Positions 1 through 64,000 of a stretch of DNA of 64,000 bases are shown in pieces. The stretch's first letter is position 1, and every line of letters begins with the position of its first letter. A program made the position numbers and the translations under genes. The notes under the pieces were generated by a model. It was not told where the DNA came from. It saw nothing but the letters and a program-made list of their open reading frames with translations, and ran no database searches. The stretch is from Pseudomonadota bacterium (GTDB taxonomy: Bacteria > Desulfobacterota > Binatia > Binatales > Binataceae): positions 1-64,000 of the forward strand of contig JAJPJA010000103.1 in NCBI GenBank assembly GCA_021324455.1, written 5' to 3'.

Positions 1-492
1 CACGATCACGGACAGCCGATTTCCACCGATATCTATCCGCTGGAAGCCTTTGCCATCCGCAACGACAACTACAAACTGGTGATCAATTACTATCAATCCT
101 ACGACGCGGCCGCCAACGCCTGTGCCTCCACCACCAGTACCGAGTTCTACCGCATCAACCAGAACGTGCCGCTGCCCAAACTCGATACCGCCGATTCCGA
201 CCTGCTGGCCAGCGGCGGCAGCCTCAACCGCGTGCAGCAGAAGAACTATGACGAATTGAGCGGCCAACTGGCGGCACTGCTGTCATCGCAGCCGCTGTGT
301 CCGGGCGACATCAATCTGGACGGCGTGGTGGACCAGCTTGATGTCGGGCAATGGGCGATGTTGGAAATGCTTTCGATGGGCAACTCGAGCTGGGCCGATC
401 TTAATCTGGACGGACTTACCAACAGCGCGGATCGATCGATCATCCTCCAGAACCTGGGCAAGTGCGGCCACAGCAAGAAACATCTCAGGTAA
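1..492 (+). CDS. C-terminal fragment of a sulfatase-like secreted protein with a dockerin type I-like module (5' end outside window)
   Basis: The frame is open from base 1 (HDHGQPISTDIYPLEAFAIRNDNYKLVINYY...EFYRI), resembling a sulfatase C-terminus. The end has two Ca-binding-like repeats, CPGDINLDGVVDQLDV and WADLNLDGLTNSADRSI. Confidence 0.6.
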   Translation, partial: HDHGQPISTDIYPLEAFAIRNDNYKLVINYYQSYDAAANACASTTSTEFYRINQNVPLPKLDTADSDLLASGGSLNRVQQKNYDELSGQLAALLSSQPLCPGDINLDGVVDQLDVGQWAMLEMLSMGNSSWADLNLDGLTNSADRSIILQNLGKCGHSKKHLR

Positions 493-571
493 GGTAACCG
501 GCGCGGTCCGCGCCAGCGCGTCTGGCGCGATCCGGTTCGCGCACGCATGGCCGGCGCTGTAGAATCAGCAC

Positions 572-1660
572 ATGCAGTTGGCCGTCAATCCGCCGCTGGC
601 GCCGATGCTGTCGCGGCGCATCGAGCAGATACCGGCGGGCGGGGATTGGATATTCGAGCCCAAATGGGACGGCTTTCGCGCGCTGCTGTTCCGCGACGGC
701 GGCGAAGTGCTGATCCAGAGCCGCGACGAGAAATCGCTCAACCGCTACTTTCCTGAATTGATCGAACCCCTGCGCCAGCAACTGCCCCGGCGCTGCGTGC
801 TGGACGGCGAAGTGGTAATCGCGATCGACGGCGCGCTGGATTTCGAAGCGCTGCAGATGCGGATCCATCCGGCGGCCTCCCGCGTCAGGCTGCTGGCCGG
901 TCAAACCCCGGCCTCGATCGTGTTTTTCGACCTGTTGTGCGAAGATAGCCGCGATTTGCGCCGCGAACCGTTCGCCCAGCGCCGCAAGCAGTTGGAACGC
1001 GTCCTTTCCGGCGCGCGCCCGCCGCTTCATCTGACGCCCGCAACTACGGATTCATCGATCGCGGCCGACTGGTTCCGCCGCTTTGAAGGCGCCGGACTCG
1101 ACGGCGTCGTCGCCAAACCCGCCGCGGGAACCTATGAACCGGGCAAGCGCGTCATGTTCAAGATCAAACACGAACGCGACTGCGATTGCGTGGTGGCCGG
1201 TTTCAGATGGCACAAGAACGGCGCGGGTCGCGCGGTCGGTTCGCTGCTGCTGGGACTTTATGACGGCGCCGGCCGGCTTCAGCATGTCGGCGTATGCGCG
1301 AGTTTCACCGACCACAAGCGGCGCGAACTGGTGCAGTTCCTGGCGCCCTACCGGCGCAACGCGCTGGTCAATCATCCATGGAAGGATTGGGCCGAGGCTG
1401 AGGCGGAAGCGGCCGCAGCCGGACGCCGCCTGCCCGGCGCGCAAAGCCGATGGAGCCAGGGCAAGGACCTGTCATGGGAGCCGCTGCGGCCCGAGCTGGT
1501 GCTGGAAGTCGCTTATGAGCATATGCAGGGCGCGCGCTTCCGTCACACCGCTCAGTTCCGCCGCTGGCGCACCGACAAGCGGCCCGAAGACTGCACCTAC
1601 GCGCAGCTCGAAGTGGTGCCGCCGCACGAACTGGCGGCAATCTTCGCACACAGCAGGTGA
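572..1660 (+). CDS. ATP-dependent DNA ligase (LigD ligase-domain / LigC-like)
   Basis: Adenylation motif EPKWDGFRALLF, then DGEVV, DGVVAKP and FKIKHERDCDCVV; 362 aa. Confidence 0.88.
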   Translation: MQLAVNPPLAPMLSRRIEQIPAGGDWIFEPKWDGFRALLFRDGGEVLIQSRDEKSLNRYFPELIEPLRQQLPRRCVLDGEVVIAIDGALDFEALQMRIHPAASRVRLLAGQTPASIVFFDLLCEDSRDLRREPFAQRRKQLERVLSGARPPLHLTPATTDSSIAADWFRRFEGAGLDGVVAKPAAGTYEPGKRVMFKIKHERDCDCVVAGFRWHKNGAGRAVGSLLLGLYDGAGRLQHVGVCASFTDHKRRELVQFLAPYRRNALVNHPWKDWAEAEAEAAAAGRRLPGAQSRWSQGKDLSWEPLRPELVLEVAYEHMQGARFRHTAQFRRWRTDKRPEDCTYAQLEVVPPHELAAIFAHSR

Positions 1661-1688
1661 ATACAGGGAAGGGGAAGATTAACCGGGT

Positions 1689-3011
1689 TTATCCGTCCCG
1701 GCGCGCGATGTGTCTCATCCGCCATTGGCGCGTTGGGTCGTCGTCGGGGTCGGGAGTTTCATGCGCGGGCCGCAGCGGCTCGGGAACGTGGCGCAAATTC
1801 AGCCGGATGCGCGTCCAGGTCGAGGACCTGCCGCGCATCGAATCGACCAGAACGTCATCGGCAGCGAGATAGCGGGCGGCCTCCGGATGCCGGCGCTTCC
1901 ATCGTTCCAACCCCTCCAGCGCGGCGGCGCGATGGGGAGAGTTGGCCACCACCACCAGCGGCATCCGCGTGCGCGGCTGCTTTGGCGATGATCGCGCGCG
2001 CGACGGCGCGACCCGCGGCGCCTCGCCTTCCATCTTGCGGAAATGCGGCGGCCACGGGGCGTCGCCCAGTCCCGCCGCCTCATCTCTGGCCGCCAGTTCA
2101 AGCAATGGATCAAGCGAACCGGCCGCGCCGTCCATAGCGGCGTGCGGGTCACCGATACGGGCGAAACGCTCCGGAACCGTCAGCACGGTAAAATCCCCGG
2201 GTTCGCAGTCGGGGACCTCATGCCAGTAAAGCGGCGTGGAAACCCGCGCGTCGGGGAGCGGACGCACCGAATAGGCCGAGCAAGTAGTGCGATCCCTGGC
2301 GTTCTGGTTGTAATCAAGGAAAACACCGTGCCGCTCCTCTTTCCACCATTTGGAACTGGCGATGGCGGGGGCGCGCCGCTCCACTTCACGCGACAGCGCC
2401 AACGCCGCGCGGCGCACCTGCTCGAAGCTCCAACGCGGCTCGATACGGACGTTGATATGCATTCCGCGCGACCCGCTGGTCTTGGGCCATCCGCGCAGTC
2501 CCATCTCCTCCAGAAGCGACTTTACTTCCAGCGCCACCGCGCGCACATCGGCCCAGGCCACGCCGGGGCATGGATCGAGATCGATCCTCAACTCATCAGG
2601 ATGCTCCAGGTCGGCGGATCGTACCGGATGAGGATGCAGCTCGATACATCCCAGATTGACCACCCACGCGAGCCCCGCCGCGTCGTCAACCACGATCTCT
2701 TCGGCCGTGCGTCCGGAGGGGAAAGAGAGGGTGACGGTGCGCAGCCATTGGGGCCGTTTGGCCGGCGCGCGTTTCTGGTAGAACGCCTCGCCCTCGGCGC
2801 CGTGAACGAAGCGCTTGAGCACCAGGGGACGATCGCTTATTCCATTGAGCGCGCCTTTCGCCACCGACAGGTAGTAGCCAACCAGCTCCAGCTTGGTAAG
2901 CTTCGTCTGGCGGCTGAAATAGGGCTTGTCGGGATGCGTAATCGGCACCTCGCGCCCGTCGATCAGCAGCTTGTGTGCGGCTCCGCTCTTGACCACATCC
3001 TGATTGTACAC
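1689..3011 (-). CDS. NHEJ-type DNA polymerase/primase (LigD polymerase domain family)
   Basis: LigD-Pol motifs ITHPDKPYF, ELRIDLDPCPGVAW, SGSRGMHINVRI and FLDYNQNARDRTTCSAYSVRP. Confidence 0.88.
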   Translation of the reverse strand: MYNQDVVKSGAAHKLLIDGREVPITHPDKPYFSRQTKLTKLELVGYYLSVAKGALNGISDRPLVLKRFVHGAEGEAFYQKRAPAKRPQWLRTVTLSFPSGRTAEEIVVDDAAGLAWVVNLGCIELHPHPVRSADLEHPDELRIDLDPCPGVAWADVRAVALEVKSLLEEMGLRGWPKTSGSRGMHINVRIEPRWSFEQVRRAALALSREVERRAPAIASSKWWKEERHGVFLDYNQNARDRTTCSAYSVRPLPDARVSTPLYWHEVPDCEPGDFTVLTVPERFARIGDPHAAMDGAAGSLDPLLELAARDEAAGLGDAPWPPHFRKMEGEAPRVAPSRARSSPKQPRTRMPLVVVANSPHRAAALEGLERWKRRHPEAARYLAADDVLVDSMRGRSSTWTRIRLNLRHVPEPLRPAHETPDPDDDPTRQWRMRHIARRDG

Positions 3012-3195
3012 CGAACGCGAGCGGCCGCTTCAGGCGGTGGGCCGGCGAAATCGATACCGGCTTGGGCGAGCCGTTATTTTCGGCCCGATGCGCAGGTCGC
3101 CGATGCGGCGGTTTTTCTTACCCGCGGCCGATGCGCTAATAAGGAGACCACCATCGGCCCGTATGGGTTGAGGATCTGACCGGAGGCCGACTGCG

Positions 3196-3978
3196 ATGGA
3201 TCAAGTACTGAGCGGAAAATGTGCGCTGGTAACCGGCGGGGGACGCGGGATTGGCCGCTCCATAGCAATTGCGCTGGCGCGCGCCGGCGCTGACGTGGCG
3301 GTGGCGGCGCGTACGCAGTCGCAACTGGACGCCGTGGCCGGCGAGATTCGCGCCCTGGGCCGCCGGGCATTCGCCGTCGCGATCGATCTTACCCGCCGCG
3401 ATCACATCGAGGAGCGCGTCAATTATGCGGCCGGACAACTGGGCGGCCTCGATATTTTGGTCAACAACGCCGGCGGCAGTATCGGCGCGGGCGCCCAGAT
3501 CGATCCGGTAACTCACGACCCGCAGACATTCGAAGACTGCCTGTTCTTCAACCTGACCCAGGTGTTTTACGTCACCCGCACCGCGCTGCCGTATATGATC
3601 AGGAAGAACTGGGGACGGATCCTCAATACCGGCTCGGGCTCCGCCAATCGCGGCGGCGCGATCCTCGCCTACACCGCCGCCAAGCACGGGCTGATCGGCT
3701 ACACGCGATCGCTCGCCTACGCGGTCGCGCGCCATAACATCAACGTCAACGTGATCAACCCCGGATGGACCAACACCGCGATGGTGGACTGGGAGCGATT
3801 GGCCAAGGCGATGAACACGACGGTCGAAGGCGCCCGGCAATTCGCTTACAGCCAGAGTATCCAGCGCCGCGTGGTGGAACCCGAGGAACTGGGTCCGATG
3901 GCGGTGCTGCTATGCTCGGATTTGGGTAGCGCGGTAACAGGCCAGGTGGTTTACGTGGACGGCGGCTTCAAAGTCTGA
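3196..3978 (+). CDS. SDR family NAD(P)-dependent oxidoreductase
   Basis: TGGGRGIG Rossmann motif, NNAGG, YTAAKHG catalytic motif, C-terminal YVDGGFKV. Confidence 0.9.
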   Translation: MDQVLSGKCALVTGGGRGIGRSIAIALARAGADVAVAARTQSQLDAVAGEIRALGRRAFAVAIDLTRRDHIEERVNYAAGQLGGLDILVNNAGGSIGAGAQIDPVTHDPQTFEDCLFFNLTQVFYVTRTALPYMIRKNWGRILNTGSGSANRGGAILAYTAAKHGLIGYTRSLAYAVARHNINVNVINPGWTNTAMVDWERLAKAMNTTVEGARQFAYSQSIQRRVVEPEELGPMAVLLCSDLGSAVTGQVVYVDGGFKV

Positions 3979-4160
3979 TTTTCTCCGCAATGCGGCGCGG
4001 CTTGGGATGGGTCCATGAAGGTTTTTCCGATGCGCGCGGAAAAACTATAACGCGATCTATCCAAAACGCTGCTTTTGCCATACAATCGCGCCGCCTGGAG
4101 ATGAGATCCCAAGGCAGGCGGATAACGGGCGAAAGTCGTGGCGAAGACCTCGGCATATTG

Positions 4161-4190
4161 AGGCGAAAGCGGCGTCCTGGCGCTTCGCCT
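4161..4190. other. Imperfect stem-loop in the leader upstream of the LLM gene
   Basis: AGGCGAA(A)GCG-gcgtcctgg-CGCTTCGCCT: 10 bp stem with a 1-nt bulge, ending 24 nt before the 4215 start codon. Confidence 0.45.
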
Positions 4191-4214
4191 ACATTCAGGT
4201 AAAGGAATAGAGCG

Positions 4215-5585
4215 ATGCTACTGTTGTATTTCCACGAGCGGCCGTACGGCTATGTCCCCGAAGACGAAGTAATCAAGAATCGCGGATTCTTCGGCGTTCC
4301 CAACCGCTTCTTCGACGCCGAAAAGGGCGCCGAACTCTACAACACCTATCTCGACGAGATGCAGTATGTCGAAGAGATGGGGCTGGACGGAGTGGTGCTC
4401 AACGAGCATCACGGGACCCCCTTCTGCATGGGTGCGGTGATGGACGTCGAAGCGGCGATCCTCGCGCGCATTACACGCAAGATGCGGATCGTGCTGCTGG
4501 GGAATCCGCTGCCGGTGGTCCGCAATCCGATTCGTCTGGCCGAGGAGCTGGCCGAAATCGACATGATCTCGCGCGGGCGCCTGGTTACCGGATGGGTCCG
4601 CGGCGCCGGCAGCGAGCAGCTGTTCAACAACGTCAGCCCCGCGCTCAATCGCGAATATTTCAACGAAGCGCATGACCTGGTGGTCAAATGCTGGACCGAA
4701 CCGGGCCCCTTCCGCTTCGAGGGCAAGCATTTCCATTTCCGTTTCGTCAATCCGTGGGCGCTGCCTTATCAGAAGCCGCATCCGCCGATCTGGATTCCGG
4801 GTCTGCTGAGTCCCGAGTCCGTAATCTGGGCCGCCGAGCATCGCTATCCCTATATCGGTCTGGGGACCGGACTTAAAGCCACCAGCGAGCTGTGGAACAT
4901 CTACGCGGATCGGGCGGCGCAACTCGGCTACCAGGCGGGGCCGGAGAATTTCGGCTACATGCAGAACGTGTTCGTCGCCGAGACTGAGGAGAAGGCGCAG
5001 GAAGTCGCCAAGCTCAATCTGTACGGCGGCGGCGGCGCGGCGTTTGCCCGTCCGGAATGGACGCTGCCGCCCGGCTATAACTCCAAGGAAGCGACCAAAC
5101 GTTTGGCTCGTCAGCAGGCGGCGTCCAAACAGGAGCGAACCGCGTTCCTGGGATTGAGCGCGACCCCCGACCAGCACAATGAAAAGGCGGCGGCGGTCAG
5201 CGCACGCACCCGGCTGGCGCGCGGCGAAATCGACGTGGAAGACGCCAAGCGCGCGATTTACTCGACCTACCAGAAAGCGCAGGAAAGCTTGAGCATCATC
5301 ACCGGCACACCCAAAACCGTGCTGCCCAAGCTCAAACACATCCTCGAAGTGCTCCGATGCGGCGCGCTGGCGATTTCGCAGGTCAACGGTCCGGCGACGC
5401 ATGAAGACCGCATGACCAGTATCCGGCTGTTCGCACAGGAAGTGGCGCCCGCGCTGCGCGAGTTCGGCAAGGAACTGGGTCTGGTCGACGCGTTCCAGGC
5501 CAAACCCGGCGCGCGGCCGATTTCAGGCAAGCGCGACCAGGTGTCGTGGCCGGAACTGCTGCCGGAAAACAAGCAACCCGCCTGA
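4215..5585 (+). CDS. LLM class flavin-dependent oxidoreductase
   Basis: Luciferase-like TIM-barrel pattern (LNEHHGTPFCMG, GNPLPVVRNPIRLAEELAEIDMISRGRL). Confidence 0.85.
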   Translation: MLLLYFHERPYGYVPEDEVIKNRGFFGVPNRFFDAEKGAELYNTYLDEMQYVEEMGLDGVVLNEHHGTPFCMGAVMDVEAAILARITRKMRIVLLGNPLPVVRNPIRLAEELAEIDMISRGRLVTGWVRGAGSEQLFNNVSPALNREYFNEAHDLVVKCWTEPGPFRFEGKHFHFRFVNPWALPYQKPHPPIWIPGLLSPESVIWAAEHRYPYIGLGTGLKATSELWNIYADRAAQLGYQAGPENFGYMQNVFVAETEEKAQEVAKLNLYGGGGAAFARPEWTLPPGYNSKEATKRLARQQAASKQERTAFLGLSATPDQHNEKAAAVSARTRLARGEIDVEDAKRAIYSTYQKAQESLSIITGTPKTVLPKLKHILEVLRCGALAISQVNGPATHEDRMTSIRLFAQEVAPALREFGKELGLVDAFQAKPGARPISGKRDQVSWPELLPENKQPA

Positions 5586-5608
5586 CGCGAAGTTGGGAGG
5601 CGCCGCCG

Positions 5609-6472
5609 ATGGATCAATTTCGAACCGGCAACGTCAGCGCCAACGGAATTGATTTCCATTATATAGAGGCAGGCACCGGGCCATTGGTCCTGTGCCTGCA
5701 TGGATTTCCTGACAACGCGTACACCTATCGCTACCTGCTGCCGGAGCTGGCCAAAGCCGGCTTTCGCGGGGTGGCTCCGTTCATGCGCGGATACTTTCCG
5801 ACCGGCCGGCCCGCCGACGAACGTTACGAATCGGTGCTGCTGGCCCAGGACGCGGCGGCGCTGATTTCCGCGTTGGGCGCCGATCAGGCCTGCGTGGTCG
5901 GGCATGACTGGGGCGGCGCGGCGACCGCGGGATGCGCCGTGCTGGCGCCGCAACGCGTGCGCAAGATTGTCACCATCGCGATTCCGCACGGCGCTTTCGC
6001 CACCGACTACGATTCGCTCAAGGGCGGATGGCATGGATACTTCTTCCAGATGCCGTTTGCCGACGCGCTGGTTGCCGCCAACGATTTCGACTTCATCTAT
6101 AAATGGTGGCGCGACGCGTCGCCCGAATACGAACCGCCGGCCGATATTATGGAGAGCGTCAAGGCGACCTTCCGCGCGCCCGGCACATTGACCGCCGCGC
6201 TCAACTACTATCGCCACACCATCCATCCGGCCAACCGCGATCCGGCGTTGGCCGATCTGCGCGAAAAGGTGGCAACCACGCCGATCCCGGTCCCCGCGAT
6301 GGCGCTGCACGGCACGCGCGACCGTCCCGGACGGCTCGCGATGTTCGAAAAGATGGGTGCGCTGTTCGGACGCGGGGTGGAAAAGGTGCTGCTGCCGGGT
6401 ACGGGACATTTTTTGCATTTGGAGCGTCCGGCCGAGGCCAATGCGAAAATCGTTGGCTTCCTGAAGTCGTAG
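5609..6472 (+). CDS. Alpha/beta hydrolase (epoxide hydrolase / haloalkane dehalogenase-like)
   Basis: LHGFPDNAYTYR oxyanion motif, VVGHDWGGA nucleophile elbow (Asp), C-terminal GTGHFLHLERP. ATG at 5609 preferred over the upstream ORF start. Confidence 0.85.
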   Translation: MDQFRTGNVSANGIDFHYIEAGTGPLVLCLHGFPDNAYTYRYLLPELAKAGFRGVAPFMRGYFPTGRPADERYESVLLAQDAAALISALGADQACVVGHDWGGAATAGCAVLAPQRVRKIVTIAIPHGAFATDYDSLKGGWHGYFFQMPFADALVAANDFDFIYKWWRDASPEYEPPADIMESVKATFRAPGTLTAALNYYRHTIHPANRDPALADLREKVATTPIPVPAMALHGTRDRPGRLAMFEKMGALFGRGVEKVLLPGTGHFLHLERPAEANAKIVGFLKS

Positions 6473-6597
6473 CAGGCCGCGGCATAGACGCTCCGAACCT
6501 CATTGAGACTTTGACCCGAACGCCGCGGTCCCGCCGCATACGTCGTGCACCGATTTGCAAACCGGTGTCATTGATGTGAAGCTAAGCAAGCATAAAG

Positions 6598-7299
6598 GTG
6601 GACGAAAATGGCAAAATTCGACTAACCCCGTTCCGGCCCTGGCCCGCGGCGCTGGTTTTGATCGCTCTGCTTACGACCTCGGCGATGGGCTCGGCGGCCG
6701 CCGCCGGTGCACTCGCGTTGGTTCAGAACTCGCGCGCGACGACCGCATCCGGCGCGGAATTCGTCGCATGCGGCGAATATGTGCGCAGGGCCAATTCGCA
6801 CATGAAATCGATCGTGAGCACGATCGACGACGTGTGGGGGGCGCATGTGAGGGTTTACCAGTCGGTCGCGATGCTGCCGCCGCATGCCAGGCCGGGCGGA
6901 TGCGTGATGTATAACCCCGCCTACCTGCGTCTGCTGCTGGAGCATCTTATGATCCGCGACAGCGCGGTGGTCGATGCGATGCTGTACGCGATCATGGCGC
7001 ATGAAGTCGGACATGAAATGCATGACGACTTCAGCCCGCAGCGCGCGGCCCTTCCGAGCGAGACCAGGGAACTGGAAGCCGATCGCTTCGCCGGCTACAC
7101 GATGCAGCGTCTGAACCTCGGACTCGATAACATCACGCCCTACTACAGTCTGGCGGGCGACGAATTTACCGGAGCGATGACCCGGCCGTCGAGCCGCCAC
7201 GGCGAGAGCATGCGCCGCACCAATGCGCTGAGGAAAGGCTGGGAACTGGGCGAATGGAACCAGCCCGAAGATTACCATTCGCTCTCCGACGACGATTAA
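6598..7299 (+). CDS. Exported zinc metallopeptidase-like protein (HExxH)
   Basis: N-terminal hydrophobic segment; MAHEVGHEMH followed by ELEADRFAGY as probable third ligand; GTG start. Confidence 0.6.
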   Translation: MDENGKIRLTPFRPWPAALVLIALLTTSAMGSAAAAGALALVQNSRATTASGAEFVACGEYVRRANSHMKSIVSTIDDVWGAHVRVYQSVAMLPPHARPGGCVMYNPAYLRLLLEHLMIRDSAVVDAMLYAIMAHEVGHEMHDDFSPQRAALPSETRELEADRFAGYTMQRLNLGLDNITPYYSLAGDEFTGAMTRPSSRHGESMRRTNALRKGWELGEWNQPEDYHSLSDDD

Positions 7300-7318
7300 T
7301 TCTTAAGGCGCGGTTTCT

Positions 7319-7807
7319 TTATTTTGGATTTGCGGCCGCCGTCCGCCGCAGGGCGTCGGCGCCAAGCCGCCAGACCGTCCACTGCTCCATCGCTGCGGCG
7401 CCCAACGCGCGGTAGAAGCCGTGCGCGGGCGTGTTCCAGTCGAGCACCGACCACTCCATCCTTCCGTATCCGCGCGCGACTGCAATGGCGGCCAGTTTGC
7501 CCAGCAGTGCGCGTCCGATGCCGCGGCGGCGAAAGCGCTCGGACACGAACAGGTCCTCCAGGAACAGGCCCGGGAGTCCGCGCCAGGTGGAATAGTTGCG
7601 GAAGAACAGCGCGAATCCGGCCGCTTGTCCATCCACCTCCGCGATCAGGCATTCGAAGGGCGGGTCCGGCGCCTCCATCTGCGCGCGCAGCCCCGACGCC
7701 GTCGCCTCAACGGCGTCGGGTTCGCGTTCATACTCGGCCAGCGCGCGGATGAAGCTCATGACCAGTTCAGCGTCCGCCGGCGCGGCAAAGCGTATCGACA
7801 ATCCCAT
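7319..7807 (-). CDS. GNAT family N-acetyltransferase
   Basis: LFLEDLFVSERFRRRGIGRALLGKLAAIA acetyl-CoA binding motif, WNTPAHGFYRALGA. Confidence 0.88.
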   Translation of the reverse strand: MGLSIRFAAPADAELVMSFIRALAEYEREPDAVEATASGLRAQMEAPDPPFECLIAEVDGQAAGFALFFRNYSTWRGLPGLFLEDLFVSERFRRRGIGRALLGKLAAIAVARGYGRMEWSVLDWNTPAHGFYRALGAAAMEQWTVWRLGADALRRTAAANPK

Positions 7808-7893
7808 CGCTCTCCTCCGTTCGGTTCAGGCATAGCATGGAACCGGGGCTCACGCTGACGGTCGGGCCGACGCGCCTTGTCTAGCGGCACGGC

Positions 7894-8826
7894 TTGCATC
7901 AGGATCTGACCAGGCAGCGGGCGCCGCAGCGCGGGCGAGGGACTGCTTATCACTTGAACACGACGACCAACAGCCGCAGCGGCATTCTCTACGTTGTCGC
8001 CACACCGATCGGCAACCTGCGGGATATTTCGGCGCGGGCTTTGGAAGTGCTGCGGGAGGTCGATCTGGTTGCCTGCGAAGACACACGGCGTACCGGGCAA
8101 TTGCTGGCGGCGCATGGGATTCGAAAGCCGCTGATCAGCTATTTCGAGCACAACGAGCAGCCGCGTACGCGGGAGTTGCTGGAGAAGCTGGGTGCGGGTG
8201 GGGCGATTGCCCTTGTCACTGACGCCGGTACGCCCGCCATTTCGGATCCCGGCTACCGGCTGGTGCGTAGCGCGCTGGATGCGGGATTGGCCGTACGCTC
8301 GGTGCCGGGTCCGTCCGCGGTCATCGCGGCCCTTTCCATCGCCGGCATGCCAACCGACCGTTTTGCTTTCGAAGGCTTTCTGCCCGCGCGCGCGGGTCAG
8401 CTCACCTCCCGGTTGCGCGCGCTTAAGCATGAGCCGCGCACCATGGTTTTCTATGAGGCCGCCCGCCGCCTGCCGGAGACCCTAAGGGAAATGTCCGCCG
8501 CTTTCGGGTCCGAGCGCGAGGGGGCGGTGGTGCGCGAAATTACCAAGATCTTTGAAGAGGTGGTGCGCGGCACGGTCGGAGAACTGGCGGCTCGCTGGAA
8601 GGATGAGCCGCCCAGGGGCGAGATCACTTTGGTGGTGGCCGGGGCGCCCGAAGCGCAGACAAAAGCAGCGGAACGGACAGCGGGCATCAGCCTCGATGAC
8701 CTGACCGCAGCCGGTCTGGAGCCGCGTCAGGCGGCCCGGATTCTGGCCCGGATACAGGGGCGCAGCAGCCGCGAGGTGTACCAGGAAGGGTTGAAAAACC
8801 GCGGCAATTCCGGTTCCGAATCGTGA
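7894..8826 (+). CDS. rsmI: 16S rRNA (cytidine(1402)-2'-O)-methyltransferase
   Basis: LYVVATPIGNLRDISARALEVLREVDLVACEDTRRTGQLL and ALVTDAGTPAISDPGY. The true start may be the TTG at 7954. Confidence 0.93.
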   Translation: MHQDLTRQRAPQRGRGTAYHLNTTTNSRSGILYVVATPIGNLRDISARALEVLREVDLVACEDTRRTGQLLAAHGIRKPLISYFEHNEQPRTRELLEKLGAGGAIALVTDAGTPAISDPGYRLVRSALDAGLAVRSVPGPSAVIAALSIAGMPTDRFAFEGFLPARAGQLTSRLRALKHEPRTMVFYEAARRLPETLREMSAAFGSEREGAVVREITKIFEEVVRGTVGELAARWKDEPPRGEITLVVAGAPEAQTKAAERTAGISLDDLTAAGLEPRQAARILARIQGRSSREVYQEGLKNRGNSGSES

Positions 8827-8894
8827 ATTAGGGTAGGCGGTTTGAGAGCGCGGCTATGCTAAAATCAGGCCACAGTTTTGAGGCGTAAATCATA

Positions 8895-9374
8895 ATGGCG
8901 ACGAACGGCGAAGCGCAGGGCCGACGGGTCCTGGTCCTGCATGGCCCCAATCTGAACCTGTTGGGCGAGCGCGAGCCCGAAATTTACGGCCGCGTAACGC
9001 TGCCTCAGATCGATACTGAATTGCGCCGCCTGGGCGAGGAATTGGGTCTGACGGTGGACAGCTTTCAGTCCAACAGCGAGGGCGCCCTGGTCGACCGGAT
9101 TCAGGCGGCGCGCGGTCAATATCAGGCGCTGGTGATCAATCCGGCGGCGTACACCCACACCAGTGTGGCCATCCGCGACGCTATCCAGATGCTGGGGATA
9201 CCCGTGGTCGAGGTTCACCTGTCAAATGTTTACCGGCGCGAACCATTTCGCCATCATTCGACCATCGCGGACCTGGCTGACGGCCGGATCATGGGTTTTG
9301 GCCCCGACAGCTACTATCTCGGATTGCGCGCCGCCGCCGCTCTTTTGGGCGCGACACGGCGCGAATCGAAATAG
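8895..9374 (+). CDS. aroQ: Type II 3-dehydroquinate dehydratase
   Basis: [66 protein letters not shown]. Confidence 0.96.
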
Positions 9375-9380
9375 GTTCGG

Positions 9381-9905
9381 ATGAGTGCCACAGCCAATCG
9401 GCGCGAGCTTAATCGGATGGTTACCGGAGGCAGGGGTTCGGGGATGGAAGTGCGTGATATCAAGGCGTTGATCGCGCTGATGCGCGACAACGGGCTGATC
9501 GAGCTGGAGGTTGAGGACAAAAAGGGCAAGATACGCCTGGTCAGGGCCGCCGATTTGGCCGCTGAAGCGCCGCCGCGTCCGGCCCAGTTGGCGGCGCGCC
9601 AATCTCCGCCCCGGACTCCGTCGGCGCCGTCGGGCGCTGCGACTCTGGAACTCGCCGACAATCAGTCGTTGCTGCGCAGCCCGATGGTGGGTACGTTTTA
9701 CCGTGCGTCGTCTCCCGACGCGCCGCCCTTTGTGCAGGAGGGTGACATGGTCCGCAAAGGTCAGCCATTGTGCATCGTCGAAGCAATGAAAATGATGAAC
9801 GAGATCGAGTCCGACGTCGCCGGGCGGGTGGTTAGAATACTGGTCGAAAACGGGCAGCCGGTCGAATACGAGCAGCCGCTGATGGTGATAGAGACGGCGT
9901 TGTAG
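9381..9905 (+). CDS. accB: Acetyl-CoA carboxylase biotin carboxyl carrier protein
   Basis: Biotinylation motif [12 protein letters not shown] and [10 protein letters not shown]; start may be internal (9444). Confidence 0.94.
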
Positions 9906-10001
9906 AGGTTGGGCAACCGCGCTGCCGGCGCTGCGATGCGGCGGTCAAGCCGTGTCGAATAAAGCCTGCGGCCGTAACGTCTGGCAACCTGAGTAATAAA
10001 A

Positions 10002-11405
10002 GTGTTCAAAAAACTTCTGGTCGCAAATCGTGGCACCATCGCGGTGCGTATCATCCGCGCCTGCCGCGAGTTAGGCATTCCTACGGTCGCGGTTTTTTCC
10101 ACCGCCGACAAGGCCGCGATGCACGTGCGGATGGCGGACGAATCGGTCTGCATCGGACCGCCGGCGGCCCAGGACAGCTACCTCAATATCCAGTCGGTGG
10201 TCAGCGCCGCGATGGCGTATGGCGCCGACGCGGTGCATCCGGGATACGGCTTTTTGTCCGAAAACGGCGATTTTGCCGAAGCGTGCCATCGATCGGGCCT
10301 GTTCTTTGTCGGCCCGCGCGCGCGCCATATCCGCCTGATGGGCGACAAGCCGCGCGCCTTGCGCATCATGAAAAAGGCCGGCGTGCCGGTGCTGCCCGGC
10401 AGCGAGGGCAACGGCGTTACCGAATTGCGCGAGGCGCAGGCGCAGGCCAAGGTTCTGGGGTTTCCGGTGCTGATCAAAGCGGCGGCGGGTGGCGGCGGCA
10501 AAGGGATGCGCGTGGTGCGCAGCGCCGAGGAACTGACCCGGATGTTTCCGCTGGCGCGCGCCGAGAGCGAGGCGGCCTTCGGATCGCGCAAGATGTATTT
10601 GGAGAAATTTCTCGAGCGCGCGCGCCACGTCGAGTTTCAAATCCTCGCCGACAGCCGTCACAACGTGATCCATCTGGGCGAGCGCGACTGTTCAATCCAG
10701 CGGCGCCATCAGAAGGTACTCGAAGAATCGCCCTGCCCGGTGCTCAATCAGCGCCTGCGCGACAAGATGGGCAAGGCAGCCGTGCGCGCGGCCGAAGTGG
10801 TCGGCTATTCCAACGTCGGCACGGTGGAGTTCCTGCTCAGTCCCAACGGCGAGTTCTACTTTATCGAGATGAACACGAGGATTCAGGTCGAGCACGGCGT
10901 CACCGAGATGGTAACGGGCGTTGATTTGGTCAAGGAAAGCCTGCTGCTGGCGATGGGCGAGACGCTGCGCATCAAGCAGCGCCAGGTGCAGTTGACCGGC
11001 TCGGCCATCGAATGCCGCATCTACGCCGAGGACCCCGACCTGCATCTGCCGTCGCCCGGAGTGGTCTCCAATCATCATTCGCCGGGCGGACTTGGGGTGC
11101 GCGTGGAGACCGCGCTGTACGACGGTTATCGCGTGCCGGTGCATTACGACCCGCTGGTGGCGAAGCTGATCGTGCATGCGGAAAATCGCGCGCTGGCGAT
11201 TGCGCGATCCAAGGCGGCGCTGCGCGAGTACCTGATCGACGGCATCAAGACCAACATTCCGCTGCATCTGAAAATCCTGGACGATCCTGATTTTCGCGCC
11301 GGACAGGTGGCGACCGATTTCCTGGCCCGTTTCGAGCCCCGGACCGAAGCACGCGAAGATGGGGCGGCGCGTTCGCCGCGGCGGCAGCAGGCGCGCGCGT
11401 CCTGA
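10002..11405 (+). CDS. accC: Acetyl-CoA carboxylase biotin carboxylase subunit
   Basis: FKKLLVANRGTIAVRIIRACRELGI, HPGYGFLSEN, AAGGGGKGMRV, EMNTRIQVEHGVTE. Confidence 0.96.
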   Translation: MFKKLLVANRGTIAVRIIRACRELGIPTVAVFSTADKAAMHVRMADESVCIGPPAAQDSYLNIQSVVSAAMAYGADAVHPGYGFLSENGDFAEACHRSGLFFVGPRARHIRLMGDKPRALRIMKKAGVPVLPGSEGNGVTELREAQAQAKVLGFPVLIKAAAGGGGKGMRVVRSAEELTRMFPLARAESEAAFGSRKMYLEKFLERARHVEFQILADSRHNVIHLGERDCSIQRRHQKVLEESPCPVLNQRLRDKMGKAAVRAAEVVGYSNVGTVEFLLSPNGEFYFIEMNTRIQVEHGVTEMVTGVDLVKESLLLAMGETLRIKQRQVQLTGSAIECRIYAEDPDLHLPSPGVVSNHHSPGGLGVRVETALYDGYRVPVHYDPLVAKLIVHAENRALAIARSKAALREYLIDGIKTNIPLHLKILDDPDFRAGQVATDFLARFEPRTEAREDGAARSPRRQQARAS

Positions 11406-11418
11406 GCTTTCCTTTTCA

Positions 11419-12435
11419 ATGAAACCGATACTGAAAATGTCCGGCTGGGTGTTGGCCGGCGTTCTGTTGATGGCATCGGGGGCGAATGCCCAGAGTTCGG
11501 CGTCGCCGTCCGCCGCCGCCACTTCGGGTCCGCAGCCCCGTATCCAGGTGCCGGCGCCGAATTACGACTTCGGTACCGTCCTGGAAGGCACGCCGGTCAA
11601 GCATGAGTTCATGGTCAGGAATACCGGCCAGGCCGACCTCATCATCGGGCACGTGCAGACTTCATGCGGATGCACTGTGGCGGAGTCGGACAAGAAGCGC
11701 CTGGCGCCGGGCGAACAGACGCAACTGCCGGTGACCTTCGATACCCGCCACGAGCGGGGCCACGCCAGCCGCCGCATCGACGTCTATACCAACGATCCGC
11801 AGACGCCGGATTTGGCCCTGGAAATCCAGGGCGTGGTGCGGACCGAATCGGAAGCAAATCCGCGCGAGGTGTTTTTCGACTCCGTGCGCAAAGGCACCGA
11901 GTCGACGCGCGAAGTGGAAATCAAATACAACGGCACCGCGAAGAACTTCAAAATCGTAAAAGTGTCCAACTCCAACCCCAATATTGCGGTGACCCAGGAG
12001 CCCGGCCCCAAACTGAAAATTGCTCTGCTCAGGACGATGCCGGGAGGGCCGTTCCAGGATACCGTCGAAGTCGCCACCAACGGACGGCCGCTGGAGATTC
12101 CGGTCTATGGGCGAGTGGTGGGCGATCTGATCACGGAACCCGCGCAGGTATCATTCGGGATTCTGCCGCACGGATCGGGAGCGATGCGGATCGTGCGGCT
12201 GACCAACAACGGCGCGCGTCCGGTGGCGATCAAGGAGCTGTCGAGCACCAGCCCTGCGGTGGTAGCCAAGGCCGAGCCGATTACGGCGGGCAAGGAGTAC
12301 AAGATCACCCTGCAATTGCGTAAGGGCACGCCCGACGGCCAACTGCGCGGCCAGCTCGTGATCAAGACCGACGACCCCGAACAGACCAGCCTCACGGTGC
12401 CGTTCTACGGCATCGTCGGTTCATTCAAGGGATAG
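11419..12435 (+). CDS. DUF1573 domain-containing exported protein
   Basis: Signal peptide MKPILKMSGWVLAGVLLMASGANAQ; YDFGTVLEGTPVKHEFMVRNTGQADLIIGHVQTSCGCTVA. Confidence 0.8.
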   Translation: MKPILKMSGWVLAGVLLMASGANAQSSASPSAAATSGPQPRIQVPAPNYDFGTVLEGTPVKHEFMVRNTGQADLIIGHVQTSCGCTVAESDKKRLAPGEQTQLPVTFDTRHERGHASRRIDVYTNDPQTPDLALEIQGVVRTESEANPREVFFDSVRKGTESTREVEIKYNGTAKNFKIVKVSNSNPNIAVTQEPGPKLKIALLRTMPGGPFQDTVEVATNGRPLEIPVYGRVVGDLITEPAQVSFGILPHGSGAMRIVRLTNNGARPVAIKELSSTSPAVVAKAEPITAGKEYKITLQLRKGTPDGQLRGQLVIKTDDPEQTSLTVPFYGIVGSFKG

Positions 12436-12492
12436 GCTGAATAACGCGTCCGGGATGCTCGCCGATGGGCGCGCCCGCGGCGCGAGGAAGCA

Positions 12493-12523
12493 CAGTGGGG
12501 CGGGCGTTCCTGCCGCCCCACTG
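12493..12523. terminator. Perfect 11-bp stem-loop between convergent genes, probable bidirectional terminator
   Basis: CAGTGGGGCGG-gcgttcctg-CCGCCCCACTG between the DUF1573 stop (12435) and the amidohydrolase stop (12543). No U-tract on the + strand. Confidence 0.6.
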
Positions 12524-12542
12524 CCGGCAGCGTTCGGATGTT

Positions 12543-13652
12543 TTACTCGATGTGATAGACCCTGGCGGCGGTATCGCGGACGATCTTGCGCAACTGGTCG
12601 GCCGGGAGGTTGCCGAGGCGTTTTTGCACGATTTCGCGCGAGCGCGGGAAGGTTGCCGCCGTGTGCGGATAGTCCGATGACCACATCACGTTTTCCGCCG
12701 GATAACGGTCGAGCAGGCTGGCGAACACCGGGTCCGCGATAAACGTGGCGTAGACCTGGCGCTTGACATACTCGCTGGCCCGCATCGGCAGTTTCATTCC
12801 ACCCAGCGCGCCCATCCGGTTCTGCACCGAATCCAGCCGGTACATGAAATACGCCATCCAGCCGACGTCGTTTTCGGCCGAGACAATCTTGAGCCGCGGG
12901 AATTTCTCGAATACCCCGCCGTACACCATCACGGTCAGCGTGCGCTCGATTCCGTGATGCATATTCGCCAGCCGCAGCATCATGTCATGTTTGCCGGGCG
13001 CCGCGATGCCGCCGCCGCGGTTGGTCAGGATGTGCAGCGACAGCGGCATATCCAAATCCTGCGCCGCGGCCCAGAACGGCTCGTATTCGGGCGAGCTGTA
13101 AGGATGGTCGTCGGCGGGCTCGGCCCAGATCATCGCGCCGCGGACGCCTTTTTTGGCGATTCGCTGCAGCTCCGCCACCGCGGACGCAATGTCTTCCAGC
13201 GTGATCAGGCCGAGCGGAATCAGGCGCTTGGGATCGTAGCTGCAATATTCGGCGGCCCAGTCGTTGAACGCGCCGAAGCAGGCCGCGCGCAACTCGGCGT
13301 CGTCCAGCCCGAACAGCGGCATCCCCATCGACGTGTAGATGACCTCGGCCTGCACGCCGTCCTGGTCGAGGTCCTTGAGCCGGTAGGCCGGATCGAAAAC
13401 GCTGCGCGGCGCGTCTTCGTAGCTGCGCTTGTTATGCTCCGGCAGTTCCGCCGAGGGCACGCCGGCGCCGAAGAACGCCGCCACCGGCATCGGATCGATA
13501 TTGCCGCACACGAAGTACTCGCCCGGTTTGCCGCCCAGCCCTTTGACCGTATGCGGCGCGCGGTCGCGGAACTTGCGGTCGATGCGTTCGGCCCACATCG
13601 AGGGCGGCTCGACGAAATGCGAATCCGCTGAGATCAGAAGATAATCCGGCAT
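12543..13652 (-). CDS. Amidohydrolase family protein (amidohydrolase_2 type), copy 1
   Basis: SADSHFVEPPSMWAER, GVQAEVIYTSMGMPLF, VMWSSDYPHTAATFPRSRE; 369 aa. Confidence 0.88.
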   Translation of the reverse strand: MPDYLLISADSHFVEPPSMWAERIDRKFRDRAPHTVKGLGGKPGEYFVCGNIDPMPVAAFFGAGVPSAELPEHNKRSYEDAPRSVFDPAYRLKDLDQDGVQAEVIYTSMGMPLFGLDDAELRAACFGAFNDWAAEYCSYDPKRLIPLGLITLEDIASAVAELQRIAKKGVRGAMIWAEPADDHPYSSPEYEPFWAAAQDLDMPLSLHILTNRGGGIAAPGKHDMMLRLANMHHGIERTLTVMVYGGVFEKFPRLKIVSAENDVGWMAYFMYRLDSVQNRMGALGGMKLPMRASEYVKRQVYATFIADPVFASLLDRYPAENVMWSSDYPHTAATFPRSREIVQKRLGNLPADQLRKIVRDTAARVYHIE

Positions 13653-13706
13653 GACGCTTCTCCTGTGGCGTCCGCTCCGGGCACACCGGTGGCGGCGCGA
13701 TTACAG

Positions 13707-14816
13707 TTATTGCAGCCCGTAGAGCCGGGCCGCGGTGTCGCGCACGATCTTGCGCAGCTCCCCGGCCGGTACCATCCCCAGCCGTTTGGCCACGATTTCA
13801 CGCGAGCGCGGGAACGTGGCGGCGGTGTGCGGATAATCCGACGACCACATGATGTTGTCGCCGGGATAGCGATGCAGCGAATCGACGAACACCGGGTCGG
13901 CGATGAACGTCGCGTACACCTGGCGCCGGATGTATTCGCTGGCGCGCAGCGGCAGCTTCATCCCGCCCAACGCTCCAAGGCGGTTCTGCACCGTATCGAG
14001 CCGATACATGAAATACGCCATCCAGCCGGCGTCATTCTCGGCCGAGACGATTTTAAGGCGCGGAAACTTTTCCAGCACGCCGCCGTAGATCAGCGTGGTC
14101 AGTGTGCGTTCCACCGCGTGATGCATATTGGCCAGCCGCAGCAGCATGTCCTTGCGCGAGGGCGCCATGTTGCCGCCGCCGCGATTGGTCAGAACATGCA
14201 GCGACAGCGGCATGTCGAGGTCCTGCGCTGCCGCCCAGAACGGCTCGTATTCGGGTGAGCTGTAAGGATGGTCGGAAGCGGGCTCAGCCCAGATCATGGC
14301 GCCGCGGACGCCCTTTTTGGCCGCGCGCTGCAGCTCGGCCACCGCGGACGGGATGTCCTCCAGCGTGATCAGGCCCAGCGGCACCAGGCGTTTGAAGTCG
14401 TAGCTGCAATATTCGGCGGCCCAGTCGTTGAAGGCGGCAAAGCAGGCCGCGCGCAGCTCCGCGTCGTCGAGCTGAAACAGCGGCATTCCCATCGACGTGT
14501 AAATGACCTCGGCCTGGACGCCGTCGCGGTCCTGGTCTTTCAGACGGTAGGCCGGGTCCCAGACGCTTTGGGGCGCCGCTTCGAACCCCTTTTTATTGAA
14601 GGCCGGCAGCTCGTGCGAGGGTACGCCGGCGCCGAAAAACCCCGCCACCGGCATCGGCGCGATATCGCCGCAAACGAAGAACTCGCCCTCCTTGCCGTTG
14701 AGGTTGCGTACGGTATGCGGCGCGCGGTCGCGAAAGCGCTTGTCCATCCGCTCGGCCCACATGTTGGGCGGCTCGACGAAATGGGAATCGCCGGAAATGA
14801 GAAGGTAGTCAGACAT
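13707..14816 (-). CDS. Amidohydrolase family protein (amidohydrolase_2 type), copy 2
   Basis: SGDSHFVEPPNMWAER, GVQAEVIYTSMGMPLF, IMWSSDYPHTAATFPRSRE; same 369 aa length as its neighbour from the ATG at 14816. Confidence 0.88.
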   Translation of the reverse strand: MSDYLLISGDSHFVEPPNMWAERMDKRFRDRAPHTVRNLNGKEGEFFVCGDIAPMPVAGFFGAGVPSHELPAFNKKGFEAAPQSVWDPAYRLKDQDRDGVQAEVIYTSMGMPLFQLDDAELRAACFAAFNDWAAEYCSYDFKRLVPLGLITLEDIPSAVAELQRAAKKGVRGAMIWAEPASDHPYSSPEYEPFWAAAQDLDMPLSLHVLTNRGGGNMAPSRKDMLLRLANMHHAVERTLTTLIYGGVLEKFPRLKIVSAENDAGWMAYFMYRLDTVQNRLGALGGMKLPLRASEYIRRQVYATFIADPVFVDSLHRYPGDNIMWSSDYPHTAATFPRSREIVAKRLGMVPAGELRKIVRDTAARLYGLQ

Positions 14817-15041
14817 GTTGTGTTCTCCTTTCGCGTCCGCGCCGGATCTACCTCCGGTCCCGTCGCGGCGGAACCGCCCTGTTCGGGTCCAGGGACAGGG
14901 CGTTCCGCAAAATTGTTCGGAACGCTTGTTTGGCTTAAGCTTTCGTTTACCATAGCCTGCCCGATTGTTAAAGCGATAATCGGCCGCGGCGCCCAATCCG
15001 CGGCCCGGGCGAATCAAACGGCTGGAGGTCCAGCGTAAAAG

Positions 15042-15809
15042 ATGGCATCGGCAATTACCCGCCTGAGCGGCAAAGTGGCAATCGTAACCGGCGCGGCGCA
15101 GGGAATCGGACGCGCTATCGCCGAGCGCCTGGCAAGCGAAGGGGCGAAGGTCGCGATTGCGGACATCAATGAGGCCGGCGCCGGCCAGACCGCGCAGGAG
15201 ATTCGCGCCGGCGGCGGTCAGGCAATCGCGGTCAAACTCGACGTGACCAGCCTGGAGCAGGCGGCGGCGGCGATGGATCGCGTCGAGCGCGAACTGGGAC
15301 CGATCGACATCCTGGTCAACAATGCGGGATGGGACAAAGTGCAGCCGTTCGTGGAAAACACGCCCGAGATGTGGGAGCGCGTGATCGCGATCAATTTCCG
15401 CGGCCCGCTCAACTGCTGCAAAGCCGTGATTCCAAAAATGCAGGCGCGCGGCGGCAAGATCGTCACCATCTCCTCAGACGCCGGCCGCGTCGGCTCGATG
15501 GGTGAGGCGGTGTATGCGGGATGCAAGGCCGGCCTGATCGGCTTTTCCAAGACCCTGGCGCGCGAGCTGGCCCGCAACAGGATCAACGTCAACGTGGTCT
15601 GTCCGGGTCCGACCGACACGGCGTTGCTCAAGAGCGCGATGGCGGATCGGCCCGGCGTGCTCGACGCGATGGCGAAAGGGATTCCGATGCGCCGTCTCGG
15701 TCAGCCGCAGGACATCGCCGGCGCCGTTGCGTTCTTCGCCTCGGCGGATTCCGACTACGCCACGGGCCAGGTCCTGAGCATCAGCGGCGGCCTGACGATG
15801 GTCGGGTGA
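15042..15809 (+). CDS. SDR family oxidoreductase
   Basis: TGAAQGIGRAIAERLA, VNNAGWDK, YAGCKAGLIGFSK, C-terminal ATGQVLSISGGLTMVG. Confidence 0.9.
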   Translation: MASAITRLSGKVAIVTGAAQGIGRAIAERLASEGAKVAIADINEAGAGQTAQEIRAGGGQAIAVKLDVTSLEQAAAAMDRVERELGPIDILVNNAGWDKVQPFVENTPEMWERVIAINFRGPLNCCKAVIPKMQARGGKIVTISSDAGRVGSMGEAVYAGCKAGLIGFSKTLARELARNRINVNVVCPGPTDTALLKSAMADRPGVLDAMAKGIPMRRLGQPQDIAGAVAFFASADSDYATGQVLSISGGLTMVG

Positions 15810-15874
15810 AGGGAATGCCGCCTGTGCGGGCGAACGCAAACTCGATTGCCGGGATCCCATCAGGCGGGACAGAA

Positions 15875-15895
15875 TTTTCCAATGATCGTGGAAAA
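15875..15895. other. AT-rich inverted repeat in the intergenic region
   Basis: TTTTCCA-atgatcg-TGGAAAA, 7 bp perfect, between the convergent SDR and cupredoxin genes. Confidence 0.4.
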
Positions 15896-16013
15896 AAGTC
15901 GAGCAGGCTAGAGTTCAGGCGCGCGCACCGGTTTGTCCATGATTGCTCCTGCAACCTGATGAAGGCGTTTTCCATTCTTGGGACCCCGACAGAACCGCGC
16001 AGGCGCCGCGACC

Positions 16014-16562
16014 TTACTTCAGAGGCGGCGGCAGGACCAGGATCTGGCCGGACATCTCCGGCTGATGCTGCAGGCATTTGAAGTCGTACACGCCCTCTTT
16101 GTGAAAGGTGAACACGTATGACGTCTTCTTCAAAGGCGGCACATCGACGTACATCAGCACCTGTGAATCCGGGCCCATCAGCGCGAAGTCGTGGTCGTCG
16201 TCGGGCTGCAGGTTCCACAGCGTGATCATGGTCGGCTGTCCGCGGCGCACGACGATCATCGACGGTGCGTATGCGTACACTTCGCCGAAATGGTCGATGG
16301 TCGATTTCGGACCGTTTTCCTTGACCGCCACCGCTTCAGTCAGCACGGTTACCTCGCTTTCGGGAGTGCCGCTGCGCGTGACGGTGACGATCCTGGAGGC
16401 CGCGGGCCCGGGAAGGTAGTAGCGGTTGGGTTTGGCGGCGGCGCCTGAGGGCGATGCGGCGGCGCGAGCGAGCCGGACTGAGACCAGCGCCGCGGTTACC
16501 GCAGTCACGGTCAGCAGTGCTCGCAGGCATACACGACAGAATTTGATCCGGGAATCGATCAC
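16014..16562 (-). CDS. Cupredoxin-domain exported protein
   Basis: DDDHDFALM and FTFHKEGVYDFKCLQHQPEMSGQILVLPP, a type 1 copper ligand pattern H...C..H....M; N-terminal hydrophobic segment. Confidence 0.78.
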   Translation of the reverse strand: MIDSRIKFCRVCLRALLTVTAVTAALVSVRLARAAASPSGAAAKPNRYYLPGPAASRIVTVTRSGTPESEVTVLTEAVAVKENGPKSTIDHFGEVYAYAPSMIVVRRGQPTMITLWNLQPDDDHDFALMGPDSQVLMYVDVPPLKKTSYVFTFHKEGVYDFKCLQHQPEMSGQILVLPPPLK

Positions 16563-16728
16563 CTGAGTTGGTTGTGCTTCCGAACTTTAAGGCGCGGATG
16601 TTATCATCACGGTTGTTTCAGCGGCAACGGTAATCGCATGCTGCTGATGGGGCGTTCGCGCCGCAAGTGGCGGCGTGGCATGGGCTCCCAGCCTGTTAGG
16701 ATAACGGCACTGAAACCGGGCCGGAAGA

Positions 16729-17598
16729 GTGCAAAGCGCGCCGCCGGTCTCGCATCGATGCGGAGCTGATGTGTTTGCAATTCTGGGTGGACTGCTGGCG
16801 CTTTCCGTCGGCGCCGGGTTTGTCGGATCGCTCTCGGGCCTGGGCGGCGGCGTATTTATCGTCCCCGCCCTGGTAATCCTGGCCCATGTGCCGATGTACG
16901 TTGCGGTCGGCGCCAGCCTGATTTCGGTGGTCGCGACCAGTGCCGGCGCCAGCGTTGCCTTCGTGCGCGACGGATGGACCAACCTGCACATCGCGATGGT
17001 GCTGGAATGCGCCACCGTGACCGGCGCGGTCGCCGGCGCCTACATGGCCGGTATCGTTCCGCCCTGGGTGCTGGAGCTGCTGTTTGCGCTGATCATGCTG
17101 CAGTCGGCTTATTTCTCCCTGCGCAAGAAAGGCGACGACCTCCTGCCTGAGGGCAGCCCCATCGCGGAGCGGCTCCAGCTCGGCGGCGAACTGCCCACTC
17201 CCGGCGGCGCCGCGGTACATTATGGGGTGACCAACCTCGCCGGCGGCGGCGCGGTGATGGTGCTGGCGGGGTTGATGTCGGGGCTTTTGGGAATCGGTTC
17301 GGGAGCGCTCAAGGTGATGGCGATGGACTACCTGATGCACATCCCGCTTAAGGTCTCCAGCGCCACCAGCAATTTCATGATCGGGGTCACCGCGGGCGCG
17401 GGCGCGCTGGTGTTTTTGGCGCGCGGCGACGTTTCCACCGTGATCGCCGCACCGGTCGCGATCGGCGTCACCGTGGGGGCGTTCGCCGGCAGCCGCATCC
17501 TGCCCTACGCCGACGTGCGCTGGCTGCGGACGGGGTTCGTGGTGATCCTGGTTCTGATCGCAATCGAAATGGGATGGCGCGCGCTTAGCGGGATCTGA
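16729..17598 (+). CDS. TauE/SafE family membrane permease
   Basis: Multi-TM; GFVGSLSGLGGGVFIVPALVI repeated as GLMSGLLGIGSGALKVMAMDYLMHIPLKVSSATSNFMIGVTAGA. Start may be the GTG at 16768. Confidence 0.85.
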   Translation: MQSAPPVSHRCGADVFAILGGLLALSVGAGFVGSLSGLGGGVFIVPALVILAHVPMYVAVGASLISVVATSAGASVAFVRDGWTNLHIAMVLECATVTGAVAGAYMAGIVPPWVLELLFALIMLQSAYFSLRKKGDDLLPEGSPIAERLQLGGELPTPGGAAVHYGVTNLAGGGAVMVLAGLMSGLLGIGSGALKVMAMDYLMHIPLKVSSATSNFMIGVTAGAGALVFLARGDVSTVIAAPVAIGVTVGAFAGSRILPYADVRWLRTGFVVILVLIAIEMGWRALSGI

Positions 17599-17601
17599 AG
17601 C

Positions 17602-17991
17602 ATGAAGGCGCAGGACGAAGATCGCATTCTGCGCGTGTGGACGCCGGTGATTCTGCGCACGGTGCTGGCGGCCGCCGCAATCGTGCTGATTATCGGTTTG
17701 CTGGCGATGACCGCCAAGCCGGGCGAATACGTGCAGCATTTCCGCGCCGTGCAGGCCAACGCCCGCAGCAAGGATTACGGTGATTTCGCCGACCTGCTGA
17801 TGCGCGCGTGGCGCGGCAATCCGCGCTCGATCATGACCGTCGGTCTGATGATCCTGACGCTGGTGCCGCTGGCGCGCGTCGCCTTCTGTTTGATGTTCTT
17901 CATCAAAACCCGCAACACGGCCTTCGTGATCTTTACCGCCTACGTGCTGATCGGCCTGATCGCGGGCGTGATGCTCGGGCGCATCGGCTGA
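17602..17991 (+). CDS. DUF1634-like membrane protein
   Basis: Three TM segments, directly after the TauE/SafE gene, matching the usual DUF1634 neighbourhood. Confidence 0.68.
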   Translation: MKAQDEDRILRVWTPVILRTVLAAAAIVLIIGLLAMTAKPGEYVQHFRAVQANARSKDYGDFADLLMRAWRGNPRSIMTVGLMILTLVPLARVAFCLMFFIKTRNTAFVIFTAYVLIGLIAGVMLGRIG

Positions 17992-18001
17992 CGCCTTCCG
18001 C

Positions 18002-18349
18002 TCAGGGCACCGTCACTTTCGACACGCGGCCGTGCTGGTCGAAGACCACCAGCGTCCGTCCCGGATGATGACAGTAGTCCCAGATTTCCATGAGGTTGGA
18101 ATGCCAGCGGGGACAGTCCGAGGGCGGACTTCCCCACGCGGCCAGAACCTGGTCCCGCGTCATCCCTGGCGCCACGCGGCCGTCCTGAATCAGCGCGCGA
18201 ACCGAAGGATCGATTTCCGGATGCGCCGCCAGATAATCGCTGCGCCGCTGCTGGTTGAGTCCCGGCCCGCATCCAGGCAGACCGGCCAATGCCAGGCACA
18301 GGGCGATCAATCCCGCCCGTGCCGTCCAGGTAGAGGTCTTTTCCGTCAT
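18002..18349 (-). CDS. Small lipoprotein, SmpA/OmlA-like
   Basis: Signal peptide ending LAGLPGC (lipobox); RVAPGMTRDQVLAAWGSP resembles the SmpA G-M-t-...V...G-P motif. Confidence 0.55.
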   Translation of the reverse strand: MTEKTSTWTARAGLIALCLALAGLPGCGPGLNQQRRSDYLAAHPEIDPSVRALIQDGRVAPGMTRDQVLAAWGSPPSDCPRWHSNLMEIWDYCHHPGRTLVVFDQHGRVSKVTVP

Positions 18350-18441
18350 AAGGTGGTGGAAGATAGCAGTAACCGGCGCAGATCGGCAGTCTGGAATTCA
18401 GTCCGGAACGGCGGCGCTTGCGGCCGGCTGGCGCCGGCGCT

Positions 18442-18825
18442 TCAGTCTCCCTTCACTAGCCGGTGCGAGTCGCTGTCGAAATGCTGGGTGGAGAATTCGA
18501 ACAGCTCGCAGTCTTCCAGCGCTTCCATCTGGTGAATCAGTCCGGTGGGCACGTCCATGCATTGGCCGGGCGACATCTCAAACTCCTCCACCGCATCGCC
18601 GTCCTCGGACTCCTTGACCCGCACCAGCATCCGCCCCGAGCGCAGGAAGAAGGTTTCGTTCTTGATCTTGTGAAAATGCAGCGAGCAGCGCTTGCCCTTT
18701 TTGATTTCGAGGATCTTGCCGCAGTACAGTTCGTTGTTGGCGATCCAGACTTCGCGCCCCCAGCCTTTGGGCACGATGCGGACGGGCTGCCTTGCACGGT
18801 TCATGGAGGAGACCTGAGATGCCAT
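18442..18825 (-). CDS. Cupin-domain protein
   Basis: CSLHFHKIKNETFFLRSGRMLVRV...MSPGQCMDVPTGLIHQMEA. Confidence 0.78.
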   Translation of the reverse strand: MASQVSSMNRARQPVRIVPKGWGREVWIANNELYCGKILEIKKGKRCSLHFHKIKNETFFLRSGRMLVRVKESEDGDAVEEFEMSPGQCMDVPTGLIHQMEALEDCELFEFSTQHFDSDSHRLVKGD

Positions 18826-18897
18826 TAATTAGCCTGAAATACGGCTTTATTGCAAGCCGCTCATAACTTTCGGACAGAAATCGCGACAAATTGTTAA

Positions 18898-19770
18898 TCA
18901 ACGGCCCGGCGCCAGCGCCTCCATCGTGCGCTGGTCCGGCTGCGGTTTCTTGTCCGCGCGCAGCGGCAGGATACAGACGTGCGTCGCGCCGGCCCGATGA
19001 TGCGCCGCGATGCGCTCGCGGATCTGCTCCTCGTTGCCCCATGCCACGACCGCGTCGACCAGCCGGTCGCTGCCGCCGCCGGCGAAATCGGCGTCGGTGA
19101 ATCCCAGCGCCTTCAGCATGTTGGCGTAGTTGGGCAGGCGCGTGTAGGTCTTCATGTAGTTGCGGGCGGCGTCGCGCGCGATGCCGGGGTCGGTCTCCAG
19201 CATCACCGCCTGTTCGGCGCAGATCCACGGCTTCGGACCGATTGCGGCGCGGGCGCGCGCGGTATGCTCGGGCGGAACGAAATAGGTGTGGGTGCCATGG
19301 GTCTGCTCGGCCGCCAGCGCGAGCATCTTCGGATGCAGCGCGGCGATCACGATGGGCGGCTCTTCTTTGGGTTTGGCCGCCATGTAGAGCGCCGATTTCA
19401 TCCGGGGCAGATAGTCGCGCATGTAGGAGTAGGGTTTGGTGAATTCGCGGCCGCGCACCCGCACCAGCGGCTCGTGGCTGACGCCGATACCGAGCAGGAA
19501 GCGCCCGGCGGAAAGCTCGGCCAGGGTGCGCGCCCCCGCCATCATGGTCATCGGATCGCGCGCCCAGATATTGGCGATGCCGGTGGCGATAATCAGCCGC
19601 TCGGTGTTAGCGGCCAAATATCCGGCGTGGGCGAACGGCTCGCGTCCCACCGCCTCGGGGATCCACATCGCGCTGTAGCCGAGCTGTTCCACCTTGCGCG
19701 CGAACGCCGCGCTATCCGCCGCGGACAGCGGGTCGAGAATCGACCATAAACCGAGTTTTCCGATTTCCAT
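18898..19770 (-). CDS. LLM class oxidoreductase, probably F420-dependent (TIGR03620-like)
   Basis: LGLWSILDPLSAADSAAFARKVEQLGYSAMWIPEAVGREPFAHAGYLAANTERLIIATGIANIWARDP. Confidence 0.8.
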   Translation of the reverse strand: MEIGKLGLWSILDPLSAADSAAFARKVEQLGYSAMWIPEAVGREPFAHAGYLAANTERLIIATGIANIWARDPMTMMAGARTLAELSAGRFLLGIGVSHEPLVRVRGREFTKPYSYMRDYLPRMKSALYMAAKPKEEPPIVIAALHPKMLALAAEQTHGTHTYFVPPEHTARARAAIGPKPWICAEQAVMLETDPGIARDAARNYMKTYTRLPNYANMLKALGFTDADFAGGGSDRLVDAVVAWGNEEQIRERIAAHHRAGATHVCILPLRADKKPQPDQRTMEALAPGR

Positions 19771-19901
19771 ATCAAATGCTTAGCGGCTTTCGCCGGCTCC
19801 ATCCAGAGGATTTGTCCGCAGCTTCGACAATTGACCGCGCCGCGCGTATAAGCTCGAATGTCTGTGCCGCAGTGCATCTCGACGGCAGGGGTAGAAAGCA
19901 G

Positions 19902-20759
19902 ATGAAGATAGGCCTGATGTTCACCAATACCGGGGCTTTCACCGATCCCGAGCTGATGGCTCATCTGGCGGCCACCGCGGATCGATGCGGGATCGAATCG
20001 ATGTGGACTATCGAGCACGTGGTCATTCCGCAGGGATTTCAGACTCCGTATCCGTACTCGCGCGACGGTAAATTCCCCGGCGGCGAGATGGCGCCGATTC
20101 TCGATCCGCTGGTACCGCTGTCGTTTTGCGCGGCGATCACGTCAAAGCTCAGGTTCGGCACGGCGGTGATGATCCTCCCGCAGCGCCATCCGATTTACGT
20201 GGCCAAGGAGCTGGCCACGATCGACGTGATGTCCAACGGGCGGGTGATGCTGGGCGTCGGCAGCGGATGGCTTAAAGAGGAATTCGAGGCGGTACAGATC
20301 GATTTCCGCACCCGCGGGGCGCGCACCGACGAGGCCATTGCGGCGATCCGCGCGTTGTGGCGCGACGATCCGTCCACCTTCGAGGGCCGGCATTTCAAGT
20401 TCCGCCAGATGCGCAGCTTTCCCAAACCGGTCCAGAAGGGCGGCATTCCGATCCATATCGGAGGACATTCGCCGGCCGCGGTCCGCCGCGCCGCGCGTGT
20501 GGGCGACGGCTTCTTCCCCGCCCCCGGCAATCTTAACGTGCTCAAAGAGCTGTTCACCAAGGTACGCGAGGAATGCTCCAAAATCGGACGCAACCCGGCC
20601 GAGATTGAATTGTCCGCCGCCGGCCGCCTCACCCCCGACCTGATCAAAACATTCCAGGACATGGGCGTAAGCCGCGCGATGACGATGGTTCCGGGGGCCG
20701 ACCGCGACAGCATCTCGCGCGGTCTGGAGAAAATCGGCAACGAGTTGGTCAACCTGTAG
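19902..20759 (+). CDS. LLM class oxidoreductase, probably F420-dependent (TIGR03619-like)
   Basis: MKIGLMFTNTGAFTDPELMAHLAATADRCGIESMWTIEHVVIP...LGVGSGWLKEEFEAV; ATG at 19902. Confidence 0.83.
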   Translation: MKIGLMFTNTGAFTDPELMAHLAATADRCGIESMWTIEHVVIPQGFQTPYPYSRDGKFPGGEMAPILDPLVPLSFCAAITSKLRFGTAVMILPQRHPIYVAKELATIDVMSNGRVMLGVGSGWLKEEFEAVQIDFRTRGARTDEAIAAIRALWRDDPSTFEGRHFKFRQMRSFPKPVQKGGIPIHIGGHSPAAVRRAARVGDGFFPAPGNLNVLKELFTKVREECSKIGRNPAEIELSAAGRLTPDLIKTFQDMGVSRAMTMVPGADRDSISRGLEKIGNELVNL

Positions 20760-20796
20760 CGCGCCGCTTCAGTCGGCCTGGGTTGCGCCCGCACCG

Positions 20797-22530
20797 GTGA
20801 CTGGCTCATTGGTGGGTGCGCCTATTGGGCCCGCCTCAAACTTGTGTTTTCCTAAGCCTGACGTGGCCACGTTCCAGCAATTCGCCCAGACCTGTCAGGC
20901 GCTCAGCCAGACCCAGAGCCGGCTTCAGATGGCTGAGGTGGCGGGCGGCTTTCTGGCCCAACTGGACCTCGACCAGGCCGAAGCCGCTGCCCGCTTCATG
21001 ATTGGACGCGCGCTGCCGGTGGGCGACGAAGCCAGGCTTAACCTCAGCGGACGCGCCGTGTGGCGGGTCGCCGCCGAGCTTACCGGCGCCGCGGACCGCG
21101 GCGAGGATATCTTTGCCGAAGCGGTCGATTTCGGTGACGCGGTCGAGATCGTGATGCGTCTGCGCGACACCGAACCCGCGCCGACCTTGAGCATCGCCGA
21201 AGTGGCGGCCCGGATGCGCGAAATCGCCGCCGCCCAGGGCCGCCATGCGCGCCGGCGTAAACTCGACCTGCTGCGCGGCCTGTTCATCCGCGCGACCGCG
21301 CTGGAAGCGAAGTACCTGGCTAAAATTCTCATCCGCGAGATGCGCCACGGGATGAGCGAAGGCGTGATGCTGGACGCGATTGCCTACGCCACCGGCGCGC
21401 CGATCGCGGATGTGCGCCGGATCAACATGATGCAGGGCGACCCGGGCCGCGTCCTGCGCGTGTTGCGCGGCGATGCGGCGGCGCCGCAATCTGGCGGATT
21501 GGCGATGCGCCCGCTCAAACCGATGCTGGCGCAGCCCGCCGATACGGTGGCCGACGCCTTTGCCATGCTGGGCCCGGAACTGGCGCTGGAGCATAAGCTT
21601 GACGGCGCGCGCGTGCAGATCCATGGCGCCGCCGGCCACATCCGCATCTTCTCCCGCCGGCTCAACGAGATCACCCCGAGCCTGCCGGAGATCGCCGAGC
21701 TGATGGCGGCGCGAATCCCCAATCGCAGCTTCATTTTCGACGGCGAGGTGGTAGCCGTCGATCGGCAGGGCAATCCGCTCGCGTTCCAGGAGCTGATGCG
21801 CCGCTTCAGACGAATCCGCGAAGTGGAACGCCTGCGCGAGCAATCGCCCGTGCGGCTGTTCCTGTTCGATGTTTTGGGACTGGATGACGAGCTTCTGATC
21901 GATCGTGAGTATCGGGATCGTTTCGCGATTCTTCAGCAGACGGCGCACGCGGCGGGATTGGAGCTGGCCGGCAGATGCCTGCCCGCCAACCTCAATGAGG
22001 GCGAGCAGTTTTACGCCGCGGCGCGCGCGGCCGGCTATGAAGGCGTGATGGCCAAGCGGCTCGACAGCCGCTACAGCCCCGGAGTACGCGGCCGCGGATG
22101 GCTCAAGATCAAGGGCGCGCGCACTCTGGATCTGGTAATCGTCGCGGCGGATTGGGGCTACGGGCGGCGCCACGGATGGCTTTCGAACTACCATCTGGCC
22201 GCGCGCAGCGGGGCCGCGGACCAATTCGCCGAGGTCGGCAAAACATTCAAGGGGCTGACCGACGACCAGTTCCGGGAAATGACAGAGCGGCTGCTCGCGC
22301 TTAAAACAGCACAGCGCGGCGGCACCGTTTACGTCAGGCCCGCGGTGGTGGTGGAGGTGGCTTACAGCGATATCCAGCGCAGTCCGCAATACGAATGCGG
22401 GATGGCGCTGCGGTTTGCCCGTATCGTGCGCCTGCGTGAGGACAAAATCCCGGCCGACGCCGACTCAATCGAAAGCATCGGCCGGGAATTCGAACGTCAG
22501 ATTCTGCGCACCCCGCCTCAACCCGGTTAA
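20797..22530 (+). CDS. ATP-dependent DNA ligase (archaeal-type)
   Basis: ALEHKLDGARVQIH adenylation motif, RRLNEITPSLPEI, FIFDGEVVAVD, EGVMAKRLDSRYSPGVRGRGWLKIK. Likely GTG start at 20863. Confidence 0.9.
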   Translation: MTGSLVGAPIGPASNLCFPKPDVATFQQFAQTCQALSQTQSRLQMAEVAGGFLAQLDLDQAEAAARFMIGRALPVGDEARLNLSGRAVWRVAAELTGAADRGEDIFAEAVDFGDAVEIVMRLRDTEPAPTLSIAEVAARMREIAAAQGRHARRRKLDLLRGLFIRATALEAKYLAKILIREMRHGMSEGVMLDAIAYATGAPIADVRRINMMQGDPGRVLRVLRGDAAAPQSGGLAMRPLKPMLAQPADTVADAFAMLGPELALEHKLDGARVQIHGAAGHIRIFSRRLNEITPSLPEIAELMAARIPNRSFIFDGEVVAVDRQGNPLAFQELMRRFRRIREVERLREQSPVRLFLFDVLGLDDELLIDREYRDRFAILQQTAHAAGLELAGRCLPANLNEGEQFYAAARAAGYEGVMAKRLDSRYSPGVRGRGWLKIKGARTLDLVIVAADWGYGRRHGWLSNYHLAARSGAADQFAEVGKTFKGLTDDQFREMTERLLALKTAQRGGTVYVRPAVVVEVAYSDIQRSPQYECGMALRFARIVRLREDKIPADADSIESIGREFERQILRTPPQPG

Positions 22531-22579
22531 GCGGCTGCGGCGCAGGCAATCTCGAGCCAAACACCAGCAAGGACCGGCA

Positions 22580-23044
22580 CTACTTCTTGCCTTCCTCCAC
22601 CTGGATCGGCACTTTGCGCGGCGACAGCTCCTTGGGCGCGGGCGCAGTCAGTTCCAATACCCCGTCCTTGTATGCCGCCTTGATATCCTCGGCCCTGACG
22701 CCGGCCGGCAGCGTCACCGAACGTTCGAAGGAGCCGTAGGTGACTTCCTTGAAGACAAAGTTGCGCTCCTTCTTCTCGTGCCGGTCCTCGCGCGATCCCT
22801 TGATGGTCAGGACGTCGCCGATGACGGTAATCTCGACGTTTTTCGGATCGATACCGGGGAGGTCGGCGCGTACCACCATCTTATCGCCTTCGACGTAGCA
22901 TTCGACGGCCGGCTCGAATCCGCCGGCTTCCTTGGCGCCGGGGCGTTTGCCGCGGCCCAGGAAGCGATCGAAAAGATCGTCGAAGTCGCGGCGAAAATGC
23001 TCCATCTCGCGAAACGGATTCCAGGTTTGAATTGAATTCGCCAT
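22580..23044 (-). CDS. Hsp20/alpha-crystallin small heat shock protein
   Basis: WNPFREMEHFRRDFDDLFDRF, VEITVIGDVLTIKGSREDRHEKKERNFVFKEVTYGSFERSVTLP; ATG at 23044. Confidence 0.93.
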   Translation of the reverse strand: MANSIQTWNPFREMEHFRRDFDDLFDRFLGRGKRPGAKEAGGFEPAVECYVEGDKMVVRADLPGIDPKNVEITVIGDVLTIKGSREDRHEKKERNFVFKEVTYGSFERSVTLPAGVRAEDIKAAYKDGVLELTAPAPKELSPRKVPIQVEEGKK

Positions 23045-23142
23045 CGTACTGCTCCTGTGAATGGGAATTGAATCAACGCTCCGGATCAGTTCTTCAAGCG
23101 CTAAACGTGCCAACGAATTCGGAGGAGTCTTCGATTTTAGCT

Positions 23143-23193
23143 GACTCCAGCGGAGTCAAACAGCCATTCTGAGTGTGCTTCAAAAGGAAGCAC
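23143..23193. other. Two adjacent inverted repeats between the acyl-CoA dehydrogenase and hsp20 genes
   Basis: GACTCC-agc-GGAGTC (23143-23157) and GTGCTTC-aaaag-GAAGCAC (23175-23193). The second lies just past the acyl-CoA dehydrogenase stop. Confidence 0.5.
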
Positions 23194-23198
23194 GACGG

Positions 23199-24383
23199 TC
23201 ATCCTCGGGGCAACTGCAGCACCCGTTCGCCGATCATGTTCTTCTGCACCGCGGTGGTGCCCCCCGCGATAGTCAACGACTCGCATCCCAGGATGCGCAG
23301 CAGCCACGCCCCCGAGGGCGCCAGCGCACTGCGCTGTTCCAGCAGCGCGTACTGGCCCAGCAGGTTGGTCGCGAACTTCACCATCCGTTGGGTCAATTCG
23401 GTGGCCACCAGCTTGCTGATCGACGCCTCGGGACCGGGCGGCAGTCCCTTGAGGCGGCTGGTCAGGCTGCGCATCCCATTGTACTTCTTGGCCGCCGCCT
23501 CGATCGCGAATTGCGCCAACTGCTGGCGCACCGCGGTGTCTTCGATCGCCGGCCGCCCCTCCAACTCCATTGCTTTGGCCAGCTCGACCAGTTCGGCAAG
23601 CGTTTGCTGACTGGCGCCCAGCGTCTCGCCGATACCGACCCGCTCATGCATCAGGGTGGAAATCAGCACCTGCCATCCGCCGTTGAGCGGTCCGAGCAGA
23701 TTTTCGCGCGGCACGCGCGTGTCTTCAAAGAAGATCTCGTTGAATTCCGCTTCGCCCGTGATCTGTCGCAGCGGCTTTACGGTCACTCCGGGCGACTTCA
23801 TGTCGACCAGCAGACAGCTCAGCCCCTTATGCTTGGGGGCGTGAAAGTCGGTGCGCACGAAGAGCTGACAGAAATGGGCGCGATGAGCGTGCGTGGTCCA
23901 GATCTTCTGTCCGTTGAGCACGAAATGGTCGCCCTGCAAATCGGCGCGGGTCTGGATCGAGGAGAGGTCCGAACCGGCGCCCGGCTCGGACAGGCCCTCG
24001 CACCAGATCTCCTCCGCCCGCAGTATCTTGTTGAGATAGCGATCCTTCTGCTGTTCGGTTCCCCACTGCATCAGGGCGGGACCGGTCATGATGATGCCGA
24101 GCACGTTGATGCCGACCGGCAGATTGAGCCGCGCCAGCTCCTGTCCGAAAATGACCTGCTCGATCAGGCTGGCGCCGCGCCCGCCATATTTTTTCGGCCA
24201 GCTGATTCCCGCCCATCCGCCTTCATAGAGCTTGGTATGCCACGCCTTGCCCCGCTCCCACAAAAGATCGTCGGTCAGCCTTTGCTTCTCCTCGCGGGAA
24301 AGCGGCGGCGGTTGATTGGCTTCAAGCCAGCTCCGGACCTCGTTGCGAAAGGCTTCCTGCTCGGGGGTGTAGCCGAAATCCAT
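23199..24383 (-). CDS. Acyl-CoA dehydrogenase family protein
   Basis: WCEGLSEPGAGSDLSSIQTRADLQGDHFVLNGQKIWTTHAHRA and C-terminal LTIAGGTTAVQKNMIGERVLQLPRG. Confidence 0.93.
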   Translation of the reverse strand: MDFGYTPEQEAFRNEVRSWLEANQPPPLSREEKQRLTDDLLWERGKAWHTKLYEGGWAGISWPKKYGGRGASLIEQVIFGQELARLNLPVGINVLGIIMTGPALMQWGTEQQKDRYLNKILRAEEIWCEGLSEPGAGSDLSSIQTRADLQGDHFVLNGQKIWTTHAHRAHFCQLFVRTDFHAPKHKGLSCLLVDMKSPGVTVKPLRQITGEAEFNEIFFEDTRVPRENLLGPLNGGWQVLISTLMHERVGIGETLGASQQTLAELVELAKAMELEGRPAIEDTAVRQQLAQFAIEAAAKKYNGMRSLTSRLKGLPPGPEASISKLVATELTQRMVKFATNLLGQYALLEQRSALAPSGAWLLRILGCESLTIAGGTTAVQKNMIGERVLQLPRG

Positions 24384-24505
24384 AACGCGCTCCCTGGGCG
24401 AAATCGATGCTGCAATCCCGCCTCAATCTCTTACACGAAGCGGCGCCAAAATGAAGCCTCATGGCGGCTTGCCCGCCCAAAGCGCGCACGCGATGCTGGT
24501 GTAGG

Positions 24506-25243
24506 ATGCGCCGCGCGACCATATTTTCCTACCGATGCGGATGCTGCGGATTATGCTGCCGCGACAAGGTGATTGCGCTGGCGCCCTATGACGTGATGCG
24601 GATGGCGCAGGCGGCCGGATTGAGCACCGGCCAGACCATCGCCCACTTCACGCTGCGGCGCGGTTCGCTGCTGCGATTCAATCGCGACGGCTCCTGCGTT
24701 GCCTTGAGCAGCGGTCTATGCTCGATCCACCGCGGCCGGCCGCTTCCGTGCCGGCTTTATCCGCTGGGACTGGAATGGACGCCCGAGGGCGAGCGTTTCG
24801 TCACTTTGGAGCCGGCCGCCGGCTCCAAAGGAGTTTACGCAGAGCATGGCACGGTCGGCAGCTTTCTCGATCGGCAGGGCGTCCAGCCATATCTCGACGC
24901 CGTGCAATGCTACCGGACGCTGCTCCCGCTGATGCGCGATCGTATCCAGGCGCTGGCCGATTTCGAGAAAACCGAACCGGCGGAATTTCGCCGGGTTGCC
25001 GTGCGCGAGGCTTTGGCGGAGTCCGGTTACGACTACAATCCAATCATCGAAATGATGTTCGACTCGGATCCGTGGTCCGGGTTCGAGGCGGACGGGGTTC
25101 GCTCGACATCGCGGCACATCGCGCGCTTGCGCCAAGCAATCCAAGACAATCGCGATGCGCTCGAAGTGGCCGCCGCGGCGGTGCTTTTGGCGGTAAGTCT
25201 GGGCTGCACGCCGCAGGAGGCTTTCGCGCGGCGGCTGCGATGA
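24506..25243 (+). CDS. YkgJ family cysteine cluster protein
   Basis: RCGCCGLCC...GSCVALSSGLCSIHRGRPLPCRLYPLG. Confidence 0.82.
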   Translation: MRRATIFSYRCGCCGLCCRDKVIALAPYDVMRMAQAAGLSTGQTIAHFTLRRGSLLRFNRDGSCVALSSGLCSIHRGRPLPCRLYPLGLEWTPEGERFVTLEPAAGSKGVYAEHGTVGSFLDRQGVQPYLDAVQCYRTLLPLMRDRIQALADFEKTEPAEFRRVAVREALAESGYDYNPIIEMMFDSDPWSGFEADGVRSTSRHIARLRQAIQDNRDALEVAAAAVLLAVSLGCTPQEAFARRLR

Positions 25244-25251
25244 GGCGGCAA

Positions 25252-26076
25252 TCAGGCCTGATTGTCCGGCGCCGGCGCGACCACGCCCTCGTTGAGCGAT
25301 CCCGACCGGAAGCCGCCCAGATCGAGCGTCACGAAGCGGAAGCCCAACTTGCGGAATTCGCGCGACAGCAGTTCACCGATTTGCGGCTCCAGCAGGCGCG
25401 CCATCTCCTCTCGTCCCACCTCAAGCCGCGCGACTTCGCCGTGATAGCGCACGCGCACGACCCTGAACCCCATCGAGCGCAGCAGCTTCTCGCCGCCGGA
25501 GACCTGATGCAGCCGCTCCAGCGTAATCCGCGTGCCGTAGGGAAAACGTGAAGACAGGCACGGCGAGGCCGGCCGGTCCCAGGTCGGCAGCCCCATCATC
25601 TTCGACAGCTCGCGGATTTCCTGCTTGCTGAGTTCCGCCTCAACCAGCGGATGGCGCACGCGCTTCTCCGCCGCGGCCTGCATCCCGGGGCGGTAGTCGC
25701 GCAGGTCGTCGAGGTTAAGCCCATCGACGATGTGTTCGATGCCCAGTTCGGCGGCCTTCTGTTCGCATACGGTGAAGAGATTGTGCTTGCACAGGTAGCA
25801 TCGATTGAGCGGATTGGCGGCGTAGCCCGGGATCTCCAGTTCATTGGAGCTGATGACCAGGTGGCGCGCGCCGATCAGATCCGCGATTTCCCGGGCCGAG
25901 GCAAGGTCCTCATCCGGCATCGTGGGCGACGTGGTGGTCAGCGCCAACACCCGGTCGCCGGCCGCTTCGTGCGCCACCCGCAGCAGAAAGCTGGAATCCA
26001 CGCCGCCCGAGAACGCGACGATAACCGACCGCATCGGGGTGAAAATCGCCTGCAGGCGAGCCAGCTTGGTATCCAT
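25252..26076 (-). CDS. larE: LarE-type ATP-dependent sacrificial sulfur transferase
   Basis: PP-loop VAFSGGVDSSFLLRVA, NRCYLCKHNLF, WDRPASPCLSSRFPYGTRIT. Confidence 0.88.
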   Translation of the reverse strand: MDTKLARLQAIFTPMRSVIVAFSGGVDSSFLLRVAHEAAGDRVLALTTTSPTMPDEDLASAREIADLIGARHLVISSNELEIPGYAANPLNRCYLCKHNLFTVCEQKAAELGIEHIVDGLNLDDLRDYRPGMQAAAEKRVRHPLVEAELSKQEIRELSKMMGLPTWDRPASPCLSSRFPYGTRITLERLHQVSGGEKLLRSMGFRVVRVRYHGEVARLEVGREEMARLLEPQIGELLSREFRKLGFRFVTLDLGGFRSGSLNEGVVAPAPDNQA

Positions 26077-26088
26077 CGCGGAGGTTCC

Positions 26089-27048
26089 TCAGATGCCTTC
26101 GGCCTGGAACAGGTCCGTGGTCAGGTAACGCTCCCCGGTATCGCAAAAGATGGTGGCGACCAGCTTGCCGGCGCCGAGCCGACGCGCAACTTGCAGCGCG
26201 GCGCAGCAGGCGGCGCCCGAGGAGATACCGACCAGCAGACCCTCTTCGCGCGCCAGCCGGCGCGTGTACATGGTCGCGTCCTCGTCGCTGACCGGGATCA
26301 CTTCGTCATAGCCATGGCGGTCGAGGATTTCGGGGATGAAACCGGCGCCGATGCCCTGGATTTTGTGGAATCCCGGCTCGCCTCCTGACAGGACGGGCGA
26401 GCTCTTGGGCTCGACCGCGACGATGCGCACCTTTTTGCCCAGCTTCTCGCGCAAAAATCCGCCCACGCCGGTTATCGTGCCGCCGGTGCCGACACCGGCC
26501 ACGAACGCGTCGATGCGCTCAAGCTGTTTGATCAGCTCGGGGCCGGTGGAATCGTGATGCATCTGGGGGTTGGCGGCGTTGGAGAATTGCTGTGGCATGA
26601 AGTAGCCGGGATTGGCGCGTACCAACTCTTCGGCCTTGGCAATCGCCCCGTGCATCCCGCGCGTATCCGGCGTCAGCACCAGCTGCGCCCCGTATGCGCA
26701 CAGCAACGAGCGGCGCTCCTCGCTCATCGTATCGGGCATCGTGAGGATCAGCTTGTAGCCTTTGACCGCGGCCACCAGCGCCAGTCCGATACCGGTATTG
26801 CCGGAAGTGGGCTCGACGATGGTATCGCCCGGCTTGAGCCGCCCCTCGCGTTCGGCCCGCTCGATCATCGCCAGGCAGATGCGGTCCTTGACGCTGCCGC
26901 CCGGATTGTAGTTTTCGAGCTTGGCCCAGACCTCGGCGTCCTGCTTGCCGGGCATTCGATTGAGCCGAACCACCGGGGTATGCCCGATCAGTTCCAGCGG
27001 AGAGCGTGCGACGCTTAACGGCATGGCGGTATTGTAGCTTGAATGCAC
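26089..27048 (-). CDS. cysK: Cysteine synthase A
   Basis: [51 protein letters not shown]. Likely ATG at 27024. Confidence 0.93.
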
Positions 27049-27126
27049 ATTATTTGGCGACAGGTCGACTCAACGGTTGAGCAACCGTCGATACGGCTCA
27101 GACTCAGGTAGGGAGCCGGACAGGCG

Positions 27127-28059
27127 ATGGAATCGGGCCAAGAACGCAAACGCGTGCTGATCATCGCTCCCGGGGCGTTGGGAGATTTGATTTGCCTGCT
27201 GCCCGCGATTCGGGCGCTGGGCGCGTATTATAGCGACAGCGGCCTGGAACTGATGGCGCGGGCGGAGTTGGCCGACTTTGCGGCCGGACGGATGGGGGTT
27301 GCGCGCGGGCATTCCATTGATCGGCGCGAGGTCAGTTTGTTGTTCAGCCCCGATGCGGACGCTGCGGCGCGCGCGGCGGAGTTTTTCGGCGCGTTCACAT
27401 CGATTCATTCGTTCTTCGGAGCTGACAACCCGCGGCTGCGCGAGGTTCTGCGCGCGGCGTGCCCGGGCAAGGTGTATTTTTATCCGTTCCGGCCGGATAG
27501 CGCAGGACACATCAGCGACGCCTATCTGCGGATGGTGCGAGAGACGGTTCCGGGGGTGATGCGGCAAACCGCCGCCCTCGCGCTCCGCCCCGAGGACGTG
27601 GATGCCGCCCGTTGGATGGCTTCCCAGTGCGGGTTGGAACCCGGGCGGTACGTCCTGCTGATGCCGGGGAGCGGCAGCCGGGATAAGAACTGGCCGGCGA
27701 AAAATTACCTCGAACTGGCCCGCCATCTGAGCCTGAGGGGCGCCGTCGTGGCCGTTCTGGGGCCGGCAGAGGAGCGTCTCAGGCCGGTGTTTTCAACTAT
27801 TCCGAACATCTGCAATCCGCCTCTGGGGACTCTGGGTGGGTTGGCGCGGCTGTCGGCGGCGTTTATCGGCAATGATTCCGGCGTTTCGCATCTGGCGGCC
27901 GCGTCGGGCGCCCCGGGAGTGGTTATATTTGGACCGACGGATCCGGCGCGATGGCGTCCGGCGGGTGCGGTGACCGTGCTGCGGCGCATGCCGCTGCGGG
28001 AGCTGGATTGGCGGGAGGTGGCCGACGCGCTGGCGCTGGTCCAAAGGCGTGCGGAATGA
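27127..28059 (+). CDS. Glycosyltransferase family 9 / heptosyltransferase-like
   Basis: VLIIAPGALGDLICLLPAIRAL, LLMPGSGSRDKNWPAKNYLELARHL, FIGNDSGVSHLAAASGAPGVVIFGPTDP. Confidence 0.85.
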   Translation: MESGQERKRVLIIAPGALGDLICLLPAIRALGAYYSDSGLELMARAELADFAAGRMGVARGHSIDRREVSLLFSPDADAAARAAEFFGAFTSIHSFFGADNPRLREVLRAACPGKVYFYPFRPDSAGHISDAYLRMVRETVPGVMRQTAALALRPEDVDAARWMASQCGLEPGRYVLLMPGSGSRDKNWPAKNYLELARHLSLRGAVVAVLGPAEERLRPVFSTIPNICNPPLGTLGGLARLSAAFIGNDSGVSHLAAASGAPGVVIFGPTDPARWRPAGAVTVLRRMPLRELDWREVADALALVQRRAE

Positions 28060-28160
28060 GACCATTGACTCTGGTACACTGGTAAAGCTGGCCGTTGCTG
28101 CGCGCCTGTGAAGGGGCAGGTTTATTAAACAGCGGTGAAAGCGGCCAGGCGAGGAAGAAC

Positions 28161-29024
28161 GTGAGCAATTTCATCAAGACAACTTTCCTTTTGGGGCTGC
28201 TGACCGGTCTGCTGATGTTGATTGGCGGGCTTATCGGCGGTCCGCGCGGCGTGGCGGTGTTTTTCGTGATCGCGCTGGTGATGAATTTCTTCAGCTACTG
28301 GTTTTCCGACAAGATCGTGCTGCGCGCCTACCATGCCGTGCCCATCGGCCAGCAGGACAATCCCGAACTTTATGCGATGGTCCGCGAGCTGGCCACCGCG
28401 GCGGGCATCCCGATGCCGCGCTTGTACATGATTGAGACCGATACGCCCAACGCGTTTGCCACCGGGCGCAACCCCAATCATGCCGCGGTAGCGGTAACCA
28501 GCGGTATCATGCGCATATGCAACCGCGAAGAGCTCAAGGGCGTGATCGGACATGAGCTGTCGCACGTGATCAATCGCGATATCCTGACCAGCTCGATTGC
28601 CGCCACTCTGGCGGGGGCGGTGATGATGATCGCGAGCGTCGCGCGCTGGGGCGCTTTGTTCGGCGGATTCGGCGGCAGGGACAACGAAGAGGGCGGCGGG
28701 ATAATCGAACTGCTGGTGATGGCGGTGCTGGCGCCGATCGCCGCCAGCATGATTCAGCTCGCCATCTCGCGCACGCGGGAATATCAGGCCGACGCCAGCG
28801 GCGCCCGCCTGACCCATCATCCGCTCTACCTGGCCAATGCCCTGCGCAAGCTGGAGACGGCGAACGAGCGGATGCCGATGGACGCGGGTCCCGCGACCGC
28901 GCATCTGTTTATCGTCAATCCCCTGTCTACCCAGGGCCTGACGCGTCTGTTCTCGACCCATCCGCCGCTCGAAGAGCGCATCCAACGGCTGGAGCAAATG
29001 GCCACGCGGGGAGGCATGGCGTAG
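28161..29024 (+). CDS. htpX: M48 zinc metalloprotease HtpX
   Basis: [14 protein letters not shown] HExxH motif, [16 protein letters not shown], four TM segments. GTG at 28161 likely. Confidence 0.93.
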
Positions 29025-29058
29025 TCTCATTGCGGATTTCCGACCACAGTGAAGGGAG

Positions 29059-29514
29059 TTGAGTTCCATGGCCGAGCGAGAAGAAGAGGAAAAAAGCCGC
29101 GGGTTCAAGGTTGAGGATCGGCGCCGCTTCTCCGCCGAGGGGGAGCTCAAGCCCGAGCATCAGGGGGCCGAGACCGCCAGAACAGAGGCGGCGGCGCCCC
29201 CGCCTCCTTCTCAGGAACAGGCGCACCATGCACAGGCGCGTCGCGGGGCGGAGGGTCCCGAGATCAACTTCGCTACCTTCGTAGTCAGCCTGTCCACCCA
29301 GGCGCTGATGCATCTGGGCGAGATCCCGGATCCGATGACGCGTCAGGTTCAACGCGACCTGCCCGCCGCTCAGCACATGATCGACATCCTTGGGATGCTG
29401 CAGGACAAGACGCGCGGCAACCTGGACCACGACGAAGAAGGCCTGCTGCGCTCGATTCTGTTCGACCTGCGGATGAAGTACGTCGAGACCGCGAGGCATC
29501 ATCCAGGCTCCTGA
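29059..29514 (+). CDS. DUF1844 domain-containing protein
   Basis: FATFVVSLSTQALMHLGEIPDP...AAQHMIDILGMLQDKTRGNLDHDEEGLLRSILFDLRMKYVE. Confidence 0.82.
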   Translation: MSSMAEREEEEKSRGFKVEDRRRFSAEGELKPEHQGAETARTEAAAPPPPSQEQAHHAQARRGAEGPEINFATFVVSLSTQALMHLGEIPDPMTRQVQRDLPAAQHMIDILGMLQDKTRGNLDHDEEGLLRSILFDLRMKYVETARHHPGS

Positions 29515-29525
29515 CGGCGGTCATC

Positions 29526-30974
29526 ATGTTGCTGCGATCACCGCTGAAGGCTCTGGCGCTGCCGTTGCTGTCCGCCGTGCTTTGCCTGGTCTTGCTGGCG
29601 CCGGCCTGCGGGGAGGACCAGTTGTGGACGGATTGGTCCTCTTCAGAGGCGCCGCCCAGGGCGCAGGCGTTGCCGGATTTTGTCGATCTGGCGGCGAAGC
29701 TGAGTCCCACGGTGGTCAACATATCCACCGAATCGCAGGGCGGCAGCGGCGAGCCGCCGGCGTCCAATGAACGTGAATTCGAGATTCCGCCGGAGGAGCG
29801 TTTCGGTTTGCCGCGCGGCGTCAAGAGCCTGGGTTCCGGCTTCATTATCAACAAGAACGGCTATATCCTCACCAACGATCACGTGGTCGAGAACGCGGAC
29901 AAGATCAAGGTTACGCTCACCGATGGACGCGACTACAGCGCCCGGATAATCGGCCGCGACTCCAAGACCGACGTGGCGCTGCTGAAGATCGATACCGGGG
30001 TACCGCTGCCGGCGGCGCCGCTGGGCGATTCGAGTCATCTGCGCGTGGGGCAATGGGTGATGGCGATCGGCAATCCGTTTGGCTTCGACCATTCGGTTAC
30101 GGCCGGCATCGTCAGCGCCAAGACGCGGTTCATTCCTGGCAGCTACAACGACTACATCCAGACCGACGCGTCGATAAATCCCGGCAACTCGGGAGGTCCG
30201 CTGATCGATCTGAGCGGGTCGGTGATCGGGGTCAATTCGGCTATTTATACCCGCACCGGATCCAGCATGGGCATCGGCTTCGCCATTCCCATCAACCTTG
30301 TCAAGGAAGAAATCCAGGCGCTGCGCACGCAGGGCAAGGTGACTCGGGGATGGCTGGGTGTTTACATACAGAAGGTTACCCCGGCGCTGGCCGATTCGCT
30401 GGGTCTGGCGCAGCCGCAGGGAGCGCTGGTGGCCGACGTGCTCAAGGACAGTCCCGCGATGGCGGCGGGGATCAAGCGTGGAGATGTGATCGTCAGTTTC
30501 AACAATCAGCCGATCAAGGAATCGCAGGAACTGCCGTTGATGGTTGGTGAAACGCCGGTGGGCCGCACCGTCAGTCTGAAAATCATTCGCGGCCGCGCCG
30601 CGCGCCAGGTGGCGGTCAGGATCAGTCCGTCGCGCGAGGAAGAGATCCAGAAGGCGATGTCCATCCAGGAGCAGGCGCCGGGCGCGCGCGGCGCCGCCTT
30701 AGGCCTGGAGGTGGAGAACATTACCCCGCAAGTGGCGCATCAACTGGGTATGGCCGACAACGCCGGAGTCGTAATTACCCGGGTGCAGCCGGGCAGTTCG
30801 GCCGAGGACGCGGGATTGCGCCGGCGCGATATCATCCTCGAGGTGGATCGCCAGCCAATCAAGGATGTCCGCGGTTACGAGCAGGCCCTGGCGAAAAACG
30901 GCGCCCGTTCCGTGCTGCTGCTGATCGAGCGGGGCGGCAGCACCTTGTTTGTCCCCCTCAAACGGCAGGGCTGA
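29526..30974 (+). CDS. Do/DegP/DegQ family periplasmic serine endoprotease
   Basis: LTNDHVVENADKI (His), SKTDVALLKI (Asp), INPGNSGGPLIDLSG (Ser), two PDZ domains. Confidence 0.93.
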   Translation: MLLRSPLKALALPLLSAVLCLVLLAPACGEDQLWTDWSSSEAPPRAQALPDFVDLAAKLSPTVVNISTESQGGSGEPPASNEREFEIPPEERFGLPRGVKSLGSGFIINKNGYILTNDHVVENADKIKVTLTDGRDYSARIIGRDSKTDVALLKIDTGVPLPAAPLGDSSHLRVGQWVMAIGNPFGFDHSVTAGIVSAKTRFIPGSYNDYIQTDASINPGNSGGPLIDLSGSVIGVNSAIYTRTGSSMGIGFAIPINLVKEEIQALRTQGKVTRGWLGVYIQKVTPALADSLGLAQPQGALVADVLKDSPAMAAGIKRGDVIVSFNNQPIKESQELPLMVGETPVGRTVSLKIIRGRAARQVAVRISPSREEEIQKAMSIQEQAPGARGAALGLEVENITPQVAHQLGMADNAGVVITRVQPGSSAEDAGLRRRDIILEVDRQPIKDVRGYEQALAKNGARSVLLLIERGGSTLFVPLKRQG

Positions 30975-31009
30975 GAAAAATCCGTATCAGGCTGCGGCGT
31001 ACGCTCGCA

Positions 31010-33307
31010 ATGTTCAGAAGATTTTTCAGGTTGCTGCTGAAGGTGATGCTGTTTGCGGCGGCGGCGATCGTGCTGTTCGTGGTCCCGCCGACGATCTATT
31101 ACTGCTACAGCTATTACGAATCGCTGGAGAATGAGGTGGTTACCCGCTTCTCCGGCCGCCGCTGGGACATCCCTTCTCAAATCTATTCCGACTCTTTGGT
31201 GGTCTATCCCGGGATTAACCTGCAGGACACCGGCTTTTTTCAACGGCTGGCAAGATTGAACTACCGGCCCAAGGCCACCCCGGCCCAGGTCTCGGGCCGC
31301 GGCGAGTACTGCTACGAGCCGAACAAAGGCCGGATGCTCCTGTTCCTGCACGCGTTCGGCTATCCCTATCATCAGTTCGACGGACAACTGGTTGACGTGC
31401 GGCTGAATTCCGAACAGCAGGTCGAGGAACTGCGCGACGGCGTGACGCACAAGCCGATCGACACCTTCGAACTGGAGCCGGAGCCGATCAGCGGTATTTA
31501 CCAGGGGACATGGGAACAGCGCCGGCTGGTGCGCCTGTCGCAAATCCCGCCCGCCCTGATCGACGCCATCCTGGCCGCCGAGGACCATCGCTTTTACGAG
31601 CATCACGGGCTCGACCCGATCCGGATCGCGAAGGCGGCGTGGATCAATATCCATTCCGGCCACGTGGTGCAGGGCGGTTCGACCCTGACCCAGCAACTGA
31701 TGAAGAATTTTTTCCTGACCCAAAAGCGCGATTGGCATCGCAAGATGAAGGAAGCGCTGATGGCGTATATCGCGGAGCGGCGTTATTCGAAAGACGAGAT
31801 CCTGGAGAACTACATCAATGATATCTACCTGGGCCAGCGCGGACAGGAAGGTATTTATGGGGTGTGGGAAGCCTCCGAGTATTATTTCTCCAAGGTGCCG
31901 CGCGATTTGACCATCGGCGAGATGGCGACGATCGCCGGGATGATCCGCTCTCCCAACCGCTATAATCCGCTGCGCCATCCCGACGCCGCCCGCAAACGCC
32001 GCGACGAGGTCCTGGTGCTGATGTTCGCCGACGGATACATCAGCCGCGCCGCGCTGGCGCAGGCGATGGCGGAGCCGATCGCGGCGCGCGAAACCTTTAC
32101 CGAGAACAACGACGCCCCCTACTTCGTCGACTACGTCAAACACGAACTGGCCGAACGCTATCCGCCCGAGGTGCTGACCGGAGAGGGACTGCGGATCTTT
32201 ACCACGCTCGATATCCATACCCAGAAGCTTGCGGTCAACGCCGTCCAGAGCAATCTGACGAAGCTCGAAAACCAGCATCCGCGCCTGCGCCGCAAGGAAG
32301 CCAGCGACCGGCTGGAGGCGGCGCTGGTGGCAATCGAGCCGCAAAGCGGGAAGATTCGCGCCATGGTGGGCGGACGCGATTACCGCTCCAGCCAGTTCAA
32401 TCGCGTGGTCCAGTCCCATCGCCAGCCCGGATCGATCTTCAAACCGGTCACTTATCTGGCGGCGCTGGATGAAACGCTTTCCGGCGAAGGTCATTTCCTG
32501 CCCACCACCGTGATCGACGACGAGCCGTTCACCTGGTACTACGGCGGGATGAGCTGGTCGCCGGCCAATTACAAGAACCGCTACTTCGGCGCGGTCACGC
32601 TGCAGTTCGCCCTGGCCGAATCGCTCAACTCCGCGACCTCGCGCCTCGCCCATGAAGTGGGGTTGCATCGGATTCGCGAGATGGCGCGCAAGCTCGGCTT
32701 TGGTGAGCTGCCGCCCTATCCGTCGATCGTGCTGGGCGGGATTGAAGTGACCCCGATGCAGGTGGCGCGCGCCTACGCGATCCTGGCCAACGGCGGTTTG
32801 GAAGTCCCGCCCTACGCCGTCACCGCGGTGGTGGATCGCGACGGCCGGGTGATCGAAGGGCACGAGATCAAAGCCGAGCAGGTGCTGCCTGCCCAACTGG
32901 CCTACGAAATGGATTACATGCTGCAGCAGGTGATCAAGCATGGCACCGGGCATGAGGCCATCAAGGCGGGCTTCAATCGTCCCGCCGCCGGCAAGACCGG
33001 CACCACCAACGACGAGAAGGACGCCTGGTTCGCGGGCTTTACGCCCGACCTGCTGGCGGTTGTGTGGACCGGGTTCGACAAGAAGGAAGAGCTGGACCTG
33101 ACCGGAGCGCAGGCGGCGCTGCCGATCTGGACCACGTTTATGATCGACGCGGAGGCGGGCCGTCCGCCCACCGATTTTCCAACTCCGCCGGGTATCGGCA
33201 TCTGGCGCGCGCAGCCCAGCCCGGATGAAACCGTGGAGAGCGAAGGCGGGGCTGCGGATACGACCGCCAAATCGCCCGATTTACCTGAAAGCGATCCCAA
33301 CGATTGA
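31010..33307 (+). CDS. Penicillin-binding protein 1B-like bifunctional glycosyltransferase/transpeptidase with UB2H-like region
   Basis: AAEDHRFYEHHGLD and GGSTLTQQLMKNFF (GT51), SRQPGSIFKP-type transpeptidase motif SHRQPGSIFKPVTY, SLNSATSRLA, GKTGTTNDEKDAWFAG; UB2H-like LNYRP...GEYCYEP...FLHAFGYP. Confidence 0.92.
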   Translation: MFRRFFRLLLKVMLFAAAAIVLFVVPPTIYYCYSYYESLENEVVTRFSGRRWDIPSQIYSDSLVVYPGINLQDTGFFQRLARLNYRPKATPAQVSGRGEYCYEPNKGRMLLFLHAFGYPYHQFDGQLVDVRLNSEQQVEELRDGVTHKPIDTFELEPEPISGIYQGTWEQRRLVRLSQIPPALIDAILAAEDHRFYEHHGLDPIRIAKAAWINIHSGHVVQGGSTLTQQLMKNFFLTQKRDWHRKMKEALMAYIAERRYSKDEILENYINDIYLGQRGQEGIYGVWEASEYYFSKVPRDLTIGEMATIAGMIRSPNRYNPLRHPDAARKRRDEVLVLMFADGYISRAALAQAMAEPIAARETFTENNDAPYFVDYVKHELAERYPPEVLTGEGLRIFTTLDIHTQKLAVNAVQSNLTKLENQHPRLRRKEASDRLEAALVAIEPQSGKIRAMVGGRDYRSSQFNRVVQSHRQPGSIFKPVTYLAALDETLSGEGHFLPTTVIDDEPFTWYYGGMSWSPANYKNRYFGAVTLQFALAESLNSATSRLAHEVGLHRIREMARKLGFGELPPYPSIVLGGIEVTPMQVARAYAILANGGLEVPPYAVTAVVDRDGRVIEGHEIKAEQVLPAQLAYEMDYMLQQVIKHGTGHEAIKAGFNRPAAGKTGTTNDEKDAWFAGFTPDLLAVVWTGFDKKEELDLTGAQAALPIWTTFMIDAEAGRPPTDFPTPPGIGIWRAQPSPDETVESEGGAADTTAKSPDLPESDPND

Positions 33308-34281
33308 AGTTCGCCCGCACCATCCTGATCGTGCAGGCGCTGATGCTGTTGGCGGCCGCTTTGGTCGTCAATTCCTGTTACAACGCGCCGCCGCCGCCGA
33401 TAGCGCCAGCGCCGCAGGCGACGCCGCCGCAGGTCGAGGAAAATCCCGAAGCTTTGGAGACTCCGCCCGCGCCCTGGCCGGTACCCTCGCTGATCGAGGA
33501 GAACATCAGCCCCGAGGCGACTTCGACCCCTTCTCCCACCGATACTCCGACCGCAACCGATACTCCGTTCGGGCAAACGCCGGCGCCGACGCAGACGCCC
33601 AGTCCCACGCCCACCAACAGTCCGACGCCGACGCCTACTCCGGAACCGACGCCGCAGCCCGACTTCAGCCAGAGTCTGCCGGCCGGGCAACTCAGCGACC
33701 GGCCGCTTGAGGCCGACATCAATGCCGCCGCGCTGCCCACGCGCAAAACCTCGATTCGAATCGCGGACCGCGCCCGCACCGAACTGCTCAAGCATGACCC
33801 GGACGAGGCGATCAGAACCCTGGGGCGGGCGCTTTCAATCGACGCCGGAAATCCTTACGTTTACTTCTACCTGGGCCGCGCTTACCTGATGAAGCACAAT
33901 TACCAGCAGGCGATGACCTTCTGGGAGCGCGCGGCGATCGGGTTTGCGGATAGTCCGCAATGGCTCAGCGAGGTGTTGAGCTTCGAAGGCTCGGTCAAAG
34001 AGCGGCTGGGAGATACGGACGCCGCGCGCAACGATTTTGCGCGTGCCCTCAAGCTGGCGCCCGACAACCAGCTGGCCAAAGACGGCTACACCCGATTGGG
34101 TCCGCCGCCGCCGCCACCCGAGTCCGAACCCACTGAGGCTGAGCCGCCGGGCGGAGAAGCGCCGCCCGAAGAAGCGGAGCCGCCCCCGCCGCCGGCCGAG
34201 GGTGAGCCGCCGCCGGCTGAGGAAAGCATGCCGTCCGAGGTGCCGACTCCGTCCGACGCGCCGCCTGCGACAACCAATTAG
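33304..34281 (+). CDS. TPR lipoprotein with Pro/Thr-rich linker and Pro/Glu-rich tail
   Basis: Hydrophobic leader ending VVNSC; PTPTPTPEPTPQP linker; TPR-like ALSIDAGNPYVYFYLGRAYLMKHNYQQAMTFWERA; TTG start overlapping the PBP stop (TTGA). Confidence 0.75.
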   Translation: MKFARTILIVQALMLLAAALVVNSCYNAPPPPIAPAPQATPPQVEENPEALETPPAPWPVPSLIEENISPEATSTPSPTDTPTATDTPFGQTPAPTQTPSPTPTNSPTPTPTPEPTPQPDFSQSLPAGQLSDRPLEADINAAALPTRKTSIRIADRARTELLKHDPDEAIRTLGRALSIDAGNPYVYFYLGRAYLMKHNYQQAMTFWERAAIGFADSPQWLSEVLSFEGSVKERLGDTDAARNDFARALKLAPDNQLAKDGYTRLGPPPPPPESEPTEAEPPGGEAPPEEAEPPPPPAEGEPPPAEESMPSEVPTPSDAPPATTN

Positions 34282-34291
34282 GAATCCGAAC

Positions 34292-35296
34292 ATGCTCATA
34301 CTGGGAATTGAAAGTTCATGCGATGACAGCGCCGCCGCGGTGCTGGAGGCGGCGCGTCCCGGCGAGGCGCTGGTGCGCTCCAGCGTGGTGGCCAACCAGG
34401 ACGACATCCATCGCGCCTTCGGCGGCATCGTTCCGGAGCTGGCGTCGCGCAACCATGTAGTTACGATCACGCCCGTAGTCGAACGCGCGCTGGCGGCTGC
34501 GGGATGCAAACTGAACGATATCGAGGCGATTGCCGTCACCCGCGGACCGGGTCTGGTGGGGTCGCTGCTGGTCGGCCTGATGTACGCCAAGGGGCTGGCG
34601 CAGACGCTGGATGTTCCGATCGTCGGCGTGAATCATCTGGAAGGGCATCTGCTGGCCCCCCTGCTGGAGCATCGCATCGCAATGCCGTTTCTGGCGCTGG
34701 TGGTGTCGGGCGGGCATACGTCGCTATTCGTGGTCAGCGGCTTTGGCCAGTATCGCGAGGTAGGGCGCACGCGCGATGACGCCGCGGGTGAGGCGTTCGA
34801 CAAGGTTGCGAAGATGATGTCGCTGGGATATCCGGGCGGCAGGATTATCGACGAACTGAGCCGGCGCGGCAACCCGCTGCGCGTCAAGCTGCCGCGCGCG
34901 CGGATCAAGGGCGCGCCGCTGGACTTCAGCTTCAGCGGGATTAAAACCGCCGTCGCCACGCTTTTGCGCAGCGAGGGGGCGGTTGGAATCGCGGCGGAGG
35001 ATCTGGCCGCGAGTTTCCAGGAAACCGTGGTCGAGATGCTGATTCGGCCGACCTTGGCGGCGGCGCGGCAGTTCGCGGTCTCGACTATCGCGCTGACCGG
35101 CGGCGTGGCCGCCAACTCCCGCCTGCGGACGCGATTGGCTGAAGCGGCGGCGCGGGAGGCGCGCCATCTGATCGCGCCCTCATTTAAATATTGTACCGAC
35201 AACGCGGCGATGATCGCGATGGCGGGAAGCTGGCGTCTGCTGCGCGGCGACCGCGACTCGCTCGAGATCGACGCCGAGGCCAACCTCCCGCTGTGA
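34292..35296 (+). CDS. tsaD: tRNA N6-adenosine threonylcarbamoyltransferase
   Basis: ILGIESSCDDSAAAVLE, NHLEGHLLAPLLE, VVSGGHTSLFVV, TGGVAANSRLR. ATG at 34292. Confidence 0.96.
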   Translation: MLILGIESSCDDSAAAVLEAARPGEALVRSSVVANQDDIHRAFGGIVPELASRNHVVTITPVVERALAAAGCKLNDIEAIAVTRGPGLVGSLLVGLMYAKGLAQTLDVPIVGVNHLEGHLLAPLLEHRIAMPFLALVVSGGHTSLFVVSGFGQYREVGRTRDDAAGEAFDKVAKMMSLGYPGGRIIDELSRRGNPLRVKLPRARIKGAPLDFSFSGIKTAVATLLRSEGAVGIAAEDLAASFQETVVEMLIRPTLAAARQFAVSTIALTGGVAANSRLRTRLAEAAAREARHLIAPSFKYCTDNAAMIAMAGSWRLLRGDRDSLEIDAEANLPL

Positions 35297-35335
35297 TCGC
35301 GCTGGTCCTTATTCGCACAGTCGCCCTGTGGCTGC

Positions 35336-36358
35336 GTGGCCCACAATCTTTCGTGCGAGAGGGCCGGCGTGGCTGATGCGTTTGGGGCAAGCGTTACACC
35401 GTTGACTGCCGACAAGAAACATCCTCCCCCCAACCTTTTCCCTGATCAGGCTGGGGGGTTCAGAAAGCTTTCGGGGGCGGAACTTCCGCGCCGAGCTGGA
35501 GCCGATTCCCCGGCGCACGCCCTGCGCGAGGCCGGGGTGCGGCCCAGCAAGGGGCGCGGGCAGAATTTTCTGGTGCAGGGCGCGGTCGCGGATCGCATCG
35601 TCGCGCTCGCCGAACTCCGGCGCGGCGCCGAAGTGGTCGAGATCGGTCCCGGTTTGGGCATCCTCAGCGAGCGCATCGTGTCGGCGCCGATCTCGATGCT
35701 GCATCTGGTGGAATTGGACCGCGAACTTGCGGCGCGGCTGCGGGTGCGCCTGACGGGGCGATTCAATTTGATCGAGGGCGATTTTCTCAAGCTCAACCTG
35801 CGCGACATCGTGGTGCATCCGCCGGTCACGGTTATCGGCAATCTGCCCTTCAATGCCGCCGCCGCGATCCTGCGCCAACTGGGCGGCGCGCGGGATCTGA
35901 TCGCGCGGATGGTGCTGATGTTTCAGCGCGAAGTGGGCGAGCGGCTGCGCGCGCGCGCGGGCGATCCCGCCTACGCCGCGCTGAGCGTCTTGACCGCGAT
36001 GGATTGGGAAATCCAGCAGCATTTCAGGGTCGAGGCGGGCAGCTTCCATCCGCGGCCCAAAGTCGACGCCGAAGTACTATGCCTCCTGCCGCGGCGCGGC
36101 GTCCGGTGTGCGCCTGAGCTGCGTAAGCTGCTGGTCGATGTGATTCGAGCCGGATTTGCCGTCCGGCGCAAGACCCTGCGCAACGCCTTGAGCGCCGGCT
36201 TGAATATCGACGCGCACTCGGTTCAGGCCGCTTTGCGCCTGGCCGATATCGCCGCGACCGAGCGCGCGGAGCGGCTTTCACTGGCGGATTTCGTGCGGCT
36301 GGCCGGGGCGATTGAAACCGTTTTGGCGCACGCCGCACACTGCCTGCACGATGCCTGA
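35336..36358 (+). CDS. rsmA: 16S rRNA (adenine(1518)-N6/adenine(1519)-N6)-dimethyltransferase
   Basis: RPSKGRGQNFLV, EIGPGLGILSERIV, VIGNLPFNAAAAIL. The true start is probably well downstream of 35336. Confidence 0.92.
   Translation: MAHNLSCERAGVADAFGASVTPLTADKKHPPPNLFPDQAGGFRKLSGAELPRRAGADSPAHALREAGVRPSKGRGQNFLVQGAVADRIVALAELRRGAEVVEIGPGLGILSERIVSAPISMLHLVELDRELAARLRVRLTGRFNLIEGDFLKLNLRDIVVHPPVTVIGNLPFNAAAAILRQLGGARDLIARMVLMFQREVGERLRARAGDPAYAALSVLTAMDWEIQQHFRVEAGSFHPRPKVDAEVLCLLPRRGVRCAPELRKLLVDVIRAGFAVRRKTLRNALSAGLNIDAHSVQAALRLADIAATERAERLSLADFVRLAGAIETVLAHAAHCLHDA
35426..35458. other. GC-rich imperfect stem-loop in the tsaD-rsmA region
   Basis: CCCCCCA(A)CC ... GG(C)TGGGGGG, enclosing the palindrome CCTGATCAGG (35441-35450). 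Confidence 0.4.
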
Positions 36359-37184
36359 ACTGCCCGAAGTCGAATCGCTGCGCCGGATGCTGCTGGAGTC
36401 GGCGCGCGGCCGCAAAATTGTCGCAGCGGCGATCAGAGAGCCGCGTTTGCGCCGGACCGTCGCCGACGACTTCATTCGCAAAATCACCGGCCGGGGTATC
36501 GACGCGATCGATCGGCGGGCGAAGTATCTGCTTTTGCGGCTAAGCGGCGCGGCCACTTTGCTGGTCCATCTGGGAATGAGCGGCAGCCTGACTCATCGCG
36601 GCAAGGACTTCGCCGACCTTGAATTCGACCCCGCCCATGACCATCTGCGGCTGGAACTGGATGACGGCAGCGCGCTGGTTTACAACGATCCGCGCCGCTT
36701 CGGCCTGATGAAACTGGTGGATTCCTTCGAATTGGATTCGGTCCAGGAATTGCGCGGGCTGGGTCCGGAGCCGCTCGAGGATGGATTCAACCCCGGGTAT
36801 CTGTTCAGGGCCACCCGCCGGCGCCGGGCGGCGATCAAGAACCTGCTGATGGATCAGCGGATCGTGGCGGGAATCGGCAATATCTACGCGTGCGAGATTC
36901 TGTTCCGCTGCCGTATCCGTCCGGGACGCGCCGCCGGCAGGATTACGCGCCGGGAGGCGGGTCTGATCGCATCGCACACCAAGCGTGTTCTGGCTAACGC
37001 AATCGGCGACGGCGGCACCACCTTCCGCAACTATCGCGATTCGCGCGGCCAGCCCGGACGATTCGCGGCCAGGTTGCAGGTCTACGGCCGCGAAGACCAG
37101 CCCTGCTATGCCTGCGGCACTCCGATCAAGTGCCGCGTGCTGGGGCAGCGCTCCAGCTTCTACTGTCCCAAATGCCAGCACTGA
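36351..37184 (+). CDS. mutM: Bifunctional DNA-formamidopyrimidine glycosylase/DNA-lyase
   Basis: N-terminal MPELPEVESLRR, C-terminal zinc finger CYACGTPIKCRVLGQRSSFYCPKCQ; start overlaps the rsmA end. Confidence 0.96.
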   Translation: MPELPEVESLRRMLLESARGRKIVAAAIREPRLRRTVADDFIRKITGRGIDAIDRRAKYLLLRLSGAATLLVHLGMSGSLTHRGKDFADLEFDPAHDHLRLELDDGSALVYNDPRRFGLMKLVDSFELDSVQELRGLGPEPLEDGFNPGYLFRATRRRRAAIKNLLMDQRIVAGIGNIYACEILFRCRIRPGRAAGRITRREAGLIASHTKRVLANAIGDGGTTFRNYRDSRGQPGRFAARLQVYGREDQPCYACGTPIKCRVLGQRSSFYCPKCQH

Positions 37185-37244
37185 AGCCGGTAGCGGGGAG
37201 AAACATCCCGAGCTGCGCCTGGAGTTTGCCTGCAGGCGGCAGGA

Positions 37245-37763
37245 TCAAAATCCCTGCTGGTCCGGTCTTCTCAGGCGCCGCACATGCCGATACTCCAGGA
37301 TGACCAACAGGACGACGATGATGTCCAGGATGGTGGTGATTCCCAGGAATAACGAAGTTTGCCGGCCAAGCTCGTAAAGCTGATAGATCGCGAATCCCGT
37401 GAACACTACGATTGCGGCCGGGTAGGACCACAGCTTGTTCGCCGCCAGTCCGCCGACGAGTCCCAGTTTCACGACACCGTGCACGATCAGAAACGCGGCT
37501 GCGGCAAACCTGCCGCGGATAACTGTAACGGTGTTGTGCACAATCAGGTTCGCCACCAGATCGGTCGGATCCTCTTTGAGTTCTCCCTGGACCAAAAACA
37601 GGATCGCGCCTCTGATCGAGGCGGCGGAAAGAAACAGCAGCAAAAAGCCTCCAATAAGCTCCAGGGCCCCGTCAACGCCTTTGGCAAGCACGCCGAGCTC
37701 AAAGAGCCGATGAAGGAGCCGCGCCCTCCTGCAGCTTTCCGGCGGAAGCTCGTCTTCTTTCAC
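37245..37763 (-). CDS. DUF2127-like membrane protein
   Basis: LLHRLFELGVLAKGVDGALELIGGFLLLFL, FLIVHGVVKLGLVGGLAANKLWSYPAAI; four TM segments. Confidence 0.75.
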   Translation of the reverse strand: MKEDELPPESCRRARLLHRLFELGVLAKGVDGALELIGGFLLLFLSAASIRGAILFLVQGELKEDPTDLVANLIVHNTVTVIRGRFAAAAFLIVHGVVKLGLVGGLAANKLWSYPAAIVVFTGFAIYQLYELGRQTSLFLGITTILDIIVVLLVILEYRHVRRLRRPDQQGF

Positions 37764-37868
37764 GTCGGCGGTTTCCTTTCCAATCGCGGCTAAGTGCCCG
37801 CTCCAATTGCCGTTCAGCGGATAAAATAGCAGGGTGCCTCCAGCCGCGAGCGGCGGCAGGCCAAACCT

Positions 37869-40800
37869 TCAATCGAATTTACCGAAACGCAGGGCCAGAC
37901 TGGGCAGCACCAGCAGATTGAGTGCGGTGGAAGTAAGGAGACCGCCCAGGATGATGATCGCCATCGGGCCCTCTATTTCGCGTCCGGGTGTTTCGCTGCC
38001 CAGCGCCAACGGCAGTACGCCGAGCGCGGTCACTGTGGCCGTCATCAGGATCGGAAGCAGGCGCTCGGCAGCGCCCCTGAGCGCCGTTTCGCGTCCCCAT
38101 GGCATGGCTTCGTTGGCAACGAGGTGCTCGAAATGGGAAATCATCATGATCGAGTTGCGCATCGTGATGCCGAAGAGGGTGACGAAACCCACGATCGAGC
38201 CGAGCGACAGATAGCCGCCGCCGAGCCACGCCGCCAGCACGCCGCCCACCAGGGCGAACGGGATATTGATCAGCACCAGGGTTAAATTCCTGAGATTGCC
38301 GAAAGCCAGGTAGAGCAGGATAACGATCAGGACGGCGGCGATGATCGAATCCAGCAGCATCTGCTTCACCGCGCTGGCGCGCGCCTCGGCAGCGCCCGCG
38401 AACTCGACATATGTACCGGCGGGCAGGCTGATGGCGGCCACTTTGCTCTGTGCCGCGGCGACGAAGGAGTCGAGCGCCTGACCGGCGACGTTGCAGGTCA
38501 CGATCTGTTCGCGCCGTCCGCCGTCATGCATGATCGAATAACGGCCGGTTCCAAGTGCAATCGAGGCCAGCTCGCGCAGCGGTACGATGTCGCCGTCCGC
38601 GTTGCGCAGCAGCAGCCCGCCCAGAGCGTCGGGATCGAGCCGGGCGGCGGGATCGAGGATCACCGAAACTCTGAAGATGCGATTTCCAGCGTAGGTTTGC
38701 GCCACAATTGTGCCTTGGTAATCGGTACGGATAGCGGAAAGAACATCCACCGGCTCAAAGCCGAACTGGACCAGACGATCGGGCCTGAGGCGGACCATCA
38801 TTTCCGGCATTCCGCCCGGTGCCAGGATGCGCACGTCCACGCCGCCGCGGGTCTGGCGGAGGATGCGCGCGACGGCATTCGCGGTCTGGTCAAGCGAGTC
38901 CAAATCATTGCCGAAGATGCTGACCACCACGTCCGCGGTCTGGCCGGACAGAGTCTCTTCGATACGCTCGGTCAGAAAGGAGTTCAGACCGAAATCAAAG
39001 CCGGGAAACCGGCTGAGAATCCGGCGGATCCGGTCCTGCGCCGCGTCGATGTCCTCGCCGCCGCGGGGCGCAACGGTTACGTCGAATTCGCTTTCCTGCG
39101 GGCCCAAAGTGTCGTCGCCCAGCACCGCGCGGCCGTTGCGCTGCGCGACGCTCGTGATATCGGGATCGCCGCGCAAGGCGCGCGTGACTTCGCGCCCCAT
39201 GCGCATCGATTCAAGGATCGAGGTGCCCGGCACGCCGGCCATATGAACGATGAAGCTGTCCTCCTGCAGTTCGGGCAGGAAACTGCCGGCGAAAAAGGGC
39301 AGGGTCGCGGCGGCGCCGAGGCAGAGCACGCCGATACCGGCGGCGAGCGCCAGCGGACGGTCCAGCAAGGCTTCCAGCCAGCGCCGATGAATCCGCTTGA
39401 GCCGCCGCACGAAACGCGACTCGGTCTCCGGCGTGGAACCCGGCAGCATCACCGCGCACAATGCCGGTGTGAGGGTGAGAGCGGTGCCAAGCGAGGCGAG
39501 GATGGCGAGAATATATGCGATCCCGAGCGGCGCGAATATTTTGCCCTGCACGCCGCTCATCCGGAGCACCGGAAAGAACACCGTCGCCACCACGAAGGTG
39601 GCGTAAACCACGGCGCCGCGCACTTCCAGCGACGCGTCCAGCATCACGTCGAACGCCGGCCGCGGGTTGGTGCTGGCCCGATTCTCGCGCAGGCGGCGGA
39701 AGATGTTTTCGACGTCGATAATGGCGTCGTCGACCACCTCGCCGATCGCGATCGCCAGACCGCCGAGCGTAATCGTATTGAGGGTCGCTCCCGTTTGAGT
39801 CAGTACGATGACCGCCGTCAGCAGCGAGAGCGGAATGGCGGTCAGCGAGATGAACGCGGTACGCAGATTGTAGAGAAAGAGCGTGAGTACGATTGCCACC
39901 AGCGCGCCGCCCAGCAGCAGCGACGATCTTATATTGGCCAGCGAGATCTGGATGAAATCCGCGGCGCGGAAAAGACGCGGGTAGATGGCGACGCCTTGGG
40001 CTTTGAGCGCCGGCGCAAGATCGCGCAGCGCGGCCTCGGTCCTGCGCGTCACCTCCAGCGTATTTGCTCCGTACTGGCTCGACAGGACCAGGATGACTCC
40101 TTCTTGCGCGAAAATACCGGCGTCGCCGATCAGCGGCTGCGGAGCCCATTCAACGTGCGCGACCTCGCGCAGGCGCACACTGGTGCCGTCGGCCGGGGCC
40201 AGCACCGCGTCGCCCAGTTGCGCCGGTGTTATCGATTGTCCCTCGGTTCGGATGACGATGCGCTGATTGGCGTTTTCGACGAAACCCGCGCCTTGCACGC
40301 CGGTGGCGCGCTGCGCGGCCGCCAGCACCTGACTGATGCTCAGTCCGTAGGCGAGCAGGCGTTGAGGCCGCACCTGGATTTGCAATTGCCGTTCGCCGCC
40401 GCCGTAAATGGCGATTTTTGCCACTCCCGGTACTGACAGCAGCCGCGGCCGCAGCGTCCAGTAGGCCAAGCTCCACAGGTCCATCGGCTTGAGCCTGGAC
40501 GAGGTAAGTCCCAAAGTGAGGAAGACGCTGGTAGCCGAAGTCAGCGGCGCCATCTGCGGCGCCGAAACGCCGGCCGGCATCTCGTTGGCGACCGTCAGCA
40601 GCCGCTCGCCAACGATTTGCCGGTCGCGGAAGATGTCCGTGCTTTCATGGAAAATTACGGTGATGACCGACAGGCCCTGAATCGATTGCGAGCGGATGCT
40701 CGCGGTGTCGTTCATCCCGAGCAGAACGTTCTCGATCGGCTGAGTGACCAGCGTCTCGACCTGCTCCGAGGCGAGCCCCGGGGCTTCGGTTTGAATCACC

Positions 40801-40940
40801 ACTTGCGGCGGGGCGAATTCCGGAAACACGCCCAGCCGGGCGTTGAGTGCGGAATAGATCCCGTAGCCGAACACCACGCAGGCGAGCGCGATCACGACGC
40901 CGCGCAAGCGCAGCGAGAATCCGACTATGGCCCTCAGCAT
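37869..40940 (-). CDS. Efflux RND transporter permease (CusA/CzcA-like group)
   Basis: About 1020 aa, APPQVVIQTEAPGLASEQVETLVTQPIENVLLG, SIRSQSIQGLSVITVIF, IGEVVDDAIIDVENIFRRL, multiple TM segments; ATG at 40940. Confidence 0.93.
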   Translation of the reverse strand: MLRAIVGFSLRLRGVVIALACVVFGYGIYSALNARLGVFPEFAPPQVVIQTEAPGLASEQVETLVTQPIENVLLGMNDTASIRSQSIQGLSVITVIFHESTDIFRDRQIVGERLLTVANEMPAGVSAPQMAPLTSATSVFLTLGLTSSRLKPMDLWSLAYWTLRPRLLSVPGVAKIAIYGGGERQLQIQVRPQRLLAYGLSISQVLAAAQRATGVQGAGFVENANQRIVIRTEGQSITPAQLGDAVLAPADGTSVRLREVAHVEWAPQPLIGDAGIFAQEGVILVLSSQYGANTLEVTRRTEAALRDLAPALKAQGVAIYPRLFRAADFIQISLANIRSSLLLGGALVAIVLTLFLYNLRTAFISLTAIPLSLLTAVIVLTQTGATLNTITLGGLAIAIGEVVDDAIIDVENIFRRLRENRASTNPRPAFDVMLDASLEVRGAVVYATFVVATVFFPVLRMSGVQGKIFAPLGIAYILAILASLGTALTLTPALCAVMLPGSTPETESRFVRRLKRIHRRWLEALLDRPLALAAGIGVLCLGAAATLPFFAGSFLPELQEDSFIVHMAGVPGTSILESMRMGREVTRALRGDPDITSVAQRNGRAVLGDDTLGPQESEFDVTVAPRGGEDIDAAQDRIRRILSRFPGFDFGLNSFLTERIEETLSGQTADVVVSIFGNDLDSLDQTANAVARILRQTRGGVDVRILAPGGMPEMMVRLRPDRLVQFGFEPVDVLSAIRTDYQGTIVAQTYAGNRIFRVSVILDPAARLDPDALGGLLLRNADGDIVPLRELASIALGTGRYSIMHDGGRREQIVTCNVAGQALDSFVAAAQSKVAAISLPAGTYVEFAGAAEARASAVKQMLLDSIIAAVLIVILLYLAFGNLRNLTLVLINIPFALVGGVLAAWLGGGYLSLGSIVGFVTLFGITMRNSIMMISHFEHLVANEAMPWGRETALRGAAERLLPILMTATVTALGVLPLALGSETPGREIEGPMAIIILGGLLTSTALNLLVLPSLALRFGKFD

Positions 40941-40950
40941 CGCAATCGCC

Positions 40951-41964
40951 TCAATCTTCGACCTGAATCTGCGCCTTGAGTTCTTCGGACAGGAGGGTCT
41001 GCGCCCCGGTGACGACAATGCGCATTGAGGGCGCCAGCTGGTCGGTGACGAAGTAGCCCTGGCTGGTTATTTCAGCCGGTACAATCTGGAGCCGTACGAA
41101 GCGATTGCCGTCCAGTTCCCGGTATACCCATTCGCCGCCGGCGTATCTGACCACCGCGGAACGCGGAACCATAACCCCAAATTGCGATCCGTTTGCGGCC
41201 GGGATGCGAGCGGAGACCGCCGTGCCCGGTCTTACGGGAAATTCGGTTGTGCCGACCAGCGCGAGGAAGGTCTGCCCCTGAAGGCCTGGCAGGACTGCCG
41301 GAGCGGCGTACACGGCGGTCGCGGTCAGCGGCTGGTCTTCGCGGCCGAGCACGCGTATCCGCGCGGTGCGGGGTTGATCGATCGCGTGGTCGCCGATCGG
41401 CGCGGTCAGGCGCGCTATGGCTTCGCGGCGCTGGACCAGCGCGCTGACCAGTTGAGCGCGGCGCTGAGGTTCCATCCGCGCCAGCTCCGCGCCCCAATCG
41501 TTGCACAGCTGCTGCGCCAAAGCTTCGAGCCGGCTTTGGGCGGTAAGATATGAAGCCTGCGCGGTCTGCAGGTCGCGCAAGGAGGCGTTTTTCTGCTCGG
41601 CGTAAAGACGCCTGGTACGCCGATATTGGGCGGCGGCGGCGTCCATCGCGGCTTGCGCGCTCAGCAGATCGCTGTTGAGCCTGGAAAGCGCCGCGGGATT
41701 CAGAATAAAGCCGTAGGCTTCGACTTCAATCGGGCGGACGGCGGCTTTGAGGACTGCGGTGGCGATGCCGCTCTCCTTTTGTGCGGAGGGCCCAAGCGCG
41801 ATGAAAACGCGACCGGCGGCATCGCGCGACAGCCGCGCGGCATGCGAGGCTACCGGTTTTTCCGTCTCTCCCTCGTCGGCATTGGCATGGCGGAGGCCGC
41901 CCAGCGCGAGCGTCATCGCCGCCGCGGCAACGATCAATGCGGTTGTTGTCCTGGGTTGCGTCAT
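40951..41964 (-). CDS. Efflux RND transporter periplasmic adaptor subunit
   Basis: N-terminal signal, long coiled-coil (SAQAAMDAAAAQYRRTRRLYAEQKNASLRDLQTAQASYLTAQSRLEAL), C-terminal VTGAQTLLSEELKAQIQVED; 4-nt overlap with the TolC gene. Confidence 0.87.
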   Translation of the reverse strand: MTQPRTTTALIVAAAAMTLALGGLRHANADEGETEKPVASHAARLSRDAAGRVFIALGPSAQKESGIATAVLKAAVRPIEVEAYGFILNPAALSRLNSDLLSAQAAMDAAAAQYRRTRRLYAEQKNASLRDLQTAQASYLTAQSRLEALAQQLCNDWGAELARMEPQRRAQLVSALVQRREAIARLTAPIGDHAIDQPRTARIRVLGREDQPLTATAVYAAPAVLPGLQGQTFLALVGTTEFPVRPGTAVSARIPAANGSQFGVMVPRSAVVRYAGGEWVYRELDGNRFVRLQIVPAEITSQGYFVTDQLAPSMRIVVTGAQTLLSEELKAQIQVED

Positions 41965-43394
41965 GGGGTCAGTTCCCCCGCTGTGTTCTGAAGCGCCGTG
42001 GGAAGGATGAATGATTTGAGGTCGCCATTGCCCAGCGGCCGCTGTACCGCATCTTCCAGCGCTCCCAAAGCCGCTTGCGCATCGCCCAGCGCGCTCAGCT
42101 TCGACTGCTGTGCGACCGCGGTTTCAAGTTGGGTGGTCGCCAGCGTGAACGCATCGATATCGCCCAAATCGGCGGCGCGCCGCGTCGCGGCCAGGCGTTG
42201 TTCGGCAAAGGCGGCGAAGCGGGTTCCCTGATGCAGAGCGGCGAGCGCGCCGCGATACCTCGTAAGCGCGCCGTCGGCCTGCCCGATGATGGCGTCCTGC
42301 AGAGCGGTGAACTCGGCCGCGACTTCGGCCCGTCTGGCGCGTGCCTGCGCGATCGGCCCCTGGTTGCGGTTCATCAGCGGCAGCGTCACGACCGGGAAGA
42401 GTTCGAAGATGTTTTCGTTTACCTCCCACGAGTAGCCGCCGGCCAGATTGATATCGGGATACTGGCGCGCGATTTCCAGCTTCAACGCCTCATCGGCGGC
42501 GGCGTATTGCGCCAGCTTGCGCCGCAGGTCGAGCCGGTCGAGCAGGGCCAGCCGGCGCACGCGTGCGGGCGTAAGCGAAGCCTCGTCGGGCGGATGGTCG
42601 AGCTGCGGCCAGGCAAAGGCCGTGTTCCGGAGCGCATCGGCGGTGACGCCCAGGGCGGTTGCCAGCGCGTTGAGCGTCTGGGGCACGCGGCTTTGCGCCT
42701 GCGCCGCCTTGAGGCGAGAGGCCGCCAGATTGGCAAATGCAAGGTTAAGCTGCGGGGCCGATACGGCGCCGGCGTCGAACCGCTCCTGCAGCATTTGCGC
42801 GATGCGTTCGGAGGCGGTTTCATTGGCGCGCGCAAGGGCGTATTCGCGCCGCGCCATCAGATAATTCAGCAGCGCCGCCCTGACCGCGCTGCGCACGCGC
42901 CAGGCCGTGTCGCCGACCCCGAGCGCGGCGGCGTCAGCCAGACGCTCGGGCTGCGCTATCCGGTAGCCGCGCTTGCCCGCTGTTTCGATCGGGAAATTGA
43001 TCGTGGCCGATCCGATGGCCCAAGGCGCAAAATTGGGAACCGCCGTGGCAGCATAGGCGGGACCGAGGCCGAAGCTGGGATTGGGGCGTTGTGCGGCGGT
43101 GATTATGGCGGCCCTGGCGACCTTCAACTGCGCCTGAGCAAGCGCCAAATCAGGACTGTAGAAGAATCCCGCCAAAGTCAGGTTTGCCAGATTCCAGGCG
43201 GCAGGCGGGCAACTTGACGCTGGGTTGCCGGAATTCGTTCTCAGGTAGGCACATAGAGCAGGACTGGCAAGTGTCCGCTGTGCGAACTGGCGGGCGGTTT
43301 CAGCCGGCTTAAGCGGCGCCGGCCGATAAGTGGCGCAGGCGCATAGCGTGAAAGCCGCGGAGAAAAGGAAGCTTCGTCCAACCCGCAACGGCAT
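41961..43394 (-). CDS. TolC family outer membrane efflux protein
   Basis: Lipobox-like TLCAC, duplicated helical repeats (ALAQAQLKVARAAIITAAQRPNPSF...; NRNQGPIAQARARRAEVAAEFTAL); ATG at 43394. Confidence 0.85.
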   Translation of the reverse strand: MPLRVGRSFLFSAAFTLCACATYRPAPLKPAETARQFAQRTLASPALCAYLRTNSGNPASSCPPAAWNLANLTLAGFFYSPDLALAQAQLKVARAAIITAAQRPNPSFGLGPAYAATAVPNFAPWAIGSATINFPIETAGKRGYRIAQPERLADAAALGVGDTAWRVRSAVRAALLNYLMARREYALARANETASERIAQMLQERFDAGAVSAPQLNLAFANLAASRLKAAQAQSRVPQTLNALATALGVTADALRNTAFAWPQLDHPPDEASLTPARVRRLALLDRLDLRRKLAQYAAADEALKLEIARQYPDINLAGGYSWEVNENIFELFPVVTLPLMNRNQGPIAQARARRAEVAAEFTALQDAIIGQADGALTRYRGALAALHQGTRFAAFAEQRLAATRRAADLGDIDAFTLATTQLETAVAQQSKLSALGDAQAALGALEDAVQRPLGNGDLKSFILPTALQNTAGELTP

Positions 43395-43440
43395 GGCTCC
43401 CGAGCCGCTTCGCCCCGTAGTCCGGGCGGCGTCAGCGGCC

Positions 43441-44293
43441 TTACGCAATCCAAAACAGCGCGCGGACCAGTTGCTCGCCGAACATCGTTCCCGCGGCCAG
43501 CGCAATCATCAGCGCAGGCACGAGCAGCAACAGCGCGCGAGAGCCGGACGCCAGTGGCGGCCGCGGGCTGACAGGGCTGGGATCGAGCAGTCGCCGGATG
43601 CGCTCCTTCAACGCGGACGGCTCGCCGACCAGCGCCGCCTGGATGGACAGATTCGCCGTCCCGCGCAGGCGCGCCGAAGCCAGAATCACCTCGGCGAGGT
43701 CGGTCCCGTCGATTCCCGCCGCACGTGCCTCCTCGTCGCGCGCAAGCTCCAGTGCGGTCAGCCATTGATGGAGACGCTTGCGTGCCTGCGGCCAGGGCCA
43801 TTGCAGATCGGTTGCGAGCTGGGCCAGCCAGATTCGCAGCGGATCCCCGATGGCGCACGTGCGCCCGTTCATGTTCCAACGCGGCCTCGATTTGCCGATG
43901 GCGCAGCGTTTTTGCCAGATGCGGAGAAAACACGATCCGCGGGCGCAGCAGACCCACGGTGGCGGTGGCCGGCTCCGCCTGGCCGGCCATCAACGACCAC
44001 ACGCAGCGCAGCGCCGTCCTGGCGAACAGCAGCGCGAACGGTATGCTCATCAGGGTAAGCGCCCACGGTACTTTTTCGGGAACCGGATCCGGCTCAGCCA
44101 GCGCCCATCCGCACAGCAGTGCCGCGATCAGCAGCGATGGCAGAACCGGCCGCCATATCCGCGCCCAGCTGATCCTCTCCAGCACGCGGGCGCTGCGCGT
44201 TTGAACCCGCGCCGCCGGCAGCCATCCGCAGGCGAGAAGCGCCGCGCCGCCGGCCAGCGTGATGAGCATGCAGAGGCAACATTCACGTTCCAT
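43441..44293 (-). pseudogene. BlaR1-like M56 membrane peptidase, frameshifted by one base
   Basis: ORF 43241..44293 (-) gives TM segments and ALEHERAHVRHR. The adjoining frame 43441..43872 (-) continues DPLRIWLAQLATDLQWPWPQARKRLHQWLTALELARDEEARA. The switch is at the C4 run 43845-43848. Confidence 0.75.
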
Positions 44294-44675
44294 TTTTCGA
44301 CCTCCGCTTGGAGGCGATGGCTTCGGCCAGTTCTTCGAGCAGTTTCGGATCGAGCGACTCGACCGCGTCCACCAGCGTCGCCACCGCGGCGCGCGGGGCG
44401 GGGCCGAGGAGCCGGCTCAGGAAGGCGCGGGTACGGGCGGCTTCGACCACCGCGCGATCGACGCGCGGACGGTAAATGAAGGCAAGGCCTTTTCGCTCAC
44501 GGCTGACCAGCCGCTTTGCGCGCAGGCGGTCCAGCACTTTGGCGGTCGTGGTGTAGACCAGTCCGGCGGGCTCGCCCACCTGAAGATGGATTTCGCGGGC
44601 CGATGCGCGTCCCAGCTCCCAGAGCTTGGACATCACGGAGTACTCAAGATCGCCGCCGGGCAGGCCAAATCGCAT
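44283..44675 (-). CDS. BlaI/MecI/CopY family transcriptional regulator
   Basis: GDLEYSVMSKLWELGRASAREIHLQVGEPAGLVYTTTAKVLDRLRAKRLVSRERKGLAFIYRPRV; ATG at 44675. Confidence 0.92.
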   Translation of the reverse strand: MRFGLPGGDLEYSVMSKLWELGRASAREIHLQVGEPAGLVYTTTAKVLDRLRAKRLVSRERKGLAFIYRPRVDRAVVEAARTRAFLSRLLGPAPRAAVATLVDAVESLDPKLLEELAEAIASKRRSKNGT

Positions 44676-44696
44676 GTCAGGCCCCTTGCGCAGACC

Positions 44697-44726
44697 AGAA
44701 TACGACGAGCGTCGTAGAACGGTCAA
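44697..44726 (-). promoter_or_regulatory. Predicted blaI-efflux operon promoter with operator dyad between -35 and -10
   Basis: Minus strand: TTGACC (44726-44721), 18-bp spacer, TATTCT (44702-44697). The dyad TACGAC-N4-GTCGTA (44701-44716) fills the spacer; AAGGGG RBS-like sequence precedes the ATG at 44675. Confidence 0.68.
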
Positions 44727-44802
44727 GATATCGGAGGTGCCGGCGTCGGCAGGAACCGCCGCCAAACGCATCGGCCGGCGATTATGGTTGGGGGGCCGTT
44801 GC

Positions 44803-45588
44803 TCAACCCGGCGGACTGGCGCTGTCGCTGGGTTCAAGTGCCACGCAATCGGCGATTTCGTAGCGCAGCCTGCGTTTTTTCATCCAGCGCACGGCGAGCA
44901 GGTCCTGCAGGAAGACCAGGCGATTCCACAAACCGTAGTGGCTTTTGCCGGCGTGGCGCGGCTGATTGACTACCGGGATCTCGCCGACGCGGTAGCCTTC
45001 CATCTTGATCAGGGTCGGCATGAAACGATGCATCCCGGTAAACGGTGCGATATTCGCCGCGCATTCGCGGCGAAACGCCCGAAAGGTGCATCCGGAGTCG
45101 CTGGTCTGGTCGCCGCTCAGCCAGTTGCGCACCCAGTTGCCGACCCGCGAGGTGATTACGCGCAGGATGTTGTCGCCGCGCGCGCGCGTCTGGACCCGGC
45201 TGCCGCACACGCAATCGTAGCGCTCCAGCCCCTGTACGAAGCGCGGAATCTCATTGGGATCGTTCTGCAGGTCGGCGTCCATGGTGATCACGAATTCGCC
45301 GCGCGCCGATCGGATACCGGCCCATACCGCCGCCGATTCGCCGCAGTTGAAGGCGAAACGCTGCACGCGCAGCCGCGGGTCCGCGCGCGCCATCTGCTCC
45401 AGCAAACGCCATGATCCGTCGGTGCTGCAATCGTCCGTCACCACGATTTCGTATGAGAGCTTGAGCGGCGCCATCGCCGCGTGGATGCGCTCCAGGAGCA
45501 GGCGCAGATTGCCTTCTTCGTTGAAGCAGGGAATGACGATGCTGAAGCGTGGAGTAGTCAATTGGAACGGCTGAATTCGATAATGCAA
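44803..45588 (-). CDS. Glycosyltransferase family 2 (polyprenyl-phosphate sugar transferase-like)
   Basis: FSIVIPCFNEEGNLRLLLERI, VVTDDCSTDGSW, ITMDADLQNDPNEIPRFV. Confidence 0.9.
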   Translation of the reverse strand: MHYRIQPFQLTTPRFSIVIPCFNEEGNLRLLLERIHAAMAPLKLSYEIVVTDDCSTDGSWRLLEQMARADPRLRVQRFAFNCGESAAVWAGIRSARGEFVITMDADLQNDPNEIPRFVQGLERYDCVCGSRVQTRARGDNILRVITSRVGNWVRNWLSGDQTSDSGCTFRAFRRECAANIAPFTGMHRFMPTLIKMEGYRVGEIPVVNQPRHAGKSHYGLWNRLVFLQDLLAVRWMKKRRLRYEIADCVALEPSDSASPPG

Positions 45589-46646
45589 TCGCTGACGTAA
45601 TCCACTTCGTCCAGCCCGATCTGGCCGTGAATGGGCAGCGACAGGATTTCGCGCACGATCTGTTCGGTGCGCGGCAGCGCGGGGAGGCCGCGGTATTTCG
45701 CTGTAACCGCGGGCTGCAGATGATTGGGCACCGGATAATGGATTCCGGTCTCCACACCGCGCTGTTTGAGGAAGTGCGCCAACTCATCGCGGCGCGCACT
45801 GCGAATGACGAACATATGAAACACCGGTAAGGCCCATTCGCGTTGGCCCGGCAATTCCACCACACCATGCAGACGCGCGCGATAGCGCGCCGCCGCCGCG
45901 CGCCGGGCCGCGTTGAGCTGCTCCAGGCGGCGCAGGCCGACGCGTCCGGCGGCGGCCTGAATTTCGTTAAAGCGCAGATTGAAGCCCGCGACTTCATGCG
46001 TGTACTTGGTGCGCCGGCCGTGGTCGCGCAGCATCCGCACCCGCTCGGCGGCGGCGTCATCGTCGGTCAGAATACATCCGCCGTCGCCCAGCACGGTCAG
46101 ATTCTTGGACGGATAGAACGAAAACGCGGCGGCGGTTCCGATCGATCCCACCGGCCTGCCTTTGTACAGCGCGCCATGCGCCTGCGCGCAATCCTCGATT
46201 ACCCACAGGTTATGCCGCCGAGCGATTTCAACGATCCGATCAAGGTCCGCCGGATGCCCGTACAGATGGACCGGCAGGATGCCGACGGTGCGCGGAGTAA
46301 TCGCGGCTTCGATCAGATCCGGATCGATACAGAAGGTATCGTCGATATCGACGAAAGCCGGCCGCGCCCCGCAATGCAGCATCGGCTCGATCGAGGGAAA
46401 CGCCGTATGCGCGGGTACGATCACTTCGTCCTCCGCGCCCAGACCCATCGCCTGATGCAGCAGGAAGACGGCGGCGGTCCAGGACGAACTGAGGACGGCA
46501 TGCTTTCTGCCGGCGGCGCGGGCCAATTCGCGTTCGAACTGCTGGCATTGTGGACCCAGGATGAAACGTCCCGAATCCAGCACGTCGAGAATCGCCTGGC
46601 GGATTTCGCCGTCGATGAACGGCTTTGACAGCGGTACGCGGCGCAT
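45558..46646 (-). CDS. DegT/DnrJ/EryC1/StrS family aminotransferase
   Basis: RVPLSKPFIDGEI, EDCAQAHGALYKGRPVGSIGTAAAFSFYPSKNLTVLGDGGCILTDD. Confidence 0.95.
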   Translation of the reverse strand: MRRVPLSKPFIDGEIRQAILDVLDSGRFILGPQCQQFERELARAAGRKHAVLSSSWTAAVFLLHQAMGLGAEDEVIVPAHTAFPSIEPMLHCGARPAFVDIDDTFCIDPDLIEAAITPRTVGILPVHLYGHPADLDRIVEIARRHNLWVIEDCAQAHGALYKGRPVGSIGTAAAFSFYPSKNLTVLGDGGCILTDDDAAAERVRMLRDHGRRTKYTHEVAGFNLRFNEIQAAAGRVGLRRLEQLNAARRAAAARYRARLHGVVELPGQREWALPVFHMFVIRSARRDELAHFLKQRGVETGIHYPVPNHLQPAVTAKYRGLPALPRTEQIVREILSLPIHGQIGLDEVDYVSDCIIEFSRSN

Positions 46647-46650
46647 CGGA

Positions 46651-47658
46651 CTATTTGCACGCCTGGTCGAGCTGCACCGGGCAGCGGCTGCGCGCCGACT
46701 CGAGCGCGGCTTCGATGATGCGCACCGCGTGATAACCCGCCATCGCGTCGGCCAGCGGCGGCTGGCGGGTTTCGACCGAATCCAAAAACGCGCGCCATTC
46801 GGTATGCAGCGGCTCTTCGGGTGAAAATTCCAGCTGATGCATCTCGCCTTCGAGCGCGTCGAAGCCGCCGCCGGGCCGCGCCTGGTGACGATTGCGGAAA
46901 GTACGGACCTTGTATTGCGCGACGTTGTAATCGCAAATCGCGCTCATCCGATCGCCGGCAACGATAACTTCGCGATACTTGCCCGGCAGATGGTACCCGG
47001 CCTCGACCCGGGCGGTGACGGCGGGACCGCCGCGCGCGGGCGGATACTCCATTACGATCAGCGCCTCGTCCTCCATGCCGCGGCCGAGGAAATCGCCGGT
47101 AATCGCGCTGACGCGCGCCGGGGTGCGGCCGAGGATGAAATTAAACAGGTCGGCGAAATGAATCGCGTCGGCGAACATGACGCCGGTATCGTTGCGCGGC
47201 CGTTTGAACCCGCTGAAACATCCGCGCAGGATGCGGACCTGACCGAATTCTCCGGCGCCGATCGCGTCGCGCATCCACTGCGTGGCGCGATCGAATCTGA
47301 AGATGTGGCCGACCTGCAGGATGCGCCGGCGGCGCTCAGCCAGTTCGACCAGTTGCAGCGCCTGGGCGGCCTTCAAGGTAATCGGCTTTTCGACGAACAC
47401 GTCCTTGCCGGCGTCGAGAAAACGCCGGCACAGTTCGAAATGCGTCTGCGCCGGAGTGGCGACCACGACCGCGTCCGCACTGCCGCCCAACGCCATCGGG
47501 TCGGTGGCCAGATGCGAGGGCGCAACCCCGGCCCTGCGCGCCGTCTCCAGCCGCTGCGCGGACACGTCGGCGACGAACAACTCCAATGGAAGCGAGCGGG
47601 CGACCCGCAGATGGTTGGAGCCCCACCGGCCCACGCCCAGTAACAGAACCTTAATCAC
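46651..47658 (-). CDS. Gfo/Idh/MocA family oxidoreductase
   Basis: VLLLGVGRWGSNHLRVA, DVFVEKPITLKAAQALQLVELAE, GHIFRFD. Confidence 0.9.
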   Translation of the reverse strand: MIKVLLLGVGRWGSNHLRVARSLPLELFVADVSAQRLETARRAGVAPSHLATDPMALGGSADAVVVATPAQTHFELCRRFLDAGKDVFVEKPITLKAAQALQLVELAERRRRILQVGHIFRFDRATQWMRDAIGAGEFGQVRILRGCFSGFKRPRNDTGVMFADAIHFADLFNFILGRTPARVSAITGDFLGRGMEDEALIVMEYPPARGGPAVTARVEAGYHLPGKYREVIVAGDRMSAICDYNVAQYKVRTFRNRHQARPGGGFDALEGEMHQLEFSPEEPLHTEWRAFLDSVETRQPPLADAMAGYHAVRIIEAALESARSRCPVQLDQACK

Positions 47659-47811
47659 GTACCGCCGTCCGGTTTGAAGTCTTCATTGACACCTTAGCGG
47701 TTTGCCCGCCGCGATGCATCGGCCCCGCCCGGCGATCAACTTCTGCATCAAATCTATGAGGACGATGAGGGATCGCGCTATAAGGCTGGAGCGAAGGAGT
47801 CAGGGCCAGCA

Positions 47812-49041
47812 ATGGGTGCATTGACCGACAAGTACTGTATCGTGGGGGTGGGTGAGACCCGCTTCATGAAAGCCTCCAACCGCACGCCGCTGTCGATGGC
47901 GTGCGAGGCGGTGAAGAAGGCGATGGACGACGCCGGGCTGACCGCGCGCGAGGTCGACGCGATCACCAGCTTTCAGATCGCAGACTCCACCGATGTCGCC
48001 AACGTGGCGCAGGCGCTCGGCATCCGCATAAACTACGGTTCGGTGGCCTACAGCGGCGGTTCGACGACCGAAGCGCTGACGGCGCACGCCATCGGACTGA
48101 TCGAAGGCGGCTACTGCAACACGGTCGCGATCTTTCGTTCGATGAACGGCCGCACGGGGCGGCGGATGGGCGGGCAGGCGCCGGGCGGGGTGGTGCCGCC
48201 CAGCCGCGCCGAGGGCGACGCGCAGTTCTACATGCCGTGGGGGTTTACCACGCCGGCGCAGCATTTCGCCCCCTCCGCGATGCGCTATCTGCATGACTTC
48301 GGCGCCAGCACCAAATCGTTCGCCGAAGTGGCGAGCGCGTTTCGCTACCACGCCGGACTCAATCCCAAGGCGCTGATGCGGGCGCCGATGACGATCGAGG
48401 ATCATCAGCGGTCGCGATGGGTGGCCAAGCCCTTCCGGCTGCTGGACTGCTGCCTTGAGACCGATGTGGCGTCGGCGTTCATCGTGACCTCGCGCGAACG
48501 CGCCTACGACCTGCGCCAGCCGCCGGTTTTCATCCTCGGCGGCAGCGCGCGCACCTATGCCGACAATCCCGCATGGAACCATTCGCGGCTGCGTCCTTAT
48601 CTGCAGGCCGGCAACTTCGCCCGTCAGCGCGTGTGGGGCATGTCAGGTATCCGGCCTGAAGATATCGACGTGCTGTCGATTTATGACGCGTTCACCTACA
48701 CCGTGATTCTACAGCTTGAGGCCTATGGCTTTTGCGCAATCGGCGAGGCCGCGGAATTCGTCAAAGGCGGGCGGCTGCGGATCGACCATGAACTGCCGAC
48801 CAATCTTTCCGGCGGGCATCTGTCGGAGGGCTATGCGCATGGCGTCGCGCTGGTCAATGAGGTGGTGCGCCAATTGCGCCATCGCGCGGACGATTCGTGT
48901 CCCGGATGGGCGGAGGGCAGGCATACGTACGATCGTCAGGCGGGATGCCGCCAGGTAAGGCGGGCGCGCTTCGGCGCCAGCCTGGGATGGGGCACGGAAA
49001 CGCGGGGCAGCTGCTTGATTTTGCGCAGCGCCTCGGCCTAG
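47812..49041 (+). CDS. Thiolase-fold protein (SCP2-thiolase/Ltp2-like), probable lyase/aldolase rather than thiolase
   Basis: YCIVGVGETRFMKA, SVAYSGGSTTEALTAHAIGLIEGG, IDVLSIYDAFTYTVILQLEAYGFC, GGHLSEGYAHGVALVNEVVRQL. Confidence 0.82.
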   Translation: MGALTDKYCIVGVGETRFMKASNRTPLSMACEAVKKAMDDAGLTAREVDAITSFQIADSTDVANVAQALGIRINYGSVAYSGGSTTEALTAHAIGLIEGGYCNTVAIFRSMNGRTGRRMGGQAPGGVVPPSRAEGDAQFYMPWGFTTPAQHFAPSAMRYLHDFGASTKSFAEVASAFRYHAGLNPKALMRAPMTIEDHQRSRWVAKPFRLLDCCLETDVASAFIVTSRERAYDLRQPPVFILGGSARTYADNPAWNHSRLRPYLQAGNFARQRVWGMSGIRPEDIDVLSIYDAFTYTVILQLEAYGFCAIGEAAEFVKGGRLRIDHELPTNLSGGHLSEGYAHGVALVNEVVRQLRHRADDSCPGWAEGRHTYDRQAGCRQVRRARFGASLGWGTETRGSCLILRSASA

Positions 49042-49070
49042 TTATCGTCAGGGAAAGCGAGAGGTATGCA

Positions 49071-49541
49071 ATGCCCGGAGAAATCGACTACAGCAAGATC
49101 AACATCATCCCCGACCAGGACACCGCCGAATGGTGGGAGGGGACCAAACGGCACAAGTTTCTGGTCCGCCAATGCAAGCAATGCGGGCACAAGTGGTTTC
49201 CGCCTTTCCCGGCCTGCGCCAAATGCACCTCGATGGACCTGACCTGGTACGAAACCGCCGGCAAGGGGGTCATCCACAGCTATGTCGTAGTGACGCAGCC
49301 AATCCTGGCCGCGTTCGTCACCGCGGTGCCTTATGTCGTCGGCCTGATTGAACTTGACGACTGCCACGAAGCTGACGGCCGGCTGACCCGCGTCGCCGGG
49401 GTGATGAAGGACGACGAAGCCGAGGTGGCAATCGGATTGCCGGTTGAAGTGGTATTCGAGCCCACCGGCGATCCCAATTTCATCATGCCGCGATGGAAAA
49501 TCTGCGGAACGGCATCCAATACCTGGAAGTTTACCGAATAA
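49071..49541 (+). CDS. Zn-ribbon/OB-fold DUF35-family protein
   Basis: FLVRQCKQCGHKWFPPFPACAKCTSMDLTWYETAGKGVIHSYVVV; ATG at 49071. Confidence 0.88.
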   Translation: MPGEIDYSKINIIPDQDTAEWWEGTKRHKFLVRQCKQCGHKWFPPFPACAKCTSMDLTWYETAGKGVIHSYVVVTQPILAAFVTAVPYVVGLIELDDCHEADGRLTRVAGVMKDDEAEVAIGLPVEVVFEPTGDPNFIMPRWKICGTASNTWKFTE

Positions 49542-49679
49542 CGGATCGGGCGGCGGAGCAATCCTGCCGCCTGCAACTCCTCCTCGGGCTCCGGCGCGCA
49601 TCCGGAGTCCATGGGTCGGCGACGGTCCTGCGGCGGTGGCAAGGGGATTGCTGGGGTTTGAGGGCAATCGCCGCTAAAG

Positions 49680-49961
49680 TTGGTCAGTAACTTGGTACCG
49701 TCTGCAATAGTCCCGCAGGTGGCGCGGCCGTCCAATCCCCGGCCCATCCAGCCGGTACGAACCGGCGAGCTTCTGATCGCGCTCGGCGTGATTGCGCTGA
49801 TGGCGCTGCTGATCAGTACCGGATACCTGCTGGGACGCATGCAGCAGCGGCGCAGCGCCCGCCGCCACATCAAGTCGCGCCAATTGAAAACGCGCATCGA
49901 TAGCCGCCAGCTTCAGCATCAGCGGCGCAACCTGCGGCTGGTTACACGCAAGCGGCGCTGA
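49680..49961 (+). CDS. Hypothetical single-TM basic protein
   Basis: One TM (ELLIALGVIALMALLISTGYLLG) followed by an Arg/Lys/Gln-rich tail; start uncertain. Confidence 0.35.
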   Translation: MVSNLVPSAIVPQVARPSNPRPIQPVRTGELLIALGVIALMALLISTGYLLGRMQQRRSARRHIKSRQLKTRIDSRQLQHQRRNLRLVTRKRR

Positions 49962-50153
49962 GCTGGATTCCGGCGTGACCGCGGCGCGCGATGGTGGCGG
50001 CGCCCACTGCCCAATTTAAAGGCATCTGCCCGCGAATTGACCGCCCCTATCCGGTCGCTCCTTTCATTGTGCAATGTTTGCGTCGGCACCGTTTTTGCCC
50101 TTCCCCGCTCGAACGCCGCGATTATTACGGCAGGCGTCAAAACGGAGGTTCTA

Positions 50154-51824
50154 ATGGCTGAAGAGCGACAACCAACAATGGTGCCGACCCTGGGTCTGAC
50201 CGGGGTCACGGTCAACGCGATGGCGCTGATCGCACCGGGAGCCTTCCTGTGGATCACATTCGTGCTGCAGGCGGGCTACGTGTTTCCGTCGGGCCTGGCG
50301 ATGTGGAGCGGTATCTTTGTCGCTCTGATGCTGGCCTACGCCACCGCGATTTCATACGCTGAATTGGCCAAGTTGTATCCCGGCGCCGGCAGTTCATACC
50401 TGTTCGCCGAGCAGGCGTTTTTGGGCAAGACCCACGCCTACCGTTTCGCGCGCATCGCCAAGTTCGTCATCGGCTGGGCCTCGCATCTGTACTACTGGGT
50501 GTATCCCGGAGTGATGGTGGCGACGATGGGCGTGATGGTGGGCTACATCGTGGGCAACGTTTTTCCCAACACGATCAATCCCGCCACGCCGGGCCCGGTT
50601 TTCATGGCCCTGGTCGCGATCGTCTTCTCCTACTTTGTCGCCTATATCGCGTTTCGCGGGGTCACCGGCTCGACGATGGTGAACATCGCGATCAACGGTA
50701 TCCAGATCGTGGCCCTGCTGTTCTTCTCCGCCCTGGCCATCGCCTACCGCCTGTCGCATCCGGCCGGATCCACCGGCCTGGCCCTGGACGCGTCGGGCAA
50801 CGTGATCAGCAGCGTATTGCATTACGGGATGAGCGGCGATACGCCGTCGCACGCCAGCGCCATCTCGGTCATCCTGCCGCATCGGTTCGACTGGGTGATG
50901 CTGCAGGCGACCATCGCGATCCTTCTGCTGGTCGGATTCGAGTCGGTCACGGCGCTGGGCGAAGAAGCCAAGAACCCCAAGAAGGACATTCCGCGCGGCG
51001 TGCTCCTGTCGCTGACCATCCAGGGGCTGATCTGCTACCTGATTGAATACTTCGCGGCCAACTACTTCATGAGCAGCGCCTATTCGCTGGCGGCGGCCAA
51101 AGGGTCGGCGGCTCCGATCGGCGACATGATGGTGCTGGTCGGCAATGCGCTGCTGGGCGGGCATGGCCAGGCCTTCATGCTGGTCGAGGCGTTCACCGTC
51201 TTTTTGGCGTTAATCGGGACCACGCTCAGTTGCATCAACACCGGCGCGCGCGTGACCTACGCGATGGGCCGCGACGAGGAGGTACCGGAGCATTTCGGTC
51301 TGCTGCACGGCGAAACCCTGACCCCGCATCGCGCGATCTGGGTTCTGGCCACGATCACCGCGGTGCTCGGCGCCTACGCCGCGATCTATTTCTTCGCCGG
51401 CGGCTCCGCGCCCGACGACAAGGCCATCGCTGCGCTCCCGCACAACATCTGGTACGCGGCCGGTATGAGTTCTAACGGGTACCTGTCCACACTGCCCAAC
51501 GGATTGCTGCTGGTGACCCTAATCTCCAACTTCGGCACCTTCATGCTCTACGGGCTGACCAACATCATCTGCATGGTGGCCTTTTACGAGCATCAGGAGT
51601 TCCACGGCTTCAAGCACATGGTGGTGCCGATCTTCGGCGCGATCGCGAACTTCGCCTGCATGGCCTTCTACATCATCGGACCGCTGGAAGGGATCGGCAG
51701 CGCGAAGGAACCGTTGATGGCGGTGGCGATCTCGATCATCTGGGGTGTTTACGGGGCGATATACTTCGTGCGCAACTCGCGCAAACGCGGAAAGGAGACG
51801 ATGGTTGTAGCGAAGACCGCCTGA
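50154..51824 (+). CDS. APC superfamily amino acid permease
   Basis: Multi-TM; VTVNAMALIAPGAFLWITFV, ISYAELAKLYPGAGSSYLFAEQAF, GFESVTALGEEAKNPKKDIPRGVL; ATG at 50154. Confidence 0.9.
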   Translation: MAEERQPTMVPTLGLTGVTVNAMALIAPGAFLWITFVLQAGYVFPSGLAMWSGIFVALMLAYATAISYAELAKLYPGAGSSYLFAEQAFLGKTHAYRFARIAKFVIGWASHLYYWVYPGVMVATMGVMVGYIVGNVFPNTINPATPGPVFMALVAIVFSYFVAYIAFRGVTGSTMVNIAINGIQIVALLFFSALAIAYRLSHPAGSTGLALDASGNVISSVLHYGMSGDTPSHASAISVILPHRFDWVMLQATIAILLLVGFESVTALGEEAKNPKKDIPRGVLLSLTIQGLICYLIEYFAANYFMSSAYSLAAAKGSAAPIGDMMVLVGNALLGGHGQAFMLVEAFTVFLALIGTTLSCINTGARVTYAMGRDEEVPEHFGLLHGETLTPHRAIWVLATITAVLGAYAAIYFFAGGSAPDDKAIAALPHNIWYAAGMSSNGYLSTLPNGLLLVTLISNFGTFMLYGLTNIICMVAFYEHQEFHGFKHMVVPIFGAIANFACMAFYIIGPLEGIGSAKEPLMAVAISIIWGVYGAIYFVRNSRKRGKETMVVAKTA

Positions 51825-51840
51825 GTTGGCATAAACGTTA

Positions 51841-52770
51841 GTGAATCGAACGGGCGGACTGCGGCGTCGCCGCGGTCCGCCCCTTGCCACTTTCAGATGC
51901 GCCCCGCCGGCGGTGGTCGGAAGCGGTGGGCGAGTTGGATTTGATAACGTGACCGCAAGCCCTGACCCTGGTGATTTCGAAATCGCCGCGCTCTCCGACA
52001 TTGGATGTTCGCGCTCCAACAACGAGGACTTCTGCGGCCATCTGATCGAGAGCCCGAGCGAAGTTGTGTTTGCGGTGGCCGACGGCGTCGGCGGCTATGA
52101 CGGCGGCGAGGTCGCCAGCCAGATGGCGGTCGAGGTCACCTTGTCGGCTTATCACGAAAGCGCGCCCTCGCTCGGCCCGGCCAAGCGGCTGTATCGCGCC
52201 GTTCAGCGCGCCAATATCGAAATCCATAACCGCTCGCTTACGGTGCCCGAATTGCGCCGCATGGCCACCACGCTAACCGCCGTGGCGGTGGCCGACGGCG
52301 CCCTGTATGCGGTTCATGTCGGCGATTGCCGCCTTTACCTGATCCGCGGCAGCCGTATTCAGCAGATGACCAAGGATCACACCGTGATCGGCGAGCGTGT
52401 GCGTCTGGGACTGATCAGCGAGAAGGAGGCGCGCAATCATCCCGAACGCTCGGCGCTCAGCCGCTGCCTGGGGCGGGAACTGATCGCGTCGCTCGACCGC
52501 CTGAGTATGCCGCTGCGATCGGGCGACCGCGTGATCGTGTGCACCGACGGCTTGCACGGCGTGCTGGAAGACGGCGACATCGATCAGCTGTCGCGCAATC
52601 TGAGCGCGCCGCAGGCCTGCCGCAGGCTGATCGACAGCGCCAATGAGCGCGGCGCCGCGGACAACGTCACCGCCGCCGTCCTGATCGCCCATAACGGCTC
52701 GACTACCGCCGACCTGCCGGGTCCGGGATGGCGCGAGCGGCTGCGGGGGCTGCTGCGGATGGGCCGTTGA
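51841..52770 (+). CDS. PP2C-family Ser/Thr protein phosphatase
   Basis: SDIGCSRSNNEDFCG, VFAVADGVGGYDGGEVAS, AVHVGDCRLYLIRGSRIQQMTKDHT, ADNVTAAVL. A GTG at 51949 is an alternative start. Confidence 0.9.
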   Translation: MNRTGGLRRRRGPPLATFRCAPPAVVGSGGRVGFDNVTASPDPGDFEIAALSDIGCSRSNNEDFCGHLIESPSEVVFAVADGVGGYDGGEVASQMAVEVTLSAYHESAPSLGPAKRLYRAVQRANIEIHNRSLTVPELRRMATTLTAVAVADGALYAVHVGDCRLYLIRGSRIQQMTKDHTVIGERVRLGLISEKEARNHPERSALSRCLGRELIASLDRLSMPLRSGDRVIVCTDGLHGVLEDGDIDQLSRNLSAPQACRRLIDSANERGAADNVTAAVLIAHNGSTTADLPGPGWRERLRGLLRMGR

Positions 52771-52833
52771 CCGGTTTTGAGAACGGGTGATAACCTTCGC
52801 GCCCAAATCATGGCGTCGGCAGGCGGATAAACG

Positions 52834-53847
52834 GTGCGCGAGGTAAGCGTCGGGGAACGCCTCGACCAATATCAGATCACGGAGCTGATCGCGCGCAGCG
52901 GGATGGCGTCGATTCTGAAAGCAATTGATACCGAATCCAACCAGACAGTCGCGCTGAAAGTCCCCTATCCGCAGTTCGAATCCGACGTGGTGTTCTACGA
53001 GCGCTTCCGCCGCGAAGAAGCGATCGGACAGCGCCTGAACCATCCCAACATCATCAAAGTCCTCACCCCGCGGCGCAAAAGCCGGATGTACATCGCGATG
53101 GAATACGTTGAGGGCGCCTCGCTGCGCGCGCTGCTGCGCGACAAGCGTCCGTTTGCACCCGAACGGGCATTGGGTTACGCGCGCCAGGTCTGCGGCGCCC
53201 TGGTCTATATGCATGACGAGGGCGTGGTGCATCGCGACCTCAAGCCGGAAAACATGCTGGTGACCGAGACCGACCAGATCAAAATCATGGATTTCGGCAT
53301 CGCGCTGGATGAAAGCGCCAGACGGCTTACCTGGGCCGGTCTGTCCACCACTATCGGTACGCCCGACTACATGGCGCCCGAGCAGATCAGCGGACGGCGC
53401 GGCGACGCGCGCACCGATATCTACTCGCTGGGGATGATCCTGTACGAGATGCTGACGGCGAACCTGCCTTACGAGGGCGCCAACGTTTACGCCGTGATGA
53501 AAGCCAAGGCGTCCGAGGATCCGCAGCCGCCGACCCGGTGGGTGCCGGACCTCGACCCCAAGCTGGAAGAAATCGTGCTGCGCGCAATCGAACGCGCGCC
53601 GCGCAATCGCTACGCCAGCGCGCGCCAGATGCTGGCCGACCTGGAAAATCCCGCGCAGGTGCAGGTCACCGGACGCGCCCACAGCCTGCATCCGCGCGCG
53701 AGCTGGAAACGTCTGCGGGCAATCCTGATGACGGGACTGTTCTTCACCTCGCTCATCGCCATCTTCGCCCTGCTGGTATGGCTGGCGCGGCGCTATCCGG
53801 CCGCGCCTGCGCGCACCCAGGGCGCCTATCGCGGTACCACACGATGA
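52834..53847 (+). CDS. Serine/threonine protein kinase with C-terminal TM segment
   Basis: VALKV, VVHRDLKPENMLV (HRD), IMDFGIAL (DFG), GTPDYMAPEQ; C-terminal LMTGLFFTSLIAIFALLVWLARR. Confidence 0.94.
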   Translation: MREVSVGERLDQYQITELIARSGMASILKAIDTESNQTVALKVPYPQFESDVVFYERFRREEAIGQRLNHPNIIKVLTPRRKSRMYIAMEYVEGASLRALLRDKRPFAPERALGYARQVCGALVYMHDEGVVHRDLKPENMLVTETDQIKIMDFGIALDESARRLTWAGLSTTIGTPDYMAPEQISGRRGDARTDIYSLGMILYEMLTANLPYEGANVYAVMKAKASEDPQPPTRWVPDLDPKLEEIVLRAIERAPRNRYASARQMLADLENPAQVQVTGRAHSLHPRASWKRLRAILMTGLFFTSLIAIFALLVWLARRYPAAPARTQGAYRGTTR

Positions 53848-55262
53848 ATCCTTCGCACCGCTTCGCCGTCGGGCTCGCCGCCGTGATGCTGCTGGTTCCC
53901 TCGATCGCCGCCGCCGCACCGCTGAGCGCCGGTCCCGAGCAGTCGCTCAACCTGGCCTGGGTGCTGGTGGCCGGCTTCCTCGTGATGTTCATGCAGCTGG
54001 GATTCGCGCTGCTGGAGACCGGCTTCACGCGCTCCAAAAACGCGGTCAATACGATGGCGATGAACCTGGTCATCTATCCGATCGGCCTGCTTGGATTTTT
54101 CCTGACCGGATACGGTCTGATGCTGGGCGGCGTCGGCCAGTATGCGTCGCTGGGCACGATGACGATCGGCCATCATGAACTTACGCTGAATGTCGCGGGA
54201 CGCGCCTTTGGGATTGTGGGGCTGACCAAGTTCGCGTTGTTGAGTGTGGCGGGCGACCCCGGCAGCCTCGCGATGTTTCTGTTCGCGGTCGTGTTCATGG
54301 ACACCGCGGCCACGATTCCCACCGGCGCGATGGCCGAGCGATGGAAGTTCTCCGCCTTCTTCATCTATGGCCTGTTCATGTCGATGTTCCTCTATCCGCT
54401 GTATGGCAATTGGGTGTGGGGCGGAGGATGGCTGGCGCAACTGGGAGTCAACTTCGGACTGGGACATGGACACGTGGACTTCGCCGGTTCATCGGTGGTG
54501 CATATGACCGGCGGCGTCACCGCGCTGGCGGGAACCCTGGTGCTGGGGCCCCGTATCGGCAAGTTCCGGCGCGACCAGGCAATCGGAGCGATGCCGGGGC
54601 ATAACCTCCCGATGGCGATAACCGGCACGCTGATTCTGGCCTTCGGATGGTTCGGCTTCAACTGCGGATCGACGTTTGCCGCGTCCGATTCGCGCATCGC
54701 GCTGATCGCGGTCAATACCATGCTGTCGAGCGCGGCCGGCGCGCTGGCGGCGTTGCTTGCGATGTGGCTGCGCTATGGACGGCCGGATATCGCGATCACA
54801 TGCAACGGCCTGCTGGGCGGCCTGGTGGCGATCACCGCGCCCTGCGCGTTCGTGTCGCCGTTGGCCGCGATTCTTATCGGCATTGTGGCCGGGCTGATCA
54901 CCGACTGGAGCGTGATCATGCTCGAGCGGCATCTGCACGTCGACGATCCGGTGGGCGCAATCGCGGTGCACGGCGTGTGCGGGATGTGGGGCGCGCTCGC
55001 CCTCGGCATCTTCGCCGACGGCACCTACGGCGTCGGATGGAACGGCGTCGCGGGTCCGGTGCGCGGTCTGCTGTTCGGCGACTCGTCCCAATTGCTGGCC
55101 CAAATAATCGGCGTCAGCACCAACCTGGTGGCGATCTTCTCCCTGTCGATGGCGTTCTTCGCAATCGTGGAACGCACCATCGGCAACCGCGTAGCCGCCG
55201 AAGTGGAATGGTCGGGCCTCGACACCTTGGAAATGGGCAGCGACGCCTACCCCAAGAGTTGA
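53844..55262 (+). CDS. amt: Ammonium transporter (Amt family)
   Basis: MQLGFALLETGFTRSKNAVNTMAMNL, DFAGSSVVHMTGG, LAFGWFGFNCGST, VDDPVGAIAVHGVCGMWG. ATG at 53844 overlaps the kinase stop. Confidence 0.93.
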   Translation: MNPSHRFAVGLAAVMLLVPSIAAAAPLSAGPEQSLNLAWVLVAGFLVMFMQLGFALLETGFTRSKNAVNTMAMNLVIYPIGLLGFFLTGYGLMLGGVGQYASLGTMTIGHHELTLNVAGRAFGIVGLTKFALLSVAGDPGSLAMFLFAVVFMDTAATIPTGAMAERWKFSAFFIYGLFMSMFLYPLYGNWVWGGGWLAQLGVNFGLGHGHVDFAGSSVVHMTGGVTALAGTLVLGPRIGKFRRDQAIGAMPGHNLPMAITGTLILAFGWFGFNCGSTFAASDSRIALIAVNTMLSSAAGALAALLAMWLRYGRPDIAITCNGLLGGLVAITAPCAFVSPLAAILIGIVAGLITDWSVIMLERHLHVDDPVGAIAVHGVCGMWGALALGIFADGTYGVGWNGVAGPVRGLLFGDSSQLLAQIIGVSTNLVAIFSLSMAFFAIVERTIGNRVAAEVEWSGLDTLEMGSDAYPKS

Positions 55263-55271
55263 GTAGGGCAG

Positions 55272-55294
55272 GCGTCCGTGCCCGTTTCGGACGC
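55272..55294 (+). terminator. Stem-loop just downstream of amt
   Basis: GCGTCCG-tgcccgttt-CGGACGC beginning 10 nt after the amt stop; no T-tract. Confidence 0.4.
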
Positions 55295-55680
55295 GCGCGG
55301 CGCCGCCTTGCCAGGCCGCAACTCGCGCGGAGAAAAGTAGCGCGATGAATGCTGCCCTGCTGCTTCAGCGTGAAAGCGCCGCCTGGATCGGTGCCGATGC
55401 TGGCAAAGGGCGGGAATGAAGCATTCAGCGCCTGCACACAGGACGGCCCGGGCAGCGACTGCCGGCCCCGCCGAGTACGTCTCAGCCGCTCTGGCCGCGC
55501 CGCGGCAGCAGAGGGGGACAGTGCGTCCGCCCCGGTCATCGCCGCAGTCATGACGGCGCCGGTGGGATCGATCGACGGGATATCGCCGATCAGCGGCGCG
55601 GTTACAACAGGCCAGCAAGTTCACCAATGCTATTTTTTTGACTGCTGAGCGCCTCTCTTCGCCCAGAAAAACACCCGCGC

Positions 55681-57033
55681 TCAGGCCCTGGCCAGGTACT
55701 CGTCCAGTACGCTGTGGAAGTAGCGCAGGCGGCGTTCCTGATGCGCCAGGTAGAGGCCCTTGAAGCCTGCCGAGCGCATCCCGCGCTGCAGCTCCCCCGC
55801 CTGCGCCTCATCCTGGGCCAGCGCGATGTGCGGAAAATGGGCCTCATGGCCGTCGCCGATGACGTAATCCTGATGCGCGGGGCGGGGCGGCACCGCCTGA
55901 CCCGGACAGACGCGGACGAACTGCTGAAAGTCCCACAGCATCCGCTGCGGATCCTCCGGATGCGGGCGGTGGCGGAAGAGCCAGAAATGATGCGCGCTGA
56001 TGTTGAGCGTGATGTTGGGAAACAAAAAGTAGTGAAAATCGTCCAATAGTTGCTGATCGACCAGCCCGCTTACGTCCACTCCGCCCCGCTGGGCCCGCTG
56101 GCGCGCCGCCTCGAGCAGCACCGGCCGCAGCTCCTTGACGTGCCCCTCCCACTCCGGCCGCGGCTCCACGCCGTACGCCTTGAGCATTGCGCGCACGCCG
56201 GCCGTGATCTGGCTGCTGTCGCGATAGCCGCGCCGGCGCGCCATCGCGTCGTCCCATCGCGGACCCGGCACGCCGACGCGGTAGATGAAACGGCTGTGGC
56301 GGCCGTAAAAATCGATCGGGCATCCGCCCGGGGTATCGTCGCTCATGTCCATCAGCTCGGGATGGATGCCCTGCAGATGATAGAGCTCATTGAACGAGTC
56401 GACGCCGATTTTCCAGTTGCACGGCCAGGCCACGGTCCAGTCCAGGTTGATGCTGAACTCCGCTCCCCAACGGTAGGTCCCCAGATGATCCATGACGTCG
56501 CGGGTCAGGTAATCGCCGAGCGGCTCCGCGTTGTCGTCGAAATTGATAAACACCAGTCCCTGGAAGGTTTCGCATCGCACCTGCGGCAGGCGCATCCCGC
56601 TTGCGATCGGATTGCCCTGGGGGAAATCGCATTCGGCGTCGGGTGCGCTGACCAGCCGGCCCTCCAGGTCGTAGCGCCATCGATGGTACGGGCAGGTGAA
56701 CGCGCGCGCCAAACCGCATCCGGCGGGCCGGATGCGGCGGCCGCGATGCTGGCAGACGTTGTACATGGCGCGTATCTGGTCGGGCGCCGAACGCACTACC
56801 AGGACCGATTCGGGTCCGATTTCGAAGGTAAAATAGTCGCCGATTTGGGCCAAATCGGACAGCGGGCCGGCGTACAGCCAGACCCGCCGCCACATCCGCT
56901 CCCATTCAAGCCGCATGAATTCGGGCGCGAGATAGCGTTGGCTGGGAATGAGCGCACAATCGAGCGCCGGCTCCGGAGTTTTGCGCAGGATGGGTGCAAG
57001 CGCTGCATCTCTCGCATCGGCTGACGCGGCCAT
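55681..57033 (-). CDS. Aromatic ring-hydroxylating oxygenase alpha subunit (Rieske)
   Basis: Rieske ligands CQHRGRRI...CPYHRWRYD; non-heme Fe region NELYHLQGIHPELMD. Confidence 0.9.
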   Translation of the reverse strand: MAASADARDAALAPILRKTPEPALDCALIPSQRYLAPEFMRLEWERMWRRVWLYAGPLSDLAQIGDYFTFEIGPESVLVVRSAPDQIRAMYNVCQHRGRRIRPAGCGLARAFTCPYHRWRYDLEGRLVSAPDAECDFPQGNPIASGMRLPQVRCETFQGLVFINFDDNAEPLGDYLTRDVMDHLGTYRWGAEFSINLDWTVAWPCNWKIGVDSFNELYHLQGIHPELMDMSDDTPGGCPIDFYGRHSRFIYRVGVPGPRWDDAMARRRGYRDSSQITAGVRAMLKAYGVEPRPEWEGHVKELRPVLLEAARQRAQRGGVDVSGLVDQQLLDDFHYFLFPNITLNISAHHFWLFRHRPHPEDPQRMLWDFQQFVRVCPGQAVPPRPAHQDYVIGDGHEAHFPHIALAQDEAQAGELQRGMRSAGFKGLYLAHQERRLRYFHSVLDEYLARA

Positions 57034-57136
57034 GGATTGGTCCTCCGGATTACAATTCGGTCCTTGTTCCTATATTCTTCGGCACGCGATCGCAAATGGC
57101 GGGCGCGGGCGCGCCCGGGATCAGGAGAATTCGATT

Positions 57137-58009
57137 ATGAAGTTCGCAACCGGGTTGGCTTTCTTTCCACCGGCGCCGTTCGACCCGGCGCCGATTACTC
57201 ATTACGCGCAGGTCGCCGACCGCGTCGGGTTCGAATCGATCTGGGTGCCCGAGCACGTGGCGATCCCGGCCGACTATCAGTCGCGATATCCCTACCGCGC
57301 CGAGGGCAAGCTGCCCGGCGACGACGAGGATATGCCGTGGCCCGAACCGTTGCTGTGTTTGACCTACGTCGCCGCGCTGACGCGCAAAATCCGCCTGGGC
57401 ACGATCGTGATCATCCTGCCGCTGCGCCATCCGCTGTACATCGCCAAGGAGACCGCGACGCTGGACGTTCTGTCCGGCGGGCGCGCGATGCTGGGGATCG
57501 GCAGCGGATGGCTCAAGGAGGAATTCGAGGCGTTGGGGCTGGATTTCCATGTCCGCGGCAGACGCACCGACGAATCGATCGAAGCGCTGCGGGCGTTGTG
57601 GCGCGACAATCCGGTCAGCTACTCGGGCAAGCATTTCAAATTCGGTCCGTTGAAATGTTTTCCCAAGCCGATTCAGAAAAACGGTATTCCGATTTTCGTC
57701 GGCGGCAATTCCAAACCGGCCATCAGACGCGTGGCGCGCTACGCGAACGGCTACATTCCGGTCGGCGGAGTGGACGAAGCCCGGCCGCTGTTCGCTCAAT
57801 TGAAGGAGGAATGCGCGCGCATCGGACGCAATTTCGCCGAAATCGAATTGTGCTGCCAATGCGAGCCGACGCCCGACGCGGTCAAGCGCTGCGAGGACCT
57901 GGGTATCGCGCGTGTCATGACCGGCGCACAGCTCAGTTACGATTACGACCAGATGACGCGCGACATGGAGAAGATCGGCAATGAGCTGATCGCGAAATTT
58001 CCCGGCTGA
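57137..58009 (+). CDS. LLM class oxidoreductase, probably F420-dependent (TIGR03619-like)
   Basis: DRVGFESIWVPEHVAIPADYQSRYPY, LGIGSGWLKEEFEALGLDF; paralogue of 19902..20759. Confidence 0.84.
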   Translation: MKFATGLAFFPPAPFDPAPITHYAQVADRVGFESIWVPEHVAIPADYQSRYPYRAEGKLPGDDEDMPWPEPLLCLTYVAALTRKIRLGTIVIILPLRHPLYIAKETATLDVLSGGRAMLGIGSGWLKEEFEALGLDFHVRGRRTDESIEALRALWRDNPVSYSGKHFKFGPLKCFPKPIQKNGIPIFVGGNSKPAIRRVARYANGYIPVGGVDEARPLFAQLKEECARIGRNFAEIELCCQCEPTPDAVKRCEDLGIARVMTGAQLSYDYDQMTRDMEKIGNELIAKFPG

Positions 58010-58020
58010 AGAAGATTGGT

Positions 58021-58077
58021 GATGCTGACCGGCAAGGCCTGGCGCAATCGGCGTCCGACGGCCAGCATCACCTTTTT
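58021..58077 (+). terminator. Hairpin plus T-run downstream of the LLM gene
   Basis: GATGCTGaCC (58021-58030) pairs with GGcCAGCATC (58060-58069), followed by ac-c-TTTTT (58073-58077). Confidence 0.5.
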
Positions 58078-58092
58078 ATGCAGGCGGCTGCG

Positions 58093-58287
58093 CTACGGCG
58101 CGGTTGAGGGAGAGGCCATGGGACTGGCGGCCTCACTGGCCGAAGCGGCCGGCGCCGCCGGAGAGGCTTCAGCGGCCGGAGCGGACGCCTCCGGAGCTGC
58201 GGCCGGCGGCGGCGTTTCTTCAGTGCTCTTTTGGCATGCGGATGTGAAGACAAAGGCCGCGATGGCCACGATCAGCAGCTTGCGCAT
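58093..58287 (-). CDS. Small Ala/Pro/Ser-rich putative lipoprotein
   Basis: MRKLLIVAIAAFVFTSAC signal/lipobox-like, then QKSTEETPPPAAAPEASAPAAEASPAAPAASASEAAS. Confidence 0.55.
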   Translation of the reverse strand: MRKLLIVAIAAFVFTSACQKSTEETPPPAAAPEASAPAAEASPAAPAASASEAASPMASPSTAP

Positions 58288-58526
58288 CTTCTCCTCCTTG
58301 GCTTAGGGCTGATACCAGAAACAGGCAGACAACATCACCCCGTCCTCCGATGGCTTACCTAACCGCCTTTAAATTGTCGTAGGCCGGAGGCAAAAGCGCA
58401 AGAGTTTTGACCGGCCCAGGCGGCCGCGGCCGCGCAGGTTGCGGGACCGACGGGCGGTCTGCAGCGCGGCAGAGGCCGCCCCTGCTTCAAACCCGTTGGC
58501 GGAAGGGCGCGGCAGAGGGCGGCACG

Positions 58527-59858
58527 TCAGCGCATGATACGCGACAATCCGCCCGGAAACGCGTACACTTCCGGCTCGGCGCATTCGGCTTTGCAGTTCT
58601 TGTCGAAGGCCGGCTCCTCGGTCGGACGCGAAGTGGTGGCGTGGGTATTCTGAAAATCGACCATCGCCTCGGAGTTGGTGCCGCGATAGACGAACATGTC
58701 GCCATTGTTCATCGGGTGCGGTTTGAGGTAGATCATTTCGCCCTTCCAATACTTGTTCTGGGCGTCGTAGTTGTCGATCCAGGTTTCGTTCCAGGTCTCC
58801 TTGTCGACAAACATGACCTTGTGGCCGTAGCAGTAACTGCCCAGTTTGGGCAGCGGGGTGATGTCGATGATGTATTCGTCGCGCAGCTCCCATTTGCCGA
58901 CCGCGGGGGAGGGCCACTGCGCCACGCCGTTCTTGTCCCAGTTCCGGTCGTTATAAAAAGTTGCCTGCTCCCCATGCATCATGGCCAGGATTTTCTTTTC
59001 CCCCAGAAGCGTGACGTTGAAGCTGGGCGGCTGCAGCCAGGTGCCGTCGGCGTTGTCGTCCTGGACGAAGTCGCTGCCCAGAATCGGCGAACAGCGCGCG
59101 GCGGAGGACAGGCGCAGCGATCGGCGCAGCGAGGGCAGGAACACGTAAATCTCCTCCAGTTTCTCCGGATCGTCGGGCAGCAGCGCGACCTGGGTGGTAT
59201 ATTTGACCTGCTCCGGCGCCATCAGGAAGAACCGGGTCGATTCGAGGTATCCTTTGCCGAACGCCAAATCCTCGGGATACACGTCATCTGAATTGTGCGT
59301 CAGGCGCCATCCGATGACGTCCACCATCTGTACGTAATGGTTATGGAAGCGGTCGATCTGATCGCTTGGATCGAAGTAGTGAATGCGGGTGGGTACGAAA
59401 CCGTACCAGACGTTATACAGGATCTGAAAGGCGGCCTCGGGACCGCTGGGTTTGGGGAATGGAATCCCGGCGCGGTAACCTCTGACCGTGTAGGAGCCGT
59501 CCGGGACCTTAACGAGCTGCGCCTGTCCCGCGTACTTTTCGGTCGCCGCCGACAAGGTGGTAGGCCATTTGAAGGGAATCGTAGGTCCCACCACGATCGT
59601 GTACTCAGGTCCGGGACCGACTTTCCATCCGTAACGTCCGCTGTAGGCGGCCACCATGGACATCGGCATGAACTGCTTGTAGTTCTGCCAGTTGGAGAGC
59701 GTGATTTGAGTTCCAAGCGGGATGCTCTGAGATGAGTTGGCGTCGGCCAGCGCCTGATAGGCGGCGCGGTCGAACCTGATTTGAGCGTTCGCGGGCGCCC
59801 AGACCCCGAGGGCGATCAGGAACGCACACTCTAATCCAAGATAAAATCGGCTTTTCAT
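58527..59858 (-). CDS. DUF1329 domain-containing exported protein
   Basis: Signal peptide ending PANAQ; VFLPSLRRSLRLSSAARCSPILGSDFVQDD and WLQPPSFNVTLLGEKKILAMMH match the DUF1329 style. Confidence 0.78.
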   Translation of the reverse strand: MKSRFYLGLECAFLIALGVWAPANAQIRFDRAAYQALADANSSQSIPLGTQITLSNWQNYKQFMPMSMVAAYSGRYGWKVGPGPEYTIVVGPTIPFKWPTTLSAATEKYAGQAQLVKVPDGSYTVRGYRAGIPFPKPSGPEAAFQILYNVWYGFVPTRIHYFDPSDQIDRFHNHYVQMVDVIGWRLTHNSDDVYPEDLAFGKGYLESTRFFLMAPEQVKYTTQVALLPDDPEKLEEIYVFLPSLRRSLRLSSAARCSPILGSDFVQDDNADGTWLQPPSFNVTLLGEKKILAMMHGEQATFYNDRNWDKNGVAQWPSPAVGKWELRDEYIIDITPLPKLGSYCYGHKVMFVDKETWNETWIDNYDAQNKYWKGEMIYLKPHPMNNGDMFVYRGTNSEAMVDFQNTHATTSRPTEEPAFDKNCKAECAEPEVYAFPGGLSRIMR

Positions 59859-60168
59859 AGTTATCCCCTGAAGCTTCGTTACCCAGCACTTCGCCGTTTG
59901 TCAACGAATTCAGAGCGGCGGCAAGCCGCCTGGATGTACATCTTAACCTCAGCGGGTAGGCGCCGAGTTCCGGAACAGGGGTGAGATTTGCGCCCGGCTG
60001 ACCCAACTGTGTCAATCATAGATGGCAATGGCTGCCGCCTTTCGATACAAACGCGGCTCCAGCACGCCTGCTGTCAGGGCTTTGCGCACGGCACGCATGC
60101 TGCTTAACCGGGACGGGCGCTTAAATCATGAAACGGGAAGTACATTGTCAGCCATCAGGCGTCCGCCG

Positions 60169-62160
60169 ATGAGCGAAACCGCGGTGGTGGACACCGGGGC
60201 CGTACCCGCGCCCCATTCGGCAAGCGGGAAGAAGCACCTTCATGCCCGGCACGCACCTCGCGGCGGGCTGGCGGTGCTGACGCTGGGGGCACTGGGGGTC
60301 GTTTATGGCGATATCGGCACGTCCCCGCTGTACGCCGTTAACGAGATCTTCTTCGGCCATGGCCATGTGACTCCGGCGCCGGCGAACGTGCGCGGATGTA
60401 TCTCGCTGGTGGTGTGGGTGCTGACGACGGTGGTCGCGCTCAAGTACGTAATTTTGATGCTGCGCGCGGACAACGATGGCGAGGGCGGGGTGTTCGCGCT
60501 GTACGGCTTGCTGCATCGGCACAAAACAGCCGGCGTGGCGATGCTGCTGTCGGCGCTGATGCTGGGGGCGGGGATGGTCTTCGGCGACGGCATCATCACA
60601 CCCGCGATCAGCGTGTTGTCGGCGATGGAGGGATTGGGCGCCGCGACGCCGTCGCTGGCCCATGCGGCGGTGCCGCTGACGGTGATCATTCTGACCGCAC
60701 TGTTCGCGATTCAATATCACGGAACGGCGCGAGTCGGGCGATGGTTCGGACCGGTGCTGGTGTGCTGGTTCGTTTGCCTTGGGGCGCTCGGCGCGCGGCA
60801 GATTGCGCGTCATCCTGACATCCTGGCCGCGCTCAACCCGTTGTACGGCGCTCGTTTCCTGTACGCCAACGGACTTCATCCGAGTCTGCTGATGATGGGT
60901 GCGCTGATGCTGGTGGTGACCGGCGGCGAGGCGCTTTACGCCGATATGGGGCATTTCGGTCCGCGTCCGATTCGCGCCGGATGGTTCGCTCTGGTGTATC
61001 CGGCTCTGATGCTGAACTATTTGGGGCAGGGGGCGTTTCTGCTCGGCGGATCGCCGCTGTCGGGCGGCCGATTGTTTTTCAGCCTGGCGCCCACCGTGCT
61101 GATGTTGCCGCTCATCACGCTGGCCACCGCGGCCACGGTGATTGCCTCGCAGGCGCTGATCTCGGGCGCCTTCTCGCTGGCCTCGCAGGCGATGGCGCTG
61201 GGGCTGTTTCCGCGCCTGCGCATCGTGCATACCAGCCACGCGCATGCGGGCCAGGTGTACATGCCGTTCGTCAACTGGTCGCTATACCTGGGCGCGGTGC
61301 TGCTGGTGATCGTGTTTCGATCCAGTTCGGCGCTGGCTTCGGCCTATGGATTGGCGGTCTCGGGCGAGATGGTCGCGACGTCGGTTGCGATGGTGGCGGT
61401 GGCGGCGGCGTATTGGAAATGGAATCGGCTGCGCAGCGGTCTGGTATTCGGGGCTTTCGCGGCGGTGGACGCGTCGTTCCTGGCCGCCAATTCCTTGAAG
61501 TTGCTGGAGGGCGGGTTCATTCCGGTAGTGCTGGGCGTGGCCCTGTTCCTGGTGATGGTGACCTGGCGATGGGGCCGCAAGGCGACTTTCGCCGCCTATT
61601 CGGCCAAACATACAATGTCGATGGCGGAGTTGGTCCGCCGCCATCGGCGCGCCGACCATTACGTCGAGCGCAACGCCCTGCTGATGGTGCCCAAGCCGCT
61701 GCGGTCCGCCCACGACCATACTCCGGCACTGCTGCAACTGCTGTGGGATCGCTACGGTGTTCTGCCCCGCAACCTGATCTTCGTCGAAGTGATTCATCGC
61801 AAGGTGCCCTATGTCCACGACGACCGTTATCTGGTGACGGTGTTCCGCCGCGAACCGCCCAAAGGCAGCATCATCAGCGTCACGCTCAGTTTCGGCTTTA
61901 TGGAGGATCCCAACGTGGAACGGGTGCTGGAGGAGCTGGCCAGCCATCGCGAAATCGACCTGCCGACCGACATGCACAAGTGGATCGTACACGTTTCGGT
62001 GGAAAATCTGCTGCCGTCGAAGGCGATGGGACTGGCTGGGCGCTTTCGGCTGCGGCTGTTCGCGTTGCTGCGGCACATTTCCCAGCCCGCGCACTATTAC
62101 TACGGTCTGGGCGACGCGGTGCAGCTTTCGGCCGAAATCATTCCGGTGCGGCTGAAGTAA
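60169..62160 (+). CDS. kup: Kup-type low-affinity potassium transporter
   Basis: LTLGALGVVYGDIGTSPLYAVNEIFFG, ADNDGEGGVFALYGLL, MVFGDGIITPAISVLSAMEGL. ORF extends upstream to 60022; ATG at 60169 preferred. Confidence 0.94.
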   Translation: MSETAVVDTGAVPAPHSASGKKHLHARHAPRGGLAVLTLGALGVVYGDIGTSPLYAVNEIFFGHGHVTPAPANVRGCISLVVWVLTTVVALKYVILMLRADNDGEGGVFALYGLLHRHKTAGVAMLLSALMLGAGMVFGDGIITPAISVLSAMEGLGAATPSLAHAAVPLTVIILTALFAIQYHGTARVGRWFGPVLVCWFVCLGALGARQIARHPDILAALNPLYGARFLYANGLHPSLLMMGALMLVVTGGEALYADMGHFGPRPIRAGWFALVYPALMLNYLGQGAFLLGGSPLSGGRLFFSLAPTVLMLPLITLATAATVIASQALISGAFSLASQAMALGLFPRLRIVHTSHAHAGQVYMPFVNWSLYLGAVLLVIVFRSSSALASAYGLAVSGEMVATSVAMVAVAAAYWKWNRLRSGLVFGAFAAVDASFLAANSLKLLEGGFIPVVLGVALFLVMVTWRWGRKATFAAYSAKHTMSMAELVRRHRRADHYVERNALLMVPKPLRSAHDHTPALLQLLWDRYGVLPRNLIFVEVIHRKVPYVHDDRYLVTVFRREPPKGSIISVTLSFGFMEDPNVERVLEELASHREIDLPTDMHKWIVHVSVENLLPSKAMGLAGRFRLRLFALLRHISQPAHYYYGLGDAVQLSAEIIPVRLK

Positions 62161-62346
62161 GCGGTTGAGTCCGCGCGGTGGGAATTTCTTACAGACACAT
62201 TTCAGGGGGGCGGACCCGCGGCAGGGTGCGAATTGCTTATTTTTCGGCAAATATTCGCGCTCTGACGTAACATCACGCCGCGGTCCCAACGGCATGAAGC
62301 TTGCCCCTTTTGGTTTCCAAGCTCCTCAGTTCCGGGAGGGTCAATT

Positions 62347-62712
62347 ATGAAATCCACAGCGACGCTATGGCTGGGCGCGGCGCTTTTCGCCGGCGCCCTG
62401 ACGCTTGCTCCCGCGGCGCGGGCGCAAACCGCTTCGGAGTGGGGCCATGCCGCGGTCGACACCGGCGCCGGCGCCGTTCACGCAACCGAGCGTACCTTTC
62501 ACAAAGTAGCCGACGATCCGATTCTTACCGAAAGGGCCAAGTCGGCCCTTGCCCATGATCCGGTGACCCGCAATCAGCCGATCATCGTTTCAGCCGATAA
62601 CGGGATGGTGATCCTGCAGGGCCGCGTCTCCCGAATGGTCGCCGATCGCGCCGTGCAGGTGGCGCGTCAGGTGGAAGGTTCGCGCGGGGTCGAAAACAAG
62701 ATGCTGTATTGA
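62347..62712 (+). CDS. BON-domain exported protein
   Basis: Signal peptide ending ARAQT; LTERAKSALAHDPVTRNQPIIVSADNGMVILQGRVSRMVADRAVQVARQVEGSRGVENKM. Confidence 0.85.
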   Translation: MKSTATLWLGAALFAGALTLAPAARAQTASEWGHAAVDTGAGAVHATERTFHKVADDPILTERAKSALAHDPVTRNQPIIVSADNGMVILQGRVSRMVADRAVQVARQVEGSRGVENKMLY

Positions 62713-62730
62713 GGGGGAAGGATTCGCGCT

Positions 62731-63966
62731 TCACACCGCGATCAGCTCATCTATGGACCCACCGGGTGCGGTAAATCCCGGCAGGATCGAACGCGCCGCG
62801 CTGCTTCCGAGCCGCAGATGGCGGCGGATTATCGCGCTTAGAACGGTGCGAAAGTCGGTGGTGACGGCCAAATCGCGTCGTTGATAGAGATTGTCTTCCT
62901 GCAGTCCGGGCCAGGCGCCGTAAACCTTGCCGCCGCGAATCGGTCCGCCCGCCACCCACATCACATTGGCGTGTCCGTGATCGGTGCCGCCGTTGCCGTT
63001 CTCTCGCACGGTGCGTCCGAATTCCGACATCACCACGATCGCGCAATGCCGGTAGGCGGGGCCCAGCGCGCGCACCAGGCTCATCAGGCCCTCGCCGAGC
63101 GGGCGCAGATGATTGGCTAACTGGCCCTCCGAGGCGCCCTGGTTGACGTGGGTATCCCATCCGCCGAGCGCCGCGAAGGCAACTTTGATCGACGGGTCGC
63201 GCGCCATCAGGCGGCCCAGCCGATCGCAGCTTTGGGCGAATGCCTGGTCCGGATGGGGCGCGCCGTTATCGGCCGCGAGCATGTCGGCGTTAAGTTCGGA
63301 GAGCAGCTTCTGGCGCGCCTGATAGCCTTCCTGGAACGCGCGGCTGAGCACGTCGCCGCCTTGGTACAGGCGCGCAAAGTTCTGTTCGATCAGGGGCCGA
63401 TCCAGGGGCAGCGGCCGTGCAGCGCCGCGACCCATCGGCAGATTCGCCACCGGAATCCGGCCGGCAAGAATCCGCGGCACCACCGGGCCGAGGTTGATTG
63501 CGTCGGTGGGCCGATGTGGCCCCGGTATCGCGGCAAGCAGCCGATTGAGCCATCCGTCGGGCGTGCTTTTGACGCCGGGCGTGGCCGACTCCATGTAATC
63601 CTGCGCGTCGAAGTGCGAGCGGGTGGGATCGGGCGATCCGCAGGCCTGGACGAAGGCCAGGCTGCGTTCGCGCCACAGCGGCGTCAGGGAGGAGAGCGCG
63701 GGATGCAGCCCGAAATGGCCGTCGAGATCGAGCACCGCCGGCTGCGCGAGGGCAATGGCGGGGCGCGCCTGGTAGTAGGCGGCTTCGCCATGCGGCGGCA
63801 CGACGTTGAGTCCATCGACCGCGCCGCGCAGAAAAACGACGATCAGGCGCGCCTGATTAGCCGTTTCGGCCACAGCGCTGGCTGTCCACAGGCCGGCGCG
63901 CAGGGTAAGCGCACCGGCGCCGAAGGCGGCCGCTGTTTTCAGAAATTCACGCCGACGCATCGCCAT
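62731..63966 (-). CDS. DUF1501 domain-containing protein with Tat signal
   Basis: Twin-arginine leader MRRREFLKTAAAFGAGALTL; VVFLRGAVDGLNVVPPHGEAAYYQARP, VVMSEFGRTVRENGNGGTDHGHANVMWVAGG. Confidence 0.9.
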   Translation of the reverse strand: MAMRRREFLKTAAAFGAGALTLRAGLWTASAVAETANQARLIVVFLRGAVDGLNVVPPHGEAAYYQARPAIALAQPAVLDLDGHFGLHPALSSLTPLWRERSLAFVQACGSPDPTRSHFDAQDYMESATPGVKSTPDGWLNRLLAAIPGPHRPTDAINLGPVVPRILAGRIPVANLPMGRGAARPLPLDRPLIEQNFARLYQGGDVLSRAFQEGYQARQKLLSELNADMLAADNGAPHPDQAFAQSCDRLGRLMARDPSIKVAFAALGGWDTHVNQGASEGQLANHLRPLGEGLMSLVRALGPAYRHCAIVVMSEFGRTVRENGNGGTDHGHANVMWVAGGPIRGGKVYGAWPGLQEDNLYQRRDLAVTTDFRTVLSAIIRRHLRLGSSAARSILPGFTAPGGSIDELIAV

Positions 63967-64000
63967 TGCTCCCGCGCCCCCGTGTTGCCCCACCTGCACG

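Follow-up and report, generated by a model that had tools for sequence, protein, structure and literature searches.

What reaction is carried out by a thiolase-fold protein that has lost the cysteine and histidine of thiolases, and whose gene is followed by one for a DUF35 protein? The question is raised by two genes in the window, i.e., the whole stretch of 64,000 nucleotides that was analysed, from a genome of the Binatia. An initial annotation had described, at 47812–49541, a thiolase-fold protein and a DUF35 gene after it, and had proposed a probable Ltp2-like aldolase. Both open reading frames were present, as were the motifs quoted for the thiolase-like protein. The features are collected in Table 1.

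Table 1. Features of the thiolase-like/DUF35 gene pair
Feature	Position	Strand	Evidence
Thiolase-fold, Ltp2-like putative aldolase subunit, 409 aa	47812..49041	+	Pfam, phmmer, AlphaFold/Foldseek, dN/dS
SGG, residues 81–83, thiolase nucleophilic-Cys position, no Cys	48052..48060	+	Alignment with own_C111 (FCATGS) and own_C97 (ACASGS)
YDAF, residues 291–294; Tyr291 = Ltp2 Tyr294 (base), Ala293 = Ltp2 His296 (oxyanion)	48682..48693	+	Alignments
GGHLSEGYAHG, residues 334–344; His336 (Gln in Ltp2), Glu339, Tyr341 = Ltp2 Tyr344 (acid), His343	48811..48843	+	Alignments
DUF35 partner (zinc ribbon and OB fold), 156 aa	49071..49541	+	Pfam, best PDB match, start codon from sequence
DUF35 zinc ribbon Cys-x2-Cys ... 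Cys-x2-Cys (Cys35, 38, 49, 52)	49173..49226	+	Sequence; alignment to 6ok1 ChsH2(DUF35)

The two genes are intact and conserved

The start of the DUF35 gene was placed at the ATG at 49071, the first ATG that yields the conserved MPGEIDY, and 29 bases separate it from the stop codon of the thiolase-like gene. The thiolase-like protein matched Pfam Thiolase_C_1 with 108 bits (cut-off, 28), and its best NCBIfam match was the lipid-transfer model PRK07855 with 337.7 bits, below the cut-off of 469. The DUF35 protein matched OB_ChsH2_C and zf-ChsH2, both above the cut-off, and has the four-cysteine, rubredoxin-like zinc ribbon and the OB fold that define the DUF35/ChsH2 C-terminal domain. The pair forms a two-gene unit, syntenic with the 93% identical relative L031, against which the dN/dS values were 0.064 for the thiolase-like gene and 0.057 for the DUF35 gene. 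Both genes are under strong purifying selection, and with a dN/dS of about 0.06 for the pair a pseudogene or decay reading was ruled out.

The nearest structures are the two chains of one aldolase complex

A structural comparison with Ltp2–ChsH2(DUF35) complexes had been suggested in the initial annotation. By phmmer, the best PDB match of the thiolase-like protein was Ltp2 (6ok1_A, E = 2.6e-71), followed by 4U4E and then CtSal (9MYR), with true thiolases far weaker. The best PDB match of the DUF35 protein was ChsH2(DUF35) (6ok1_B, E = 2.8e-16); the two subunits thus find their closest solved counterparts in the partner chains of a single complex, 6OK1. The AlphaFold model of the thiolase-like protein, built from 47 relatives, had a pLDDT of 83.4 and a pTM of 0.88, with low confidence at residues 116–134 and 137–145. 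When the predicted fold was submitted to Foldseek, Ltp2 of 6OK1 again ranked first (TM 0.84/0.90) and 4U4E was the next entry.

The thiolase residues are lost and both tyrosines of Ltp2 are kept

The active site was aligned with the canonical thiolase copies of the host genome itself (NFCATGS, HDCF, GHPIGASG). The nucleophile column is a Gly within SGGSTTE, and the column of the GHPxG histidine is Tyr341. The loss of the thiolase Cys and His, which the initial annotation had claimed, was borne out in this alignment. It had also noted a Tyr in place of the thiolase His, but had not remarked that this Tyr341 aligns with the catalytic Tyr344 of Ltp2. A Cys-His-Cys triad elsewhere in the protein, which it had named as one finding that would speak against an aldolase, was searched for by alignment, and none was found at other positions. 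The nucleophilic Cys, the GHPxG His and the second Cys that mark canonical thiolases are all missing, and a true thiolase was rejected on the absence of the triad. A true thiolase or acyltransferase with a relocated nucleophile, e.g., Cys308 or Cys213/214, is very improbable. These cysteines are conserved in the clade of the protein, as are Cys363 and Cys379, but none of them coincides with an active-site position of thiolases, a tyrosine replaces the GHPxG histidine, and Ltp2 of Thermomonospora curvata, an aldolase, has Cys as well at the positions of residues 213, 214 and 308.

In T. curvata Ltp2 (TcLtp2), YDHF supplies the base, Tyr294, and also His296, an oxyanion-hole residue whose replacement costs only 14-fold; the acid is Tyr344. 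In CtSal, the residues used are Tyr302 and Cys304, both from YDCY, and a Gln stands in the place of Tyr344 (PMC12329534). Tyr291, Asp292, Phe294, Glu339, Tyr341 and His343 of the window's protein were invariant across 47 sequences, true Ltp2 included. Position 336 was His in 73 of the 76 rows of the YDAF clade, Gln in Ltp2 and Phe in the actinobacterial YDCF clade. His336 may perhaps take part of the oxyanion role lost with His296. With Ala293, the protein lacks the His that aids catalysis in Ltp2, and to that extent the residue counts against a retro-aldolase.

The protein belongs to a separate clade marked by YDAF

In the tree, the thiolase-like protein fell within its own clade with 100/100 support, to which Ltp2, Sal and 4U4E do not belong. 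A grouping of this clade with Ltp2 alone was rejected by an AU test run after the tree had been seen (p-AU 0.018), and a simple Ltp2 ortholog was rejected from the tree placement and this test. The proposal of an Ltp2-like aldolase thus stood as regards the fold, the DUF35 pairing and both tyrosines, and did not stand as strict membership of Ltp2, in view of the separate clade and the Ala at the oxyanion His. The hallmark of the clade, YDAF with GGHL(S/C)E(G/A)Y, is almost invariant, with one YDAV row.

The best matches of the protein were in Binatia, and the remaining clade members were from Rokubacteria/Methylomirabilota, Chloroflexota (Dehalococcoidia, SAR202) and similar records; among the 80 loci listed, almost all members were marked as metagenome-assembled. 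A close match was found in 20 of the 57 relatives of the host genome, and the host genome itself has four close copies. A mycobacterial genome with an igr-like operon (20 thiolase-like matches) and an Actinomadura genome (nine) had no YDAF-clade member among these matches, and an ortholog of another mycobacterial Ltp protein was rejected on this ground. No description of the YDAF clade was found in the literature searched, which consisted of open-licence papers.

Several relatives departed from the common pattern. A close paralog in the host genome (L015:5718-6953) has YDAV for YDAF and Gln at 336, with a DUF35 gene adjoining and an acyl-CoA-synthetase-like gene nearby. In a Chloroflexota metagenome-assembled genome (MAG) (L050:5633-8280), the thiolase-like gene is tandemly duplicated ahead of one DUF35 gene. 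A 69% identical clade member was found in a MAG labelled Klebsiella pneumoniae (L034, contig CAMBFS010000169.1), which is probably mislabelled or contaminated. A third variant, YDCF with GGFLSEGYVHG, has the Cys known from Sal together with the second of the Ltp2 tyrosines. It occurred in Actinomadura, Nonomuraea and relatives and in one deltaproteobacterial MAG (L095, L097–L101, L103–L106 and L110), and at the actinobacterial loci DUF35, flavin reductase and often acyl-CoA dehydrogenase genes adjoin it.

Some Binatia relatives carry the pair in a degradative operon

A DUF35 gene directly follows the thiolase-like gene in almost all loci of the clade; this neighbour is missing only for two paralog types (C148 and C66 in the host genome; counterparts L037, L038, L040 and L041) and on one cut contig. 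The window's pair is flanked by sugar-modifying genes upstream on the other strand and by a permease gene downstream, and no acyl-CoA dehydrogenase or hydratase gene adjoins it. In six Binatia loci (L032, L033, L035, L036, L046 and L068), an acyl-CoA dehydrogenase gene lies upstream of the pair. Most of these loci also carry genes for an enoyl-CoA hydratase and a luciferase-like monooxygenase, and two of them (L032 and L033) have an additional acetyl-CoA hydrolase/transferase-type CoA-transferase beside the pair. The initial annotation had suggested an acyl-CoA dehydrogenase and a MaoC-like hydratase as partners to look for; these functions were found beside orthologs in relatives and not beside this copy, and the hydratase is of the crotonase type, not MaoC. 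The dehydrogenase and hydratase of the relatives are the expected supply line for a 3-hydroxyacyl-CoA retro-aldolase. Conversely, the two paralogs without an adjacent DUF35 gene and the lack of both enzymes beside the window's copy count against this activity.

The forward, biosynthetic direction, in which the enolate of an acyl-CoA would condense with a ketone or aldehyde in an aldol-type reaction, would employ identical residues, and the window's copy is without catabolic neighbours. We nevertheless consider this direction unlikely, as the orthologs in relatives sit in a degradative set with acyl-CoA dehydrogenase, hydratase and, in two, CoA-transferase, and as acyl-CoA dehydrogenases are abundant in the host genome.

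A deltaproteobacterial igr-like operon (L102) encodes two acyl-CoA dehydrogenases with a 325-aa protein of a ChsH2-like cluster between them, a MaoC-like protein and an aldolase. Because this aldolase has YDAF, the loss of the oxyanion His occurs within a typical Ltp2 setting, and YDHF is not an absolute mark of such enzymes.

Two further candidates were set aside. The luciferase-like monooxygenase was dropped as a dedicated partner: it recurs in several lineages, but as different subfamilies (about 20–26% identity). As to counterparts of the Binatia-operon genes in the host genome, only a distant CoA-transferase (32%) was found; an acyl-CoA dehydrogenase on contig C121 is 54% identical to that of the Binatia operons, with no aldolase gene in the stretch read.

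Other gene arrangements were noted, the first two of them by eye. At Rokubacteria loci (L049, L054, L056, L062, L065–L067 and L096), LigA/LigB extradiol-dioxygenase-like and UGSC-like genes are convergent beside the pair. Elsewhere in the window, LigD-like ligase and polymerase open reading frames lie back to back at 572–3011, and a second ATP-dependent DNA-ligase-like open reading frame lies at 20863–22530. At 12543–14816 there are two tandem, very similar amidohydrolase-like open reading frames of 369 aa each.

The host genome has many such genes and no recognisable steroid cluster

The host genome (5.28 Mb in 161 contigs) had 27 thiolase-like, 23 DUF35 and 53 acyl-CoA-dehydrogenase-like matches, and the mycobacterial genome used for comparison had 20 thiolase-like matches. 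The window's pair is one of many such genes, and the thiolase-like count of the host is high, not unique. Neither steroid-ring genes nor an igr-type operon (ChsE1/E2, ChsH1/H2) was found within the 64-kb window, in agreement with the initial annotation. In the host genome, the search for a steroid ring cluster gave only a KstD-like match of 329 bits (cut-off, 793) and an HsaC-like match of 348 bits (cut-off, 366), which are on different contigs with no recognisable ring-cleavage cluster around either.

The host genome holds both Ltp2-like and Sal-like genes. A second thiolase-fold/DUF35 pair lies outside the window, about 21 kb downstream of the first (contig C124, 70271–71443 and 71440–71838; L016:6271-7838). 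It has the true Ltp2 motifs YDHF and GGLLGEAYIHG, groups with Ltp2 in the tree, and adjoins a gene whose 836-aa product contains two stretches of CoA-transferase family III. A Sal-like gene on contig C6 (L124:5756-6913) has YDCY and GQPG, groups with CtSal, and is followed by a DUF35-type gene of 133 aa.

Proposed function

We judge it likely, at a probability of roughly three in four, that the pair encodes the two subunits of an Ltp2-type retro-aldolase acting on 3-hydroxyacyl-CoA. C–C cleavage, which the initial annotation had put forward as the likeliest chemistry, is favoured by the Ltp2-like fold, the pairing with DUF35 and the loss of the thiolase residues. The reaction, its direction, the residue roles and the formation of a complex are inferred by homology as follows. 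The thiolase-fold subunit would bind a 3-hydroxyacyl-CoA made by acyl-CoA dehydrogenase and enoyl-CoA hydratase, and the docked DUF35 subunit would shape the substrate cleft. Tyr291 would act as the base that takes the proton from the 3-hydroxyl, upon which the bond between C-alpha and C-beta would break to give a ketone or aldehyde and the enolate of acetyl- or propionyl-CoA. With Ala293 replacing the oxyanion His, backbone amides would probably stabilise the enolate, perhaps together with His336, a residue that is close to invariant in the YDAF clade alone; Tyr341 would then protonate the enolate as the acid. A tertiary 3-carbon, such as that of the Ltp2 substrate, cannot be oxidised to the 3-keto form, and cleavage then requires a retro-aldolase. 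The substrate here is probably a branched or tertiary 3-hydroxyacyl-CoA, which may or may not be a steroid.

Because the clade is not that of Ltp2, the chemistry could have shifted, and we know of no activity for any YDAF-clade member. Many Cys-less thiolase-fold proteins lack an assigned activity, and TbSLP slowly decarboxylates malonyl-CoA (PMC12329534). It nonetheless appears improbable that the window's protein decarboxylates a malonyl-type CoA, acts as a hydrolase or has a structural role without catalysis: both catalytic tyrosines of Ltp2 are strictly kept, purifying selection is strong, and CtSal, when assayed, was without decarboxylase activity (PMC12329534).

Among enzymes of this kind, structures and worked-out mechanisms were found for Ltp2 and Sal, and a near-invariant, separate clade with both tyrosines and without the oxyanion His would show how far the active site can be rebuilt. 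As a tentative and somewhat doubtful extension, the YDAF clade might be an aldolase family that evolved separately in uncultured bacteria of soil, subsurface and marine habitats. It would use a rebuilt oxyanion hole (His336 for His296) to split branched or cyclic acyl-CoAs that are not steroids and that stem from recalcitrant organic matter. The clade may point to C–C cleavage in uncultured SAR202, Rokubacteria and Binatia on compounds beyond ordinary beta-oxidation. Database names such as acetyl-CoA acetyltransferase or lipid-transfer protein can be misleading, in a single genome for as many as two dozen genes.

Comparison with known systems

BbsAB benzoylsuccinyl-CoA thiolase and the archaeal thiolase/HMG-CoA synthase/DUF35 complex have the thiolase fold and DUF35 in common with the window's pair, but the similarity is much weaker, and both are true Cys-dependent thiolases. 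4U4E, a putative thiolase of Sphaerobacter thermophilus, has a Tyr at the YDxF site as well and is the second nearest solved protein by sequence; however, it has YDSF, a His at the Tyr341 column and a place in another clade. The bile-acid aldolase Sal–Shy(DUF35) of Comamonas testosteroni (9MYR) is likewise of thiolase fold without the nucleophilic Cys, with a DUF35 partner and a base Tyr (Tyr302 in Sal). It differs by Cys304 of YDCY and by Gln352 at the Tyr341 column, and its clade, in which the C6 protein of the host genome is found, is separate.

The closest system is Ltp2–ChsH2(DUF35) of T. curvata (6OK1), with the same fold, a DUF35 partner, no thiolase Cys or His, and both catalytic tyrosines kept (Tyr294 to Tyr291, Tyr344 to Tyr341). 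The differences are His296 to Ala293, so that YDHF becomes YDAF, Gln339 to His336, the separate clade, and the operon, which is not igr-like here and has a crotonase-type hydratase, not MaoC, in relatives. Of the marks of Ltp2 in the strict sense, the window's protein therefore has the Tyr pair and lacks the oxyanion His of YDHF, the clade placement and the igr or steroid context. It shows every mark of the wider, two-Tyr Ltp2-like group: the thiolase fold, no nucleophilic Cys, YDxF with E(A/G)YxHG, and a DUF35 partner.
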